This document shows, piece by piece, positions 1-64,000 of a stretch of DNA of 64,000 bases (positions within the stretch are counted from its first letter, which is position 1; each line of letters starts with the position of its first letter). The position numbers were made by a program, and so were the translations under genes. Below the pieces are notes generated by a model, which saw only the letters and a list, made by a program, of their open reading frames with translations, was not told where the DNA came from and searched no databases. Origin of the DNA: Hydrogenophaga intermedia (GTDB taxonomy: Bacteria > Pseudomonadota > Gammaproteobacteria > Burkholderiales > Burkholderiaceae_C); assembly GCF_023715105.1 (NCBI RefSeq), contig NZ_JAMBNO010000020.1, positions 1-64,000 of the forward strand, read 5' to 3'.

Positions 1-133
1 CCACGCCGGCGGCGCGGGCATAGCTGCCAATGTCGCCGACGGTGGATTTGGAGATGCCGAGGGCGGCAGCGATTTGGCGGGTGCTCAAGGCCCCACCGTT
101 CAGCAGTTGCAGTGTGTGTCGTAGTTTGCTCAT
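1..133 (-). CDS. istA: IS21-family transposase IstA, N-terminal part (cut by window edge)
   Basis: The first 44 codons read as a helix-turn-helix transposase start, with the segment STRQIAAALGISKSTVGD. IstA proteins of the IS21 family open with such a DNA-binding domain, before an integrase core that would lie outside the window. The ATG is at 131-133 on the minus strand. The regularly spaced repeats behind it (223-335) are typical of IS21-family ends and support the call. Family is inferred from the N-terminus only. Confidence 0.7.
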   Translation of the reverse strand, partial: MSKLRHTLQLLNGGALSTRQIAAALGISKSTVGDIGSYARAAGV

Positions 134-222
134 GGTGACCCTGGGTGTGGGCATCGCTGGTTCCGGTCAAAAAAAACCGGGCAGCGTATGCCGCGTTCGG
201 GTCACTCGGAACACCCCGCAGG

Positions 223-335
223 TGTCCGACATCAGTTTGGAATGATGTCCGACTTCAGCGTGGAACAGCGTCCGCCATCACGCTGGAACACTGTCCGCCA
301 TCAGCATGGAGTCGTGTCCGCCATCGCGTGGAATA
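223..335. repeat. Five 23-bp-periodic repeats in the IS21 end
   Basis: Near-identical 20-mers of the form TGTCCGCCATCAGCATGGAA begin at 223, 246, 269, 292 and 315, exactly 23 bases apart. Units 1 and 2 have GAC in place of GCC, and unit 3 starts with C. IS21-family ends carry multiple repeats that the transposase binds, and this is the likely role. The 3-base spacers and divergent units make a CRISPR array untenable. Confidence 0.75.
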
Positions 336-398
336 CGCAACTGATGGCAACGGATACCAGCCGGCGGCTTCAGATTTGAAAGGCATGAGAATCTCCTC

Positions 399-419
399 TG
401 AGTCCTATAAAAGGACTCA
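399..419. other. Small perfect hairpin in the spacer
   Basis: TGAGTCCT (399-406) and AGGACTCA (412-419) form an 8-bp stem around the loop ATAAA. There is no T-run after it, so it is not a convincing terminator. No gene is seen between the IS end and 572. Confidence 0.4.
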
Positions 420-532
420 ATTGCGTCAATGAGGGCGAGCAGACCCAGCCGCTGGCGAAAGGCGGCCTTGACACAGGAGATCCAGGGTTAGATACTTACA
501 ACACAACCTCTAGGAATATTTCCTGGACTCTC

Positions 533-572
533 CGGCGAGCTGCTCAGTGATGGGCTCTCGCCGTTTTTCTTT
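533..572 (+). terminator. Rho-independent terminator candidate, + strand
   Basis: CGGCGAG (533-539) pairs with CTCGCCG (557-563), and the right arm is followed directly by TTTTTCTTT. It would stop transcription running rightward toward the 3' end of the minus-strand gene at 572. No plus-strand gene is seen just upstream, so it may end IS-derived or small-RNA transcription. Confidence 0.5.
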
Positions 573-841
573 CAGGCCATAGGCACCTCCTTCTCACGAG
601 GGCCCTGAGAGTTCGCCTTCCAGCCCACCAAAAGGCGCGCCACGTCCTCTGTGGCGTACATGAACTGTTTCCGACCAGGGACCTTGATCGGTTCAAGCTG
701 CAGGTGGCCTCTTCTGCGCGCTGTCCAAAACGCGCTGGCGCTCTTGAACTTCAGCAGTGCGCGCGCCTCCTCCGCCGACAGAACCTTGCCGTATTGCCGT
801 GTCATGGCTGCAACAGTCTCAACTTCTTCTTTCATCATCAC
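572..841 (-). CDS. Small helix-turn-helix / excisionase-like protein
   Basis: An 89-residue protein. Residues 20-70 (LSAEEARALLKFKS, then a basic RRRGHLQLEPIKVPGRKQF stretch, then a helix with ATEDVARLLVGW) resemble the AlpA/excisionase type of winged helix-turn-helix, in which a basic turn is followed by a capping helix. Such proteins regulate or assist excision of mobile elements, which fits the IS-rich surroundings. Neither ATG (841 or 805) has a clear ribosome binding site, so the start is uncertain. The assignment rests on fold-like pattern only. Confidence 0.5.
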   Translation of the reverse strand: MMMKEEVETVAAMTRQYGKVLSAEEARALLKFKSASAFWTARRRGHLQLEPIKVPGRKQFMYATEDVARLLVGWKANSQGPREKEVPMA

Positions 842-918
842 ACGTAGTCAGAATCAAGCAGTCGATTGCTATCGCAGATGATTTTGAGTGGCTCCGACTT
901 GTGCGGAAAGCAGGGTAA

Positions 919-954
919 GGTGAACAATTTCACCAGCAACCCCGCTTGCTGGTG
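919..954. promoter_or_regulatory. Overlapping inverted repeats ahead of the 971 gene
   Basis: GGTGA (919-923) pairs with TCACC (930-934), while CACCAGCAA (931-939) pairs perfectly with TTGCTGGTG (946-954). The two stems share 931-934, so they exclude each other. They end three bases before the GAGGAG ribosome binding site (957-962). This could be an operator or a leader that controls access to the ribosome binding site. Confidence 0.45.
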
Positions 955-970
955 AAGAGGAGTGCCTGAG

Positions 971-1849
971 ATGCGCAACGATGAGTACGGATTCCTGGAT
1001 CGGCTTCGAGTAACCGCTTGGGCAGTGGCGGTGCTTACGCAGATCGGAGGGGTGAGCGCAAAGGCCTCAAGATTCTTCGATCTGTCTCGAACGGGTCGCG
1101 CCTCAACCGTGTTCTACAAATGCTTGGCTGCTGGGCGCCCATGGCCAGACATTGGGGGCAGCCCAGACCGTCCAGGACCCGCTGTTCGAATTGAGAGGGA
1201 GTACCCAGGAACCCTCATCTGGTTGATTCACCCAATCTGGCGGGCATTAGATGGTTTCCCTGGCTACATGTCAGAGCAGGTAATGCTCCACGTGCTTGCG
1301 ATGCGCCCCTCGGTGCAGCAGATTGTTCTTCCGGAGCACACAGCGACCTCTGATGAGGGTCAGTTCTGTTTCGTGGGAACGATTCGAGCGCTGCATCAAG
1401 AGGGGAGTCTAGACGCGCTCTTGGCAATGATCTTGGTTTCACGACAGGCCTACTGTCTATGCGACGCGATAGTCCATCGAGAGACCGTCAAGACCATCTA
1501 CCAGTTGGCAGGAACCATAGCCTGTGTTCAATGGATGCCGCCAGACCTGCACCGGCGTTTCATTGGAGAAATTCTTCAAACTGTCAGCGCGCAGCAACCA
1601 AGGCATTTGTCTGTCGAGGCAGCCAGAGCTGACAGGATGATCAATCTAGATATTGAATCACTGGAATTTACTGGCAAGAGTATCGAATCGTGGGCGGCGG
1701 ATGTCGAAGCGGCCATAGAAGGCAGTGGTGTGATACCTAAACCTACTCACAGAGTCGACCTCCCAGAGGAGACCCGGCGTTTCCTTCGCCGATCCGACCA
1801 GGTCCGTGTCAAGCTTTGGGAGGCGGGCGAATCCACAGGCCAAACCTAA
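971..1849 (+). CDS. Unrecognised protein, 292 residues
   Basis: I do not recognise the family. The start chosen is ATG 971 because GAGGAG at 957-962 lies eight bases before it; a GTG at 962 overlaps that site. The protein is soluble-looking, with no signal peptide or convincing membrane segment. It has a basic N-terminal stretch (LSRTGRASTVFYKCLAAGRPWPD), a hydrophobic middle around residues 150-185, and a charged C-terminal end. It sits alone in an accessory region beside an IS end and an excisionase-like gene, so acquisition by transfer is plausible. No function is proposed. Confidence 0.6.
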   Translation: MRNDEYGFLDRLRVTAWAVAVLTQIGGVSAKASRFFDLSRTGRASTVFYKCLAAGRPWPDIGGSPDRPGPAVRIEREYPGTLIWLIHPIWRALDGFPGYMSEQVMLHVLAMRPSVQQIVLPEHTATSDEGQFCFVGTIRALHQEGSLDALLAMILVSRQAYCLCDAIVHRETVKTIYQLAGTIACVQWMPPDLHRRFIGEILQTVSAQQPRHLSVEAARADRMINLDIESLEFTGKSIESWAADVEAAIEGSGVIPKPTHRVDLPEETRRFLRRSDQVRVKLWEAGESTGQT

Positions 1850-2374
1850 TGCGGAACTGGCCTACTCTGGTTTTCTAAGGGGCTAGCGCTCATGATCACA
1901 AGAACCTGAACTGGCGGTGGTGGATTGGGCTCGTGCCTATCGCTGCGAAGGTGGCGGCAGGGCTATCCGGACCTCCTTTGTTGGCTCCCTCGTGGGGGCC
2001 CTCGCTGATCTCACCAAAGAGCACATCAGTCGTACCAGCGAGGCCATCCACAGGCAGCAGGAGGAGTGCCTCGCTGATTTCTATATTGAAATGTTGGACA
2101 CATAAGCGACGATGGACGATCGGGTCGCCAATGCCATAGTCGACGACGCTTCTCGGTGGCGAGCGCATCGAGCTCAAGGTCGCTCAGCAGACGTTGACGT
2201 TGAGGCTCCTTTTCGAACCGATGAGCAGGGCGAGGTGCCCAGAAGACAGGTCCATGGCGCTTTCCGTCTTGAGTTTCGTACTCAGGCAGGGTGCGCGCAA
2301 ATCGTGGGCGAGTCAGTATGGGCAGTTGTCCCAGATGGCTCTCTTTGATTGACCATCTCATCAGAGATAACCAT
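1850..2374. other. Spacer without a supported gene
   Basis: This 525-base gap holds only short open frames. One on the plus strand (1917-2105, GTG start, 62 residues) has protein-like composition in its second half but no ribosome binding site. Overlapping frames on the minus strand are no better. It may contain gene debris. Confidence 0.4.
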
Positions 2375-3376
2375 ATGCGAACCAGTCAGGATCACCCGCT
2401 TCGTATCGGCGAAGTCAGGCTGCCCCATGTGGCGGGGCGAATCGGGATCACCTTCTGCCCGGGGAAAAAGGGCGAGAGCTTTGCCGGCCCTGACTGGGAC
2501 AGGGACATGGGGTTGGATCTGGATCGCGTTGTACTGTGGAAAGCGACCAACGTCGTTACCCTGCTGGAGGATCACGAGTTTGCAATGCTGGGTGTCCACG
2601 ACCTTGGGCGTGAAGTTAAACAGCGAGGCATGAAGTGGCACCACCTCCCCATCGTGGATGGAAGTCCCCCGGACGCGCGTTTCAACGTTCTGTGGGCAAA
2701 GCTCAAGGCTTCGCTGGTCGAGGACATCCGAAACGGTGAGCATGTGCTCGTTCACTGTCGCGGGGGACTGGGGCGAGCCGGAACGGTCGCCACGCTCTTG
2801 CTGATCGAACTTGGAGCGAGCTGGCCTGATGCGCTGGCGATGGTGCGAGCGATCCGCCCTGGCGCCGTGGAGACGGCTGCGCAAGAGGACTTCATTGCCA
2901 GATATCAACCAGAGCGCCCAGGCGAAATCGACAGCAGACCTGTGCGCGAGAGCGGAGCAGTTGAACAGGACGGTACCGAAGTCTCCTCGTACGAGCTGCT
3001 GAGCGTGCGTGACTTTGCCAAGCAGATGAACGTGTCCATCCATACGGTCCTGGAAGAAGAGGTAGCTGGGCGAATCATGTCGGTGCTGCCGCCTACAGGC
3101 ACTGGAGCACGTTGCTTCCCGAGATTTCAGCTCAGCTCTCGATTGCGGCGGGGCCTACACCAGGAAGCAATCGCGATGTATCGCTCCCATGGGCTGGACA
3201 TGACCCTCTACTGGGACTTCCTTCGAACTCGGCAAGGGGCATTCGGAGGCGATAGCGGAATCGATTTCTTGCTCGATCTGATTGCCAACCCGTCCCTGCA
3301 TGGGGTCGGGACACAAGAAGCGGAGAGGCTCTTCTTGGAGTTGGCAGGAGAAGATCTGCACCGGGCCACTTCGTGA
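2375..3376 (+). CDS. Dual-specificity/tyrosine phosphatase with C-terminal DNA-binding-like domain
   Basis: A 333-residue protein. Residues 1-175 match the bacterial cyclin-dependent-kinase-inhibitor-3-like phosphatases: they begin with MRTSQDHPLRIGEV, carry a WxRDM/DLDLD segment, an aspartate-bearing loop (PIVDGSPPD) and the signature HCRGGLGRAGT, which is the Cys-x5-Arg phosphate loop. Residues about 205-333 are an extra domain starting LSVRDFAKQMNVSIHTV, which looks like a helix-turn-helix. It ends with a helical part reminiscent of Xre/MbcA/ParS antitoxin toxin-binding domains; that part is a weaker inference. ATG 2375 is chosen because family similarity begins there. The protein probably dephosphorylates an unknown cytoplasmic substrate. 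It stands alone. Confidence 0.75.
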   Translation: MRTSQDHPLRIGEVRLPHVAGRIGITFCPGKKGESFAGPDWDRDMGLDLDRVVLWKATNVVTLLEDHEFAMLGVHDLGREVKQRGMKWHHLPIVDGSPPDARFNVLWAKLKASLVEDIRNGEHVLVHCRGGLGRAGTVATLLLIELGASWPDALAMVRAIRPGAVETAAQEDFIARYQPERPGEIDSRPVRESGAVEQDGTEVSSYELLSVRDFAKQMNVSIHTVLEEEVAGRIMSVLPPTGTGARCFPRFQLSSRLRRGLHQEAIAMYRSHGLDMTLYWDFLRTRQGAFGGDSGIDFLLDLIANPSLHGVGTQEAERLFLELAGEDLHRATS

Positions 3377-3504
3377 GTTGGCTTTCCGCCGCGAAGAACT
3401 GGAACGGCGGACCATTGTCGGAATTCCTCATTCCTGGCCAGCTTGATGGGTGCCCTTCGACGTAGCCGACGCCGGCACACCGCGCGGCACGCTACACTTG
3501 AATG
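3377..3504. other. Short gene-free spacer
   Basis: No gene or clear promoter is seen between the phosphatase stop and the structured stretch that starts near 3505. Confidence 0.4.
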
Positions 3505-3640
3505 CGAAAGCTACCTGTAGCGAGGTGAAAAAGGTAGCGCCGCCCGCTAGTCGGGTCCCACCTGGAGTGGGAATTCGCTCCCGGAGCGATAGAGTACCCC
3601 GCATGCGGCGGCCACCTTCAGGGTGGCCGTTGTCTTTTGG
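3505..3640 (+). ncRNA. Candidate structured small RNA with terminator
   Basis: Five hairpins follow one another within about 125 bases. They are GCTAC/GTAGC (3510-3521), CCCG/CGGG (3543-3555), TCCCAC/GTGGGA (3556-3572), CGCTC/GAGCG (3576-3588) and GGCCACC/GGTGGCC (3610-3628), the last followed by a T-rich tail. GCTACC (3510-3515) can also pair with GGTAGC (3533-3538). No open frame explains this density of structure. No known RNA family is recognised and the 5' end is a guess. Confidence 0.4.
3608..3637 (+). terminator. Terminator-like hairpin closing the candidate RNA
   Basis: CGGCCACC (3609-3616) and GGTGGCCG (3622-3629) form an 8-bp GC-rich stem with the loop TTCAG, followed by TTGTCTTTT. 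It could terminate the candidate RNA or read-through from the phosphatase gene. Confidence 0.55.
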
Positions 3641-4335
3641 TTGGCCAACTTCCTCCCCGGCAGGCTCTCCTTCTTAGGCCGGGCGCGCCGCGCAAGCCAA
3701 TGGGCAGCAGTTGCCAAACATGGCGGTTCCCCACAGACGAGGCACTTTCCAAGGTGTCCTATGTGGCCCTAAACGGCATCGGCCGGAAGTAGAGCTTTTC
3801 GATACGGGATTGAGCATCGCGCGCATACCATCGCCCGCGTGCTCATGCCGTTCACCGCGAAGCCCTCGGGCTCGAGCCACCGCTAGCCGCAGAAACGGAC
3901 GGCGTCTACAAGGAGGGAGGGGCGGATGAATTACTTCTCCGACGTGTTTGGGCTGGTGACCTATCCCTCCTTCCGCCGAACCAGCCTGTTATCCAGAGCT
4001 GTCCGGTTTCCGTGGGAACGTCACATGCCTTGCGGTCGGCTCAGCCTCGGGTTGTCCGACCGACAGCTCCAGGGCGGCGAGATTGGGATTCGCAACGTCT
4101 CTCCCGGGTCGGGATCTGCAGGCCATGCGTCGAAGGCGAATGCCTCGGTCCAGTCTTGAGCCGCCACACGGAGCTAGGACTTCGGCTTTGCAGCGGTTGC
4201 TGCCGTTCGAGTTTTCAACGTGCATGCCCTTGGCGTGCCGGATTGCGATCACTCCTATTCATGCATCGTGGTAAGGCGCAGAGACAGGTTTCAGGCGCGT
4301 AGTTGACATTGCTAGAGAGTTGACAACAGCGTGCA
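3641..4335. other. Gene-free accessory DNA
   Basis: About 700 bases contain only overlapping frames on both strands with arginine/proline-rich translations and no family resemblance. One 77-codon frame at 3926-4159 has a good ribosome binding site (AAGGAGG, 3910-3916) but an implausible translation. I see nothing supportable. Confidence 0.4.
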
Positions 4336-4536
4336 GAGATCTGCAAGCTCGACGAGCAAGACTGCAGCAGCATCAAGCATGGTGCGATCAATCACCTGGG
4401 CGTGTCGCCAGCGTTGATGGCTTACCGCGAGCACAAGGCCATGCTGGGCAAGACTTAGGCCGGCGAGAAGTTCCCGGCGGTTGTGATGATGGGGGCTGGC
4501 TGGATGGTGGTCCCCGACATCAAACCAGGCAAGTGA
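4336..4536 (+). pseudogene. Decayed gene fragment with in-frame TAG
   Basis: Frame 4336-4536 translates to a protein-like sequence containing ICKLDEQDCSS, INHLGVSPALMAYREHKAML and, after an in-frame TAG at 4456-4458, FPAVVMMGAGWMVVPDIKPGK, then TGA. It has no start codon, since a stop lies at 4321-4323. The composition looks like the C-terminal end of a real protein interrupted by one nonsense codon. The family is not recognised. Confidence 0.35.
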
Positions 4537-4539
4537 TGG

Positions 4540-4572
4540 TGAGTGGCTGACCCGCCCTGGGTCAGCCACTCA
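4540..4572. terminator. Strong bidirectional hairpin, 14-bp perfect stem
   Basis: TGAGTGGCTGACCC (4540-4553) and GGGTCAGCCACTCA (4559-4572) are perfect inverted repeats with a 5-base loop. It lies between the plus-strand gene fragment and the 3' end of the minus-strand sorB gene. There is no long T-run, so termination efficiency is uncertain, but the position suits a bidirectional terminator. Confidence 0.55.
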
Positions 4573-4645
4573 GTCGGGATCGCTGTTTGCAGGTGATCCC
4601 GTCCTTTTTGTCAGTTGGCGCAGCAGCGCTGTGGCCAACCAGCCA

Positions 4646-4993
4646 TCACTTTGATCCACCCGAAGCCTTGGCCACGTAGGCCGCCAGGGCGGCAATTTGC
4701 GCATCACTGAGTTTGCCGTTGTAGGACGGCATCTGCCCAATCCCGTTGCGCAGCGCGGTGGCCACGCGCTTGGCATCGGGCTTGAGCTCGTCCAGGCTGG
4801 GGCCCACGGCGCCTTCGGCTCCCGCGTCCTTGAGCGCATGGCACAGGGCGCAGGCAGGCACCGCGCCTTGGTCGAACAACACCTTGCCTTGTTGAAGTTG
4901 CGCGGCATCGTCGGCGGCGTGCACGGGCAGCACTGTGAATGCCAACGACCACAGGGCAGCGACCAACGCGTGTTTTTGGATTGTGCGCTTCAT
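4646..4993 (-). CDS. sorB: Cytochrome c subunit of sulfite dehydrogenase
   Basis: A 115-residue exported monohaem cytochrome c. A signal peptide covers residues 1-29 (MKRTIQKHAL... ending VHAAD). The haem site is CALCH and the axial methionine lies in GIGQMPSYNGKLSD, close to the C-terminus as in class I cytochromes. It would accept electrons from SorA and pass them to the respiratory chain in the periplasm. The ATG overlaps the sorA stop codon (ATGA at 4990-4993), showing translational coupling. The neighbour decides the name; on its own it is a generic small cytochrome c. Confidence 0.82.
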   Translation of the reverse strand: MKRTIQKHALVAALWSLAFTVLPVHAADDAAQLQQGKVLFDQGAVPACALCHALKDAGAEGAVGPSLDELKPDAKRVATALRNGIGQMPSYNGKLSDAQIAALAAYVAKASGGSK

Positions 4994-6222
4994 GCCACGC
5001 TCACTTTCACGGCGTGGTCGGCCCAGCTGGTGTTGTTGTAGCCGCCCGCGTTTTCCATGCGTTGTTCGGGCTGCACGTTGCCTGCGGTGTCGGTGGCTCG
5101 GCTCGCCAGGGTGAACTGGCCCGCCGGCAGGCGTGCCGCAAAAACAAACTGCCGCCACGCAAAGCGGCCGAGGTCGGGCCCCACCATGCGCGCGAGCTGC
5201 CAGGTTTTTCCGCCGTCCAGAGAAACCTCGACCTTGGCCACCGCGTTCATGCCGCCAAACGCCACGCCATGGATCTGTGTGTCACCCGCTTTAAGCGGGG
5301 CGCCGTCCGTGCCGGGACCGTTGATCCACGACTTCACCGTCATTTCCTGCACCGATGGCTGCGACGGGTCGCCCTTCGCGCCGGGCGGTGAAATGCGGTA
5401 GCCGTGCGACATGATGCGTGCGTCGGTCTCCTGAGCGGTGAAGGCCAGGCGTTTGACGTACTTGATGTTGTTCACGCCCGTGTAACCCGGCACGATCAAG
5501 CGCAGTGGGCCGCCGTGGGCCAGCGAAATCGGCACACCGTTCATTTCCCAGGCCAGCAGGGCATCGGCGAGTGCGGCAGCAGGCACCGAGCGTTCCACGA
5601 TCACGCTCTTGGGGTCCAGTCCATCGGGGAGTTTTTCGCCGCCTGTGCCGGTGAGGTAGGCCATGCCGGCCTCCACGCCGCCCAGGGCATCCACCACCCA
5701 GCGCACCGGCACACCGCTCCACACCACACAGCCTGCTGCGCCCACTTGCCAAGGCGTTCCACTGGGCTTGTTGGGGAAGTAGCCGCGTCCGTTGCCAGAG
5801 CATTGCAACACCATCGCCGTGGTCTCGATGCCCATGCGCTTGAGGTCGCCCAGCGTGAGTTTGCGCGGGTTCTTCACCCCCTCGATGTTGATCTCCCAGG
5901 CATCGCGGTTGCCCAGGATCGAGACGTCGGGCGCGGGCAGGTTGTTGCGGATGTAGAGCTGCTCGGACGGCGTGATTACGCTGGTGCCGAACACACTGCG
6001 CTTGGTCTCAATGGTGGTGCTGCTGTGCACGATCAGGCTGGCCGGGTCCTTCCAGCCCACGTACGCTGGCAGAGGCTTGGCAGCACCGGCCACGGCGACG
6101 GGCGCGGTCTCACCAGCAGCGGCTGCGGTGCGGCCAAAGCTGGCCAGACCAACGGCAGCCAAAGCAGCGCCGCTGCCGGCCAGCAGGTGGCGCCGGGGGA
6201 GCGAGGTGGGTTGTTGGTTCAT
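4990..6222 (-). CDS. sorA: Sulfite dehydrogenase molybdenum subunit (sulfite:cytochrome c oxidoreductase)
   Basis: A 410-residue molybdopterin enzyme. The N-terminus has a twin-arginine export signal (RRHLLAGSGAAL) and cleavage is likely near residue 36. The oxidoreductase domain contains LQCSGNGRGYF, whose cysteine is the expected molybdenum ligand in the sulfite oxidase family, and GVPVRWVVDALGGV. The C-terminal dimerisation domain (about 285-400) includes the VSLDGGKTWQLAR segment of this family. It oxidises sulfite to sulfate in the periplasm and hands electrons to SorB. Some relatives act on other sulfur or Mo substrates, but pairing with a one-haem cytochrome favours SorAB. Confidence 0.85.
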   Translation of the reverse strand: MNQQPTSLPRRHLLAGSGAALAAVGLASFGRTAAAAGETAPVAVAGAAKPLPAYVGWKDPASLIVHSSTTIETKRSVFGTSVITPSEQLYIRNNLPAPDVSILGNRDAWEINIEGVKNPRKLTLGDLKRMGIETTAMVLQCSGNGRGYFPNKPSGTPWQVGAAGCVVWSGVPVRWVVDALGGVEAGMAYLTGTGGEKLPDGLDPKSVIVERSVPAAALADALLAWEMNGVPISLAHGGPLRLIVPGYTGVNNIKYVKRLAFTAQETDARIMSHGYRISPPGAKGDPSQPSVQEMTVKSWINGPGTDGAPLKAGDTQIHGVAFGGMNAVAKVEVSLDGGKTWQLARMVGPDLGRFAWRQFVFAARLPAGQFTLASRATDTAGNVQPEQRMENAGGYNNTSWADHAVKVSVA

Positions 6223-6307
6223 TTCTGGGGTCTCCGGTGGTTGGGCGTCGTGCGCCGGTTGGGGTGAAAGGGGTGAGCGGTTGATTCGTTGACAGGGACG
6301 CGGTGCC

Positions 6308-6910
6308 TCAGCCTGGCCCGGACACGGGAGGTGCCTGCAGTGCCGTCTGCGCGACCGCCAGTGCCTTCTTTTTCTGGGCCACCAGCAACAAGGGCTTGCC
6401 CTCGCGCGAGCGGATCACCTTCCAGTGCACGTTGCTCCACCAGCCGCTGGCCTCGCGCAGGTCCACAGGCTGGTCAAAGGCATACACCGTCACCATGCCG
6501 CCCTTCTCGAAGAACGTGGTGAGGTGGTAAGCGAGGTGACCTTCGATATCGCATGGCCGCATGAGTTGGGGAAACCCGGGCACCACGTTGGCGTCCCGCA
6601 TGCCCAGGTGCATGAGCAACTGGCGCTGCTCCATGAAACTGCCCCGCAAGCTGCGCTCGTGGTATTCGTGGTCGATCGCGTCGCGCACCATCGCTGGCGG
6701 TCGCACGGCTAGCACCCCGCCGCTGGTGCCACCGGCCAGCAAAAGCGCAGCCAGAAAACGCTGCAAGCCGCGTCGCGCCAGCAGCGGCTGCGGCTTTCGG
6801 TACAGGTGTGCCGGTGCGTCGCTGGCCTCGAAGGCGATCGCCAACTCGGCGCGCGCGCGCAAATCGAATTCGCTGTCGGGCAGGAAAGGCGCGTCGGTAT
6901 CGGGGCTCAT
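6308..6910 (-). CDS. Putative membrane anti-sigma factor (DUF3379-like)
   Basis: A 200-residue protein with a cytoplasmic N-terminus of about 48 residues, one transmembrane segment near residues 50-70 (LQRFLAALLLAGGTSGGVLA) and an exported C-terminal domain containing VTVYAFDQPVDLREASGW. The start codon overlaps the stop of the upstream ECF sigma gene (ATGA at 6907-6910). That genetic linkage plus the topology is the main evidence for an anti-sigma role. No zinc-binding HxxxCxxC motif is visible, unlike classical zf-HC2 anti-sigma factors. Confidence 0.68.
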   Translation of the reverse strand: MSPDTDAPFLPDSEFDLRARAELAIAFEASDAPAHLYRKPQPLLARRGLQRFLAALLLAGGTSGGVLAVRPPAMVRDAIDHEYHERSLRGSFMEQRQLLMHLGMRDANVVPGFPQLMRPCDIEGHLAYHLTTFFEKGGMVTVYAFDQPVDLREASGWWSNVHWKVIRSREGKPLLLVAQKKKALAVAQTALQAPPVSGPG

Positions 6911-7449
6911 GTCTTGGTCCTGCGAAACGGGGTAACGTTGACATCGGCCTTGGGTGTCGCAGGTACCCCCATGGCCAGCTTCAAAGCGTCGCGCGCACGG
7001 GCTAGGCGCGACAACACCGTGCCGGGCGCGATCTCCAGCGCCTCGGCCATCTGGGCGGTGGGCATGTCGTCGAAATAAAACAGCACCAGCACCTCGCGGT
7101 GGATGGGCGCCAGGCGCGCGAGCGCCTTGACGACATCGAGTTTGTCGTCCAGCCCCGCGTCGGGCGCCGCTTGCTCGGGCTGCTCTTCATCGTCCAGCGA
7201 CTGCATGCTGGGTGCGGCCTGGCGAAAGGCGGCGCGGCGCATGATCTGAAAGAGCCAAGCCCGTGCCAGCGCAGCGTCGCGCAGTTGCTCCCGGTGCTTC
7301 CAGGCGTTGGCAAAACAGTCTTGCACCACGTCTTCGGCAATGGCGCGCGAACCAGTGAGCGCCCACGCACTGCGCAGCAAAAAACGGTAGTGCTCACGCA
7401 CCCATTGGTTATAGCGGGACTCGGCAGACTGGAACAGCATGGTGATCAA
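6907..7449 (-). CDS. ECF RNA polymerase sigma factor
   Basis: A 180-residue sigma-70 family protein of the extracytoplasmic-function type. Region 2 lies at about residues 12-78 (YRFLLRSAWALTG, EDVVQDCFANAWKHR). Region 4 lies at about 108-160 (ALARLAPIHREVLVLFYFDDM, AEALEIAPGTVLSRLARARD). It has no region 3. ATG codons at 7449 and 7440 both lack a strong ribosome binding site. It is translationally coupled to the putative anti-sigma gene downstream and, being co-oriented, could drive the sorAB genes that follow. Confidence 0.88.
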   Translation of the reverse strand: MITMLFQSAESRYNQWVREHYRFLLRSAWALTGSRAIAEDVVQDCFANAWKHREQLRDAALARAWLFQIMRRAAFRQAAPSMQSLDDEEQPEQAAPDAGLDDKLDVVKALARLAPIHREVLVLFYFDDMPTAQMAEALEIAPGTVLSRLARARDALKLAMGVPATPKADVNVTPFRRTKT

Positions 7450-7510
7450 GAGCGCTGCGTGGCTTGGTTCATTCCGTGGCGCTCATCGGTACTTTCCCTA
7501 GGGCTGTCGA

Positions 7511-7870
7511 TCAAGGCCCCCGCGTCCCACCCAGCGACGGAAATTCCGCTTCCGCACCTTTGGCTGTGCGCTGCTGCAGGGTGTGCAGTCGGCGTTGCAT
7601 GCTCTGGATCTCCACCGTCTGCCCGGCAATGATTTCCTCGGCCAACTGCCGGGTGACAGGATCGCGCCCATGCTGCAACACCAGCCGCGCCATGTCCACA
7701 GCGCCGGCGTGGTGCGGAATCATCATCGCCAGAAAGTCCTGGTCGGCCTGGCCTGCGTAGCCCGGGCTGTGCATGGCCTGCATCATGCGGGCCATCGATT
7801 CGTCCATATCCCGCTGGAATGCGCTGGTGTGCGCGGCGCTGGCGCCGTGGCTGGTGTGCGCGCCGCTCAT
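7511..7870 (-). CDS. DUF305 family protein
   Basis: A 119-residue protein with the DUF305 hallmark MMIPHHAGAVDMARLVL, preceded by a methionine-rich helix (MDESMARMMQAMHSPGYAG). DUF305 proteins are four-helix, ferritin-like proteins, some of which bind copper (CopM). Here there is no clear signal peptide from the chosen ATG. It overlaps the end of the upstream beta-propeller gene by four bases (ATGA at 7867-7870), so the two are translated together. Its histidines and methionines would suit metal binding, but no metal is indicated by the sequence. Confidence 0.8.
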   Translation of the reverse strand: MSGAHTSHGASAAHTSAFQRDMDESMARMMQAMHSPGYAGQADQDFLAMMIPHHAGAVDMARLVLQHGRDPVTRQLAEEIIAGQTVEIQSMQRRLHTLQQRTAKGAEAEFPSLGGTRGP

Positions 7871-9261
7871 GCCGTCTGGCCCTTCTCGCCCACACGCACG
7901 TAGACGAGGTTGATGCTCTTTTTGTTGCGCAGCGCGCCAGAGGGCAGCGTCAGATTGCCCAGGGGGATCTGCGCAATGAAGGTCGGGCGCAGCGGGTCGC
8001 TCACATCAAATGCACTGCACACGGTCTGGCCCGCGTTGGGCGTGCCGGGCAGCTCGTCCTGTTCGTGGGCCACATACAGCAGCGTGTTCTCGGGGTTGGT
8101 CCACAACCCGTGCGACTCGCGGCCACGGCTGGAGAAGGTGCCCACCACCTTGCGCTGTCCGCCCGGAGCGCTGCGGTCGATGATGGCGATCGGGCTCGAC
8201 GCCACGCCGCCGGGGCCACCATCGTCGATGCGCGCCAGGCTGGCATAGACCACGCTGCCGCGCGCATTGCGCACGAACTCAACGTGGTTGGGCCGCGCGC
8301 CCATGCCCAGCGGCACGGTGTCGATCAGGTCGAAGCCACCCTGCGTCGAGCGGCAAGACACCGCATCAGCCAGCTTGTGCGAGAACCACACCTCGGCACC
8401 GTCGGGTGTGGTCTTCATGAAGGGCGTGAAGCCGGGTTTGTCCTGTGCGCTGATGTCCAGCGTGGTCAGCCGCTGCGGTTGGCTGTGGCCATCCGCGCCG
8501 GGGTTGACGCGGAACACGTCGATCTTCGACACCTTCTGGCTGGCCACAAAGGCCAACGTACCCTCACGGTTGAACCACACCTGCGCCGGGCCGCTCAGCG
8601 TGGGCAGGTATTGGCGAACCGCGCTGGAGCCCGGGCTGTCGGCCCCCTTGAGCTGGCGAACGGCACGATCGACGCCGACGATGGCAATGCGGTCTTCACC
8701 GCGCAGCGTGACCCACAGCTCGCGGCCGTTGCGCGTGAAAGTGGGCTCGTGCGGTTCGCGGCCCAGCAGCAGGCCACTACTCAGGCGCTCGGGGTTGGTG
8801 GTGGGCCCAGACGCAGGGTTGGGTGTGTTGCCGATGACGCGGCGCTGCTCGGCGTCGATCAGATAAATGTTGCTGGAGCCGCGCCCGCTGGTGGCCAGCA
8901 ACCGGCCATCGGGCGACGGCACCGCGCCGTGCGCATCGATACAGCCGTGGTACAGCGGCTTGTGGACCATCGCCGCGTGCGTTGGCGCCACGCCGGCCGT
9001 CACAAAGCGAAACGGGGGACGAGGGTCTTCGTCAAAGCTGGTCAGGTTGATCGTCGACTCGACGGTGTTGGTCTTCGGGTCGATGACCACCAGCGTGTTG
9101 GAGTCTTCATTGGTGATGAAGACGCGATCGCGCGGGTCGATGCCGGTCGCTGCGGCTCCCGCTGAAGCGCCGGACGGGGCCTGGGCATGTGCTGCGGGCA
9201 GCGCGCTGGCTGCCGCGGCGGCCAGGGTGTACTTGAGAATGTCGCGGCGTTGGGTGGTCAT
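7867..9261 (-). CDS. Exported YncE-like beta-propeller protein
   Basis: A 464-residue protein with a signal peptide (residues 1-27, RRDILKYTLAAAAASALPAAHA). It contains repeated beta-propeller blades of the YVTN/lactonase type, for example NTLVVIDPKTNTVEST, SNIYLIDAEQRRVIG and NTLLYVAHEQDELPG. Related proteins are periplasmic metal- or methanol-associated propellers of unknown activity. The twin-arginine-like start (TTQRRDILKY) suggests Tat export. It is coupled to the DUF305 gene and lies between two ECF sigma modules, so it is probably part of the same envelope-stress regulon. Confidence 0.75.
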   Translation of the reverse strand: MTTQRRDILKYTLAAAAASALPAAHAQAPSGASAGAAATGIDPRDRVFITNEDSNTLVVIDPKTNTVESTINLTSFDEDPRPPFRFVTAGVAPTHAAMVHKPLYHGCIDAHGAVPSPDGRLLATSGRGSSNIYLIDAEQRRVIGNTPNPASGPTTNPERLSSGLLLGREPHEPTFTRNGRELWVTLRGEDRIAIVGVDRAVRQLKGADSPGSSAVRQYLPTLSGPAQVWFNREGTLAFVASQKVSKIDVFRVNPGADGHSQPQRLTTLDISAQDKPGFTPFMKTTPDGAEVWFSHKLADAVSCRSTQGGFDLIDTVPLGMGARPNHVEFVRNARGSVVYASLARIDDGGPGGVASSPIAIIDRSAPGGQRKVVGTFSSRGRESHGLWTNPENTLLYVAHEQDELPGTPNAGQTVCSAFDVSDPLRPTFIAQIPLGNLTLPSGALRNKKSINLVYVRVGEKGQTA

Positions 9262-9423
9262 GTTTGCTTTCTGAGTTGGTGTGGAGAGTGATCGCTTGGG
9301 TCGTGGGCCGGCAGCCGCCGATGAACCACTGCCCAGCGCTTGCTTCAGGTCAAGAGCGCGGCTCAGGCCGTTTCATTCCCTGGCGCGAGCCGACAGCGCG
9401 TCGCGCCGACGCCGCCCTGGCCT

Positions 9424-10323
9424 TCAGCGCGGGGTGCCAAGTTGCCGATAGACCTCGGCCGACACCTGCGCCAGCACGCTGCGGTCGGCGTCGGACGACA
9501 GGGCGTAGCCGAAGGGACCGTCGACCCAGTAGAAGACATTGACCGCACCTTCGCGTGCGAAGCGGAAGGCCGTGTCTGTGTTCTTCACGCCGGCCTGCAG
9601 TGCCTTGTCCGGCCTCGCGGCACTGCCCACGTCGGCGACATCGTTGGACACGTACAGCGTCAGCTTGCTGCCGAGCTCGTTGCGGTACATGAACTGCGCA
9701 ACCGGCCCCTGGCCACCCGGCAACAGGCGCCCGCCTTCCAGCGTGTAGCCCTGGGCCTGCAGGTGCGGCGGCTTCATCGGCGCGCCCATGCGCTTGGACA
9801 GCCATGCCACCAACTGGTCCTCGTGCGCCGCGTCCACCTCGACCGGGCGGCGCGCGTCGGGACTGTATACCGCGTGAGCCACCGCCGCGCGCTGCGCGAA
9901 GCCGCCCGCTGACGCCAGCGTCAGGCCGCGCTCGGCGGGTGCCGCGGCGGCCATGCGGCCGGCATCGTCGCCCCCCGCGGGCAGGCCGCCCCGCAAGCCC
10001 CAGCCAGTCGCGCCGCTGATGACGGCGATGGCGATCCCAGCGGCCAGGCGCTGGAGGTACCAAGGCGTCTGCGGCACGGCGCGCGGGCGCGCCGATTTCA
10101 GCAGGCGCTGCGGCGGCTGTTCATCCAGCACGGGATCGAACAAGGCGTGCAGTTCGCGCTTCTGCGCCCGGTAGGCCTCCAGGCGCTGCGCGTCTTCAGG
10201 GCGTGCGGCCAGATAAGCGGCGATCTCGACCTGGCGCTCAGCGGGCAGGCGGCCATCAACGAACGCATGCAGGTCGGCCTCGGTGACCGGGGGAATGGAC
10301 GGTGGCGGACGGTCGGTATTCAT
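9424..10323 (-). CDS. Transmembrane anti-sigma factor (RsiW-like)
   Basis: A 299-residue protein. Residues 14-60 form an anti-sigma domain (TEADLHAFVDGRLPAERQVEI), where H19 aligns with the ZAS/zf-HC2 region but the cysteines are absent. A transmembrane helix lies at about 92-112 (LAAGIAIAVISGATGWGLRG). The C-terminal 170 residues are extracytoplasmic. The gene follows an ECF sigma gene by 19 bases in the same direction, so it most likely holds that sigma factor at the membrane. Confidence 0.82.
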   Translation of the reverse strand: MNTDRPPPSIPPVTEADLHAFVDGRLPAERQVEIAAYLAARPEDAQRLEAYRAQKRELHALFDPVLDEQPPQRLLKSARPRAVPQTPWYLQRLAAGIAIAVISGATGWGLRGGLPAGGDDAGRMAAAAPAERGLTLASAGGFAQRAAVAHAVYSPDARRPVEVDAAHEDQLVAWLSKRMGAPMKPPHLQAQGYTLEGGRLLPGGQGPVAQFMYRNELGSKLTLYVSNDVADVGSAARPDKALQAGVKNTDTAFRFAREGAVNVFYWVDGPFGYALSSDADRSVLAQVSAEVYRQLGTPR

Positions 10324-10342
10324 GGGTTGCTTCGCAATACAT

Positions 10343-10846
10343 TCATTTGACGACTTTCAGCCGCACCGGTTCTGCGCGGCCTTCCATCAGGCCGCGCAGG
10401 CGCTCACGGCCTCGCGACAGGCGCGACATCACGGTGCCGATGGGGATACCCAGGGCCTGCGCCACATCGGCATAGGCCATGTCTTCCAGCGTCACCAGAA
10501 GAAGCACTTCCTTCTGCTCGACGGGCAGCAAGTCCAGTGCAGCCTGCAGATCCAGTACAGCCAGCCTGTCGGTTTGTGTCGGCGCCACCGGCACTTCGGG
10601 CGTGTCGTCGTCCATGGTCACGGTGTGCAGCCTGGGACGGCGCACGCCATCGACGTGCAGGTTGTGCATGATGCTGAAGAGCCAGGCGCGCATGTCGGCC
10701 ACGCCGCCCCACAGGTTCGACTTGGCCCAGGCCCGCTCCAGCGTGTCCTGCACCAGATCGTCGGCGTCGTCACGGTTGTTCACCAGCGCGCGCGAATAGC
10801 GGCGCAGGCGCGGCACCCAGCTCAGCAGGCTTGCGTCGTCTTGCAT
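10343..10846 (-). CDS. ECF RNA polymerase sigma factor
   Basis: A 167-residue ECF sigma factor. Region 2 is at about residues 10-75 (LRRYSRALVNNRDDADDLVQ, RAWLFSIMHNLHVD) and region 4 at about 105-155 (LDLLPVEQKEVLLLVTLEDM, GIPIGTVMSRLSRGRERL). The ATG at 10844-10846 is chosen because family similarity begins there; an upstream extension reads as low-complexity, non-protein sequence. It stands immediately upstream of its likely anti-sigma factor and downstream of two small secreted-protein genes. Confidence 0.88.
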   Translation of the reverse strand: MQDDASLLSWVPRLRRYSRALVNNRDDADDLVQDTLERAWAKSNLWGGVADMRAWLFSIMHNLHVDGVRRPRLHTVTMDDDTPEVPVAPTQTDRLAVLDLQAALDLLPVEQKEVLLLVTLEDMAYADVAQALGIPIGTVMSRLSRGRERLRGLMEGRAEPVRLKVVK

Positions 10847-10892
10847 CGGGGGGTCGTGGCCTGAGGGACTGGACGGAAGTCGACAGCAAATG

Positions 10893-11282
10893 TCATTCCT
10901 TGATGATGTGCCAGACGTCTTTGAAGTTGTCGCCGGCGCGGTCGCCGGGCTTCTGGTCGGCCTGGTAGGTGTAGACCGGCTTGCCCTTGTAGGCCCACTG
11001 GCGCGCACCGTCGTCGCGCATGACGATCGTGTATGCACCGGCGGGTTGGTCGCTGGCGGCGGCCATCGCGGGCGGCCACAGCGCGGCGCAGCCGCCGTTG
11101 CAGGTGCTCTTGCCGCTGCCTGCCACGTCCTTGTCGAAGGTGTAGAGCGTCATGCCCTTGGCGTCGACCAGCGCGCCGTTGGCGAGCTTGGCCGGCGCGT
11201 CGGCAGCCATAGCGCCGGTGAGTGGTGCCGCGAAGGAAGCCGCTGTGATCAGCAGCGCGGCCAGAGTCGAAAGGTGCTTCAT
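10893..11282 (-). CDS. Secreted COG4315-type lipoprotein-like repeat protein
   Basis: A 129-residue exported protein. A signal peptide covers about residues 1-26 (MKHLSTLAALLITAASFAAP). The mature part has the two repeats of the secreted-repeat family: GMTLYTFDKDVAGSGKSTCNG with CAALWPP, then GKPVYTYQADQKPGD ending DVWHIIKE. The function of this family is unknown; it is often found with ECF sigma factors, as here. ATG 11282 is used because a signal peptide starts there. Confidence 0.82.
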   Translation of the reverse strand: MKHLSTLAALLITAASFAAPLTGAMAADAPAKLANGALVDAKGMTLYTFDKDVAGSGKSTCNGGCAALWPPAMAAASDQPAGAYTIVMRDDGARQWAYKGKPVYTYQADQKPGDRAGDNFKDVWHIIKE

Positions 11283-11330
11283 GGGGTTGTCCTTTGGGGT
11301 CTGGTGGAGAGTAGCCACGCTGCGTGCCGT

Positions 11331-11762
11331 TCAGTAAGCCGCAGCCACCGCCAGCTTGGGGTCGATCTGCCAGGTTTCACTGACGATCTTGCCTTCACGG
11401 AACGTCAGCACGTAGCGCACCTTGATGGGCATCTTGCCTTCGAAGACGACGTTGGCCGAGACGGTGGCGCCCTTGGGGTTGGCCGATTCTTCAATCTGGC
11501 CGACTGTGAGCTTCAGTGGGCCGACGGCCTTGCCGAACTTCTCCCAGGTGCCGCGAATGGCATCGGTGGTGGCATAGGTGCCGTCGAGTGGGCCGCCTAC
11601 CCAGTTCAGCTGGGCCTGGTCGGCATAGGCACGCATGACGATCTGGGTGTCGCCCGAGGCGATGGCCTGGAAGTGCGTGCGGGCGTCGTCGCTGGGGGCG
11701 GCGAAGGCGCTGCCGGAGGCGAGCGTCAGGGCGGTGGCGGCGAAAGCGAAAGTCTTGAACAT
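11331..11762 (-). CDS. Exported SnoaL/NTF2-like protein
   Basis: A 143-residue protein with a signal peptide (residues 1-21, ending SAFAAP) and an NTF2-like cone fold pattern: DDARTHFQAIASGD, then YADQAQLNWVGGP and a final strand MPIKVRYVLTFREGKIVSETW. SnoaL-like proteins bind or isomerise small molecules, but exported members are mostly uncharacterised. It appears to be the first gene of the minus-strand group that continues to the sigma/anti-sigma pair. Confidence 0.72.
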   Translation of the reverse strand: MFKTFAFAATALTLASGSAFAAPSDDARTHFQAIASGDTQIVMRAYADQAQLNWVGGPLDGTYATTDAIRGTWEKFGKAVGPLKLTVGQIEESANPKGATVSANVVFEGKMPIKVRYVLTFREGKIVSETWQIDPKLAVAAAY

Positions 11763-11923
11763 TGTGGGCTCCGATGAAGGGTTGGTGTGAAGTGAAGGGG
11801 GGTGAGTGCGGGACGAAGGGTCAGATAGGTCCCGACAAAAGAGCAGACGGCGTCGGCATGCGGTCTATTCCAGAGCGTGCAAAGAAATTTAGGGTCAGGG
11901 CCCTGGGCCGTGAATTCGAGGCT

Positions 11924-13030
11924 TCAGCCCAGCAGGGCCGGCACCCAGCGGTTGATGAGCGCGCCTCCGACGATGAGCCAGCCGAACAAGATCAACGCCA
12001 GCAGCAGCGGCTTGGCCCCGGCCTTGCGAATGGCGCCGATGTGCGTGGCCAGGCCGAGCGCAGCCATCGCCATCGCCAGCAGCGCGGTGTCAATCTCGGT
12101 CGTCACTGCCACCACCGACGCCGGCAGCCATTGCAGCGAATTGAGCAACACGACCGCGACGAAGCCGAAGGCGAACCAGGGCACAGCGAGTTGACCCTTG
12201 GCGTGAGCATGCTCTGCCTCCACTAGGGCTTGCAGGGTGCTGTCGCGCGCCAGCCAAGCCGACAGCATCACCAGGAACGGCGCCAGCATCATTACTCGAA
12301 CCATCTTCGCGATGACGGCCGAGTTGGCTGCGTCCGGGCCCACCGAACGTGCTGCGGCCACCACCTGGGCCACCTCGTGGATGGTCGATCCGACGTAGAT
12401 GCCGAACCCGTTGGCGCCGCCGGGGATCAGCGCCCAGTGCCGGTTCAGCTCGAACAGCGCCGGGTACAGGAAGATCGCCAGCGTGCCGAACACCACCACC
12501 GTGGCCACCGCCACCGTGACCTGCTCGGCGCGCGCCTTGACCACCGGCTCGGCGGCCATCACCGCAGCAGCGCCGCAGATGGCACTGCCAGCGCCGATCA
12601 GCATCGCCGTCTTGCGCTCCAGGCCCAGCCAGCGCGTGCCGATGAGGCAGGCCAGTGCGAAGGTCGAACCCAATATCATCGCGTCGATGGCGACACCAGC
12701 GATGCCGACATGGTCAATGTCCTGCACGGTGAGCCGCAGGCCGTACAGCACCACGCCCAGGCGAAGCAGGTTCTGCTTGGAGAAGTTGACGCCGGCGCCG
12801 CTGGCTACCGCCAAGCGCGGGGCCCACGGGTAAACCGTGTTGCCCACGATCATGCCCAGCACGATGGCCAGCGTCAGCGCACTGAAGCCATGGTCCTGCA
12901 GCCAGGCGATGCGGCCCAGCGCGATACCGGTGGCAGCCAAGGCGCCGCTCAGGGCCAGGCCGGGGAGCATGCGTGCGAAAGCCGATGCAGAGGCCAATGT
13001 GCGTGGCTCAGGAAGTACGTTGATGGTCAT
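11924..13030 (-). CDS. YeiH-family putative sulfate/sulfite exporter (UPF0324)
   Basis: A 368-residue membrane protein with about ten hydrophobic segments. It shows the family signatures LLRLGVVLYGLRLTVQDI, GAGSAICGAAAVMAAEPVVKA and GSTIHEVAQVVAAARSVG. YeiH proteins are annotated as putative sulfate exporters, and in enterobacteria the gene is next to yeiE, a LysR regulator linked to sulfite. The divergent LysR gene here reproduces that pairing, and a sulfite dehydrogenase lies 6 kb away. Transport substrate is inferred, not shown. Confidence 0.85.
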   Translation of the reverse strand: MTINVLPEPRTLASASAFARMLPGLALSGALAATGIALGRIAWLQDHGFSALTLAIVLGMIVGNTVYPWAPRLAVASGAGVNFSKQNLLRLGVVLYGLRLTVQDIDHVGIAGVAIDAMILGSTFALACLIGTRWLGLERKTAMLIGAGSAICGAAAVMAAEPVVKARAEQVTVAVATVVVFGTLAIFLYPALFELNRHWALIPGGANGFGIYVGSTIHEVAQVVAAARSVGPDAANSAVIAKMVRVMMLAPFLVMLSAWLARDSTLQALVEAEHAHAKGQLAVPWFAFGFVAVVLLNSLQWLPASVVAVTTEIDTALLAMAMAALGLATHIGAIRKAGAKPLLLALILFGWLIVGGALINRWVPALLG

Positions 13031-13084
13031 GCTGCTTGCCTCCGGTTGAAGTTCGTGAGGACAAAGCTTCCGGCTTCATGGATG

Positions 13085-13125
13085 ACCCGTCAAACGGGTT
13101 GTATCGCTAAGATGTACCCATCTAA
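13085..13125. promoter_or_regulatory. Palindromes in the yeiH-lysR divergent promoter
   Basis: AGATG-TACC-CATCT (13110-13123) is a palindrome with the AT-rich flanks expected of a LysR operator (T-N11-A type), and ACCCG/CGGGT (13085-13099) is a second one. They lie between the two divergent starts (13030 and 13148), so binding there could control both genes. Confidence 0.5.
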
Positions 13126-13147
13126 TCGCTTTGCAAACGAATCCGCC

Positions 13148-14077
13148 ATGAATACCCTTCGCCTCACGCTGCGACAGCTGCAGATCTTCGTGGCGGTTGC
13201 GCGCAGCGGCACTACCACGGCAGCCAGCGCCGAGATTGCGCTGTCGCAGTCGGCCACCAGCTCGGCCGTGAATGAACTTGAGCGGCTGCTGTCGCTGCGC
13301 CTGTTCGACCGCGCGGGCAAGCGCCTGCTGCTCAACGACAACGGCCGTGCGTTACTGCCGCGGGCCCTGGCGCTGCTGGACGGTGCCGCCGGCATCGAGC
13401 TGATGTCCCGCGATGGCAGCGCCCAGGCGCAGTCGCTGCGCATCGGCGCCAGCACCACCATCGGCAACTATGTGCTGCCCAGGCTGCTGGCCCGTTTTGT
13501 CGCAGCGCAACCGGGCCATGCCAGTGCCTGGCGCTCAAAGGTCGTGATCGGAAACACGGCGGCCATCTGTGACGCGGTCGCTGCGTTTGAACTGGACGTG
13601 GGCCTGATCGAAGGGCCTTGCCACCAAGCGGCGCTGGCCGTCACGCCATGGCACCAGGACGAGATGGTGGTCGTTACATCGCCTGACAGCGCGTGGGCAC
13701 GAATGAGCCTGGCCGGCGAGCGGGTGCCAATGCGGACACTGCGTGAAGGGGTCTGGCTGTTGCGTGAGTCGGGCTCGGGAACGCGCGAGGCCACCGACCA
13801 AAGTCTGCTGCCCCACTTGCGCTCCTACCGTCGAAGCATCGAGCTGGGAAGTTCGGAGGCGATCAAACATGCGGCCGAGGCGGGTATGGGGGTGGCCTGC
13901 CTTTCGTCGTGGGTCGTGAGCGACGCTTTGGAGGCCGGCCGCCTGTGCCGCATCTCCACGACCTTGCCGCGGCAGCTCCGACAATCTCACCTGGTCGTGC
14001 ATCGCGACAAACAGCCCACCGCTTCGCTGCTGGCATTTGTCGACCAGGTATTTGGCGCCGAGAACACGGCGCCATGA
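13148..14077 (+). CDS. LysR-family regulator (YeiE/CysB-like)
   Basis: A 309-residue LysR regulator. The N-terminal helix-turn-helix is at about residues 4-62 (LTLRQLQIFVAVARSG, SQSATSSAVNELERLL). The effector domain starts near residue 90. ATG 13148 is the start because the helix-turn-helix begins right after it; the long upstream extension of the open frame overlaps yeiH antisense and is not coding. Divergence from the YeiH exporter implies it controls that gene, probably sensing a sulfur oxyanion or a cysteine precursor. Confidence 0.88.
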   Translation: MNTLRLTLRQLQIFVAVARSGTTTAASAEIALSQSATSSAVNELERLLSLRLFDRAGKRLLLNDNGRALLPRALALLDGAAGIELMSRDGSAQAQSLRIGASTTIGNYVLPRLLARFVAAQPGHASAWRSKVVIGNTAAICDAVAAFELDVGLIEGPCHQAALAVTPWHQDEMVVVTSPDSAWARMSLAGERVPMRTLREGVWLLRESGSGTREATDQSLLPHLRSYRRSIELGSSEAIKHAAEAGMGVACLSSWVVSDALEAGRLCRISTTLPRQLRQSHLVVHRDKQPTASLLAFVDQVFGAENTAP

Positions 14078-14635
14078 AATGTGACTCCATCGAGGTCAGG
14101 CCTGAGCAGCTCGCCAGTCGGCGCTCAAAGTTTATCCACGCACCTTCAACGAGATTCACGGCAGGCTCACCTGCACAAATGCCGGATGCGGATGGCGACG
14201 TCAAGACTGCCGCATATCCACATACCGCGCGCGATGTCTTGGGCATTGCGATCCAACGGCCACCCCTTGTTTCCTTCTTTATTTGCGGCGAGAGCAATGA
14301 TCAGAATGTTGCAACAGCATCAGGTCAAAGTGAACTATTGCCCGTCTATCACGCACTTTGAGGAGCACAGGGAACCCGGGTGGCGGGTATTGCGCTACGG
14401 ACACTGAAGGACCAAAAGAAGTGATTCGCCCTCCCTGCTGGCGCTTGAAGAAGGCCTGCCCATGGTCCAGAACACCGTTTCGTCCGTGACGCAAAGGGCC
14501 ATTCCAGAACTTTGCACTTCGCTACAGTGCCGAACGACCGGTACAGGTAATCGATCGGTCGCTTGAGATCCTGACCGGTAAGCGACCGCTTGCGTTGGCG
14601 CCCATGGACTCTGCCGTCGAACCTAAGTGGCAGCA
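14078..14635. other. Gene-free stretch
   Basis: No coding sequence is supported between the LysR stop and the inverted repeat at 14636. Short frames occur on both strands with unconvincing translations. Confidence 0.4.
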
Positions 14636-14648
14636 ATCAGTCTATAGC
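14636..14648 (+). repeat. Left 13-bp inverted repeat (ATCAGTCTATAGC)
   Basis: ATCAGTCTATAGC at 14636-14648 recurs as its exact reverse complement at 17447-17459. The pair encloses the recombinase, a small gene and the XRE gene. Further in, only CCTC is shared, so the repeat is short and could be coincidence. Confidence 0.4.
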
Positions 14649-14835
14649 GGGTCCTCACGCGGGAGGCGACCCCTGGCAGTGATGAGTTTCCTGCAGTCAA
14701 ATGCACCCGCCATTGACACCGGTGCTTCCTGCGAGCACAACCCGCTGAAGGGGATGCCAGTCACTACAGGGCTGGACACCTGAAAGCCGCTCTTGCCGTT
14801 AGTGCGCCGGACATGACACTTCTAAGGAGGCCGCC

Positions 14836-16353
14836 GTGGCGATCCATGAGTCGGACAGTCATCCACATCGCTGCCGGCGCGCCGCAGCCTACGTCCGCAT
14901 GTCGACCGATCAGCAGGAGCTTTCCATCGGTTTTCAGATGACCGCGATCCAGGCCTACGCCGATACCAAGGACATCGAGCTGGTCGCCGTGTACGAAGAC
15001 GCGGCCAAAAGCGGTCTTGAGATCAAGAACCGTGCTGGCATGAAACGGCTGCTCAGAGACGTGATGGAAGAGCCAAGGCCTTTCGACGTGGTGCTTGTCT
15101 ACGACGTCAGCCGTTGGGGCCGCTTCCAGGACATCGATGCTGCCGCGTACTACGAGTACACCTGCCGCATGCACGGGGTTGCTGTGATCTACGTGAAGGA
15201 GATGTTCGGCACCGCCCAGGACCCGATGACAGCGCTGCTGAAGACTCTCAAACGGGCGATGGCTGCGGAGTACGCCCGCGAGCTGGGGGTGAAGTCCCGC
15301 GATGGACAGGACCGTGCGATCCAGCTGGGCTTCCAAGTGGGTCCCTTGCCCCCCATCGGCCTCACGCGTGTGGCGGTCGATCGGCTCGGCAACCGGCGAC
15401 TCCTTGGCAGGCATCAGCACAAGGGTGCCCAGAGCGATCGCGTCGCCTGGATCCATGGACCGCAGTGGGAGGTCGAGCTGGTGCGCCGCATCTTCACCAT
15501 GTACGCCGATGAACGCGGCTCCATCAAGAGCGTCGCCAGGCAGTTGGAGTTCGAGGATCACCGCACAGCAGAAGGGAAGCGGTTCACACAGGGCGCGGTG
15601 TCCAACCTTTTGCGCAACGAGGCGTTTGCCGGCAATTTCGTGTGGGGAAAGACATCATCGACGGCCCACAAGAGGCCCCATCGGGAGACCCGTGCCGACG
15701 CGGTCATCGAGCCCATCGTGAGCCAGGAGCTGTGGGCGGCGGTACAGAAGAAACTGCGCAGACGCCGGTTTCAGCGACGCGACAAGGCCCAGTTGCTTGC
15801 TGCGCTGAGGCATCGCTTGCAAGAGAACCCCATACTGAGTCAGATCGACCTGGAGGCTACGGGCCTGGCATCCAAGGAAACCTACGCGCGCGCGTTCGGC
15901 TCCTTTCGGGCGGCGCTTGATCTGGCCGGGCGAGATATTCAGCTTGTCCGTCGCCATCACATGGCCCGCATCAAGTTCGGTCGGGCTGTGGGCCACTTGA
16001 TGCAGAACGACCTGCTTGATCTCTTCCATTCCAATGACATCGAATGCTGCGGCCACCCCCGCAGTCGTGTCATCCTCTTCGCTGGAGGAACCCGACTGCG
16101 CTTGCAACTCTGCTGGCCTCACCACGCACCGGAGGGATTGCGCTGGCGTGTTCTAAAGAGCTCTAAGCCCCATGCTGATTTCGTCCTGTTCGCCCAGATG
16201 AACGAAGAGCGGCAAGCGCTCTGGTTCAGCCTCAAGCCCATGGAGGAGTTTCGACACCTGCCACCTTGGATTCAGGAACGCCCGCCAAAGGCATTCAATG
16301 CCATCTACTCGACCGACGAACTTGTGACCCAAGTCAAACGTCTCCTGGCCTGA
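14836..16353 (+). CDS. Serine recombinase (resolvase/invertase family, large type)
   Basis: A 505-residue recombinase starting at GTG 14836, behind AAGGAGG at 14824-14830. The catalytic domain opens with AAAYVRMSTDQQ, whose serine is the expected nucleophile, and continues with DVVLVYDVSRWGR, which carries the conserved arginine. The Recombinase domain follows at about 215-275 (VRRIFTMYADERGSI, NLLRNEAFAGNFVWG). The usual Cys-rich zinc ribbon is not clear; cysteines near residues 400-430 are scattered. It would integrate, excise or invert a mobile segment. Exact substrate sites are unknown. Confidence 0.85.
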   Translation: MAIHESDSHPHRCRRAAAYVRMSTDQQELSIGFQMTAIQAYADTKDIELVAVYEDAAKSGLEIKNRAGMKRLLRDVMEEPRPFDVVLVYDVSRWGRFQDIDAAAYYEYTCRMHGVAVIYVKEMFGTAQDPMTALLKTLKRAMAAEYARELGVKSRDGQDRAIQLGFQVGPLPPIGLTRVAVDRLGNRRLLGRHQHKGAQSDRVAWIHGPQWEVELVRRIFTMYADERGSIKSVARQLEFEDHRTAEGKRFTQGAVSNLLRNEAFAGNFVWGKTSSTAHKRPHRETRADAVIEPIVSQELWAAVQKKLRRRRFQRRDKAQLLAALRHRLQENPILSQIDLEATGLASKETYARAFGSFRAALDLAGRDIQLVRRHHMARIKFGRAVGHLMQNDLLDLFHSNDIECCGHPRSRVILFAGGTRLRLQLCWPHHAPEGLRWRVLKSSKPHADFVLFAQMNEERQALWFSLKPMEEFRHLPPWIQERPPKAFNAIYSTDELVTQVKRLLA

Positions 16354-16408
16354 GTCGGCTGCCAGCTAACCTGACCACGCAGAGTTGTGAGCGATCGTTC
16401 ACAAGGAC

Positions 16409-16696
16409 TCACTCTGTCGGAACAGGTGGCTCGTTCTTCTGCTCGTGCACGATGGCCAATGCCACTTGGAGCGCGACCTTCTCGGCGGCCTCCTGCCATG
16501 ACCACCCCTCGGGCATCTGGGACGCGTCCGTTTCCTCCAGCGCCATGACGACCCGGCTCTCTATGACATCACGTAGTCGGGTGATGCGATCTCTTTCAAG
16601 GGAAAGACCGCGAGCTATCCGGTGCGCCATAACCACATCAAACGCAAGGCGCATTCGCTTGCGAAGTTCGACGAGATCGATGTCTTCGATGCGCAT
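16409..16696 (-). CDS. Small charged protein next to the recombinase
   Basis: A 95-residue, mostly helical protein of unknown family: MRIEDIDLVELRKRMRLAF, then charged helices and VALQVALAIVHEQKNEPP. The ATG at 16694-16696 is the natural start, since the upstream extension is low-complexity. It is convergent with the recombinase gene and divergent from the XRE gene. It might be a recombination accessory protein or an element-borne regulator; no motif decides. Confidence 0.5.
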   Translation of the reverse strand: MRIEDIDLVELRKRMRLAFDVVMAHRIARGLSLERDRITRLRDVIESRVVMALEETDASQMPEGWSWQEAAEKVALQVALAIVHEQKNEPPVPTE

Positions 16697-16896
16697 GGTG
16701 CAAGGATAGCGCTGCAGTGGAAGGCTAGGCGGCGGGTAGATCAGATTCTGACCCTGAGCAGCATCGCCCGACGTAGATCGCAGCAAAGTTTGCTGGTCAT
16801 TCCAGCTGTACGGCTGGCCCGGTTTGACGCCGAAGCGTAAACCGCCTGCCGGAGCCTAGGTTTGGCGTATTCGTTGCATGGACGTACGATGTGCAG

Positions 16897-17340
16897 ATGC
16901 CAAACCTCGCACAGACGCTGAAACAAGAGATCGCACGTATCGCACGAAAAGAAGTGCGAGAGGATGTCACTGCACTTCGAAAAGCAGTTTCAACCTACAG
17001 ATCGGAGATCGCTGCGCTAAAGCGATCGGTGAAGGATCTGCAGGTGCAACTGCGCGCCATCCAAAGAGCATCTGCTCGCGCCGTAACCGTACAAGCCCTT
17101 GAAGAGGCGCCTTCACGCCCAGGTCGAAAGCCGACGTTCAATGCCGAACGCCTCAAGGCCAAGCGGCAAGCGCTTGGCCTGAGTCAGTCGCAGATGGCAG
17201 AGCTCCTCGGGATCTCCGCCCTCAGCCAATGGAAGTGGGAGTCTGGCCAGGTGTCGCCACGGGCCTCAAAGCTTGTGCGCTACTTTGAGGTTATGGCGAT
17301 GGGCAAGCGAGAAGCTGCGCGACAGCTTGCGGCGGCATAG
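16897..17340 (+). CDS. XRE-type regulator with N-terminal coiled coil
   Basis: A 147-residue protein. Residues 1-60 form a long charged coiled coil (LKQEIARIARKEVREDV, SEIAALKRSVKDLQVQL). Residues about 85-137 are an XRE/lambda-repressor helix-turn-helix: AKRQALGLSQSQMAELLGIS followed by KWESGQVSPRASKL. Neither GTG 16891 nor ATG 16897 has a clear ribosome binding site. It is likely the transcriptional regulator of the recombinase-containing element. Confidence 0.75.
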   Translation: MPNLAQTLKQEIARIARKEVREDVTALRKAVSTYRSEIAALKRSVKDLQVQLRAIQRASARAVTVQALEEAPSRPGRKPTFNAERLKAKRQALGLSQSQMAELLGISALSQWKWESGQVSPRASKLVRYFEVMAMGKREAARQLAAA

Positions 17341-17446
17341 CGCAACACGCCGTAGCACAAGACCCCGCACCCCCGACGGGTGCTTCAGTTCGCTTACCTG
17401 TGGTCACCGCAGGCCGGTACTCCGTCACGAGCTTGTCCGAGGGGCA

Positions 17447-17459
17447 GCTATAGACTGAT
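17447..17459 (-). repeat. Right 13-bp inverted repeat
   Basis: GCTATAGACTGAT is the exact reverse complement of 14636-14648. Together they would delimit a 2.8-kb unit. No target duplication is seen outside them. Confidence 0.4.
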
Positions 17460-17542
17460 CTGACACCTTCGGGATTGACGTTCGGGTGATCGCTACTGTT
17501 CACGCGCGGCCGTTGGCGGTGGCGATTCACTTGGGTGTGTGG

Positions 17543-18856
17543 TTAGCCAATTTTCGCCGCCACCTTGCTGAGAAAGAGAGATTCGAAGTCAGGGTGGAGC
17601 GCGGTCGATTGTTCGGTGAGCGAGGAGACCTTCTCCATCAAATCGTTCTTGCTGTAGGTGAGCGCGTTGCGAGACACTCGGTCTCCCTCAATTTCAAGGT
17701 CGCCACCTGCACCGTAGATCTTGTCCATAACAGCTGGCGGGTAGTAGTACTCAATCCCGTTCATTGGCCAAGTAATGATGTTCTCTGGCTGAAGACCCAT
17801 CTGCACCAACTGCGCAGGTAGGCTGGCGGAATGCACCGAATCAAGTACAACGAAGATCCTGTCTCGATACGGACTGCGTTGAATGTCCGCGAGCAATCCC
17901 CTAGCTACGCTCAGAACTTCCTTAATGCGGGTGTCCGAGTTGGCAGAGATAACGCTTAGCTGGGCATTCGGAAAGCGAACTGCGCACACTCTTTCGATGA
18001 ACCGATGATCAGTCTTTCCTTCAACAAGGACAATGGCCGAAGGCAGGTAGAGGGTTTCGAAGCGGTTGCCCAGTAGGAAGAAGTGGACGCGGTTGAACTC
18101 GCTCTGAGACGTGACTGGCCTCACGCTGATCGTGTCGGCATGCTTAGTCACCACGTGGTTGTTAGAAACGTGATGACGATCGAGAAATACGGTCGAGTGG
18201 GTAGCAAATACCAGTGTACGAATGTGAGGAAAGTACCTAGCTCTGTGTTGGCGATCGAAGAGAAAGTCAGCTAGAACGCCCTGTGCTTCAGGGCTGATGC
18301 CCAGCTCGGGCTCGTCAATAAGGAACGTGTCGTACTCGGCGTCTAGCAGGCTTGTCACAAGCGTTGCAATGAGACGAAAGCCAGAACTGGTGTACGAGAT
18401 GTTGTGCCCATCACAGGAGATGTATCGCTGCGACATCGAATTGCCTTCGACAGTTTGTCGTATTTCAAGCTTTACACCAAGCAGCGTGTCCACAATCTCA
18501 ATCAGTGATGCACGCTGAGCGTCGCTAAGCTCCGCGATCGCTTGCTGCAAGTTGACCGGCGAGTTGTCAATGTTTTGCTGCTGCTGTTGCCACTGCTGCA
18601 TGAATTGACGCCAGCGTTCGTCCCTGCGGTTTCTGTTGGGCGTGTAATAGCCAAGCAGGTTGAAGTTCTGATATCGAGCGGGCCCAAGGTAAGAGGCGCT
18701 CTGTCCCCACTGTTGCGTCAGTGACTTTAGAAGGAAGGACTTCCCGCAGTTGTTGCGTCCCACTAGGACGGCATACTCAAGCTCGCGAATTCGCCTCAGA
18801 GTGTCATGAGATTCAGCATCCAGTTGCGTGTTGGGCCGTTGGTCGTACTGGTACAT
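17543..18856 (-). CDS. OLD-like ATPase with TOPRIM domain
   Basis: A 437-residue protein. The N-terminal ABC-type ATPase has Walker A VGRNNCGKSFLL (about residue 32), an SxG-like signature region (YTSSGFRLIATLVTSLL), Walker B FLIDEPELGISPEAQG and the switch histidine in FATHSTVFLD. A TOPRIM-type domain follows (about 270-360: AIVLVEGKTDHRFIERV, then RIFVVLDSVHS). This order matches OLD-family nucleases, several of which defend against phages. It stands alone with no UvrD-like partner, unlike the related gene at 44559-46130. The glutamine-rich stretch at about residues 87-95 is unusual. Confidence 0.75.
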   Translation of the reverse strand: MYQYDQRPNTQLDAESHDTLRRIRELEYAVLVGRNNCGKSFLLKSLTQQWGQSASYLGPARYQNFNLLGYYTPNRNRRDERWRQFMQQWQQQQQNIDNSPVNLQQAIAELSDAQRASLIEIVDTLLGVKLEIRQTVEGNSMSQRYISCDGHNISYTSSGFRLIATLVTSLLDAEYDTFLIDEPELGISPEAQGVLADFLFDRQHRARYFPHIRTLVFATHSTVFLDRHHVSNNHVVTKHADTISVRPVTSQSEFNRVHFFLLGNRFETLYLPSAIVLVEGKTDHRFIERVCAVRFPNAQLSVISANSDTRIKEVLSVARGLLADIQRSPYRDRIFVVLDSVHSASLPAQLVQMGLQPENIITWPMNGIEYYYPPAVMDKIYGAGGDLEIEGDRVSRNALTYSKNDLMEKVSSLTEQSTALHPDFESLFLSKVAAKIG

Positions 18857-19333
18857 GCAAGACCTCTATTGGCGAACGGTTAAGCTGCGCGGCCGCACAT
18901 GAACCCGCTGGGACCACGGACCGAATGAAGACATCGGCGTTCTCTCCCAAGTGGGCTGCCGTAGGCACTCTGGTCGAGCGACGAATTGGGCCGCACTGAA
19001 GCGCCGCGGCACGAAGACCCCGGTCGCTTGGAGTTTGACTTGCATGAGTCCGATGGTCTTGAGGCAATGCGTCGCATTGCTAGGTTTGAGCTGCCGCGAT
19101 CCTCGCGCGAGAGAGGTTTTTGGCCACACCCCGCCCAAGCGAAGGGCGGCATTGCGGTGCTACTCGTCGCGTACAAAGAAGTGCGCCCCGGCAAGCGGGG
19201 CGCAAGTTGGTGGGGGAGGTCTGCTCTTACCAAGCTATACACAGCGACTCTTCCAACCTTCCTCAGTGGCCTGCTGCCTTAACCCCCAGAGACCTGGCAC
19301 CAGAACACTTGCATTTCAGGCTTAACTGAATCT
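18857..19333. other. Gene-free accessory stretch
   Basis: Overlapping frames on both strands have no family resemblance. A GC-rich stem-like segment occurs around 19186-19205 (TGCGCCCCGGCAAGCGGGGCGC). I see no supportable gene. Confidence 0.4.
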
Positions 19334-19505
19334 TCATTTCATGCTCCTTTTCTCAGCTTGCGCCGTGAGTGAGAACTTGAACTCCAACATTGAGATGATG
19401 AAGGCGAAGAACACCAGGCCACCTGGAAGGTCTCCGAACAGTCCGCCTGCATACAGCAGAGCAGGTAAGTCTTTGACTACGGGCGATCGTAGCCGAGGAA
19501 CTCGC
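19334..19505 (-). pseudogene. 3' remnant of a small membrane protein gene
   Basis: Read on the minus strand, the frame ending in TGA at 19334-19336 gives about 56 residues: KDLPALLYAGGLFGDLPGG, then a hydrophobic segment LVFFAFIISMLEFKFSL and a charged end. It has no start codon; a stop precedes it. It looks like the last transmembrane helix of a lost membrane protein gene. Confidence 0.35.
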
Positions 19506-19648
19506 TTCTGTCAGCCAGCCGTACGCGTATCGCCGATGTACCCTCTGCGCAGACTTGGAGCAAGGGTGACCACACGTTATGGCGACCGAGAACCGGCAGC
19601 ATTTAGACCGAAGGAGCGTTCACGCGTGGCATCCCAGTGTCCGAGGAC

Positions 19649-19827
19649 GCTGCATAGACGGCCTTGACTCTGTCGTCCTGGGCGCTGTGGGAAGGCTGCA
19701 GCCAAACCCAATTGCCAACGCCAGTAGGCGAAAACTTTGGCGCGAAATTGGGCGGTAGCAACAACTAGCGACCTCCAGTCGCAGCACTTTGGCGCCAGTT
19801 CCGTTTAGTGCGGCGCCCTACGTGAGC
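19649..19827 (+). repeat. 179-bp direct repeat, copy A
   Basis: This segment matches 48174-48352 over its full length without gaps; I count about 15 differences by eye (roughly 92 percent identity). It contains ACTTTGGCGC twice (19734 and 19786) and ends within the loop of the hairpin at 19812-19838. The two copies bracket about 28.5 kb. Confidence 0.85.
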
Positions 19828-19838
19828 CGTAGGGCGCC
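19812..19838. terminator. 11-bp hairpin at the edge of repeat copy A
   Basis: GGCGCCCTACG (19812-19822) pairs with CGTAGGGCGCC (19828-19838) around TGAGC. In repeat copy B the left arm and loop are present but the right arm is missing. No T-run follows, so it may be a recombination or structural site rather than a terminator. Confidence 0.45.
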
Positions 19839-20081
19839 ACAGTATTTGATCTGGCGCGCCCTAGAAATCAAAGGCTTGCGAGACTTCGCGCCACAGGGCT
19901 GAATCTCCTGGTGTCACAGTTGATGCGACTGACCTGACTCGCCGCCAGAGTTCTTGCGACTCAAACTCCGTCGGTCGGTGCTACCGAGCCTGCTGATTTC
20001 TCACGTGGTGCTGGCGGTGCAGCGCGCAGATGTGAGCCACGTAGCGGACCCGTGAGGGCTGACAGGATTGCCTCTGCGCGC

Positions 20082-20846
20082 TCAACGGTCGGTCGCTCGA
20101 AGCCGTGAGGCTGCGACTCGCAGTTCGCCCAGAAAGCTCTCCACTGCTTGCTGCTGTGTGAACTCGCCCGAAGGCAGGCTGACGTTCAACGCAGCGATCG
20201 TGGCGCCGCCTCGGTCTCTGACTGGCACTGCCAAGCCACAAATCGATTCATCCAGTTCGCCATCCACCCAGCCCCAGCCCTGATGCCGGATGGTGAGGAT
20301 GGCTTCGCGCATCTGATCGCGATCTGTCAGCGTTGTCGGCGTCAGCGCCACGAACTTCGCGCTGGCAAGGTAAGCCTCCAGTTCATCGTCCGGCAGCCCT
20401 GCCAGCAGCACGCGGCCCATCGACACGGCATGGGCTGGCAAACGGCTGCCCAGACTTGGACTCATGGGAAGGATCCGTTTGGCGTGCTGCCGCTGCACGT
20501 AGACGAGCTCCTCGCCGTCCAGCACTGACAGTGCGCAGGACTGCTGCACGCGCGTACACAGCTCCTCCAGCGCAGGTTGCGCGTCGCGCCAGTAGGGCAG
20601 CGTGGAGAGGTAGGAGAGCCCGAGGCGCAGCACGCGTGGGGTAAGCCAGTAGCGCTTGCCGTCAGTACGCACGAAGGCCAGATCAATCAGCGTCAGCAGG
20701 AATCTGCGCACCGCCGTGCGCGGCAGCGAGACGCCGTCCGCGACCTCGGCGAGCGTCAGGCCTCCTGGGCCCTGGCCGAGCACCTCGATGACTTTCAGGC
20801 CGCGCGCAAAGGTGCGGACGAAGGATTCGCTTTCTGGGGTTGCCAT
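20082..20846 (-). CDS. IclR-family transcriptional regulator
   Basis: A 254-residue regulator of the IclR family, closest in style to the PcaR/PobR group. The winged helix-turn-helix covers about residues 10-75 (FARGLKVIEVLGQGPGGLTL, GVSLPRTAVRRFLLTLIDL). The effector domain follows (LSVLDGEELVYVQR, LPAHAVSMGRVLLAGLPDDE, GWGWVDGELDESICGLAVPV). It is divergent from the MaoC-led operon and is most likely its effector-responsive regulator. ATG 20846 is chosen over 20891 because the upstream codons overlap the putative operator. Confidence 0.9.
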   Translation of the reverse strand: MATPESESFVRTFARGLKVIEVLGQGPGGLTLAEVADGVSLPRTAVRRFLLTLIDLAFVRTDGKRYWLTPRVLRLGLSYLSTLPYWRDAQPALEELCTRVQQSCALSVLDGEELVYVQRQHAKRILPMSPSLGSRLPAHAVSMGRVLLAGLPDDELEAYLASAKFVALTPTTLTDRDQMREAILTIRHQGWGWVDGELDESICGLAVPVRDRGGATIAALNVSLPSGEFTQQQAVESFLGELRVAASRLRATDR

Positions 20847-20871
20847 GCTTTTCGTTTGACAGTTGGCCGTC

Positions 20872-20921
20872 AAGCGGCCAATAATGATCATCAGGCGGAC
20901 GTAAATAACCGCTAGGCGGAC
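20872..20921. promoter_or_regulatory. Three operator-like repeats spaced exactly 21 bp
   Basis: AAGCGGCC (20872), AGGCGGAC (20893) and AGGCGGAC (20914) recur on one helix face, two turns apart. They lie between the divergent IclR start (20846) and the MaoC start (20968). This suits cooperative binding of the IclR protein. Confidence 0.5.
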
Positions 20922-20967
20922 ATTCTAGCGGGTGCCGCCGAACTTTTCAACCCCTGAACTGGTAGCT

Positions 20968-21441
20968 ATGACCGCACAAACTTTCGAAACCGACTTCTGG
21001 AAGGACAACGGGTTGCGCAAGACCTGGGAAGAGATCGTTCCCGGTGAACCGCGAAAGACCATCCCCTACACGCTCACGCTCGAGGCGATCCACAAGTATT
21101 GCCGTGTGGTGGGTGATAACCATCCGCTGTACTTCGATGAGGAGTACGCCGCATCCTCGCCGTACAAGGGGCTGATCGCGCCGCCGACCATCCACATCCT
21201 GCTGATGTTCGCCTGCACCCCGGCGGACGACTGGATGCGCAGCCCCGGCACCGTCAACGCGGGCCAGTCATGGAGCTACAACATTCCCGCGCGTCCGGGT
21301 GACACCATCCGCCTCGAGGCGCGCGCGCTCGACAAGTTCATCAAGAAGGACCGCTTGTTCGTCGTGCACGACAACGTCTTCTTCAACCAGCACAACCAAG
21401 TCATCTGCTCCGGGCGCGGTCAGACCATCCGCCCGGCCTGA
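20968..21441 (+). CDS. MaoC-like hydratase, FAS1-type N-terminal domain subunit
   Basis: A 157-residue hot-dog protein: KTWEEIVPGEPRKTIPYTLT, then YCRVVGDNHPLYFDEEYAA and KGLIAPPTIH. The D-x4-H hydratase residues seem represented by DNHPLYFD. Such half-size MaoC proteins pair with a second one to make an enoyl-CoA hydratase, and the next gene encodes that partner. ATG 20968 is the natural start. It is the first gene of the operon running to the AraC gene and would act on a CoA ester in the cytoplasm. Confidence 0.82.
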   Translation: MTAQTFETDFWKDNGLRKTWEEIVPGEPRKTIPYTLTLEAIHKYCRVVGDNHPLYFDEEYAASSPYKGLIAPPTIHILLMFACTPADDWMRSPGTVNAGQSWSYNIPARPGDTIRLEARALDKFIKKDRLFVVHDNVFFNQHNQVICSGRGQTIRPA

Positions 21442-21455
21442 GAAGGAACGACGAC

Positions 21456-21893
21456 ATGAGCACCTCCAATCAATTCGAATCCGGCCACAAGATCACGGGC
21501 TCGCCGTTCTCTCCCACGCGCGAATCGATCCGTGCGTTCTGCGAAGCCTCGCTGGACTTCAATCCGCTGCACCTCGACGACGAGTACATGAAGGGCGACT
21601 TCGGCAAGACTAACTTTGGCGGAATCATCATGCATGGCATGAACAACTTCGGCGTCATCACCAAGATGCTCACCGATTGGATTTATGCCCATGGCGGCGT
21701 CCAGCGCCGCCTGGAGACACGCTGGAAGATGCCCGTGAAGCCAGGGGACACCATCACCCCGAGCGCAGTCATCAAGAGCAGCAAAGACACGCAGGGAGGT
21801 CGCTGGCTGGTACTCGACGTACAGGTTCAGAACCAGCGCGGCGAGGTCGTGGCCGTCGGCGAAGCGATGGTCCAGATTCCCCTGGACCACTGA
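21456..21893 (+). CDS. MaoC-like hydratase, second subunit
   Basis: A 145-residue MaoC protein with ITGSPFSPTRESIRAFCEAS, DFNPLHLDDEYMKGD and FGGIIMHGMNNFGVI, the last carrying the conserved HG. The D-FNPLH segment supplies the other typical hydratase residues. It lies 14 bases after the first MaoC gene. The two likely form a heteromeric hydratase acting on a 2-enoyl-CoA, as ChsH1/ChsH2 do in steroid side-chain breakdown. Confidence 0.85.
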   Translation: MSTSNQFESGHKITGSPFSPTRESIRAFCEASLDFNPLHLDDEYMKGDFGKTNFGGIIMHGMNNFGVITKMLTDWIYAHGGVQRRLETRWKMPVKPGDTITPSAVIKSSKDTQGGRWLVLDVQVQNQRGEVVAVGEAMVQIPLDH

Positions 21894-21936
21894 AGCCACC
21901 ACGCTGGCTACCCATCCCAGACAACAGGAGACAACG

Positions 21937-22926
21937 ATGCAATACATGAAGACCTATCAGGCGCGGCTGGCGGCAGCGGCGCTGGCGTTGCTGTGGACCT
22001 TCGCAGCGCCGCTGGCGGCGCATGCCCAGGAATTTCCCACGCAGACCGTGAAGATCGTCGTGCCCTTCCCGCCGGGCGGCACCACAGACATCCTCGCGCG
22101 GCAGCTTGCCAAGGAGCTCGGAGAGCGCTGGGGCAAGCCAGTGGTGGTCGACAACAAGGCAGGCGCCAGCGGCACCATCTTTTCGGAGCAGTTGGCACGC
22201 ATGCCGGCCGACGGCCACACCTTGATGCTCACGGCCACGCATCACGTGATCAACCCTGGCCTGTACAAGAACCTCAAGTACGACACGCGCACCGACTTCA
22301 CGCCCATTGCACAGGTGGCGGCCGTCCCCAACGTGCTGGTGGTGCACCCCTCGTTCCCCGCCAAAAGCGTGCAGGAACTGGTGGCATACGCCAAAGCCAA
22401 TCCCGGCAAGGTGAATTTCGGGTCGTCAGGCACGGGCGGCGCCAACCACCTTTCTGGAGAGCTGTTCAAGTCCATGGCGGGCGTTGACATGCTCCACATT
22501 CCATACAAAGGCGCGGCACCCGCCCTCAACGATCTGCTGGGCGGACAGATCCCCATCATGTTCGACTCAGTGCCGGGCGTGCTGCAGCACATCCAGTCGG
22601 GAAAGCTGCGGGCCCTGGGTGTGACGACACGCAAGCGCTCGGCTGCGCTGCCCGACGTTCCCACCATCGACGAGGCAGGCATCAAGGGCTTCGAAGCCAC
22701 GGCCTGGTTCGGGCTCTACGCGCCCGGCAAGATGGAGCCCAGGCTGCGCGACAAGCTCGCCGGAGACGTCCTGCAGGTAATGCAGGGCGCAGCCATCCGC
22801 TCGCAGTTCGCGAAGCTGGGCGCCGAACCAGGCTCCATGACGCAGGCTCAGTTCGCCGAATTCGTCGATGCCGAGCTGGACAAGTGGGCCAAAGTCATCA
22901 GTGACGCCAACGTCAAGATCGAGTAG
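21937..22926 (+). CDS. Bug/TctC-type tripartite tricarboxylate solute-binding protein
   Basis: A 329-residue exported protein. The signal peptide covers about residues 1-31, ending AHAQEFP. Bug features include TVKIVVPFPPGGTTDILARQ, NKAGASGTIFSEQLARMPADG and GTGGANHLSGELFK. These proteins bind carboxylates in the periplasm for TTT or related uptake. No TctA/TctB membrane genes are nearby, so the binding protein works with a distant transporter or as a sensor. The operon position suggests it captures the acid degraded by the neighbouring enzymes. Confidence 0.88.
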   Translation: MQYMKTYQARLAAAALALLWTFAAPLAAHAQEFPTQTVKIVVPFPPGGTTDILARQLAKELGERWGKPVVVDNKAGASGTIFSEQLARMPADGHTLMLTATHHVINPGLYKNLKYDTRTDFTPIAQVAAVPNVLVVHPSFPAKSVQELVAYAKANPGKVNFGSSGTGGANHLSGELFKSMAGVDMLHIPYKGAAPALNDLLGGQIPIMFDSVPGVLQHIQSGKLRALGVTTRKRSAALPDVPTIDEAGIKGFEATAWFGLYAPGKMEPRLRDKLAGDVLQVMQGAAIRSQFAKLGAEPGSMTQAQFAEFVDAELDKWAKVISDANVKIE

Positions 22927-22936
22927 GGAGACCGGA

Positions 22937-24184
22937 GTGCCTGATACGAAGAAGGCGCAGCCGGCGGGGCCGGGCGCACTGTCGCACCTGCGCGTGCTCG
23001 ATCTATCGCGGGTGCTGGCCGGGCCCTGGTGTAGTCAGAACCTCGCTGACATGGGTGCAGAGGTGATCAAGGTGGAGCGCCCCGGTGCAGGTGACGACAC
23101 GCGCAGCTGGGGCCCGCCCTGGGTCGAAGGAGCCCAGGGTGGGGCTGACTCTACGTACTACGCCGCCGCCAACCGCGGAAAGAAGTCCGTTACGGTGGAC
23201 CTCTCCCGCCCCGAGGGGCAGGAGCTGGTGCGCAAGCTGGCGGCCCTGAGCGACGTGGTGATCGAGAACTACAAGATCGGCGACCTCAAGCGCTACGGAC
23301 TCGACTATGCCTCGCTCTCGCAGATCAACCCACGCCTGGTCTACTGCTCCATCACGGGCTACGGCCAGGACGGGCCGAGCGCCCACAAGCCCGGCTACGA
23401 CTTCGTCTTTCAGGCCATGGGCGGCCTCATGAGCATCACAGGTGAGCGCGACGACCTGCCCGGCGGCGGGCCCCAAAAGGCCGGTATCGCCATCGCTGAC
23501 GTGATGACAGGCATGTACGCCACCATCGCGATCCTCTCGGCTCTGCAGTACCGATCGGTGTCCGGCAGCGGCCAGTACATCGACATGGCCCTGCTTGATT
23601 GCATCGTGGCGCTGGGCGGGAATCAGGTCACGGGCTATTTCGCCAGCGGCAAGGTGCCAGGCCGTTTCGGCAACGCGCACGCGAGCCTCGTGCCCTACCA
23701 GGTGTTCACCGTCGCCGACGGCGAGATCGTCGTGGCGGTCGGCAACGACAGCCAGTGGCAGCAATACTGCGCGGCCATTGAGCGGCCGGACCTCGCGGCC
23801 GATCCCCGCTGGAGCAAGGTCACCGGCCGCATCACCGGGCGCGGAGAACTCGTGCCCGATCTGGCGCGAACCATGCTCGAACGCAAACGCACTGACTGGC
23901 TGACCAGGCTGGAGGCCTGCGGTGTGCCGTGCGGTCCGATCAACGACTACCACCAGGTCTTCGAGGACGCGCAGGTGAGGCACCGCAAACTGCGTGTAGA
24001 CCTACTCCGCCCCGACGGCCACACGGTGTCGACGATCGCCAGCCCCTTGCGCCTGCTAGGCACGCCGCCCGTGTACGACCGCGCGCCGCCGACCCTGGGC
24101 GACGCCACAGAGGACGTGCTCGGCGGACTGCTCGGCCTGAGCAGCGAAGAGATCGCGCGCCATCGCGCCAACCGCATCATCTGA
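22937..24184 (+). CDS. CaiB/BaiF-family CoA-transferase
   Basis: A 415-residue class III CoA-transferase starting at GTG 22937 behind GGAG. Features are LRVLDLSRVLAGPWCSQNLA, GAEVIKVERPGAGDDTR, the motif NRGKKSVTVDLSRPEGQ and the aspartate-containing GYDFVFQAMGGLMSITG. These enzymes move CoA from one acyl-CoA to a free acid, so this gene probably activates the operon's substrate. The end overlaps nothing; the next gene follows after five bases. Confidence 0.9.
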   Translation: MPDTKKAQPAGPGALSHLRVLDLSRVLAGPWCSQNLADMGAEVIKVERPGAGDDTRSWGPPWVEGAQGGADSTYYAAANRGKKSVTVDLSRPEGQELVRKLAALSDVVIENYKIGDLKRYGLDYASLSQINPRLVYCSITGYGQDGPSAHKPGYDFVFQAMGGLMSITGERDDLPGGGPQKAGIAIADVMTGMYATIAILSALQYRSVSGSGQYIDMALLDCIVALGGNQVTGYFASGKVPGRFGNAHASLVPYQVFTVADGEIVVAVGNDSQWQQYCAAIERPDLAADPRWSKVTGRITGRGELVPDLARTMLERKRTDWLTRLEACGVPCGPINDYHQVFEDAQVRHRKLRVDLLRPDGHTVSTIASPLRLLGTPPVYDRAPPTLGDATEDVLGGLLGLSSEEIARHRANRII

Positions 24185-24189
24185 ATCCC

Positions 24190-24576
24190 ATGAGCCTCGA
24201 CACGATCACCGCAGACGCTTCGCCACTCGCGCAGTTCCGCGACCACCTCCAGCGCGGGGAACTGGCGTATCAATTCGACGCTACATCCGGTCAGCCGGTG
24301 TTCTATCCCCGGGTGATTGCGCCTGGAACCGGCAACGTTCCCGAATGGCGCGTGAGCGCGGGCAAGGGCACGGTGCATGCAGTGACTGTGATCAGCCCTC
24401 GCGGTGAGCCGGCGTACAACGTTGTGCTGGTCGACATGGACGAAGGCTTTCGCCTCATGAGCCGGGTCGAGCACGTGCCCGCCGAAGCCGTGCGCATCGG
24501 TTTGCGCGTGCGCGCGCGCGTCCACACGCCAGAAGGCGCATCTCCATACCCTGTTTTCGTGCCGGAGGCGGCATGA
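24190..24576 (+). CDS. DUF35 OB-fold protein
   Basis: A 128-residue protein of the DUF35 (Zn-ribbon plus OB-fold) family. The rubredoxin-like zinc cysteines are absent; the FYPRVIAPGTGN segment lines up with the place where zinc-ribbon relatives have CxxC. The OB part shows AYNVVLVDMDEGFRLMSRVEH and VRARVHTPEG. DUF35 proteins bind thiolase-like partners and present the acyl-CoA to them. It overlaps the thiolase gene by four bases (ATGA at 24573-24576), consistent with complex formation. Confidence 0.8.
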   Translation: MSLDTITADASPLAQFRDHLQRGELAYQFDATSGQPVFYPRVIAPGTGNVPEWRVSAGKGTVHAVTVISPRGEPAYNVVLVDMDEGFRLMSRVEHVPAEAVRIGLRVRARVHTPEGASPYPVFVPEAA

Positions 24577-25733
24577 CGCAGAACGGCCTCAAGCGAGGTG
24601 CCTGCGCCATCGTCGGCGTCGCAGAATCGGACCTGGGCGAAGTGGCGACTGGACTCTCGCCCCTGGACCTCATGGGGCAGGCAACGCAGCGCGCCTTGGC
24701 CGATGCCGGCCTGTCACTGCGCGACGTGGATGGCCTGTTCGCCACCACCTCGCAAAGCCGCATGCCGACGCTGGCCTTGGCGGAGTACCTCGGCATCCGC
24801 CCGCGCTACCACGACGGAACGAACATCGGCGGCTGCAGCTTCATGTCGATGGTCGCGCATGCCCAAGCCGCAATTCAGGCGGGACTGTGTGAGGTGGCGC
24901 TGATTACCTATGCCAGCACGCAGCGCAGCCTTGGCCGGGCCAATGTTGCGGCGCCCGATGCCAATCCATACGAATCACCGTACCGGCCCCTGTACACCGC
25001 CAGCTCGTATGCGCTGGCCGCATCGCGCCACATGCACGAATACGGCACCACGCGCGAGCAACTCGCGCAGGTGGCCGTGGCCGCACGCGAATGGGCGCTG
25101 CTCAACCCGCAGGCCTGGGAAAAGGAGGCGCTGACCGTCGCCGATGTGCTGAGCTCGCGCATGGTCAGCACGCCTCTGACGGTGCGGGACTGCTGCCTGG
25201 TGACGGACGGTGGCGGCGCGCTCGTCGTCACTTCAGCGGACCGGGCACGGACGCTTCGCAAGCCCCCGGCCTACGTGCTAGGCGTCGGCGAGGATGTCAG
25301 TCACTACAGCATCAGCAACATGCCCGACCTCACCGTGACTGGCGCGGTCCGCTCCGGTGCCGCTGCGTACGCGATGGCAGGTTTGAAGCCCGCCGAGATC
25401 GACGTGGTGCAGGTCTACGACGCCTTCACGATCACGACGCTGCTGTTCCTGGAAGATCTGGGCTTCTGTCCCAAGGGTGAGGGCGGCCGCTTCGTCGCTG
25501 ACGGCACCATTGCGCCTGGAGGCCTGCTGCCGGTGAACACCAGCGGCGGCGGCCTGTCCTATTGTCACCCCGGCATGTTCGGAATCTTCGTGCTGATCGA
25601 GGCCGTGCGCCAACTGCGGGGCGAGGGCGGTCGCCGCCAGGTGGCAGGCTGCGACACCGCCATCACGCATGGCAACGGCGGCACCCTGTCGGCCCAGAGC
25701 ACAGTTATCCTGGGGACGGAGGCAACGGTGTAG
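24573..25733 (+). CDS. Thiolase-family protein (lipid-transfer/SCP-x thiolase-like; possible retro-aldolase)
   Basis: A 386-residue thiolase-fold protein. It has GACAIVGVAESDLGEVATG and LGIRPRYHDGTNIGGCSFMS, where the cysteine may correspond to the thiolase nucleophile, and near the C-terminus SGGGLSYCHPGMFGIFVLIE and THGNGGTLSAQ. Homologues paired with DUF35 proteins, such as Ltp2, catalyse retro-aldol cleavage rather than thiolysis. Which activity applies here cannot be told from sequence alone. It completes a hydratase/DUF35/thiolase set. Confidence 0.8.
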   Translation: MTQNGLKRGACAIVGVAESDLGEVATGLSPLDLMGQATQRALADAGLSLRDVDGLFATTSQSRMPTLALAEYLGIRPRYHDGTNIGGCSFMSMVAHAQAAIQAGLCEVALITYASTQRSLGRANVAAPDANPYESPYRPLYTASSYALAASRHMHEYGTTREQLAQVAVAAREWALLNPQAWEKEALTVADVLSSRMVSTPLTVRDCCLVTDGGGALVVTSADRARTLRKPPAYVLGVGEDVSHYSISNMPDLTVTGAVRSGAAAYAMAGLKPAEIDVVQVYDAFTITTLLFLEDLGFCPKGEGGRFVADGTIAPGGLLPVNTSGGGLSYCHPGMFGIFVLIEAVRQLRGEGGRRQVAGCDTAITHGNGGTLSAQSTVILGTEATV

Positions 25734-25767
25734 CGTTAGTGCCGGCGGCACGAACGAGGAGAACCCA

Positions 25768-26658
25768 TTGAACGAACAGACTGGCGCTGATCGCTCTCCT
25801 CATCTCGCCTACTGTGGAGGCGAGTTCGGCCGCGTTTCTCTGATGACGGCGGGCGCCGAGCTGGCCGACCACGCTCGCGATTGCATGCAACTTCTTGTGA
25901 ACATGCATTCGGATGCCCTCATCGTGCGGGTGGATGGCGTCACGCGTGCGCTGCGGCCGTTTGACGGCACGGTGATCCGCCCGCGGCAGACTTACGCCAT
26001 TCCACGCCAGATCGACGAGCCGTCGGCCGCCAGAGCATTGGGGTTCATACTTATTAAGATGGACGTGCCGGGCGAGTTGCCATTCAAGGGCGTTCGGACG
26101 GACCGCTTGCCGCTGCTGCGCTTGTCAAGCGCGGGGCGCGACAACGCAGCGCAGCTGGTGGCCGACTTGTTGCGCGAGACGCCGGAAGTGGGCGCCGTCC
26201 AACGCGGTGTGTCCGAGCTGCAGTTGACCATGGCGCCGCTGCTCGACGGTGCCTTGCCGGCGGCGGGCCGCGCAGGATTGCAGGCACACATCGGGCGCGA
26301 GGCGGAGGCTATCGACCTAGACGACCTGCAGGAGTTCGGCTCGTTGCGCCGGGCGGCCGCCTACGGCATTTCCGAGCGACACTTTCTCACGCTGTTTCGG
26401 CGCGCCACGCAGATGCCGCCGAGGGCCTTCTACAACATGCGTCGGCTCGAAGCTGCTTTCGTGTTGCTCGGCGACGCCACACGCTCGGTCGGCGACATCG
26501 CCTATGACCTCGGCTTCAGCGCGCCGCCGCTCTTTACCCGCTTCATGCGAGCGAATACGGGCTGGACACCGTCAAATTACCGCGCGCGCTTGCAGCACCT
26601 GCCGCCGCCGCTGCGACCCAAGTGGAGGTGCGAGAAGGCAAACAAGCTGCACGCTTGA
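25768..26658 (+). CDS. AraC-family transcriptional regulator
   Basis: A 296-residue regulator starting at TTG 25768 behind GAGGAG (25756-25761). The C-terminal helix-turn-helix pair covers about residues 190-285 (SLRRAAAYGISERHFLTLFR, TRSVGDIAYDLGFSAPPLFT). The N-terminal domain is of the AraC-binding-like 35H type. It lies 34 bases after the thiolase gene in the same direction, probably co-transcribed, so the operon has two regulators, this one and the divergent IclR. Confidence 0.82.
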   Translation: MNEQTGADRSPHLAYCGGEFGRVSLMTAGAELADHARDCMQLLVNMHSDALIVRVDGVTRALRPFDGTVIRPRQTYAIPRQIDEPSAARALGFILIKMDVPGELPFKGVRTDRLPLLRLSSAGRDNAAQLVADLLRETPEVGAVQRGVSELQLTMAPLLDGALPAAGRAGLQAHIGREAEAIDLDDLQEFGSLRRAAAYGISERHFLTLFRRATQMPPRAFYNMRRLEAAFVLLGDATRSVGDIAYDLGFSAPPLFTRFMRANTGWTPSNYRARLQHLPPPLRPKWRCEKANKLHA

Positions 26659-26744
26659 AAGCGGCGGGCGACCATTTAGTTCCGTGCAGGGTAAGTGGTT
26701 TTCGGCGTCCCTTCGAATAATGGGACCTCCAAAGGAGACGCCCC

Positions 26745-26940
26745 ATGAAACTCTCAGCCGTATACGTCAATCTCGCAATTGCCGCCCTGACCTGCTTGGC
26801 GGGTCTGGCGTCCGCTCAAACTTATCCTGACAGACCGGTGAAGGTCATGATGCCCTGGGCAGACGGCTTTCCAGCTAACGCGACGCGCCTTTACGGTAGG
26901 GAGCTGTCGGCGCGCTACAGGCATCCTCGGTGCAGAACCC
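26745..26940 (+). pseudogene. Truncated Bug/TctC solute-binding protein gene
   Basis: The first about 65 codons read as a Bug protein: a signal peptide (MKLSAVYVNLAIAALTCLAG, ending SAQTYPD) and PDRPVKVMMPWADGFPAN, where intact relatives have PWxxGGPxD. Similarity then stops and the frame runs into unrelated sequence. The remaining 250 or so residues are missing, so this is a broken gene. A ribosome binding site (AAAGGAGA) precedes ATG 26745. Confidence 0.65.
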
Positions 26941-27407
26941 CACTCAGAATGACGCGCTCGCTATTGCTCAAGCTGGGAGTTGCCTTCTTGCAGTTGACAA
27001 ACGCGCAGATCAGGCTGTCCACAGAATCAGCGCTGCACATCTGCTGTCCGTTCCTTAGTGCGATTGGCAGGTGCTTGCAAGCTGAACCCCTCCAACTACT
27101 GGGCATAGGACTGGTTGGCAGCTGTCTTGGAAGGCCGCGCATTTGCGCCAGGTCGCTCGCGAACCTCCGGGATCAGCTTGGAGCAGTCTCATGGAGATGA
27201 TGGTCGCCTATGCAGCGGTAGCGGCCTCTCAGCCGCCAAAACTGAGCGGCTGCACTCGGCCATCAGCAGACATAGCCGTTGTGTCTCCATAGCGGACAGC
27301 CAACATCGATCTCGACCCGATCATGGGCACGCCATGGGGCACTTCCGACACGCCCCGCCGAAAGCCCACAGACCCACACCTCGGATTGATCAGGCAGGGC
27401 GAGCCGG
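26941..27407. other. Gene-free stretch behind the broken Bug gene
   Basis: About 470 bases with only weak overlapping frames. It may contain the deletion or insertion debris that truncated the Bug gene, but nothing is recognised. Confidence 0.4.
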
Positions 27408-27827
27408 TCAGTTCCGAGACGACGGCCGAAACATCTCACGGTGCAAGCCCCAATGCTCGACCGCGGCGATTAGAACGCTCGATTCACCGTCGTCAACATG
27501 CGCGTCGACTTCTGCAAGCTCGACACACAAGCGCAGCAACTTCAGCCGTAGCGCGGGGTCCTGGACTTCACCCATCAGGTCCGCCAGCGTGCGCTCGTCC
27601 ACCGGGCAGGCGTCGGCCCACTTCAACTGGTCGCTGGATAGCAGATCCTCGCAGAAGGTGTCCAGCAGCGCGTGCAACTCATGCCGCGGCAGACCCAACT
27701 GCTCATGCACGGCAAGGCGGTCGAGCCACTTGATCTCAGCGTCGCCGATGTCGCCATCGGCGACCACCGTCAGTGCGACGATGCGGGCTGCGGCCTGCGG
27801 GCTGTTCACGGGATAACTGCGCATCAT
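27408..27827 (-). CDS. TerB-like protein (paralogue of the gene at 33339)
   Basis: A 139-residue helical protein of the TerB/DjlA-N type. It begins MMRSYPVNSPQAAARIVALT and has the acidic pattern VVADGDIGDAEIKWLD and CVELAEVDAHVDDGESSVL, which in the family bind metal. The protein at 33339-33773 shares the start RSYPxNSPxAAARIVAL and the later pattern LADLM/LASLM, so the two are paralogues. It is the last gene of a minus-strand group with hpf-like, BI-1 and zinc-ribbon genes. Confidence 0.75.
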   Translation of the reverse strand: MMRSYPVNSPQAAARIVALTVVADGDIGDAEIKWLDRLAVHEQLGLPRHELHALLDTFCEDLLSSDQLKWADACPVDERTLADLMGEVQDPALRLKLLRLCVELAEVDAHVDDGESSVLIAAVEHWGLHREMFRPSSRN

Positions 27828-27857
27828 GGGTCTCCCTTGGGTGCAGTGGGTCGCGGG

Positions 27858-28127
27858 TCAGTCGAAGATGTTGCTTAGCCAGGACTTCCTGCGGCCGCCC
27901 TGCTGGCCTCGACCATGCTCGTAATCGGAGTCCGCGAACTGGGGCTGTGATCGGGCGGCCGCGTTGCCGGCTGGGACCGGTGGTGCCAGGCTCGCCGAGC
28001 GCTCGATCAGCTTGTCGAGTTCGCCGCGGTCCAGCCACACGCCGCGGCATTGCGGGCAGTAGTCGATCTCGACGCCCTGGCGGTCGCTCATCACGAGTGC
28101 GGTGTCGGTGCAGGTGGGGCATTTCAT
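27858..28127 (-). CDS. Zf-TFIIB-type zinc ribbon protein
   Basis: An 89-residue protein with a typical zinc ribbon in its first half: MKCPTCTDTALVMSDRQ, then CPQCRGVWLDRGELDKL. The two CxxC pairs bind zinc. The C-terminal part is charged and low-complexity. Function is unknown. It sits 20 bases from the end of the BI-1 gene upstream and 30 bases before the TerB-like gene, so it is co-transcribed with them. Confidence 0.8.
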   Translation of the reverse strand: MKCPTCTDTALVMSDRQGVEIDYCPQCRGVWLDRGELDKLIERSASLAPPVPAGNAAARSQPQFADSDYEHGRGQQGGRRKSWLSNIFD

Positions 28128-28147
28128 GGGGTGCTCCTGATGAGGGT

Positions 28148-28864
28148 TCATTCATCCGAGTTGCCGAAGCCGAACAGGCTGAGCAGACTCGTGAACAGGT
28201 TGAAGATCGAGACGTACAGCCCGACGGTGGCCAGCACGTAGTTGGTTTCGCCACCGGTGACGATGCGACTGGTCTCGTACAGGATCAGGCCGGCCGACAG
28301 CAGCGCCACCATCGCGGCGACGGCCAGGCCCAGCGCCGGAACCTGCAGGAACACCGCGCCCAGGCCGGCAATCAGCGCGATGACCATGCCGGCGAACAGG
28401 AAGCCGCCCATGAAGCTGAAGTCGCGACGGGTCGTCAAGACCCAGGCCGACAAGGCCAGGAAGGTGGCGCCCGTGGCCGCCAGGGCCATCGTCACGACCT
28501 GTGCACCGCCGGGCAGTGCCAGCGACTTGGCCAACACCGGCCCCAGGGAGTAGCCCATGAAGCCCGTCAGCGCAAACACAGCCGGCAAGGCCCAGCCGCT
28601 GTTCTTGAACTTGTAGACAGCAAAGAGCAGGCCGAAGTAGCCGCCCAGGGTCAGCAGGATGCCCGGCGCCGGCAGCTGGAACGTCACGCTGGCAGCAGCG
28701 ATGGCCGCGCTGAACAGCAACGTCATCGACAGCAAGGCGTATGTGTTGCGCAGCACACGGCTCGTACCTACGACATCCGTGGGTGTCGCGTTGCCTGCGG
28801 CGATAGACGCCGAATGCGCGGTCTCCGGGCGAGTGGTCGAGGGGATGGGCGTCATGGAGTTCAT
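28148..28864 (-). CDS. Bax inhibitor-1/YccA family membrane protein
   Basis: A 238-residue protein with seven hydrophobic segments. It ends in the family pattern LILYETSRIVTGGETNYV and LYVSIFNLFTSLLSLFG, with an acidic C-terminus (NSDE). YccA-like proteins modulate membrane proteolysis, and related ones act as pH-sensitive calcium leak channels. The soluble N-terminus of about 35 residues is short. Co-transcription with a ribosome hibernation-like factor suggests a stress operon. Confidence 0.85.
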   Translation of the reverse strand: MNSMTPIPSTTRPETAHSASIAAGNATPTDVVGTSRVLRNTYALLSMTLLFSAAIAAASVTFQLPAPGILLTLGGYFGLLFAVYKFKNSGWALPAVFALTGFMGYSLGPVLAKSLALPGGAQVVTMALAATGATFLALSAWVLTTRRDFSFMGGFLFAGMVIALIAGLGAVFLQVPALGLAVAAMVALLSAGLILYETSRIVTGGETNYVLATVGLYVSIFNLFTSLLSLFGFGNSDE

Positions 28865-28891
28865 GGAGTCGAGTCCTGAGGTCGTTCGAGT

Positions 28892-29233
28892 TCAGCGTTC
28901 GTGACCGATGAAGCGCTGGCGCATGCGACGGGAGTCACTGCCCCGGCGCCACAAGCGCATCAGGAACCGCGCGGCACGCGCCAGCGCGTTGTCCAGCGCC
29001 GTGCGCCAGTCGCTCGCCACGGAGGCGACGACCACCGACCCGGCGCCATCGGTCCGGAGTTCCACCTGGCAGCGCTTGTCGATGCCGCCGCGCGGCCCGT
29101 TCACGTCCGACATCTGCACCTCGGCGCGCGGCACGAGCCAGCCCAGGCGTCGCAGCACGAAGCGCACGCGGCGCTCGGTCAGGTCGCGCAAGTCAGTGGC
29201 TTGCGGATGGCGGGACTTGAAGAGCACTTGCAT
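28892..29233 (-). CDS. HPF/RaiA-family ribosome-associated factor
   Basis: A 113-residue protein resembling the ribosome hibernation-promoting/RaiA family: MQVLFKSRHPQATDLRDL, then RRLGWLVPRAEVQMSDVNG, ending in basic residues. The pattern of alternating strands and helices and the RTALDNALARAARFLMRL helix are typical. ATG 29233 is chosen because similarity begins there. It is the first gene of the operon that continues with BI-1, zinc-ribbon and TerB-like genes. Confidence 0.7.
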   Translation of the reverse strand: MQVLFKSRHPQATDLRDLTERRVRFVLRRLGWLVPRAEVQMSDVNGPRGGIDKRCQVELRTDGAGSVVVASVASDWRTALDNALARAARFLMRLWRRGSDSRRMRQRFIGHER

Positions 29234-29436
29234 CACGGATCTCCATCGGTTGAGGGACAGACGGAATGTGGGGTGCCTGGCGGTTCTGGAAAAGCAGTCT
29301 TTCGAGAACGTGAACATCGGATAAACCTGAACATAGGAAGGAGCTTCGGCCGCAGACTTCGGGGTTTGGCGGCTCAGGCCGGCACGCATTGCAGCACGCG
29401 TGCCTGCTGGCCCGTCACCCTTTGGAGAAGCACCAG

Positions 29437-30525
29437 ATGCCCAACGCTCGAACCGCCAATGCCGTCCGTCTGGAGTTCGCTCCTGACTCCCTGGTTCAAT
29501 CGAATCTGTCCGGCGCGGCCTTCACCGGCGACTGGCTCTGGGTGGCGGGCGACGAAGCCTGCGGCCTGGACCGCCTGCGCCTGCTCGCCCCGGTGGGGCG
29601 CGAGGCTTTGCGCTTCGGCGAGGTGCGCGACTTCCCGCTCGCCGATCTGCTGGACCTGCCCGGCACGGCCGGGGAAGAGGCCGATCTGGAAGGCATGGCC
29701 GTGGCCGACGGTTACCTGTGGCTGGTGGGCTCGCATGGCCTGAAGCGCAAGAACGCCAAACCGGACCGGGACCACGCCGACAACGCCAAGCGCTTGTCGA
29801 AGGTGGCGCTCGACGGCAATCGGCGCCTGCTGGCCTGCCTGCCCATCGAGCCTGACGCCAAGGGCGAGCCCTGCCTGGTACGGCAGGCCAAGGACGGCCG
29901 ACGGGCGCTGCGCCTGAAGGGTGATGCGCAAACGAACCTGCTCACCCGTGCGCTCGCCGATGACCCCCACTTCGGACCGTATTTGGCCATCCCGGGAAAG
30001 GACAACGGCTTCGACATCGAAGGCCTGGCCGTGGACGGCCGCCGGCTGCTGCTCGGCCTGCGCGGCCCGGTGCTGCGCGGTTGGTCGGCGCTGCTCGAGG
30101 TCGCGGTCGAGACCCGCGGTGACCAGCTGCGCCTGGCGCCCCTCGACGACAGCGGCACGCTGATCCGCAAGCACTTCCTGCAGCTCGACGGCCTGGGCGT
30201 GCGGGACCTGCACTTCTCCGGCGACGACCTCTACATCCTGGCCGGCCCGACGATGGTGCTGAACGGCGACATCCGCGTCTTCAAGTGGCCCGCCGCCCGG
30301 CCCTTGCTGGCCGCGAACCGCGAGCCGGTGCGCTTCGAGTCGGCGCTGACCGAGTCGGTGCCCCTGCCACATGGTCGCGGCACCAACCGTGCCGAAGCCA
30401 TCTGTGACCTGCCGCCGGCGCTGTCGGGCGGCAAGGCGCGCTGGCTCGTGCTGTACGACGCGCCTGGCGCCGATCGCAAGGAGGGCGAGCACACCGTCTT
30501 CGGTGACCTGCTGCGCCACGATTGA
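29437..30525 (+). CDS. DUF3616 family protein
   Basis: A 362-residue protein with beta-propeller-like repeats, for example LSGAAFTGDWLWVAGDEA, LEGMAVADGYLWLVGSHG and FDIEGLAVDGRRLLLGLRG. These segments match the DUF3616 family, whose role is unknown. GGAGAAG at 29424-29430 supports ATG 29437. There is no signal peptide, so it should be cytoplasmic. It lies divergent from the hpf-like gene and leads a plus-strand group. Confidence 0.78.
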   Translation: MPNARTANAVRLEFAPDSLVQSNLSGAAFTGDWLWVAGDEACGLDRLRLLAPVGREALRFGEVRDFPLADLLDLPGTAGEEADLEGMAVADGYLWLVGSHGLKRKNAKPDRDHADNAKRLSKVALDGNRRLLACLPIEPDAKGEPCLVRQAKDGRRALRLKGDAQTNLLTRALADDPHFGPYLAIPGKDNGFDIEGLAVDGRRLLLGLRGPVLRGWSALLEVAVETRGDQLRLAPLDDSGTLIRKHFLQLDGLGVRDLHFSGDDLYILAGPTMVLNGDIRVFKWPAARPLLAANREPVRFESALTESVPLPHGRGTNRAEAICDLPPALSGGKARWLVLYDAPGADRKEGEHTVFGDLLRHD

Positions 30526-30641
30526 AATCGTCCGCCTCGGTCAGCTTCAGTCGCCTGGGCGAGCTGGCCTGCGTGGCGCAGGAAGCTTCGGCTGGTTCGC
30601 TGTTCGACGTAATTGTCGGCTCTGTTTCAAGGAAAACAAGA

Positions 30642-31160
30642 ATGGAAATGCTGCTTTCACGGGTCGGGTCGCTGCTTTACGGCATGAGATTCACGATGTT
30701 GTTTTTCTATGTGGGTCTGGTGGCGATCATCTTCGGCATTCTGGGAAAGTTCCTGCTGGAAACCTACAAGCTGATGAGCACCTTGCTGTTCGGCGATCTC
30801 GAGAAGATCGACCTGATCATCAAGGTGCTCGAACTGGTGGACATGACGATGGTGGCGCAGTTGGTGTGGGTGGTCGCGCTCGCCGGTGTGTCGCTCTTCG
30901 TGACCACGGGGCACTTCGACAAGAAGGACATGAAGAAGCCCGACTGGCTGGACCACGTCAACACCTACAACCTCAAGTTGAAGCTTGCATTCGCCATCAT
31001 CTCGATCTCAGGCGTGCATGCCTTGAAGACGTACCTGAGCGGCGATTTGACTTTGGAGAATATCCAGATCGTGACGATGGTGGCTGTCATTCACTTCACC
31101 TTCGTGCTCTCTGCCATCGGCATCTCTTTTGCAGAACGTTTGACGCGGGAAAAGACCTGA
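30642..31160 (+). CDS. YqhA-family inner membrane protein (UPF0114)
   Basis: A 172-residue protein with three to four transmembrane segments: FTMLFFYVGLVAIIFGILG, LVDMTMVAQLVWVVALAGV and a C-terminal TMVAVIHFTFVLSAIGIS. The end AIGISFAERLTREK is characteristic of YqhA. Role unknown; it may help membrane integrity in acid or osmotic stress. ATG 30642 with an upstream AAGGA is the start. Confidence 0.85.
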   Translation: MEMLLSRVGSLLYGMRFTMLFFYVGLVAIIFGILGKFLLETYKLMSTLLFGDLEKIDLIIKVLELVDMTMVAQLVWVVALAGVSLFVTTGHFDKKDMKKPDWLDHVNTYNLKLKLAFAIISISGVHALKTYLSGDLTLENIQIVTMVAVIHFTFVLSAIGISFAERLTREKT

Positions 31161-31174
31161 ACGCGCCTTGGGCC

Positions 31175-32173
31175 ATGGCCGCTCTCCCGGAAATCGACCC
31201 CACGTCTTCGCTGCAGTTCATCGTCAATGCGGCGGCGGGCAGCAGCGACGCGGAGGCGAAGCGCGAAATCGTCGAAGCCGCGCTGCGCGCGGGTGGACGG
31301 CGGGGTGACTTGCTCTTCTGCAGCCCCGCCGAGTTGATTGGCGTGTCGCACCAGGCGGCGACGAGGGCGATCGCCACCCGCACGGCCGTGGTCGCCGTCG
31401 GTGGCGACGGCACGCTCAACACCGTGGCACAGGCTGCACACGCTGCGGGCTGCGCCATGGGCGTGGTGCCACAGGGCGCCTTCAACTACTTTGCCCGCAC
31501 GCACGGCATACCCGCAGACCCGGCCGATGCCGTCCGCCAATTGCTGCTTTCGGTGCCTGCGCCGGTTCAAGTGGCCGGCATCAACGACCGCGTGTTCCTG
31601 GTCAACGCCAGTCTCGGGCTCTATCCTGAACTGCTGGAAGACCGTGAAGCCTACAAGGCCCGCTTCGGTCGCAGCCGCTGGGTGGCGTTCGTGGCAGCCT
31701 GTGCGACTTTGCTTCGTGCGCAGCGCCGCTTGCGATTGCACATCGAGATGGGTGGCAAGGTGCGCGACATGCAGACCTTGACGCTCTTCGTGGGCAACAA
31801 CCGCCTGCAGCTGCAGCAGTTCGGCGCCGAGCCCGATGACACCCTGGCCGGCACGCCAGGCGACGGCAGCATGGCCGCGCTCGTGCTGCGGCCTATCGGA
31901 ACGCTGTCGATGATCGGCCTGATGCTGCATGGCGCCATGGGCAGGCTGGGTGAAGCCGCAGGCGTCGAGCGCTTCGAGTTCGAGCACCTGGTGGTGCGGC
32001 CTACGCTGCCGCAGGGCCGCAGCGGGGTGAAGGTGGCCTTCGATGGCGAAGTGACGATGATGCGCGCACCGCTGGACTTCCGGGTGCTGGCCAAACCACT
32101 GTACCTGCTGATGCCACAGCGCGACGCTGCCGTTGTCGACGCCCGATCCAGCGCCGAAGGGGCAGCGCCTTGA
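31175..32173 (+). CDS. Diacylglycerol/sphingosine kinase-like lipid kinase
   Basis: A 332-residue protein of the DAGK catalytic family. The N-terminal nucleotide-binding domain has LQFIVNAAAGSSD and the signature VAVGGDGTLNTVAQAA. The second beta-rich domain includes VFLVNASLGLYPEL and the C-terminal VKVAFDGEVTMM. The substrate lipid cannot be told. It ends by overlapping the start of the metallophosphoesterase gene (TTGA at 32170-32173). Confidence 0.87.
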   Translation: MAALPEIDPTSSLQFIVNAAAGSSDAEAKREIVEAALRAGGRRGDLLFCSPAELIGVSHQAATRAIATRTAVVAVGGDGTLNTVAQAAHAAGCAMGVVPQGAFNYFARTHGIPADPADAVRQLLLSVPAPVQVAGINDRVFLVNASLGLYPELLEDREAYKARFGRSRWVAFVAACATLLRAQRRLRLHIEMGGKVRDMQTLTLFVGNNRLQLQQFGAEPDDTLAGTPGDGSMAALVLRPIGTLSMIGLMLHGAMGRLGEAAGVERFEFEHLVVRPTLPQGRSGVKVAFDGEVTMMRAPLDFRVLAKPLYLLMPQRDAAVVDARSSAEGAAP

Positions 32174-32967
32174 GCGTCCTGCTGCAGATTTCCGACACGC
32201 ACTTCGGCACCGAGCAGGGCGCGGTCGTCGAAGCCCTGGGCACGCTGGCCCACCAGCAGCGTCCTGATGTGGTTGTGCTGTCGGGCGACATCACGCAGCG
32301 CGCGCGTCCGGCCCAGTTCCGGGCTGCACGCTCGTTCGTGGACCGTCTGGGAGCTCCCGTGCTGGCCGTCCCAGGCAACCACGACATCCCGCTCTTCGAT
32401 CTGTGGGCGCGCCTGCGCAGCCCGTATGGGCGGTACAGCGCCGCGTTCGGCATAGACCTCGAGCCGGTGCACCGCTCCCCGGAACTCCTGGTGGTGTGCG
32501 TCAACACCACGCGACCCTGGCGACACAAAGATGGTGAGGTATCCGCGCTGCAGATCGACCGTGTCGCGCGACTTGTGGAGCATGCCGACCCCGCGCAGCT
32601 GCGCGTGGTCGTGGTGCACCAGCCCATAGCCGTCACGCGTGCCGAGGAAGAGCCAAACCGACTGCGCGGGCATGCGGCCGCTCTGCAGCCTTGGGCTGAA
32701 GCCGGTGCCGACCTCGTCATGGGCGGTCACATCCACCTCCCCTACGTCATGCCGCTGCAAGGCCTGGCGCGTTCGCTGTGGGTCGTGCAGGCGGGCACGG
32801 CCGTGTCGTCCCGGGTGCGTGATGGCATGCCCAACTCGGTCAATCTGCTGCGCTGGGGCGCGGATGCGGCGCCGGGATGCTGTCGGATCGAGCAGTGGGA
32901 CTACAAGGGCGACGACCGGGCTTTCCGGCTCGCCAAGGTCAGTGAGGTCCGGCCGGACCGGACGTGA
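32170..32967 (+). CDS. Calcineurin-like metallophosphoesterase
   Basis: A 265-residue protein with all metal-site motifs in order: ISDTHFG, VLSGDITQ, VPGNHDIP, VVVHQP and MGGHIHLP. The start is TTG 32170, overlapping the stop of the lipid kinase, so the two are translationally coupled. With the kinase it may process a phospholipid head group or a nucleotide; the coupling is the only hint about substrate. Confidence 0.9.
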   Translation: MSVLLQISDTHFGTEQGAVVEALGTLAHQQRPDVVVLSGDITQRARPAQFRAARSFVDRLGAPVLAVPGNHDIPLFDLWARLRSPYGRYSAAFGIDLEPVHRSPELLVVCVNTTRPWRHKDGEVSALQIDRVARLVEHADPAQLRVVVVHQPIAVTRAEEEPNRLRGHAAALQPWAEAGADLVMGGHIHLPYVMPLQGLARSLWVVQAGTAVSSRVRDGMPNSVNLLRWGADAAPGCCRIEQWDYKGDDRAFRLAKVSEVRPDRT

Positions 32968-33102
32968 GTTCCGCTCTGCAACGGGCGCTCCATCTTCCGG
33001 CGAGTTCGTATTTTCCTGAGTTAGATGCTCGGAAGTATCGATTCTTCAGAAGCAGGACAGGATGCATATTCCCGCCTGTCCTCACTTCCGAGCTCACCCG
33101 CC

Positions 33103-33285
33103 ATGAAGCCTTCCTTCCGCTTTGCGTCCCTCGTACTTGCCCGGATCAAGCAGAGCCTGCGCTTGCTGAAGGAGGACCTCAGGCAGTGGGTGCCACAGCA
33201 AGCGCCAGTGCTCGTGCCCATCCCGATCCCGGCCGAGCGTCGTACACGCCAGTCTGAACGCCGGCATCCCGCCCGGGGCGACTGA
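33103..33285 (+). CDS. Small basic protein
   Basis: A 60-residue protein: MKPSFRFASLVLARIKQSLR followed by LLKEDLRQWVPQQAP and a proline- and arginine-rich end. An upstream in-frame ATG at 33025 would add 26 residues. It could be a real small amphipathic protein between the phosphoesterase and TerB-like genes, but no family is recognised and it may not be expressed. Confidence 0.35.
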   Translation: MKPSFRFASLVLARIKQSLRLLKEDLRQWVPQQAPVLVPIPIPAERRTRQSERRHPARGD

Positions 33286-33338
33286 CTCTGAAACTCAGCT
33301 TGTCACCTCAGACTGACCTATCTCAACGGAGACCCATC

Positions 33339-33773
33339 GTGCGCAGCTACCCCCACAACAGCCCAGAAGCCGCCGCGCGCATCGTCGCGCTGGTGCTCAT
33401 CTCCGACGGTCACGTGTGCAGTTCCGAATTCAACATCCTCAAGCAGTTGGGCGCGGAGCGCGAACTCGGGCTGGAGCCCCAGCTCCTGCCGCACATCGTT
33501 CACACCTTGTGCGAAGAGCTCCTGGCGGGTGGGTACGAGACCGGATCGCTCATGGGCAACGTCGATGACAGCGCCTTGGCGTCATTGATGGCCGAGATCT
33601 CCGATCCGGCGCGGCAAAGGAAGGTGATGCGCCTGTCCCTGGCCGCGGCGCGCGCCGATGGCCATCTGGCCGACGGCGAAACCTTGGTGGTGGAGGCCGC
33701 TCGACGCCACTGGAAGCTCTACGATGGCGAGGAGCCGAGCGCCACGAAGGTGGCCCATCGCCACGCCGCCTGA
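33339..33773 (+). CDS. TerB-like protein (paralogue of the gene at 27408)
   Basis: A 144-residue helical TerB-type protein. It starts at GTG 33339, giving RSYPHNSPEAAARIVALVL, and has the acidic pattern AAARADGHLADGETLVVEA expected for metal-binding members. The protein at 27408-27827 is its close relative. The two lie about 5.5 kb apart on opposite strands at the edges of the same group of genes. Confidence 0.75.
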   Translation: MRSYPHNSPEAAARIVALVLISDGHVCSSEFNILKQLGAERELGLEPQLLPHIVHTLCEELLAGGYETGSLMGNVDDSALASLMAEISDPARQRKVMRLSLAAARADGHLADGETLVVEAARRHWKLYDGEEPSATKVAHRHAA

Positions 33774-33787
33774 TCGAGGTCGATCAG
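33770..33787. terminator. Palindrome between convergent genes
   Basis: CTGATCGA-GG-TCGATCAG is an 18-base palindrome that includes the stop codon of the TerB-like gene. It lies between that gene and the minus-strand LysR gene. It lacks a T-run, so terminator function is possible but weak. Confidence 0.4.
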
Positions 33788-33794
33788 GACACCT

Positions 33795-34676
33795 CTAAAG
33801 TCGCGCCGCGGCCACCACCTGCGTCACCAGGGGGTGGTGCTGGCCGCGCCGCGACCGGATGGCGTGGATCTCTTCCTTCACGCCATCACTACTGCCCAGC
33901 AGCCGAAGGCCGCGCATCAGGCCGACGTCGTCTGCTCCGAGTCGGCTGACCGGGAACACGCCCAGGCCGCGAGCCGCAAACACCGCCAGCAGGGCGCTGT
34001 CCTCGAACTCCCCTACGATGCGAGGGCGCAGGCCCTGCGTTTCGAACCAGTGGTCCAGCGTCGGGCGCAGGGCCGAGTGCCCAGTGGGCAGCAGAACAGG
34101 CAAGTCGTTCAGGCTTTGCGGAAACCGGTCGCGCTCGGGCTTCCCGACCAGCCGGGCCGGGCCATACCACTCGACCGGTGACTCAACGAGGCGCTCGCTG
34201 GTGAGGCGCAGGTTCGGGTTGCGCGGTGCGGCCTGACCGGCCAGCACCAGGTCCAGGTGATGCAGCGCCAGTTCGCCCAGCAGCTGCTCGAACTCTCCTT
34301 CGTGGCAGACCAACCGAAGGTTGGGTGTGCTCAACACGGGCTCCAGCAGCGCATGGGCTGCAAGCTTCGAGATGCCATCGGAGAACCCAACCGCCAGGCG
34401 GGCCACCTTGCCGCTGGCCGCTTCGCGCACCTCGTCAGGGATGCCCTGGCCCAGCTGAAAAATCTCCTCGGCGCGTGCAAAAGCAGCCTGACCTGCTTCG
34501 GTGAGGGCCACGCCACGGCCCGAGGGCTTGAGGAGCTGGTGGCCCAGCGCCTTCTCCAGCTCGCGCACCTGCGCGCTGATGGTCTGCACCGCCATGTCCA
34601 GCCGTTCGGCGGCACGGGCGAAGCCGCCTTCCTTGCTGACAACCCAGAAGTAGTGGAGATGTCGGTAGTTCAGCAT
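33795..34676 (-). CDS. LysR-family regulator (NhaR type)
   Basis: A 293-residue LysR regulator beginning MLNYRHLHYFWVVSKEGGF, the diagnostic start of NhaR, followed by the helix-turn-helix AVQTISAQVRELEKALGHQL. NhaR proteins activate sodium/proton antiporter or stress genes in response to Na+ or pH. Here it is divergent from a small membrane-protein gene and a Na+/Ca2+ exchanger gene, which may be its targets. Confidence 0.88.
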   Translation of the reverse strand: MLNYRHLHYFWVVSKEGGFARAAERLDMAVQTISAQVRELEKALGHQLLKPSGRGVALTEAGQAAFARAEEIFQLGQGIPDEVREAASGKVARLAVGFSDGISKLAAHALLEPVLSTPNLRLVCHEGEFEQLLGELALHHLDLVLAGQAAPRNPNLRLTSERLVESPVEWYGPARLVGKPERDRFPQSLNDLPVLLPTGHSALRPTLDHWFETQGLRPRIVGEFEDSALLAVFAARGLGVFPVSRLGADDVGLMRGLRLLGSSDGVKEEIHAIRSRRGQHHPLVTQVVAAARL

Positions 34677-34786
34677 GTGTCCTCCGGTGCGGGAAAACCG
34701 AAGTTTAAGTGCGTGCGAATCTGGTTTGTGCGAAGCGCATTGGTCCCGATACTCTGTGCCATTCGAATACCATAGGAAGTCCAGTC

Positions 34787-35200
34787 ATGTTCTACGTCCT
34801 CAGTTGGTTCTCCGTCGTCGCACTTCTGGCGCTGTGGTCGCTGGCTGCCTGGGCGCTGCATGCCGTTGCCGTCTGGACGGTTTCGAACGCGGGCGCGCTC
34901 ACAGGGGCTGCATCAGGCGCCGGCACCATCGCTGTGCCGGATTGGCTGGCCCCCTGGGTGCCGCCCGAAGTCGCGCAGTGGGCAAGCCAACTGATGGCGG
35001 GCTTTGCGCCGTTTGTCGACGGCCTGCTGCAGGCCGCACCCGCGCTGGCGGGTGGCTTGACCGTGGCGACATGGGTGATCTGGGGCATCGGCAGCGTGCT
35101 GCTCGTGCTGCTAGGCGCCGGGCTGCACCTGCTCATCGCGCTGTTGCGCCGCCGCGGTGGCGGCTCAGGTCCTCAGCCGCGCCAGCCAGTGGCAGCTTGA
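34787..35200 (+). CDS. Small inner membrane protein
   Basis: A 137-residue protein with hydrophobic segments at about 3-28 (FYVLSWFSVVALLALWSLAA) and 95-122 (TWVIWGIGSVLLVLLGAGLH), separated by a soluble loop rich in tryptophan and proline. The family is not recognised. It is divergent from the NhaR-type gene and upstream of the cation exchanger. Confidence 0.65.
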   Translation: MFYVLSWFSVVALLALWSLAAWALHAVAVWTVSNAGALTGAASGAGTIAVPDWLAPWVPPEVAQWASQLMAGFAPFVDGLLQAAPALAGGLTVATWVIWGIGSVLLVLLGAGLHLLIALLRRRGGGSGPQPRQPVAA

Positions 35201-35417
35201 CTGGTAGGCTTCTTGGGCGTGGCACCACTGCAGCACGCGGGTCGGGTCTTGTGAGGGCCCGTGGGGCGGAGCAGGCCCAGCCCGCGATGCTGAGCCGAGC
35301 GCAGCCGCAGCCGCTCCCGGGTCTGATTGCGGAACTGGCTCTCAGGCCGACCGCTGAGTGGCCCAGGTGGCGTTGCAGCCTGCGGTGGGCGAACGCTTGC
35401 AGCTACAGTGCCAGATC

Positions 35418-36503
35418 ATGAACATACTCATTTTTCTCGGTGGCCTGATCCTGCTGGTCATCGGTGCCAACGTGCTCGTCCGCGGTGCGTCCAAGCTGGC
35501 GCTGTCGTTCGGCATCAGCCCGCTCGTCGTAGGACTCACCATCGTGGCCTTCGGCACCAGCGCGCCCGAGGTCGCGGTGAGTGTCGGTGCCGTGCTCGAC
35601 GGCAAGACCGACATTGCCATCGGCAACGTGGTGGGCAGCAACATCTTCAATGTGCTGTTCATCCTGGGCATCAGTGCGCTGATCGCGCCGCTGGTGGTCA
35701 ACATCCAACTGATCCGCCAGGAAGTGCCGATCATGATCGGCGCGAGCCTGCTGTTGCTGGCGCTGGGGTTGGACGGCCGACTGTCGTTCTTCGACGGTGG
35801 AATTCTCTTCGTGCTGCTCGTGTCGTACACGGCGTTCCTCGTCGTGCAATCGCGGCGCGAGACACAGGCCGCCAAGGATGAGTACGCCCACGAGATCAAA
35901 CCCGCCGAAGCGGGTGCTTGGGACGACCGGCTGCCCGCCCAACTGCTGCTAATCGGTGCCGGCCTGGCGGCGCTGGTGTTCGGATCCGAATACCTCGTGC
36001 AGGCCTCGGTGAACTTCGCCAAGGCGATGGGCGTGAGCGACTTGATCATCGGCCTGACCATCGTCGCCGCGGGCACCAGCATGCCCGAGGTGGCCACCAG
36101 CATCACCGCTGCCATCAAGGGCGAGCGCGACATCGCAGTAGGTAACGTCGTCGGCAGCAACACCTTCAACATTCTGGGCTGCCTGGGCCTGTCGGGCCTG
36201 GTGTCGGGTGACCTCGGCCTGGCCATGGCGCCGTCGCTGCTGGCCTTCGACATTTGGGTCATGCTGGCCGTGGCGCTCGCGTGCCTGCCGGTCTTCATCA
36301 CAGGCCGTGAGATTGCGCGCTGGGAAGGCGGCGTCTTCCTCGGTTACTACGTCGCCTACGTGGCTTACCTGATCCTGGCCGCGCAGCAGCACGACGCGCT
36401 GCAGGCGTTCTCGGGTGTCATGCTTGGCTTCGTCGTTCCTCTGACGGTGGTGACGCTGGTGGTGGTGGTGATCCGCCGTCCGGCGGCAAGCAGCGTGCCG
36501 TGA
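35418..36503 (+). CDS. Calcium/sodium antiporter, CaCA family (YrbG-like)
   Basis: A 361-residue membrane protein with about ten segments and the two alpha-repeats of cation/Ca2+ exchangers: GISPLVVGLTIVAFGTSAPE near residue 33 and GVSDLIIGLTIVAAGTSMPE near 204. Each carries the conserved glutamate used for Ca2+ binding, plus the paired GNVVGSNIFN and GNVVGSNTFN. ATG 35418 starts directly with the first helix. It exchanges Ca2+ or another cation for Na+ or H+. Confidence 0.92.
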   Translation: MNILIFLGGLILLVIGANVLVRGASKLALSFGISPLVVGLTIVAFGTSAPEVAVSVGAVLDGKTDIAIGNVVGSNIFNVLFILGISALIAPLVVNIQLIRQEVPIMIGASLLLLALGLDGRLSFFDGGILFVLLVSYTAFLVVQSRRETQAAKDEYAHEIKPAEAGAWDDRLPAQLLLIGAGLAALVFGSEYLVQASVNFAKAMGVSDLIIGLTIVAAGTSMPEVATSITAAIKGERDIAVGNVVGSNTFNILGCLGLSGLVSGDLGLAMAPSLLAFDIWVMLAVALACLPVFITGREIARWEGGVFLGYYVAYVAYLILAAQQHDALQAFSGVMLGFVVPLTVVTLVVVVIRRPAASSVP

Positions 36504-36573
36504 GTGAGTTGATGAGCATTCAGGACAATCTGCTCAGTCCCCGCCGTGCCTTGCGGGACGACGTCGAGGCCCC

Positions 36574-37173
36574 ATGACGGAATCCATCGTGCAGCGGCTG
36601 CGTGAAACAGCCGCGAACCTGCCTGCCGAGAGGGTGTCGATGCAAACCCTGGCGCAAGCCCACGGGCCTGCCGCGCACGGCACCTGGCTGCTGCTGATGG
36701 CAGTCCCGTGTCTCCTTCCCGTGCCTGGCGTCGGCACTGTGCTTGGCCTGGGAATGGCCGCGCTGGCGGCGGCGATGTGGCGGGGTCAGTCCTCTGCATG
36801 CCTTCCTCGGCGGGTGGCTGAACTCGAACTCTCACGCACCTGGGCGCAGCGGGTGCTGGGCATGCTTGCGTCTGCCTATTGCGTGGCTGGGCGTCTTGCC
36901 AGGGCCCGGCTGAGCCATCTTGCATCCCCGGAGAGACGGTCATGGACCGCCGCAGCGATTGGGTTGATGGCTTTCATCGTCGTCATGCCCATCCCCTTCG
37001 GCAACGTGCTCCCGGCGCTGGCGCTGATGCTCATCGGACTGGGGCTGGTGTTTCGCGATGGTGTTGCGGTTGTCCTGGGGCTGGCGATGGCGGCCCTGGC
37101 GATGTGCGTCACTGCGGGCGTCATGCTGATGGCATGGGCCTGGGGCAGTGACTGGCTCCTGGGTTTGTTTTGA
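36574..37173 (+). CDS. ExoD-family membrane protein
   Basis: A 199-residue membrane protein resembling ExoD: soluble N-terminus (RLRETAANLPAERVSMQTLA), then LLLMAVPCLLPVPGVGTVLG and MAFIVVMPIPFGNVLPALAL, where the paired P-x-P turns are typical. ExoD affects exopolysaccharide formation and alkali tolerance in rhizobia; the mechanism is unknown. Its place after a cation exchanger supports a role in pH or ion homeostasis. Confidence 0.85.
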   Translation: MTESIVQRLRETAANLPAERVSMQTLAQAHGPAAHGTWLLLMAVPCLLPVPGVGTVLGLGMAALAAAMWRGQSSACLPRRVAELELSRTWAQRVLGMLASAYCVAGRLARARLSHLASPERRSWTAAAIGLMAFIVVMPIPFGNVLPALALMLIGLGLVFRDGVAVVLGLAMAALAMCVTAGVMLMAWAWGSDWLLGLF

Positions 37174-37192
37174 ATCTGAACGGAAGTTCGAA

Positions 37193-37669
37193 ATGATCTA
37201 CGCTGCCCTCAAGACGGTTCATGTGCTGGCCATCATCCTGTGGATCGGTGGCATGGCATTTGCGCACTTCTTCCTGCGCCCGGCCGTCGCCCAGCTCGAA
37301 GCGCCAGTCCGCTTGCGGCTGATGCACGATGTGCTCGGCCGCTTCTTCCAAGCGGTACTTGTGGCCGCGCTGCTGACGCTGGCCAGCGGCGTGTGGATGC
37401 TGGGCCGTGTGGCCAAGCAGGTGGTGCAGTCGGGGGGCAACTTCGAGATGCCGCTGGCCTGGACCGTCATGGCGGCGGTGGGCGTCGCGATGGTGGCGAT
37501 CTTCATGCACATCCGCTTCGTGCTCTTCAAGCGGCTCGGCCGGGCCGTGGCAGCGTCCGAGTGGGCCGCCGGTGGTGCGGTCTTGGCGCAGATTCGCACA
37601 TGGGTCTCGATCAACCTCGGCCTGGGCGTCTTGGTGCTGCTCGTGACGCTGATGCGCTGGACGACCTGA
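37193..37669 (+). CDS. CopD-family membrane protein
   Basis: A 158-residue protein with four hydrophobic segments: YAALKTVHVLAIILWIGGMA, FQAVLVAALLTLASGVWML, VMAAVGVAMVAIFMHIRFV and VSINLGLGVLVLLVTLMRW. H9 in the first segment and H104 in the third would be available for haem or copper binding, as in CopD-like integral membrane proteins. ATG 37193 follows GGAAG. Confidence 0.75.
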   Translation: MIYAALKTVHVLAIILWIGGMAFAHFFLRPAVAQLEAPVRLRLMHDVLGRFFQAVLVAALLTLASGVWMLGRVAKQVVQSGGNFEMPLAWTVMAAVGVAMVAIFMHIRFVLFKRLGRAVAASEWAAGGAVLAQIRTWVSINLGLGVLVLLVTLMRWTT

Positions 37670-38231
37670 GTCCTGACCCTGCAGACCACTTTCCGGCGTC
37701 GTGGACGGCACCGATACGGTCAGCCGACCAAGCTGCCCGACCAAGCACAAACTCGGCGAAGGCATCCAAGGTGACGCCTCTGAAGACGGCGGCGCGTACG
37801 CGCCAGGTCAGTGCCACTCCGAGCGTTACCACCGAGAGGCCGTGGTTCGCCGCTGCCGACGGGTTTCACGTCAACGAGCGCGCATGCGCCCTGGTCTCAA
37901 GGAAGCTGCAGCCGTTGGGGTCGCCCTTCGCCGCGGGAATGACCGGTCTTCTGTTTAACCGCCGGCTGCTGTGGGTCGAAAGCTGCCGGCGGGGCCATGA
38001 AGGGCGAACTTCCGCCATCAGTCTGTTGTGGACTCTGGGATGTAGCGCCGACAGTGCACTGCGAGGGCCACTAATTGCTTTGCGAGGGCTTGCGAAGAAC
38101 AGCTTTCGACGGCGGCTTGTCTTGTCACATGGCAATCTGCGCCTGCGCCTGCGCATCAGCGACTGGGCTCAGTTCGGTTGTTGGACAGCCAGCGTGCTCT
38201 CCCGAAGCCGCCCTGGGCCGCTTGCGCGCCT
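37670..38231. other. Gene-free stretch
   Basis: About 560 bases between the CopD-like gene and the minus-strand CoA-transferase. Only low-quality overlapping frames are seen; no RNA gene or mobile element is recognised. Confidence 0.4.
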
Positions 38232-39479
38232 TCAGCCTACCGAGGCAGACGCTTGTGGTCCTGCAACGGCTTGAGCATCGACCAAACCCTGTACCTCGGC
38301 TTCGTCGAAACCGAATTCGCTCAAGACCTCAAATGTGTGCTCACCGATCAGCGGCGCCGGGCCTGTACGGGCAGGACTAACGCCGTCAAAGTGCAGTGGA
38401 CAACCCACGGCCTGGTCCAGGCCGGCGCGGGTGTCGTGGTTGTCGATCACCATGCCCACGGCGCGGGTCTGAGGATGACTCAGTGCCTGCCCCACGTCCT
38501 GCACGGGGCCCACGGGTACGCCTGACTGCGCAAGGGCTTGCGTCCAATAAGCCACCGATTCAGTGCGCAGCGCCGTGTTGATGAGGGCTTCGAGCTCACG
38601 GCGGTTGGCCAAGCGCGCGGCACCACTCACGAAGCGCTCGTCCTGCGTCCATTCGGGGTGCCCCAGCGTTGCGGCGATGCGCACCCAATTGGCCTGGTTA
38701 CCTCCTCCAATGGCGATGGCGCCATCGGCACATGCGTAGGTCTGATATGGCGCGATCAGCGGGTGTGCCGTCCCCATGGGTTTTGCGACGATCCCTTTGG
38801 AGAAGTAGGCTGCAGCGAACCAGTAGGTTTGCTGCATGCATGCCTGCAGCAATGAGGTGTCGACACGCCCGCCCTGGCCGGTGCGCAGGCGGCGGATGTA
38901 GGCGGCCAGCACGCCCAGCGCGGCCAGGATGCCGGCGTTCACGTCGGCCACCGAGATGCCAGGCTTTACGCCTGCACGGCCCTCTTCACCGGTGACGCTG
39001 ATGAGGCCGGAGAAGGCCTGCAGGATCAGGTCGAAGCCGCCCTGCTCGGCCAGTGGCCCGGTGCGGCCGTAACCGGAGATGGCAGCGTAGATAAGGCGTG
39101 GGTTGGCGCGCAGGAGCACCTCGTGGCCGAGCCCGAGGCGCTCCATGGTGCCGACGCGAAAGTTCTCGGTCACCACGTCGACCTGCGCGACCATGCGCAG
39201 CAGCGCCGCGCGGCCTTCGGCCGTGCGCAGGTCCAGCGCCACCGAGCGCTTGCCGCGGTTGATCATCACGAAGGCGGGCGACAGGCCGAGATCGCCCGGG
39301 CGCTGGTAGCCACGCGCGTCGTCACCGCCGGGAAAGCGCTCGACCTTGATCACGTCGGCGCCCATGTCGGAGAGCAGCACGCCGCACACGGGGCCGGCCA
39401 TGATCTGCGAGAGCTCGAGCACCTTCAGGCCCGCGAGCGGGCGGTCGAAGTCCTCGGGCAGAGCGGTCTGCTCGGTCAT
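38232..39479 (-). CDS. CaiB/BaiF-family CoA-transferase
   Basis: A 415-residue class III CoA-transferase with LKVLELSQIMAGPVCGVLLS, GADVIKVERFPGGDDARG, NRGKRSVALDLRTAEGRAAL and GGFDLILQAFSGLISVTGEE, the last holding the expected aspartate. ATG 39479 is the family start; the longer frame overlaps the Bug gene. It ends a minus-strand group (enoyl-CoA hydratase, Bug, CoA-transferase) and would activate the operon's acid substrate. Confidence 0.9.
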   Translation of the reverse strand: MTEQTALPEDFDRPLAGLKVLELSQIMAGPVCGVLLSDMGADVIKVERFPGGDDARGYQRPGDLGLSPAFVMINRGKRSVALDLRTAEGRAALLRMVAQVDVVTENFRVGTMERLGLGHEVLLRANPRLIYAAISGYGRTGPLAEQGGFDLILQAFSGLISVTGEEGRAGVKPGISVADVNAGILAALGVLAAYIRRLRTGQGGRVDTSLLQACMQQTYWFAAAYFSKGIVAKPMGTAHPLIAPYQTYACADGAIAIGGGNQANWVRIAATLGHPEWTQDERFVSGAARLANRRELEALINTALRTESVAYWTQALAQSGVPVGPVQDVGQALSHPQTRAVGMVIDNHDTRAGLDQAVGCPLHFDGVSPARTGPAPLIGEHTFEVLSEFGFDEAEVQGLVDAQAVAGPQASASVG

Positions 39480-39483
39480 TCGC

Positions 39484-40467
39484 TCAACCTTCCATCTTGA
39501 TGCCGGCGGTCTTGATGACCTGGCCCCACTTGGCCAGGTCGGCGCGCACGCGTTCCTGCACCCATTCGGGCGTGCGCGCCTGTGCGTCCTCGACCCCGTA
39601 CTTGTCGAGCGTGGCGACCACCTCGGGGTCGGCCATGGTCTGCACCATGGCCTGTTGCAGGCGCTGCGCGATCGGTGCCGGCAACTGCGGCGGCGCAACC
39701 ATGGCGAACCAAGGCGTGGCCTCGTAACCGGCCACGCCCTGCTCGGCGATGGTGGGCACGTTCTTCATGCTGGCGGCGCGCTGTGCCGAGGTGACGGCGA
39801 TGGCGCGCATGCGGCCGGCCTGGATCAGCGGCAGCGCCGGCGCGATGGTGGCGAACGCCACCTGCACCTGGCCGGCCATGAGGTCGTTCATCGCGGGGGC
39901 GGCACCGCGGTAGGGCACGTGGCGGATCTGCGTGCCCGTGAGCTGCTTGAACAGCTCGCCCGCCAGTTGGTGCGGCGAGCCGATGCCCGACGAGGAGTAC
40001 GCGTAGGCCTCAGGCTTTTCCTTGAGCAGGCGGACCAGCGAGGGCACGTCGTTGGCGGGCACGTCGTTGTTGACCAGCAGCACCAGGCCGCTTGCGCCCA
40101 CGTAGCCCAGGGGCGTGAAGTCGCGCACCGGGTCGTAGGGCACGCTGCGCAGGTTGGGAATGATCGACATGCTGCCGGTGTCGGCCAGGTAGAGGTGGTA
40201 GCCGTCGGCCGGCTGGCGCGCCACGTAGGCAGCGGCGATGGCGCCGCCCGCGCCGGGGCGGTACTCGAACACCACGGGCTGGCCGAGCAGTTTCTCCAGC
40301 CGAACGGCCAGGGTGCGGGCCACGATGTCGGCCGCGCCGCCGGTGCTGTAGCCGATGTGCAGCTTGAAGGCCTGCGACGGCCAGGTGTTGGCGTGCAGCG
40401 CGGGCACGGCCAGCGCCGCGGGGGCCGCGCCCATCAGGCGCAGCAGGGTTCGTCGATCGATGTGCAT
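39484..40467 (-). CDS. Bug/TctC-type tripartite tricarboxylate solute-binding protein
   Basis: A 327-residue exported binding protein with signal sequence RRTLLRLMGAAPAALAVPAL and the family elements FKLHIGYSTGGAADIVARTL, EYRPGAGGAIAAAYVARQPA and SSGIGSPHQLAGELFKQL. It lies four bases upstream of the CoA-transferase gene and would bring in the substrate acid. No membrane components of a transporter are nearby. Confidence 0.88.
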   Translation of the reverse strand: MHIDRRTLLRLMGAAPAALAVPALHANTWPSQAFKLHIGYSTGGAADIVARTLAVRLEKLLGQPVVFEYRPGAGGAIAAAYVARQPADGYHLYLADTGSMSIIPNLRSVPYDPVRDFTPLGYVGASGLVLLVNNDVPANDVPSLVRLLKEKPEAYAYSSSGIGSPHQLAGELFKQLTGTQIRHVPYRGAAPAMNDLMAGQVQVAFATIAPALPLIQAGRMRAIAVTSAQRAASMKNVPTIAEQGVAGYEATPWFAMVAPPQLPAPIAQRLQQAMVQTMADPEVVATLDKYGVEDAQARTPEWVQERVRADLAKWGQVIKTAGIKMEG

Positions 40468-40505
40468 GTCTTGTCTCCTTCGTTGTGATGGGTGTCGGCC
40501 GCGGC

Positions 40506-41312
40506 TCAGCGGCCCTTGAACACCGGCGGCCGCTTTTCTTGCCAGGCGCGCATGCCTTCGCGCAGGTCTTCGCTGGCCAGGCTCGCGCGGTGGCGCTCGT
40601 CGCTCGCCGCCACATCGAGTTCGCCGCGGGCGATCTCGTTGAGCGAACGCTTCATGCCCTCCACCGCACGCGGCGCCTGGGCACTCAGGGTGCGCACCAA
40701 CGCGTCCACCGTGCCGTCCAGGGCCTCAGGCGCCACCACGTCGGTGAGGTAGCCGATGCGCAGCATTTCCTCGGCCTTGATGGTGGTGGCAGTGAGGAAG
40801 AGCCGGCGTGCGGCGTTGGTGCCCAGGCGGTGCGACCAGCGGATCAGGCCTTCGGTGTAGTAGTGCAGGCCCAGGCGGCTGGCGGGCATGAACATCTCGC
40901 AATCGCTGCGGCCGACCCGGAAATCACAGCTCAGCGCGAGGTCCGTCGCGCCGCCGTAGACGCTGCCGTTGAGGCGGCACACGGTGGGCACGCGCAGGGA
41001 CTCCAGTTCCAGCGTCATGGCCGGGAAGTCGGGTAGCGGACGTTCGGCCCGGCCCGCCGGCGCGATGGCGCCGCTGCGCTCGCCGAGCTCATCGAGGTCG
41101 TAACCGGCACTGAACACGCGGCCCACGCCGGTGAGCACGAGCACGCGCACCTGCGCATCGCGTTCGACCTCGGCCAGGATTTCGCGCAGGCGGATCACGT
41201 CCTCGGCCTGCATGCGGTTGAGCACCCGGGGGCGCTGGAGCGTCACGGTGGCCACGCCGTCGGCGATGGCCAGGCCGGGCAGATCGCCCAGGCTCTCGTC
41301 TCTTGCATTCAT
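40506..41312 (-). CDS. Enoyl-CoA hydratase/isomerase family protein
   Basis: A 268-residue crotonase-fold protein with VLVLTGVGRVFSAGYDLDEL (oxyanion hole) and VCRLNGSVYGGATDLALSCD, where the second oxyanion residue lies. The glutamate pair of true hydratases is not clearly present: around the usual site the sequence is SRLGLHYYTEGLIRW. It may therefore be an isomerase, decarboxylase or another crotonase activity. First gene of the minus-strand catabolic group. Confidence 0.85.
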   Translation of the reverse strand: MNARDESLGDLPGLAIADGVATVTLQRPRVLNRMQAEDVIRLREILAEVERDAQVRVLVLTGVGRVFSAGYDLDELGERSGAIAPAGRAERPLPDFPAMTLELESLRVPTVCRLNGSVYGGATDLALSCDFRVGRSDCEMFMPASRLGLHYYTEGLIRWSHRLGTNAARRLFLTATTIKAEEMLRIGYLTDVVAPEALDGTVDALVRTLSAQAPRAVEGMKRSLNEIARGELDVAASDERHRASLASEDLREGMRAWQEKRPPVFKGR

Positions 41313-41328
41313 TTCTGTCTCCTTTCGA

Positions 41329-41348
41329 TTCATATGAATTTATATGAA
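41329..41348. promoter_or_regulatory. Tandem GntR-type operator candidate
   Basis: TTCATATGAA (41329-41338, a perfect palindrome) is followed immediately by TTTATATGAA (41339-41348). It lies in the divergent promoter region between the enoyl-CoA hydratase start and the GntR start. The AT-rich palindrome stands out in this GC-rich DNA. Confidence 0.55.
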
Positions 41349-41436
41349 CGCGTTTTCAAGGTCAAGAGCATTTGAAATGAGGGAAAACCACGACGCATGA
41401 ATTCCCGAAAGGCGCCCTGGCCGTACACTGCCGCCC

Positions 41437-42111
41437 ATGAGCGACGCGACGACAACAGCCGAACGCACGACGACCACGGTGACCGACGAGGTGCGACTGG
41501 CGCTGGAAGACGACATCCGGCAGGGCCGCCTGCGCCCGGGCGACGCGCTGGACGTGAAGGCGGTGGCCGAGCGCTTCGGCATCTCGCGCACACCGGCCAA
41601 AGAGGCGCTGCTGCAACTGGCCGCCGCGGGCCTGATGAACTTCTCGCCGCGCCGCGGCGCGGTGGTGACGCGGCTGGAGCCGCGCGAGGTGTTCGGCATG
41701 CTGGAGGTGCTGGCGGTGCTCGAATCGGAGGCCGCCCGGCTGAGCGCACGCCGCATGAGCAACGCGCAACGCCAGGCGCTCGACGCGGTGCAGCAGGAGG
41801 CCGAGCTGGCCGTGGAACGCGACGACATCGCGGCCTACACCGGGCTCAACTTGCGCTTGCACGACCTCATCTACCAGGGCTGCGACAACAGCTACCTGGC
41901 CGGCCAGATCGTGCACATCCGCGAGCGGCTGGCGGCCTACCGGCCGGTGTCGTTCGAGCGGCCTGGCCGCATGAAGGCGTCGCACCGCGAGCACGGCGCC
42001 ATCGTGCGCGCCATCGTGCGCGGCGACGAACCCGAAGCGCACCGCGCGATGGTGGAGCACATCACCGTGGGCGGCACCGCGCAGGCCGAGCTGATGCTGC
42101 GCATGCGTTGA
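41437..42111 (+). CDS. GntR-family regulator with FCD domain
   Basis: A 224-residue FadR-subfamily regulator. The winged helix-turn-helix covers about residues 10-78 (EVRLALEDDIRQGRLRPGDA, AERFGISRTPAKEALLQLAA). The all-helical FCD ligand-binding domain follows, with histidine-containing helices such as TGLNLRLHDLIYQG and REHGAIVRAIVRGD that bind a metal in the family. It is divergent from the CoA-ester operon and probably represses it in the absence of its acid ligand. Confidence 0.88.
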   Translation: MSDATTTAERTTTTVTDEVRLALEDDIRQGRLRPGDALDVKAVAERFGISRTPAKEALLQLAAAGLMNFSPRRGAVVTRLEPREVFGMLEVLAVLESEAARLSARRMSNAQRQALDAVQQEAELAVERDDIAAYTGLNLRLHDLIYQGCDNSYLAGQIVHIRERLAAYRPVSFERPGRMKASHREHGAIVRAIVRGDEPEAHRAMVEHITVGGTAQAELMLRMR

Positions 42112-42323
42112 GCGATTCAGATGCGGCTCGCGCAGGACTGCACTCGTTCAACTTCTTGAGTTGTCCAGCTTCCGCATAAGACTGATCTCGGTCGTTCGAC
42201 GCTGCGGCCTGCGATGACCACTATCAGCCATAAGCAGAAGTCCCGGGCTTCAACGCGTCAGACCCGCGCGTTCAGATTCGCGCGAATTCTGGGGGTGCGG
42301 TGTAGGCGCTGCGCAGCAAATCC
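42112..42323. other. Gene-free stretch before the IS5 element
   Basis: No gene is seen between the GntR stop and the IS5 target duplication. Confidence 0.4.
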
Positions 42324-42327
42324 CTAG

Positions 42328-42343
42328 GGAAGGTCTGCACAAC
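42328..42343 (+). repeat. IS5 left terminal inverted repeat
   Basis: GGAAGGTCTGCACAAC; matches the right end perfectly in reverse complement. Confidence 0.9.
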
Positions 42344-42463
42344 ACCCGCCGCAGCGAGGGTTGATGCATGAGATTTCAGATGGCGGCAGCTCCAGGGCAA
42401 TTCGGGTCATTCGAGGGCCGATTTGCGGCCCTTTGCCAGCCCTTTCGGTCGCTGCGGGCGCAC

Positions 42464-43447
42464 TCATCCCCGGGCCTCGCTCAACAGCGTTCGGCGCACC
42501 ATCCACAAGTTGCTCAGCGCAAACAACGTGTACAACTGCGCCGTGTTCTTGGTCATCCCCCGGTAGCGCACCTTCACGTGCCCGAACTGGCGCTTGATGA
42601 CGCGAAACGGGTGCTCGACCTTGGCGCGGATACTGGCCTTCACATGTTCAAGCTTGTCGAGCACCGCGCCCATCGGGTTGGCCTTGTCCAGGGCTTTGCG
42701 TTTGCCCGGGCGCATGGCCACGTGCCAGGTGGCCTCGATGTGCTGCACCTCCTCGCGCTTGGCCACGCCCTGGTAGCCCGAGTCGGCGAACACGTCCGCT
42801 TCTTCGCCATGCAACAGCGCGCCGGCCTGCGTCACGTCGTTCACATTGGCGGCCGTGCCGATGACTGTGTGCACCAGCCCCGAGTCGGCATCCACCCCGA
42901 TGTGCGCCTTCATGCCGAAGTGCCATTGATTGCCCTTCTTGGTCTGGTGCATCTCGGGGTCGCGCTCGCCGCTGCTGTTCTTGGTCGAGCTGGGCGCTGC
43001 AATCAGCGTGGCGTCCACCACCGTGCCGCTCTTCAGAAGCAGGCCCTTGGCCGTGAGCGTGGCGTTGACCGTGGCCAATATCTGCAGGCTCAGGTTGTGG
43101 GTTTCGAGCAGGTGACGAAAGCGAAGAATGGTGCTCTCGTCGGGCAGGTTGTCTTCGCCCATGTCCAGCCCGGCGAATTCGCGAAACATCGGTGTGTCGT
43201 ACAGCGCTTCTTCCATCGCCGGGTCCGACAGGTTGAACCACTGTTGAAGGAAGTGGATGCGCAGCATGGTCTCAGTGGCAAAGGGTGGGCGTCCGCCCTT
43301 GGCGCCGGGTGCCGGTGCATGCGGCGCAATCAACGCCACCAGCTCCGCCCACGGTACCACCAGGTTCATCTCGTCGAGGAACTCGCGCTTGCGCGTGCGC
43401 TTGGTCTTGCGCTCGAATCCGTTCTCGCCCAGGCTCATTTGCTTCAT
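42464..43447 (-). CDS. IS5-family transposase
   Basis: A 327-residue DDE transposase. The first aspartate lies in VVDATLIAAPSSTKN, the second in DVFADSGYQGVAKRE and the glutamate in KVEHPFRVIKRQFGHVKVRY, as in IS5-group proteins. The N-terminal part has LVVPWAELVALIAPHAP and the helical TMLRIHFLQQWFNLSDPA. Full length and uninterrupted. Confidence 0.93.
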   Translation of the reverse strand: MKQMSLGENGFERKTKRTRKREFLDEMNLVVPWAELVALIAPHAPAPGAKGGRPPFATETMLRIHFLQQWFNLSDPAMEEALYDTPMFREFAGLDMGEDNLPDESTILRFRHLLETHNLSLQILATVNATLTAKGLLLKSGTVVDATLIAAPSSTKNSSGERDPEMHQTKKGNQWHFGMKAHIGVDADSGLVHTVIGTAANVNDVTQAGALLHGEEADVFADSGYQGVAKREEVQHIEATWHVAMRPGKRKALDKANPMGAVLDKLEHVKASIRAKVEHPFRVIKRQFGHVKVRYRGMTKNTAQLYTLFALSNLWMVRRTLLSEARG

Positions 43448-43483
43448 GCCGTCACTGTCTCACATCGGGCCAGCGGCGCCGAG

Positions 43484-43499
43484 GTTGTGCAGACCTTCC
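43484..43499 (-). repeat. IS5 right terminal inverted repeat
   Basis: GTTGTGCAGACCTTCC; reverse complement of the left end. Confidence 0.9.
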
Positions 43500-43539
43500 C
43501 TAGCTCAGGATCGCGGAGATGCGCTGATAGATCACACTT

Positions 43540-44574
43540 TCAAGATGCGCCCCGGTGCTTTCTGAACAGCTTCTCAGGCGCGATGAAAAGATTACCCCGC
43601 GCCCGCGAGAAGGCCACGTAGAGCTTGTTCCGAATGATCGGCTTCGCTTGGGAAAGTTGGCCGCGAGAGAAAAGAGCCCAGCTCGTTGGATTGAGCACCA
43701 CGCAGACGTCCTCGTAGTGATCGAGACCTTTGCAGGCTCCCCAATTGTGGGAATTGCAGCCGTAAAGCCAGTGCTGCTCCAGAAAGAGCTTCACGATCCC
43801 CGGGTTCGCGTAAACACGATCGACGTCAGCTTGAGATTCCAAGACTTCAACACTCACGTTGGTTGAGGCTGCTGAGGCGATCTGAATGCCAAGCGTCTTG
43901 GTGATGTACTCGCAGACCTGAGAAGCGCAACGGTGGCTCTCCGAAAGGGAACTGATGTCGACGTGAAAACCCGCCATTTCGAATCGCTTTCGATAGGCTT
44001 CGTAGTTGTCGTGCAGTGACCGATTCACGTTTCCATCGTGGCTCGTCGCGAACGTGTGCTGATAGAAGTCCCCAACCAAGCGAAAGGTCGCTTTTGTCTT
44101 TGCGAGGGCTAACAAGAAGTTGAAGTCGTGCCCGCCAAAATCTTGGACCTCGTCGACGAACACATCGTCGTAGTAGCGATCGACCCTAGCCCGCAGTTCC
44201 TCCATGTATCCTTTGACGGCTAGTAGCTTGGCCATGCGACAGTGATAGATCCGATCGCCGTGCATGTAGCGCAGCCGACTGGTCAGCGGCATACGACTTG
44301 ATTCCTTGGTGGGGATCGCGAATGAGATGCCGCGGCTGCACATTTCGGAATGAAGAAAGGGCTTGTAGCAGAAGCGGTTGAGGAAGGAAAAGTAGGTGTT
44401 GACCGTGACTGTGGCCGGGTGCCCGTCGAGCCTTTTGGCGATACGGCGACGCAGGTCGTCTTCCGTGTTGGTGGTGTAGGTGATCACTAACGATCGGCGC
44501 GACGGGTCGATCCGGTCGACAATGCTTCGAGTCTTGCCCGAGCCCGCCACCGCGAAGGTCACTGCCTTATCCAC
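43540..44574 (-). CDS. UvrD-like superfamily 1 helicase (GajB-like)
   Basis: A 344-residue SF1 helicase, smaller than typical GajB (about 490). Motif I is AVAGSGKTRS, a variant Walker A. Motif II is DDVFVDEVQDFGG, motif III-like FRLVGDFYQHTFATS, and motif VI KLYVAFSRARGNLFI. The start overlaps the ATPase/TOPRIM gene by 16 bases, which couples them. In Gabija systems and class 2 OLD loci a UvrD-like partner follows the OLD nuclease in this same order. The gene ends 37 bases from the IS5 copy but its motifs are complete. Confidence 0.8.
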   Translation of the reverse strand: MDKAVTFAVAGSGKTRSIVDRIDPSRRSLVITYTTNTEDDLRRRIAKRLDGHPATVTVNTYFSFLNRFCYKPFLHSEMCSRGISFAIPTKESSRMPLTSRLRYMHGDRIYHCRMAKLLAVKGYMEELRARVDRYYDDVFVDEVQDFGGHDFNFLLALAKTKATFRLVGDFYQHTFATSHDGNVNRSLHDNYEAYRKRFEMAGFHVDISSLSESHRCASQVCEYITKTLGIQIASAASTNVSVEVLESQADVDRVYANPGIVKLFLEQHWLYGCNSHNWGACKGLDHYEDVCVVLNPTSWALFSRGQLSQAKPIIRNKLYVAFSRARGNLFIAPEKLFRKHRGAS

Positions 44575-46130
44575 GCGATTGCATCCCGGATGTATTTAGG
44601 TGCGGTGAGCTCGGGTGCACCCTGTTCAAGCAACTCGAACGCCGCGTCGGCCTTGTTGGCGATCATGTAGTCCTGCACGCTCAGAGACTTGCGCGCAGCC
44701 CCGAAAAGCCTCTCGCACAAGGCTTGGTTGTCCTGGTAGACGCACACCTCGAATGTGTTTCGCTTGTCGTCAGCATCTGCGAAGACTCGCGCGTTCTCCA
44801 TTTCAAAATCTGCGTAGTTGTCGACGCAATTCTTCTGCCAGTGTCCGTCGTTGTCGCGCACCACCGCTACTCTGATGCCCAAGAGCCTAGCGAGTTCGAG
44901 GTAGCGCTTGAAGCTTGTGCCGCCAACAGAGATCACGTGGACCCCGTCTTCGGCCAGCGTCGAGCCCTTGGAGTGCTTCTCGTAAAGAGCTTGGATGAGG
45001 ATGAACTCCGCGTCTCCCTCGACGAGGATCACCCTCTTGGAGAGGGCGAACTCCAGCACATGATTGTCAGGCGCCTTCATGAAGAACCTAGCCGTCGCTT
45101 CGCTCAGGTTAGACAACGCGGCGCGCTTTTCTGGGCTCGCACCGAGCAGCATCGCCTTGCGGAGGTCAAGGCGCGAACAAATTAGGCTGCTGTGGGTCGC
45201 GACCACGAGCTGGCGATCCTCGGCCTTCGCGAGCCTTTCTACGAGCTTGCGCATGTGCGCATGGCTCAGATGGTTCTCCGGCTCCTCGAGCAGGAGCAGA
45301 TGGAGCGGGAACGTGCCCTCACCGCCCCGTCGCAGTGCGAAGCTTGTCTTCACGAAGCACTGCCGCCCTTTTCCCCTCACGTCAAGCGGCAGTTTGTCCT
45401 CCAAAATGACTAGGTCGGTCTCGAGGTTCGCCTTAGTGCTCGTGCGGACCGCGAACTGGTATTCCGTGAGCGTCTCGTTGATGGCTTTGAGATGCTCGTT
45501 GCGGAAGTCGTCCTTCGCCTTGCGATACGAGCTCTCTAGCTTGTTCCTAGCTTTCACATCCGCGCTCACAGAAAAGAGCTGTTGTGTGTAAGCGCGGGTA
45601 GCCTGCTCGCTGTCAATCCGGGAACTGTCCAACAAAAGGTGCCGGACGTGCTTCCTGAATGCGATCTGTGAGTCCTCGGCGAAGGTGGCGAACCTCGGTG
45701 CGTAGTACTCAAACGGAAAAGGGGCGTCGGGATCGCGGAGATGTTCCGTCACTTCGGCCTCGATCTCCCGGGGCACGGCGCATTCCAATTTGATGCCGTC
45801 GCACATCTGGCCGTCGACGTTGTTCCTCCCGCACAGAAGCGGCTCATCGCAATCGGTGAGGAAAATTTCCACCAGCACGCGAGGCAAATCTACGACTAGA
45901 CGGCGGCTTGCCAGAAAACGGTTGACCGAGTCGAGGTTCAATAAGCTCTCAACGCCCAACGCCTCGATCTTTGATCTGCTCGCGCTTAAAGCAAGATCGA
46001 TGGCGAGGAGCACACTGCTCTTTCCGGCTTCGTTATCGCCGAGGAGCACGTTCAGTCCTGGATTCAATGGCAGGTCCAACCTCTCGAACCGCTTGAAATT
46101 GCGCAGGACGACTTTCCTGATTGCCGGCAT
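44559..46130 (-). CDS. OLD-family ATPase-TOPRIM nuclease (GajA-like)
   Basis: A 523-residue protein. The N-terminal ABC-type ATPase has Walker A LLGDNEAGKSSVLLAI (about residue 30), Walker B HLLLLEEPENHLSHAH and the switch histidine VVATHSSLICSR. The TOPRIM nuclease domain begins KRVILVEGDAEFILIQAL, with the aspartates of VAVVRDNDGHWQ following. GGAGG five bases before ATG 46130 is a strong ribosome binding site. Together with the overlapping helicase gene it fits class 2 OLD/Gabija systems, which cut or sense phage DNA when nucleotide pools fall. Confidence 0.85.
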   Translation of the reverse strand: MPAIRKVVLRNFKRFERLDLPLNPGLNVLLGDNEAGKSSVLLAIDLALSASRSKIEALGVESLLNLDSVNRFLASRRLVVDLPRVLVEIFLTDCDEPLLCGRNNVDGQMCDGIKLECAVPREIEAEVTEHLRDPDAPFPFEYYAPRFATFAEDSQIAFRKHVRHLLLDSSRIDSEQATRAYTQQLFSVSADVKARNKLESSYRKAKDDFRNEHLKAINETLTEYQFAVRTSTKANLETDLVILEDKLPLDVRGKGRQCFVKTSFALRRGGEGTFPLHLLLLEEPENHLSHAHMRKLVERLAKAEDRQLVVATHSSLICSRLDLRKAMLLGASPEKRAALSNLSEATARFFMKAPDNHVLEFALSKRVILVEGDAEFILIQALYEKHSKGSTLAEDGVHVISVGGTSFKRYLELARLLGIRVAVVRDNDGHWQKNCVDNYADFEMENARVFADADDKRNTFEVCVYQDNQALCERLFGAARKSLSVQDYMIANKADAAFELLEQGAPELTAPKYIRDAIAWIRQ

Positions 46131-46160
46131 CGACGCCTCCTCTTGCTTTCAATTACCTTC

Positions 46161-47657
46161 TTATGCCGGGTTGCCGGACTCCCCGTCGGGGCGCGCCGTA
46201 CTGGCCTCAGCGTCGACCGCGGGCACGCCTTGCTCCCCTGGTTGCGAGATGAGTCGGTGAATAGCGCGCAGCTTATCAAGCAGTTCGTCGAACGTGATCA
46301 CAACCACATCCTTCGTGGCGTTTCGGAACAGGTCGAGCGACCGGCGCTTGTCCTGTGTGTCGGGATCGCGGCCAGCGATCACCATGCAGTGCACATGGCC
46401 GACGTGCGTCTCGTCCGTCTCAACAAGACCACGAGCACGCGCGTGAAAGTTCATCGTGAGCTCGGAGCGCTGTGCAAGGACCTGCGAAATGGCGGCGCAA
46501 AGCTCCGCATGAGCGGCGTAGACGCTCCCGCGGAACGGACGTGTTTGCAGGAGCCGCGTGCGTGTAGTCTTGATCTCGACGAGCGCCAGGCCGCCCGTTA
46601 GTCGCTGGCGATACAGAAAGTCCGCGATGTTTTCGCCCCGACCATCCCAGGTCACACCGCCAACGTGCGCCTGTGCCCCGACGAGGAGCACTGGATAGGG
46701 AAAAGCCATCCCGAGGACGAATGGATGCTCCTCGAAGAAGCGTTGCCACACAGGCTCGTCTGGGTTCCGCCGCAATGTGGCTTCCAACCGATCGATGATG
46801 TCCGCAAGGGTGACTCGCTCGATCTCAGCGCGCAACTCCAGCAGCGCTCGCGGGTTTTCCCGCGCGATTTGCGACGCGTCGTGCAGTACGAGGTCCGTGG
46901 CTGCACTTCGGTCGCTTTGGCTTCTCGTGGGCTCCCGTGAGCTCAGTCGGACGAGTTCGTAGATCTCACCAGGCTGCGGCTGACGATCCTGTCTCGGGAA
47001 GCGCTCCGCGTCTACGGCGTGAACGATCTCGTTGTGGGCGAGGCGCTGTCGCTCTTGCAGCGCTCGGCGCTGGGAGCGCCGGCCGATCTGGTCCAGTGCT
47101 TTGCGGGCGCGTTCAAACCGGTCCCGGCCCAGGGTGAACGTGTTTCCCGAGAGCGAGGCAGCGTCACCGTCCACGAGCAGGAGCTCGGTGGCGTTGGTCG
47201 CCCGCTCAATTGCCTCGAGGATTAGGCGGTGCTCGTAGCGTAGTCCAAGCCCTCTACGCGCGTGGCGGGAGAAGCCGACTGGGAGCGCCTGCAAAAGCTC
47301 GTCGAACTCGTAGATGTCATGGGGCACCGGCCATTCGCCGGGAATGCGGATGCGCTGAATTTGCCGATACTTTGGGCCGAGGAAGTCCCGGCGGTAGGAC
47401 GCGGCGACCACCGGCGCCATGATCATCTCGTCGGGCGCGACGTGCGCGAGCAACACTTGCTGGTCAGCGCGCCGGCCGGTGTCGTCCGCAACCTCGCCGT
47501 GAGCGTAGATCTCGGCCCGCTCCTCCCCTTCGACCTCAATTACATTCAGGCTAACGGCGCATTCCTGGTCCGATTCAGGGCGCTCCGGCCCTTCGCCCGC
47601 GTCGTCTGACTGGGCGTCGATCTCGTCGTCTTCGTCCCTCTCTGGCGCTGTCGCCAT
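46161..47657 (-). CDS. Shedu-like (DUF4263) nuclease protein
   Basis: A 498-residue protein. The N-terminal 60 residues are acidic and low-complexity. A middle domain of about 100-250 is unassigned. The C-terminal part has the Shedu pattern: WQRFFEEHPFVLGMAFPYPV, GENIADFLYRQRLTGGLALV with the following EIK, and AHAELCAAISQVLAQRSELT, which fits a PD-(D/E)xK nuclease core. ATG 47657 follows AAAAAGGGGGG. The OLD gene starts 30 bases downstream, so the three genes form one operon. Shedu is normally a single-gene system, which makes this pairing notable. Confidence 0.75.
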   Translation of the reverse strand: MATAPERDEDDEIDAQSDDAGEGPERPESDQECAVSLNVIEVEGEERAEIYAHGEVADDTGRRADQQVLLAHVAPDEMIMAPVVAASYRRDFLGPKYRQIQRIRIPGEWPVPHDIYEFDELLQALPVGFSRHARRGLGLRYEHRLILEAIERATNATELLLVDGDAASLSGNTFTLGRDRFERARKALDQIGRRSQRRALQERQRLAHNEIVHAVDAERFPRQDRQPQPGEIYELVRLSSREPTRSQSDRSAATDLVLHDASQIARENPRALLELRAEIERVTLADIIDRLEATLRRNPDEPVWQRFFEEHPFVLGMAFPYPVLLVGAQAHVGGVTWDGRGENIADFLYRQRLTGGLALVEIKTTRTRLLQTRPFRGSVYAAHAELCAAISQVLAQRSELTMNFHARARGLVETDETHVGHVHCMVIAGRDPDTQDKRRSLDLFRNATKDVVVITFDELLDKLRAIHRLISQPGEQGVPAVDAEASTARPDGESGNPA

Positions 47658-48173
47658 GCTGCCCCCCTTTTTGGTTATTGCCCCTGTTCGGGTGCCGCGT
47701 GTTCCAGTTCAACGCGCTAGCTTGGTAGTGGTATTGCACGCATATCGCAGGACCTAACTATGACTTAGTCCCGAAGAGCGCCGATCCCTTGCGGTTCGAT
47801 CTGACCACCAACGCGGCGCTCGCCTCAGTCGCCCACCAAGATGGCCGCAGCCTGGCGAACATAGGAGTGGCTCGTTCGCAAACATTGTAAGGAGGGTCGC
47901 CCGGCTGGCCCCTCACAGATTTGGCGCCGTTAGCGCCCGCAACGCGGGCGTGCACCCGGCCTGCGAAGGAGCCGCGCAAGATCGTCGGCGAGAAGAACTG
48001 AGTCAGCGCAACAAAGAACCATGCGTTCAGCCAGAAGCCTGCTTCTGGCCGATTGCGGCAGTCTAGCTATGACCTCGCCTTCTGCAAGCAGTCGACCGAC
48101 ATTGCGGAGTTCTGAACGTCCGCAACGTGGCCCAGAACGAACGTTCGGCGCACAAACCCAGCCGACAGCTCCC
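47658..48173. other. Gene-free stretch before repeat copy B
   Basis: About 515 bases with no supported gene. It has several small stem-like elements such as GCCCGCAACGCGGGC near 47936-47950. It probably contains the promoter of the Shedu-led operon. Confidence 0.4.
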
Positions 48174-48352
48174 GCTGCATAGACGACCTTGACTCTGTCG
48201 TCCTAGGCGCGGTGGGAAGGATGCAGCCAAAACCAATGGCCAGCGCCAGTTGGCGAAAACTTTGGCGCGGAATAGGGCAGTCGCAACAACTAGCGACCTT
48301 CAGTCGCAGCACTTTGGCGCCAGTTCCGTTTAATGTGGCGCCCTACGTGAGC
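48174..48352 (+). repeat. 179-bp direct repeat, copy B
   Basis: This matches copy A (19649-19827) base for base in length with about 15 substitutions. It ends in the loop sequence GTGAGC, after which copy A continues with the right hairpin arm, whereas here the sequence runs into the 3' end of gyrB eight bases later. Confidence 0.85.
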
Positions 48353-48359
48353 AGCGCTC

Positions 48360-50993
<2,634 letters not shown>

Positions 50994-51024
50994 CGGGCTT
51001 CGGGGCAAGCTGGTGGGTCGTGGG

Positions 51025-52131
51025 TCAGATGCGCATCGGCATCACGACGTATTTGAAGGCGTTGTCGTCGGGGTTGGTGACGAGCGCGGAGCTGTTGCCG
51101 TCGGCCAGCTCCACACGCACCATGTCCTGCCCCATGTTCTGCAGGGCATCGATGAGGTAGGTCACGTTGAAGCCGATCTCGATGGTGTCGCCGCCGTAGT
51201 CGATGTCGAGTTCGTCGACGGCCTCTTCCTGCTCGGCGTTGCTGGAGGCCACGCGCAGGGTGCCGGGCTCCACGTTCAGGCGCACGCCCTTGAACTTCTC
51301 GCTCGTCATGATGGCGGTGCGCTGCAGGCTGGCCAGCAGCGGCGCGCGGCCCAGGGTGACGATGTTCTTGTGGTTCTTCGGGATCACGCGGTTGTAGTCG
51401 GGGAACTTGCCCTCGACCAGCTTGGTGACGAACTCCATGCCGTCGAAGCTGAACTTGGCCTGGTTTGCCGCGAACTGCATCTCGATCGCGCCTTCCTTGT
51501 CGGAGAGCAGGCGCTGCATCTCCAGTACCGTCTTGCGCGGCAGGATCACCTCTTGTTTCGGCACTTCCACGTCCAGCGTGGCGGAGGCGAAGGCCAGGCG
51601 GTGGCCGTCGGTGGCCACCAGGCTGAGTTGCTTGCCCTCGGCCACGAACAGGATGCCGTTCAAGTAGTAGCGAATGTCGTGCACCGCCATCGCGAACGAC
51701 ACCTGGCCGAGCAGGCTCTTGAGCGTCTTCTGCGGCACGCTGAACGCGGGGCCGAAGCTCGCGGCCTCCTGCACCAGGGGAAAGTCTTCCGCCGGCAGGC
51801 TTTGCAGCGTGAAGCGGCTCTTGCCGCCTTTGAGGACGAGTTTGCCGGCCGTGTGCTCCAGGCTCACGGTCTGGTCGCCCGGCATGGTGCGCAGGATGTC
51901 GATGAGCTTGCGCGCGCCCAGCGTGGTGGCGAAGGCGCCGCTGTCACCGCCCAGGTCGGCCGTGGTGCGGATCTGGATCTCCAGATCGCTCGTGGTGAGC
52001 TGCAGCTGCGGGCCGGTTTTGCGGATCAGCACGTTGGCCAGGATCGGCAGCGTGTGGCGCCGCTCCACGATGCCGGCGACCGCCTGCAGCGCGGCCAACA
52101 CCTTGTCCTGGGAGGATTTGAAAACGATCAT
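51025..52131 (-). CDS. dnaN: DNA polymerase III beta subunit (sliding clamp)
   Basis: A 368-residue clamp with the three DnaN domains. It begins MIVFKSSQDKVLAALQAVAG and contains RHTLPILANVLIR, DYRRVIP-type DYNRVIPKNHKN and the C-terminal VMPMRI, the standard end of beta clamps. It encircles DNA and tethers polymerase III and repair proteins. It lies between dnaA and gyrB in the usual order. Confidence 0.97.
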   Translation of the reverse strand: MIVFKSSQDKVLAALQAVAGIVERRHTLPILANVLIRKTGPQLQLTTSDLEIQIRTTADLGGDSGAFATTLGARKLIDILRTMPGDQTVSLEHTAGKLVLKGGKSRFTLQSLPAEDFPLVQEAASFGPAFSVPQKTLKSLLGQVSFAMAVHDIRYYLNGILFVAEGKQLSLVATDGHRLAFASATLDVEVPKQEVILPRKTVLEMQRLLSDKEGAIEMQFAANQAKFSFDGMEFVTKLVEGKFPDYNRVIPKNHKNIVTLGRAPLLASLQRTAIMTSEKFKGVRLNVEPGTLRVASSNAEQEEAVDELDIDYGGDTIEIGFNVTYLIDALQNMGQDMVRVELADGNSSALVTNPDDNAFKYVVMPMRI

Positions 52132-52243
52132 CGGCGGCTCTTTCGTTATGGGCGGGTGCCTGGCGCACCCGGGGCGGCTGGAACCGCCGTATTTTCACTC
52201 TTTTGAACAGTGTTTTCCGCTGGTTTCGGGGCCCACGCCGGCC
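52132..52243. other. dnaA-dnaN intergenic region with GC-rich stems
   Basis: The 112-base gap contains two short stems: GGGTGC/GCGCACCC and GGCGG/CCGCC. No T-run follows on the minus strand, so a terminator is not clear. It may modulate read-through from dnaA to dnaN. Confidence 0.4.
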
Positions 52244-53671
52244 TCAGCCCTTCAGGGTTTGCTCCAGCACGTGCAGTTGCTGGTTGAGTTCGGTGTTCTG
52301 CTGGCGCTCACCGGCAATCTTGCGCACCGCGTGCAGCACCGTGGTGTGGTCGCGCCCGCCGAACAGCTCGCCGATCTCGGGCAGGCTTTTCTGGGTGAGC
52401 TCCTTGGCCAGAAACATGGCGATCTGCCGCGGCCGCGCGATGCTGGCCGGCCGCTTCTTCGAATACATGTCGGCGACCTTGATCTTGTAGAAATCGGCCA
52501 CCGTCTTCTGGATGTTCTCCACCCCGATCTGCCGGTTCTGGATCGACAGCAGGTCTTTCAGCGCCTCGCGCGCGAGCTGGATCGAGATGTCCTTGAGGTT
52601 GAAGCGGCTGTAGGCGAGGATCTTGCGCAGTGCGCCCTCGAGCTCGCGCACGTTGGAGCGCACGTTCTTGGCGACGAAGAAGGCCACCTCCTCGGGCATC
52701 ACGGCGCCCTCGGCCGCGGCCTTGTTGATCAGGATGGCCACGCGCATCTCCAGCTCGGGCGGCTCGATCGCCACCGTCAGGCCGGAGCCGAAGCGCGAGA
52801 CCAGCCGGTCGGAGATATCCGCCAGGCCCTTGGGGTAGGTGTCGCTGGTGAGCACGATGTGGCTCTTCTTGGCCAGCAGCGCCTCGAAGGCGTTGAAGAA
52901 CTCTTCCTGGGTCTTTTCCTTGCCGGCGAAGAACTGGACGTCGTCGATCAGCAGCAGATCGAGCGAGTGGTAGCGCGCCTTGAACTCGTCGAAGGTCTTG
53001 CGCTGGTAGGACTTGACCACATCCGAGACGAACTGCTCGGCGTGGATGTAGAGAACTCGCGAGCCAGGGCGCTCGGCCAGCAGGTGGTTGCCGATCGCGT
53101 GCACCAGGTGGGTCTTGCCCAGGCCCACCCCGCCGTAGATGAACAGCGGGTTGTAGAGCTGGCCCAGGCTCCCGGCCACGTGCATGGCGGCGGCGCGCGC
53201 CATCCGGTTGGCCGAACCTTCCACCAGGCTGGCGAAGGTGAGCGCGGGGTTCAGGCGCGTCTTGGGCACGGCCGTGCCCGCGGGCTCGGCGTGCGCCACC
53301 TCGGGCAGCTCGCCCAGCGCCTGATCGGTCACGGGATCGAACACCGGGCGGTTGGCGGGCGTAGTTCGAACGGGAGCTTCGCGCGGAGCAAGCGCCAACT
53401 CCAGTGCAACGGGACGACCCTGTATGGCCTCCAGCACCGCGCCGATGCGCGCCGCATACTGGGCGCGGATCCAGTCGAGCTTGAAGCGGTTGGCCACGGC
53501 CAGCACCACCCGGGAGCCGTCGGCCGTGACGCTGGCGGTCAAGGGGCGGATCCAGGTGTTGAACTGCTGCTCGGGGATTTCCTGCGCCAGTCGATCGATG
53601 CACGCCGACCAGAGCGAACGCTCGGCGTGATCGTCGCGCAGCGCGGCGGACGGGGTGATTCCCTCGGACAT
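52244..53671 (-). CDS. dnaA: Chromosomal replication initiator DnaA
   Basis: A 475-residue AAA+ initiator. Domain I begins near residue 18 ([20 protein letters not shown]). The ATPase has Walker [21 protein letters not shown] and Walker [12 protein letters not shown]. The C-terminal helix-turn-helix ends with [17 protein letters not shown], the box-recognition motif. ATG 53671 is the family start; the longer frame is not conserved. It binds the boxes upstream of its own gene and melts oriC. Confidence 0.97.
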
Positions 53672-53901
53672 GAAACGCAAGCGGGAGCTGTTTATCGTTG
53701 TGGACAAGGGCTGTCGCCCAGGGCGCGCATTGTAGGCACGGCGCGAAGTTATCCACAAGCGCGTCGACCACCGTTCGTCCTTCGTGCGGTCCGGGCGCGG
53801 GCCCGCCTGGGGTGGTCTCGGGGTTGCCCGCAATGCAGCTTGCCGGCCGGGCGTGTTTCTGGCGATAATTGCGGGTTTCCCCGATTCCGGACAGGTCCAC
53901 C
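53672..53901. other. dnaA-rpmH intergenic region, oriC candidate
   Basis: The 230 bases between divergent dnaA and rpmH hold TTATCCACA (53749-53757) and, on the other strand, TTGTCCACA (53699-53707), both perfect or near-perfect DnaA boxes. Gene order around it matches a betaproteobacterial origin. An AT-rich unwinding element is not obvious, so the active origin could extend beyond this interval. Confidence 0.6.
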
Positions 53902-54036
53902 ATGAAACGCACTTATCAACCCTCCAAGATCCGCCGCGCCCGCACCCATGGCTTTCTCGTGCGCATGAAGACGCGCGGTGGCCGCGCGGTCATCAATGCC
54001 CGCCGCGCCAAGGGTCGCAAGCGCCTGTCGGTCTGA
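53902..54036 (+). CDS. rpmH: 50S ribosomal protein L34
   Basis: A 44-residue basic protein, [19 protein letters not shown], ending [11 protein letters not shown], the complete and highly conserved L34 sequence. It begins the rpmH-rnpA-yidD-yidC-mnmE block and is divergent from dnaA. Confidence 0.97.
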
Positions 54037-54058
54037 GTTCGCTGGCCGCCGCGCGCCG

Positions 54059-54472
54059 GTGATCCCACGTCTGCGGTCCCGGCAGCAGTTCCAGGCCGTG
54101 CTGGCCAACGCCCCTGTGGCCAAGACGCCCCACTTCGCCCTGCACCGCCTTGCCCCCGGCCCCGCTGCCGAGGGCAGCAGCCCGCTGTTTCCCGAACCCG
54201 GCCCCTGGCTGGGTGTGCTCGTGCCCAAACGCTGGGCGCGTCGCGCCGTCACGCGCAACGCCATCCGCCGCCAGATCTACGCCACGGCGCCCGCCGCCGT
54301 GGCCCTGCCGGTGGCCGCGCACGTGGTCCGTCTGCGCAGCGGTTTTGACCGCAGCCACTTCGTGAGCGCGAGCTCGGCCGCGCTCACGCACGCGGTCCGC
54401 GAAGAACTCCAGCAGCTCTGGGCCCGGGCCCTCGCGCGCGGCGCGCACGCCGCCACCGGCCATGTGGCGTGA
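54059..54472 (+). CDS. rnpA: Ribonuclease P protein component
   Basis: A 137-residue basic protein with LRSRQQFQAVLANAPVAK, PWLGVLVPKRWARRAVTRNA and the RNxIRR-type NAIRRQIYATAP, the RNA-binding signature of RnpA. No ATG is available. GTG 54059 gives the typical family start just before the RLRSRQQFQAV segment. It assists the RNA subunit in removing 5' leaders of tRNAs. It overlaps yidD by 11 bases. Confidence 0.9.
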   Translation: MIPRLRSRQQFQAVLANAPVAKTPHFALHRLAPGPAAEGSSPLFPEPGPWLGVLVPKRWARRAVTRNAIRRQIYATAPAAVALPVAAHVVRLRSGFDRSHFVSASSAALTHAVREELQQLWARALARGAHAATGHVA

Positions 54473-54749
54473 GTGGCCCCAGCGCATCCTGATCGCCCTC
54501 GTGAAGGGCTATCGCCTGTTGCTGAGCCCCTGGCTGGGCAGCGGCTGCCGCTTCGAGCCCACCTGTTCGGCCTACGCGCTCGAAGCGCTGCAACGCCACG
54601 GGGCACTCACCGGTGGGCGCCTCACGCTGCAGCGGCTTGCGCGCTGCCACCCCTGGTGCCAGGGCGGCCATGACCCGGTGCCCACCGCGCCGGCCGGCCT
54701 GTTCACCCGCCTCGTCCCCCGCACTTCCGAGAAGAAGAACGCCTCATGA
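54462..54749 (+). CDS. yidD: Membrane protein insertion efficiency factor YidD
   Basis: A 95-residue protein with the YidD pattern: ALVKGYRLLLSPWLGSGCRF, then EPTCSAYALEALQRHG and LARCHPWCQGGHDPVP, including the conserved cysteines. It starts at ATG 54462 inside the end of rnpA and ends four bases into yidC. It helps insertion of inner membrane proteins. Confidence 0.95.
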   Translation: MWREWPQRILIALVKGYRLLLSPWLGSGCRFEPTCSAYALEALQRHGALTGGRLTLQRLARCHPWCQGGHDPVPTAPAGLFTRLVPRTSEKKNAS

Positions 54750-56467
54750 ATGACATCCGTCGCTCCATCCTGTGGGTGGTGTTCGGTTTTTCCATGGTCC
54801 TGATCTGGGACAAGTGGCAGATCCACAACGGCAAACCCGCCACCTTCTTCCCCTCGGCGCCCCCGGCGGCCACAGCCCCGGCGCAGACGGGCCCAGCCAG
54901 CGCCACGGGTGCCGCGGGCACCGGCAGCGTGCCGCAGGCATCGGCCCAGGCCGCACCGGCCGCGTCGGGCGACGTGCCTGGTGCTGACAGCGCCGCACCC
55001 AGCGCTGCCAATACGCGCCATGTGGTGCGCACCGACGTGATGGAGCTGACCTTCCAGAGCGAGGGTGGTGCACTGGTTGGCGCAAGACTGCTCAAGCACG
55101 CGCAGGCCACCGGTGGCAAGACCGCGACCGAAGCCGCGCCCTTCACCCTGCTCACGCAGGAGAACGGCCGCACCTACGTGGCGCAGACGGGCCTCATCGG
55201 GGGCAGCTTTCCCACCCACAAGACGCCCATGACGCTCATCGGCAACCCGGCAGCGCTGGCGGACGGCCAGGAGTCGCTGCAGGTGCGCTTCGAATCGGGC
55301 GAGGTGGGCGGCGTGCAGCTGGCCACCACCTACACGCTGCGCCGTGGGGCTTACGACATCGCGGTGTCGCATGAGGTGATCAACCGCGGCGCGGCGCCGG
55401 TGCAGCCGCAGCTGTACCGCCAGATCGTGCGCGACGGCAGTACCGTCGAGAGCGAGACGCCCTTCTACTCCACCTTCACCGGCCCGGCCATCTACACCAG
55501 CGAGCAGAAGTTCCAGAAGGTCGACTTCGGCGACATCGCGTCCAACAAGGGCAGCTTCGTGCGCAACACCAGCGACGGCTACGTCGCCATGGTGCAGCAC
55601 TACTTCGCCACCGCCTGGCTCGGCGAGGACGGCCAGGCGCGCGAGAACTTCGTGCGCAAGGTGGCCGACAACCTGTACTCGGTGGGCACCATCAGCACCC
55701 TGCCCGAGATCGCGCCCGGCCAGTCGCACACCGCGCAGGCTCGCCTGTTCGTGGGCCCGCAGGACGAAAAGCTGCTCGAGCGCCTGGCGCCCGGCCTCGA
55801 ACTGGTCAAGGACTACGGCTGGCTCACCATCCTGGCCAAGCCGCTGTACTGGCTCCTCGAGAAGATCCACGGCTACGTGGCCAACTGGGGCTGGGCCATC
55901 GTGCTGCTGGTGGTGCTGATCAAGGCCGCGTTCTACTGGCTCAATGCCAGCGCCTACCGCAGCATGGCCAAGATGAAGGCGATCAACCCGCGCATCATGG
56001 AAATGCGCGAGCGCCTGAAGGACAACCCGCAGCTCATGCAGCAGGAGATGATGAAGATCTACCGGGAAGAGAAGGTCAACCCTCTAGGGGGCTGCTTCCC
56101 GATCCTGGTCCAGATTCCGGTGTTCATCGCGCTGTACTGGGTGCTGCTGTCCAGCGTGGAGATGCGCAACGCGCCCTGGCTGGGCTGGATCACCGACCTG
56201 TCCTCGCCCGACCCGTTCTACATCCTGCCGCTGGTGATGGCCGTCACCACCATGATCCAGACCGCGCTCAACCCGCTGCCGCCCGACCCGCTGCAGGCCA
56301 AGCTGATGTGGATGATGCCGCTGGTGTTCTCGGTCATGTTCTTCTTTTTCCCGTCGGGCCTGGTGCTCTACTGGATCACGAACAACGTGCTCACCATCGC
56401 GCAGCAGGCGCACATCAACCACCGCATGGGTGTGCCGCTCAAGTTCAACATGCCGAAGTTCAAGTGA
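54746..56467 (+). CDS. yidC: Membrane protein insertase YidC
   Basis: A 573-residue insertase. The first transmembrane helix is RRSILWVVFGFSMVLIWDK; a proline/alanine-rich linker and a large periplasmic domain (about 90-350) follow. The conserved C-terminal core starts near 360 (GWLTILAKPLYWLLEKIHGY) and includes GGCFPILVQIPVFIALYWVL and VMFFFFPSGLVLYWITNN. ATGA at 54746-54749 couples it to yidD. Confidence 0.97.
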   Translation: MNDIRRSILWVVFGFSMVLIWDKWQIHNGKPATFFPSAPPAATAPAQTGPASATGAAGTGSVPQASAQAAPAASGDVPGADSAAPSAANTRHVVRTDVMELTFQSEGGALVGARLLKHAQATGGKTATEAAPFTLLTQENGRTYVAQTGLIGGSFPTHKTPMTLIGNPAALADGQESLQVRFESGEVGGVQLATTYTLRRGAYDIAVSHEVINRGAAPVQPQLYRQIVRDGSTVESETPFYSTFTGPAIYTSEQKFQKVDFGDIASNKGSFVRNTSDGYVAMVQHYFATAWLGEDGQARENFVRKVADNLYSVGTISTLPEIAPGQSHTAQARLFVGPQDEKLLERLAPGLELVKDYGWLTILAKPLYWLLEKIHGYVANWGWAIVLLVVLIKAAFYWLNASAYRSMAKMKAINPRIMEMRERLKDNPQLMQQEMMKIYREEKVNPLGGCFPILVQIPVFIALYWVLLSSVEMRNAPWLGWITDLSSPDPFYILPLVMAVTTMIQTALNPLPPDPLQAKLMWMMPLVFSVMFFFFPSGLVLYWITNNVLTIAQQAHINHRMGVPLKFNMPKFK

Positions 56468-56477
56468 CCCCCCTGCG

Positions 56478-56508
56478 CCGCTGCGCGGCTTCCCCCCGGC
56501 AAGGGGGG
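56478..56508. repeat. GC-rich hairpin repeat between yidC and mnmE
   Basis: CCCCCC (56492-56497) pairs with GGGGGG (56503-56508), preceded by CCGCTGCGCGG. This type of C-rich/G-rich stem after stop codons is a common dispersed intergenic element in Comamonadaceae. It lacks a T-run but may end yidC transcripts. Confidence 0.5.
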
Positions 56509-56584
56509 ACGACACCGCAGGCCTGGCTAAGCCAGTTCCTGGGTGTCTCTGGGGTTCGGGGGGTTGGCGCGCGAACGCTTCTTC

Positions 56585-57964
56585 ATGCTCCCGCATCACG
56601 TTGATCCCATCGTTGCCATTGCCACGGCCCCCGGCCGGGGCGCGGTGGGCATCGTGCGGGTGTCGGGCAAGGGGCTGGCGCCGTTCGTGCGGGCGTTGAT
56701 CGGGCGCGATCTGAAGCCGCGCGAGGCCACTTACGGGCCATGGCGCGGGGCGGATGGGCAGCCGATCGACCACGGGTTGTCGCTCTGGTTTCCCGCGCCG
56801 CATTCGTACACCGGCGAAGACGTGCTGGAGTTGCAGGGGCACGGCGGGCCGGTGGTGCTGCAGTTGCTGCTGGCGCGTTGCCTGGAGGTCTCGCAAGGCA
56901 TGCTGCCCGGGCTGCGGCTGGCGCGCGCGGGCGAGTTCACCGAGCGCGCCTTCCTCAACGACAAGCTCGACCTGGCGCAGGCCGAGGCCGTGGCCGACCT
57001 GATCGACGCCAGCACCGAGGCCGCCGCGCGAAGCGCCGCGCGCTCGCTGGCGGGCGCGTTCTCGCAGCGCGTGCACGCCCTGCGCGATGCGCTCATCCAC
57101 CTGCGCATGCTGGTCGAGGCCACGCTCGACTTTCCCGAAGAAGAGATCGACTTTCTGCAGAAGGCCGACGCGAGCGGCCAGTTGCAGCGGCTGCGCGAGG
57201 CGCTGTCCACCTTGCAGGCCGAGGCGCGCCAGGGCGCCTTGTTGCGCGACGGCCTGCAGGTGGTCATCGCGGGCCAGCCCAACGCCGGCAAGAGCTCGCT
57301 GCTCAACGCGCTGGCGGGTGCCGAACTCGCCATCGTGACGCCGATCGCGGGTACCACGCGAGACGTGGTGCAGCAGACGATCCAGATCGAAGGCGTGCCG
57401 CTGCACGTGACCGACACCGCGGGCCTGCGCGACAGCCCCGAGGTGGACGAGGTCGAGCGCATCGGCATCGAGCGCGCGTGGCAGCGCATCCGCGGTGCCG
57501 ACGCGGTGCTGTTCCTGCACGACCTCACGCGCTGGGGCGAGCCTCGCTACCGGCATGGCGATGCCAACATCCTGCGCGGGCTGCCCGAAGGCGTGCCGGT
57601 GCTGCACGTGTGGAACAAGGTCGATCAGGCCGGCGGTGCGCCCGCAGGCGACGACGACATCGCGTTGTCGGCGAAGCACGGCACCGGGCTCGATGTGCTG
57701 CGCACGCGCCTGCTGCAACTGGCCGGCTGGCAAAGCGGTGGCGAGGGCTTGTTCATGGCGCGCGAGCGCCACCTGCGTGCGCTGGCGCGCGTCGGGGAAC
57801 ACCTGCAGCAGGCGCAGGAGCTGCTGACGCAGGCGGCCGATCAGCTCGACCTGCTGGCCGAGGAATTGCGGCTGGCGCAACACGCGCTGGGCGAGATCAC
57901 CGGCGAATTCACCGCGGACGACCTGCTGGGCGTCATCTTTTCGCGTTTTTGCATCGGCAAGTGA
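56585..57964 (+). CDS. mnmE: tRNA modification GTPase MnmE (TrmE)
   Basis: A 459-residue GTPase. The N-terminal folate-binding domain begins [20 protein letters not shown]. The G domain has G1 [15 protein letters not shown]3 DTAGLRD and G4 NKVD. The C-terminus is the invariant SRFCIGK, whose cysteine is catalytic. With MnmG it modifies the wobble uridine of several tRNAs. ATG 56585 follows family similarity. Confidence 0.97.
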
Positions 57965-58071
57965 GGCCGGGCATGCCGCCCAGGGGCGCTGGCCTGCCGC
58001 TGGGAACTGAACTGTAAACAGCGGTTAACTCCGGGTTGCGCGGCGACGGCGGCTGCGGTCAACTCCGCTGC

Positions 58072-58560
58072 ATGAACCCCGCGACCACGTCCGCACGGTT
58101 CGATATCCAGCACCTGGCGCAGGCCATGCGCCACAGCAGCGCGCTGGATGCCGTGCCCCTGAACCTCAGCGAGGCCCACTGGGTCACGCTGGCCAACTAC
58201 ATGCAGCCGGTGGCGATGCAGCAGGGTCAGGTGCTGATGGAGCAGGGCGTGAAGGACCGCACCGTGTATTTCGTCGAGTCCGGCACGCTCACCGTGCACT
58301 ACGAGGACTCCAAGGAACGCGTGCGCATCGCCGTGGTGGGTGCGGGCTCGGTGCTTGGCGAAGGCGCGTTCTTCAGCCACCTGCCGCGCAGCGCCACCGT
58401 CAACGCCGGCAGCGACTGCCGGCTGTGGTGCATGACGCCCCTGCGATTTCGCGAGCTCGGCGTGCGCCACCCGCAGATTGCGCTGGAGCTCACGATCGCG
58501 ATGTCCGCGGTGCTGGCGCGACGCATGTACAACAAGCCCAAGCGCGTGGCGGTGACCTGA
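58072..58560 (+). CDS. Cyclic-nucleotide-binding domain protein without DNA-binding domain
   Basis: A 162-residue protein made almost entirely of one CRP-like beta-barrel: MQQGQVLMEQGVKDRTVYFV, ESGTLTVHYEDS and VGAGSVLGEGAFFSHLPRSA, which is the nucleotide-binding cassette. A C-terminal helix follows, but there is no helix-turn-helix, so it is not a complete CRP/FNR regulator. It may act as a sensor subunit or bind another protein. Confidence 0.82.
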   Translation: MNPATTSARFDIQHLAQAMRHSSALDAVPLNLSEAHWVTLANYMQPVAMQQGQVLMEQGVKDRTVYFVESGTLTVHYEDSKERVRIAVVGAGSVLGEGAFFSHLPRSATVNAGSDCRLWCMTPLRFRELGVRHPQIALELTIAMSAVLARRMYNKPKRVAVT

Positions 58561-58634
58561 GCGGGCGCCCCGCCGCCACGACCGCACGCAGCCCCAGCCC
58601 GAGAACCACCAGCCACCACGTGCCCACCCTGACC

Positions 58635-59288
58635 ATGTCCTTCATGAGTTGGCTGCAAGCCAGGAAAACCGCCAACGGCAAAGGCAAGGGTGCACTGGCC
58701 CGCGCGCGCAACGCCTTTCGCACCACCACCATGCCGCTCATGTCGCCGCGGCGCGGCCGGCGGCTGCTGCGCCGCGAGCAGTTGTTCGGTGTGGTTCGGG
58801 AATCGCTGATTCGCGGCGGTGTGCTCTCCACGAGCTACTCCTTCAAGGTGCTCAACCTCGACAGCAATGGCGACAGCTTCATCGTGCTGGTCGACCTCGC
58901 CCTGCCGGCGCAGTCGCTGCCCGATGAGTTTCTGCTCGAGATCGAGCGCTGGATCCAGCAAAGCGCCAAGGCGCGCCACACCATGGACGTACGCGCGATC
59001 TACTGGCGCCGCAAGCCCTCGCCCGAGCAGGTGGGGCAGGCATTGCGTGCCGCCATGGTGGCCCAGACGCGGCGCGAGAACGCCGACACCAGCATTCCGC
59101 GCCCGCCGGCGTCGGGCACAGGCGGCCCGGCCGAGCAGGTGAGCGATGACGAGGTGCGCGCCTTCCGCGAGGCCCTGGCCGCGCCGCCCAGCACGGCGTA
59201 TCGCCACCCGCGCGAGCCGCAGTTGCCGATGCCCGAAGCGGTGAGTGATTTCGCCGCACTGAGCGACACGCAGCACGGCAAGCTTTGA
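58635..59288 (+). CDS. Conserved hypothetical protein
   Basis: A 217-residue protein with a basic N-terminus (MSFMSWLQARKTANGKGKGA), a compact middle (REQLFGVVRESLIRGGVLST, then SYSFKVLNLDSNGDSFIVLV) and a low-complexity, proline-rich C-terminus. The family is not recognised. It follows the cyclic-nucleotide-binding gene by 74 bases and may be co-transcribed. Confidence 0.7.
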   Translation: MSFMSWLQARKTANGKGKGALARARNAFRTTTMPLMSPRRGRRLLRREQLFGVVRESLIRGGVLSTSYSFKVLNLDSNGDSFIVLVDLALPAQSLPDEFLLEIERWIQQSAKARHTMDVRAIYWRRKPSPEQVGQALRAAMVAQTRRENADTSIPRPPASGTGGPAEQVSDDEVRAFREALAAPPSTAYRHPREPQLPMPEAVSDFAALSDTQHGKL

Positions 59289-59324
59289 TGCCGTGCAGGC
59301 GGCGTTGTGCCGCAGGCCGCCGGT

Positions 59325-59870
59325 TCAGTGCCCGGCGAAATCCACCAGTGTGAACAGCGCCAGGCCGCTCTCGCGCAGCTTGGCCGAGCCGCCAAGCTCG
59401 GGCAAGTCGACGATGGCCGCGCCCTCCATCACCGTGGCGCCCAGCTTCTCCAGCAGGCGCCGCCCGGCCATCATGGTGCCGCCGGTGGCGATCAGGTCAT
59501 CGATCAGGACCACGCGGTCGCCGGGCTTCACCGCGTCGGTGTGCAGTTCCACCGTGGCGCTGCCGTATTCGAGCTCGTAGGTTTCCTCCACCGTGTGGAA
59601 GGGAAGTTTGCCCTTCTTGCGGATGGGCACGAAACCGACGCCGAGCTCGTAAGCCAGCACCGAACCGATGATGAAGCCGCGCGCGTCCAGCCCGGCGACG
59701 ACGCTGGGGCGCATTGCCGGGTCCATGTAGCGGTGCACGAAGGTGTCGATGAGCGAACGAAACACCTTCGGGTCCTGCAGCAGGGGCGTGATGTCGCGGA
59801 ATTGCACGCCCGGTGCCGGCCAGTCGGGCACGGTGCGGATGTGCGAACGGAGATAGGCGGCGGTGTCCAT
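59325..59870 (-). CDS. apt: Adenine phosphoribosyltransferase
   Basis: A 181-residue protein. It begins with [20 protein letters not shown], the typical Apt N-terminus. The PRPP-binding loop is [35 protein letters not shown], the substrate-loop region, is also present. It converts adenine and PRPP to AMP for purine salvage. Confidence 0.96.
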
Positions 59871-59901
59871 GCCCCGATTATGGGGACACCGCCGCCCGGG
59901 A

Positions 59902-60861
59902 TCAGGCCATGGCCTTGAACTGGTAGCCGCCGCCCGACGCTTCCAGCGTGCCCAGCGCGGGGAACGGGAAGTGGAAGCCGCCCATGGCCATCTTGTCCTT
60001 GACCAGCTGGTCGAAGATGCGACGGCGCGTCTGGCGGGCCATCTCGGGGTCCATGTCGAAGGTCACCGCCCAGTCGGGGCTGCGCGCGAACAGCGAGGGC
60101 ACGTTGGTCACGTCGGCCGTGTACATGAACGACTGACCCTGCGAACGCACCGTGAAGACGCACATGCCCGGGGTGTGGCCGTGGGCCGCCACCGACTGGA
60201 TGCCGGGCGCCACTTCAGCACCGGCTTCGAAGCGCACGAGTTTGTTCGTGGGGATCTTGCCCAGCACGCGGCGCGCGTTCTGGAACGCGCCCTGCGCGGC
60301 CGGCGGTGCCGCGTTCATCTTGGCATCGTCCATCCAGAAGGCGAATTCGGGCGCGGGCACGTGCACGGTGGCGTTGGGGAACACCAGCTCACCGGCCTTG
60401 TTGATGAGGCCGTTGATGTGATCGCCGTGGAAGTGGCTCAGGATGACGTGGTTGATTTCTTCCGGCTTGTGGCCGGCGGCGGCCATGTTGGCGCGCAGCT
60501 TGCCGGTGGTCGGCGGGCCGTTGTCGGCAAAGCCGGTGTCGATCAGGAACTTGGTGCCACCCGAGACGATGAGGTAGGGCGTGAACGGGATGTCCACGTA
60601 ATCGGTGGGCAGGTTCTGGGCCGCCAGCAGGGCCTTGACCTGCTCCAGCGGGGCGTTGCGCACGAACTCGTCACCCAGCGGGCGGCGCAGCGCGCCGTCG
60701 TTGATGGCGTAGACCTCGATGCTGCCGAGCGTCATCTTGCGAAAACCAGGCTCGGGCAGCGTGGGCGCGCCCGGGTTGGGGGCGCTTTGCGAGAGCACGG
60801 AGGAGAAGGTGAGCATGCTGGCGCCGGCAATGCCGGCGCCGAGGACGTGTCGGCGGTCCAT
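59902..60861 (-). CDS. Exported metallo-beta-lactamase-fold hydrolase
   Basis: A 319-residue protein with a Tat-like signal ([20 protein letters not shown]). The zinc site is [15 protein letters not shown] (HxHxDH), later histidines lie in [14 protein letters not shown], and the metal-bridging aspartate lies in [11 protein letters not shown]. Relatives hydrolyse lactones or other esters; the substrate is unknown. ATG 60861 is preferred because the signal starts there. Confidence 0.87.
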
Positions 60862-60976
60862 GGGCGGTGTCTCCAAGTGGGGTGGCTGGGGAGCGTGAGC
60901 ATACGTACGGATACGTCTCCAATGCGACCACGTGGTCACAATTCCCACGACCCCTCTCGGGATTGGCCGTGGCCGG

Positions 60977-62962
60977 TCAGCCGCCGAGGAGCTTGTCTTC
61001 GGCCAGCGCCAGCGCCGGTGCCTGCCCGCAGAGCACCAGGGTGTCGCCGCCGGCCAGCACGGCGTTGTCCTCGGCAGCGGCAGCGCGCCCGTTGGCACGG
61101 CGCAGGCTCACCACGCGCACGCCCATGGCCGGCAGTGCCAGGCTTTCCAGCGGCTTGCCGACCCAGCGACCGGCGCTGGGCAGCGTCACGCTGTTGAGCC
61201 GCTCGTGCTGCAACTCGTCGGCGGTGTCGTCGTCGGCGCCATGGAAGTAGCCGCGCAGCAGTTCGTAGCGGGCTTCCCGCTGCTCCTGCACGACACGGAT
61301 CACGCGCCGCATGGGAACTCCCACCAGGGCCAGCGCGTGGCTGGCCAGCATCAGGCTGGCCTCGATGGCCTCGGGCACCACCTCGGTGGCGCCGCCGGCG
61401 CGCAGGCGCTCGATGTCCACGTCGTCCACCGTGCGCACCACCACCGGCACCTGCGGCGCGTTCGTTTGCGCGTGGTGCAGCACCTTGAGTGCGCTGGGCG
61501 TGTCCAGGTAGGTGACGACCAATGCGCTGGCGCGGTGCAAGCCGGCTGCCATCAGCGCCTGCAGCCGCGCGGCGTCGCCGAACACCACCGAATGGCCGGC
61601 GGCCGCAGCCTGCCGCACGCGATCGGGGTCGAGGTCGAGCGCCATGTAGGGAATGCCCTCGGCCTCCAGCAGCCGCGCCAGGTTCTGCCCGCAGCGGCCA
61701 TAGCCGCAGATGATCACGTGCTTGTCGGCGTTGATGGCCTTGCGCGCGATCGCCGTCATCTGCACCGACTGCATCAGCCAGTCGCTGCCCACCAGCCGGG
61801 TGACGATGCGGTTGCTGTACAGGATGATGAACGGCGTGAGCAGCATGGAGATCACCATGCTCGCCAGGATGGGGTTGAACAACGCCGGCGGCACGAGGTT
61901 GTGCTGGCCGGCCAGCGTGAGCAGCACCAGGCCGAACTCGCCAGCCTGCGTGAGGTACAGCCCGGTGCGCAGGGCCGTGCCCATGGGCGCACCGAAGGCA
62001 CGGGTGAGCCCGGTGATCAGCGCCAGCTTGAAACCCAGCGATGCCGCGAGCATGAGCAACACCAGGGGCCAGCGCTCCAGCACCAGGCGCCAGTCCAGCA
62101 GCATGCCGATGGTGATGAAGAACAGGCCCAGAAGCACGTCGTGGAACGGCCGGATGTCGGTCTCCACCTGGTGCTTGTATTCGGTCTCGGCGATCAGCAT
62201 GCCGGCAACGAAGGCGCCCAGCGCGAGCGACAGCCCGGCGTGCTCCGTCAGCCACGCCAGGCCGAGCGTGATCAGCAGCAGGTTGAGCATGAAGAGCTCT
62301 TCGCTCTTGCGCCGCGCCACCAGCGTGAGCCACCAGCGCATGAGCCGCTGGCCGCCGGTGAGCAACAGGCCCAGCAGCACCACCGCCTTGAGCAAAGCCA
62401 GTCCGAGCGACATCGCAAGTTGTTCGGGCGGCGCCGACAGCGCGGGGATCAACACCAGCATCGGCACCACGGCCAGGTCCTGGAACAGCAGCACACCGAG
62501 CACGCGCTTGCCGTGTTCGGACTCCAGTTCCAGCCGTTCGGCCAGCAGCTTCACCACGATGGCGGTGCTGCTCATGGCCATCACGCCCCCGAGCGCGAAC
62601 GCGGCCTGCCAGCTCAGGTTCCACCAGTGGGGCAGCAACATGGCCAGCGCAAGGGAGGCCAGTGTCGTGATCAGCACCGTCAGCACCACCTGCGACGCGC
62701 CCAGCCCGAACACGTGCTGCTTCATGGCGCGCAATTTGGGCAGGCTGAACTCCAGCCCGATCACGAACATCAGGAACACCACGCCGAACTCGGCCAGGTA
62801 GCGCAGACCGCTGGAGTTCTGGGCCAGGGCCAGCGCGTTCGGACCGATCAACACGCCCACGGCGAGGTAACCCAGCATGGGCGGCAGCTTGAGCGTGCGG
62901 CAGGCCACCGCAGCCAGCACCGCGGCCAGCAGGTACAGCAAGGCCAGATCGAGTGAGGTCAT
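60977..62962 (-). CDS. Kef-type potassium/proton antiporter-like protein with RCK domains
   Basis: A 661-residue protein. About twelve membrane segments form a CPA2 exchanger domain (LDLALLYLLAAVLAAVACRT, GVVFLMFVIGLEFSLPKLRA, FGLVLLTLAGQHNLVPPALF). A TrkA-N/RCK domain follows near residue 410 (HVIICGYGRCGQNLARLL, GDAARLQALM), then a TrkA-C domain. YbaL/KefB-like proteins export K+ in stress. ATG 62962 is the natural start at the first helix. Confidence 0.92.
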   Translation of the reverse strand: MTSLDLALLYLLAAVLAAVACRTLKLPPMLGYLAVGVLIGPNALALAQNSSGLRYLAEFGVVFLMFVIGLEFSLPKLRAMKQHVFGLGASQVVLTVLITTLASLALAMLLPHWWNLSWQAAFALGGVMAMSSTAIVVKLLAERLELESEHGKRVLGVLLFQDLAVVPMLVLIPALSAPPEQLAMSLGLALLKAVVLLGLLLTGGQRLMRWWLTLVARRKSEELFMLNLLLITLGLAWLTEHAGLSLALGAFVAGMLIAETEYKHQVETDIRPFHDVLLGLFFITIGMLLDWRLVLERWPLVLLMLAASLGFKLALITGLTRAFGAPMGTALRTGLYLTQAGEFGLVLLTLAGQHNLVPPALFNPILASMVISMLLTPFIILYSNRIVTRLVGSDWLMQSVQMTAIARKAINADKHVIICGYGRCGQNLARLLEAEGIPYMALDLDPDRVRQAAAAGHSVVFGDAARLQALMAAGLHRASALVVTYLDTPSALKVLHHAQTNAPQVPVVVRTVDDVDIERLRAGGATEVVPEAIEASLMLASHALALVGVPMRRVIRVVQEQREARYELLRGYFHGADDDTADELQHERLNSVTLPSAGRWVGKPLESLALPAMGVRVVSLRRANGRAAAAEDNAVLAGGDTLVLCGQAPALALAEDKLLGG

Positions 62963-63000
62963 GTCCGCATGGTAAGCGGGCCCGCACGGTCTCACGGGCG

Positions 63001-63022
63001 CGCTGCCACCAGGGTGGCAGCG
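63001..63022. promoter_or_regulatory. 22-bp palindrome upstream of kdsD
   Basis: CGCTGCCACC-AG-GGTGGCAGCG is a perfect palindrome ending at 63022, followed by GATAAT (63022-63027), a -10-like sequence, and ATG 63034. It may be an operator or a terminator-like stem between the Kef-type and kdsD promoters. Confidence 0.45.
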
Positions 63023-63033
63023 ATAATCCCGGC

Positions 63034-64000
63034 ATGTCTGTCGCCCCGCCGTTCGACCCCGCCCGCGTGCAGCAACTCGCCATCGAATCGCTGCAGATCG
63101 AGGCCGATGCCGTGGCGGCACTGGCGCAACGTGTGGACGCGCGCTTCGCCGATGCCGTGCGCCTGCTGCTGGCCTGCCGCGGCCGCGTGGTCGTCATGGG
63201 CATGGGCAAGAGCGGCCACGTTGGCCGCAAGCTGGCCGCCACGCTGGCTTCCACCGGCACCCCGGCCATGTTCGTGCACCCGGCCGAGGCCAGCCACGGT
63301 GACCTGGGCATGATCACCGAGGCCGACGCCGTGCTGGCGCTCAGCAACTCGGGCGAGAGCGAGGAGCTCAGTGCCATCCTGCCCCTCATCAAGCGCATGG
63401 GTGTGCCGCTGGTGGCGCTCACCGGGCGCACCGACTCCACCCTGGGCCGGCACGCCGAGGTGGCGCTCGACACCTCGGTCGCCAAGGAGGCCTGCCCCCA
63501 CAACCTTGCGCCCACCGCCAGCACCACGGCGCAGCTGGCGCTCGGCGATGCGCTCGCCGTGGCGCTGCTTGACGCGCGCGGCTTCAAGGCCGACGACTTT
63601 GCCCGCTCGCACCCGGGCGGCGCGCTCGGGCGCAAGCTGCTCACCCATGTGGGCGACGTCATGCGCAGCGGTGCGGATGTGCCGCAAGTGGCGCCCGACG
63701 CCAGCCTGATGGACCTGATGCGCGAGATCAGCGCCAAGGGCCTGGGCATGAGTGCGGTGGTCGACGCGGGGCGCGCCATCGGCATCTTCACCGACGGCGA
63801 TCTGCGTCGTCTCATCGAGCGCGCCGGCAGCGGCGCCGACCTGCGCAACCTGCGCGCACGCGATGTGATGCACCCCGACCCACGCACGGTGCGCAGCGAC
63901 GCGCTGGCCGTCGAGGCCGCCGACCTCATGGAAGCGCAACGCATCACCAGCGTGCTGGTGGTGGACGCCGAAGGCCGCCTGACCGGCGCCCTGAACAGTA
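63034..64000 (+). CDS. kdsD: Arabinose-5-phosphate isomerase (cut by window edge)
   Basis: At least 322 residues are present. The SIS domain covers about residues 35-180 (VVVMGMGKSGHVGRKLAATL, TPAMFVHPAEASHGDLGMIT, LSNSGESEELSAILPLIKR). A CBS pair begins near 205 (DVMRSGADVPQVAPDASLMD, then VMHPDPRTVRSD). KdsD/KpsF makes arabinose 5-phosphate for Kdo in lipopolysaccharide. The end of the second CBS domain lies beyond the window. Confidence 0.95.
   Translation, partial: MSVAPPFDPARVQQLAIESLQIEADAVAALAQRVDARFADAVRLLLACRGRVVVMGMGKSGHVGRKLAATLASTGTPAMFVHPAEASHGDLGMITEADAVLALSNSGESEELSAILPLIKRMGVPLVALTGRTDSTLGRHAEVALDTSVAKEACPHNLAPTASTTAQLALGDALAVALLDARGFKADDFARSHPGGALGRKLLTHVGDVMRSGADVPQVAPDASLMDLMREISAKGLGMSAVVDAGRAIGIFTDGDLRRLIERAGSGADLRNLRARDVMHPDPRTVRSDALAVEAADLMEAQRITSVLVVDAEGRLTGALNS

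Follow-up and report, generated by a model that had tools for sequence, protein, structure and literature searches.

The sduA-gajA-gajB locus

The window, by which we mean the whole stretch of 64,000 nucleotides that was analysed, carries three adjacent genes on the minus strand that belong to the Shedu and Gabija families. The first, sduA (46161..47657), was identified from its open reading frame and from Pfam and PADLOC profiles, and encodes a Shedu nuclease of 498 amino acids. It is followed by gajA (44559..46130), encoding an OLD-family ABC ATPase with a TOPRIM domain (523 amino acids) of the short GajA subfamily, and by gajB (43540..44574), which starts with GTG and encodes a compact UvrD-like SF1 helicase of 344 amino acids. 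The reading frames lie exactly where the initial annotation had placed them, including the gap of 30 bases between sduA and gajA (46131..46160) and the overlap of 16 bases between the gajA stop and the gajB start (44559..44574). The gap holds an AGGAGG ribosome-binding site, 5 bases ahead of the gajA ATG, and no terminator-like site was found in it (46131-46160). Such a site was found at 48307-48293 in the interval between gyrB and sduA, in a search that returned 8 sites compared to 4.5 expected, and a consensus search of 43300-48500 yielded no sigma-70-like promoter.

The GC content is 0.58 across gajA and gajB compared to about 0.65 on the gyrB side. On the other side, 36 bases beyond the gajB stop, lies an insertion sequence (42324..43503) whose inverted ends, of 20 bases each, are perfect and which carries a DDE transposase gene (42464-43447, minus strand); a related copy of this element (81%) lies after gyrB in one congener (L109; surveyed loci are designated L with a number). 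Elsewhere in the window, in a separate low-GC stretch, another OLD-like ATPase of 437 amino acids is encoded on the minus strand (17543-18856), apparently with a TOPRIM-like segment, which matches AAA_21 and, at modest E-values, the PADLOC models for AriA, Old and GajA.

The slot after gyrB

Upstream of sduA lies a minus-strand gene (48360..50975) that, from its sequence, we take to be gyrB; another gene of the window is presumably dnaN-like, and the window also holds dnaA. To compare this region within the genus, 40 congener genomes were searched, giving 16 stretches with a gyrB match (L102-L117), of which 15 were usable as L108 was too short. In all 16 stretches, similarity to positions 36000-51000 of the window ends at the gyrB stop codon (48360) or shortly after it, reaching furthest to 48118 (L104) and 48177 (L114), the insertion-sequence copy of L109 excepted. 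Beyond this point the genes differ among the 15 stretches, as judged by eye, and at least six of them carry catalogued or candidate defence genes, assigned by PADLOC, within about 5 kb after gyrB: DndC, DndD/PbeC and a HEC-06/Orf5 protein in L105, type I restriction-modification (R-M) in L111 and L113, a caspase in L107, PDC-S60 in L117 and PDC-S41 in L112. This congener scan comprised 10 proteins from those six congeners, one of them without a match. Because defence genes recur past gyrB in congeners, the cassette can be said to sit in a defence hotspot, and the slot after gyrB can be marked as such in the genus.

A variable, defence-rich slot with an insertion sequence at its other edge would also fit Shedu and Gabija being accidental neighbours, each with its own promoter and without a function in common. 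We hold this to be very improbable in view of the 30-base gap that is free of a terminator-like site and of the recurrence of the arrangement in other hosts described below.

The Shedu nuclease and its N-terminal domain

The 498-residue protein had been proposed to bear a DUF4263/Shedu-type C-terminal core, and this core is present (SduA_C of Pfam, E 1.6e-21). The protein matches the PADLOC SduA model PDLC00384 over nearly its full length (residues 35-475, E 7e-144) and the Bacillus cereus SduA sequence at 9e-25; the PADLOC and Pfam matches of all three proteins of the locus lie far beyond chance. Two domains can be distinguished, an N-terminal domain at residues ~35-215 that belongs to no Pfam family and a C-terminal PD-(D/E)XK nuclease domain (SduA_C) at residues 300-460. 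In the latter, D346, E361 and K363, presumably the catalytic residues of the PD-(D/E)XK fold, are invariant in 22 of 22 aligned sequences and line up with the corresponding D, E and K in SduA from B. cereus.

For the N-terminal part no Pfam match was common to more than one of the 22 relatives, and no sequence match was found to the Shedu proteins of B. cereus or E. coli with solved structures. The predicted structure of SduA is of moderate overall confidence (mean pLDDT 71, pTM 0.42), with residues 31-190 of the N-terminal part mostly confident (block pLDDT 78-95). A Foldseek search with this model gave matches at E < 0.001 exclusively to Shedu proteins; the nuclease domain matched B. cereus Shedu, and the full-length alignment with SduA from E. 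coli (8ps4), at an rmsd of 20 and 13% identity, was too poor to say anything of the N-terminal domain. SduA shares with known Shedu the DUF4263/SduA_C core with its D, E and K residues and the extent of its PADLOC match; its N-terminal domain shows no sequence match to the B. cereus and E. coli proteins, and it has Gabija directly downstream.

A short-subfamily Gabija pair

The claim of an ATPase-TOPRIM protein with all its motifs was borne out by matches to OLD-like_TOPRIM (E 1.7e-19) and AAA_15 (E 2.5e-17), and the protein matches the PADLOC GajA model PDLC00102 at residues 4-520 (E 1e-111). Residue runs to which we assign the names Walker A, Walker B (LLLLEEPENH) and TOPRIM (VEGD, RDND) are present, and the residues of the ATPase and TOPRIM motifs vary hardly or not at all across 10 aligned proteins. 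The third protein is likewise a compact SF1 helicase as annotated, with a UvrD-helicase domain (E 8e-9), and matches the PADLOC GajB model PDLC00148 at residues 3-331 (E 2e-42) as well as PDLC00140. It had been described as clearly shorter than known GajB, which is true compared to the solved chain 8sm3_B of 493 residues but not compared to the PADLOC models PDLC00148 and PDLC00140, which span 369 and 365 positions. As GajB models of this size exist, the 344-residue helicase falls into a class of GajB that is already catalogued, and novelty by length is ruled out by these models together with the common occurrence of GajB relatives on plasmids.

The structure of GajB is predicted with confidence (pLDDT 90.6). 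In the fold search the PDB match with the lowest E-value was GajB from a Gabija complex (8tk1_F, E 3.1e-11, TM 0.43), followed in the list by UvrD/PcrA-type helicases and viral SF1 helicases; ranked by TM-score, PcrA/UvrD-type helicases came first (0.6-0.68), exceeding 8tk1_F.

Like Gabija, the locus combines an OLD ATPase-TOPRIM protein with a UvrD-like helicase, encoded adjacently in the gajA-gajB order and with full-length PADLOC matches; it differs in that both proteins are of a short subfamily (523 and 344 amino acids, compared to 493 residues for the solved GajB chain) and in that a Shedu gene precedes them. By family and order gajA and gajB can therefore be called a Gabija pair, for which formation of a complex and anti-phage activity are predicted. 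The 16-base overlap was present in all 15 close pairs of short GajA and GajB that were compared, that of the window among them, and two more distant pairs differ in this respect. It thus marks the short GajA-GajB pair, which is mostly found without Shedu.

Gabija without Shedu

GajB has relatives in 8 genomes among 399 from the order, its own genome counted. In all seven other genomes gajA adjoins gajB, four times with the 16-base overlap, and no Shedu gene was found beside any of these seven pairs within the fetched 7-18 kb; one of the seven genomes (G354) carries, on a separate contig, a Shedu of another type. Plasmids bear GajB relatives too, with 1,777 matching records; the neighbours were inspected for one, a Klebsiella IncR plasmid on which vapBC, gajA and gajB follow one another, gajA and gajB overlap by 16 bases, and Shedu is not annotated. 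When viral contigs were searched with GajB by itself no relative turned up; alignment-based scans gave 17 and 44 loci. Counted by hand, 46 distinct viral contigs carry GajA and/or GajB relatives, several with flanks cut by contig ends close to the genes, and Shedu (E 1e-10) was present in 2 of the 46, one being an IncHI-like trio and the other carrying a Shedu fragment.

Occurrence of the SduA type and its association with Gabija

Shedu relatives of SduA at 1e-10 are rare. With the window's own genome counted each time, the family yielded 7 such genomes among 299, the order 3 among 399 and the phylum 6 among 398. The N-terminal domain of the SduA type was found in six of the 13 other genome matches, one of them partial. 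The closest SduA found, 73% identical, is that of Pseudacidovorax intermedius (L002), around which neither GajA nor GajB was detected within the 17-kb locus.

In total 42 loci share the SduA N-terminal domain, namely the window, L002, 6 genomes, 24 plasmids (sampled from 132-135 matching records) and 10 viral contigs. Four loci with partial or frame-broken Shedu genes (L024, L032, L045, L180), none with Gabija, were excluded, and the remaining 38 were drawn by hand into 27 clusters at 70% identity. Left uncounted were L052, which gave no match for the N-terminal domain, and L131, whose Shedu fragment adjoins Gabija and was located by way of the latter; L029, with UvrD-like pieces and no GajA, was scored as negative, and L179, in which a GajA-GajB pair lies about 3 kb from Shedu, was not scored as adjacent. 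As controls, 24 Shedu loci of other types were used (19 from genomes and 5 from plasmids), counted as loci and not as clusters; L182 resembles L185, and two or three of the loci are on contigs that are short or end close by (L063, L070, L071). The plasmid controls were 5 chosen by hand of the 15 matches from H126 down. By profile none of the 24 controls has an SduA-type N-terminal match or a GajA-GajB pair. Control L060 (5223-8887) has a Shedu with a different type of N-terminus close to a PtuA ATPase of Septu, and the GajA-like match in this locus was identified as this PtuA.

Gabija adjoins SduA-type Shedu in 8 of the 27 clusters, compared to none of the 24 loci of other Shedu types (Fisher p 0.0046, rising to 0.010 when the cluster of the window is left out). 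The enrichment is suggestive only, as the positives are mostly plasmid-borne and the controls mostly chromosomal; restricted to genome loci, the comparison is 1 of 6 to 0 of 19 (p 0.24). The positive clusters are those of the window (in which one of the two loci carries Gabija and the sister locus L002 does not), L011/L042, L027/L030, L021, L026, L028, L036 and L010. In the seven other clusters PADLOC confirms GajA (for the Cupriavidus cluster via L030), and in six of these seven also GajB. The helicase of L036 is split between frames, so that its GajB call derives from profile and annotation, and L021, with a partial match to a GajA model and a distant helicase, is best described as Gabija-like.

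Variable order, spacing and ancestry of the paired genes

The initial annotation suggested a survey for the same three-gene order with conserved spacing. The order does recur and is not confined to the genome of the window: Shedu, gajA and gajB follow each other in three other clusters, on an enterobacterial IncHI plasmid (L011) and a contig (L042), on Cupriavidus plasmids (L027/L030) and, with a more distant Gabija-like pair, in a genome of the same phylum (L021). The spacing, however, is not conserved, since in the four of eight clusters with Shedu first on the same strand the gap is 30 (window), 67 (L030), 105 (L011, measured to the annotated start) and 156 bases (L021). In three of the eight clusters Shedu and Gabija are convergent (L026, 47 bases; L028, 56; L036, 160), and in one, L010, Gabija comes first on the same strand. 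Across the hosts of these eight clusters no conserved three-gene order, orientation and spacing was thus found.

The paired genes also differ in their relationships. Seven GajA models are best among the eight clusters (PDLC00102, 00072, 00099, 00086, 00098, 00090 and 00095), with a different one in each of the four same-strand, Shedu-first clusters; the only model shared, PDLC00102, is best for both the window and L036, whose GajA proteins are only 27% identical to each other. A tree was built from 37 Shedu sequences, with L010 and L036 represented by single pieces because their Shedu genes are split between frames. On it the label of Gabija adjacency requires 6 changes, and the Shedu proteins of L011, L028 and L010 are neighbours whereas their Gabija differ. 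Together with the sister locus lacking Gabija, the seven GajA models in eight clusters give no sign that Shedu and Gabija are co-inherited. The varied models, arrangements and tree changes point to repeated placement side by side and not to descent of one three-gene system.

These data bear on the proposal that the genes form one composite of three components, SduA joining the Gabija complex as an additional nuclease subunit. The same-strand order in four clusters (window, L011/L042, L027/L030 and L021) and the tight spacing in the window would fit such a system, but the GajA models differ, spacing and orientation vary, both halves are found alone and Shedu is present on 2 of the 46 viral contigs with Gabija genes. 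A composite machine becomes less likely because subfamilies and arrangements mix, and we regard it as very improbable; a single new three-gene system found no support when fixed order and co-inheritance were looked for.

Other partners of SduA-type Shedu

SduA-type Shedu was also found inside type I R-M operons, at five loci in three clusters (L013, L033, L038, L043 and L041); a small gene of the DUF3800 or HAD type separates Shedu from hsdR in L033, in L038 and, judging by similarity, also in L013. In L048 (1959-4945) a PDC-S25 candidate defence gene, weakly like ThsA, overlaps the Shedu start by one base, and in L019 (7632-9866) an open frame of 264 residues directly precedes Shedu with zero gap. 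Given the type I R-M and PDC-S25 neighbours, Gabija is the commonest partner seen and not the sole one, and 16 of the 27 clusters have neither a Gabija nor a type I R-M neighbour.

One possible account of such neighbourhoods is an accessory or backup role, in which the N-terminal type of SduA would be specialised to ride in the operons of DNA-targeting systems (Gabija, type I R-M) and Shedu would fire when its host system is inhibited or has made DNA ends. The eight clusters adjoining Gabija, the three more in type I R-M operons and the PDC-S25 overlap in L048 agree with this, as does the description in PMC12839542 of backup nucleases in BREX operons, Shedu-like ones included. Nevertheless, we consider it unlikely for the present locus, since most clusters have neither neighbour, the closest relative found stands without Gabija, and in four of the eight Gabija cases the pair is convergent with or upstream of Shedu. 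A related and broader proposal, that SduA-type Shedu is a transferable partner module, repeatedly placed by or in the operons of type I R-M systems and of Gabija pairs from different subfamilies in unrelated hosts, where it would cut ends left by the host system or act when that system is blocked, is advanced tentatively and also seems rather unlikely.

A probable cassette of two defence systems

The reading we prefer, and consider probable, is a cassette of two systems in a variable slot by gyrB, in which a single-gene Shedu is followed by a complete Gabija of the short subfamily, the whole probably read as one transcript. The alternative raised initially, of a composite system or of two systems in one operon, thus resolves in favour of its second half, the composite half being unsupported. 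Each part also occurs alone, which argues for two partners rather than one new machine, and relatives of sduA without adjoining Gabija, such as L002 and L009, are consistent with SduA working as a single-gene system. Three observations speak against the two-system reading: the Gabija excess (8/27 compared to 0/24) is not obviously predicted by plain independent shuffling of islands, the 30-base gap is tighter than mere neighbours need, and the consensus search yielded no promoter.

If sduA and gajAB do form a two-system cassette, they would probably be co-transcribed and their protection might be additive. According to PMC12904381, Shedu binds to the ends of DNA and introduces nicks close to them, and its N-terminal domains are thought to set specificity. 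By analogy, SduA may be kept inactive by its N-terminal domain until a suitable DNA end is met and would then nick nearby. Gabija is reported in PMC12407980 to prevent circularisation of phage DNA that is not occupied by RecBCD, and GajA-GajB of the window might likewise act on linear phage DNA free of RecBCD and block its circularisation. Both systems would then act on linear phage DNA as it enters, each by a different test, and a phage that evades one would not thereby evade the other.

A precedent for two systems side by side is the GrwAB and VcSduA cluster of Vibrio cholerae VSP-II, which proved by experiment to be two independent systems (PMC12137116). There, too, a Shedu gene is clustered with a DNA-targeting system of two genes, but that partner is GmrSD-like and the Shedu has a GHKL ATPase N-terminus (PMC12137116). 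Backup or auxiliary nucleases, Shedu-like and OLD-TOPRIM among them, have been proposed in BREX operons (PMC12839542), and by this example Shedu might have a backup role here; the likeness lies in extra nucleases inside another system's operon, and the difference in the partner, which is BREX there and Gabija here.

The components are known, and the recurrent Shedu-Gabija pairing, which is mildly notable, is the part worth following. A search of the Shedu and DUF4263 literature by title and abstract found no published Shedu-Gabija gene pair, which does not establish its absence from print. If the pairing reflects cooperation, it would provide a natural test of combining two defences against linear phage DNA and of a backup role for Shedu. 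What the present locus adds is a chromosomal example of short Gabija adjoining Shedu.
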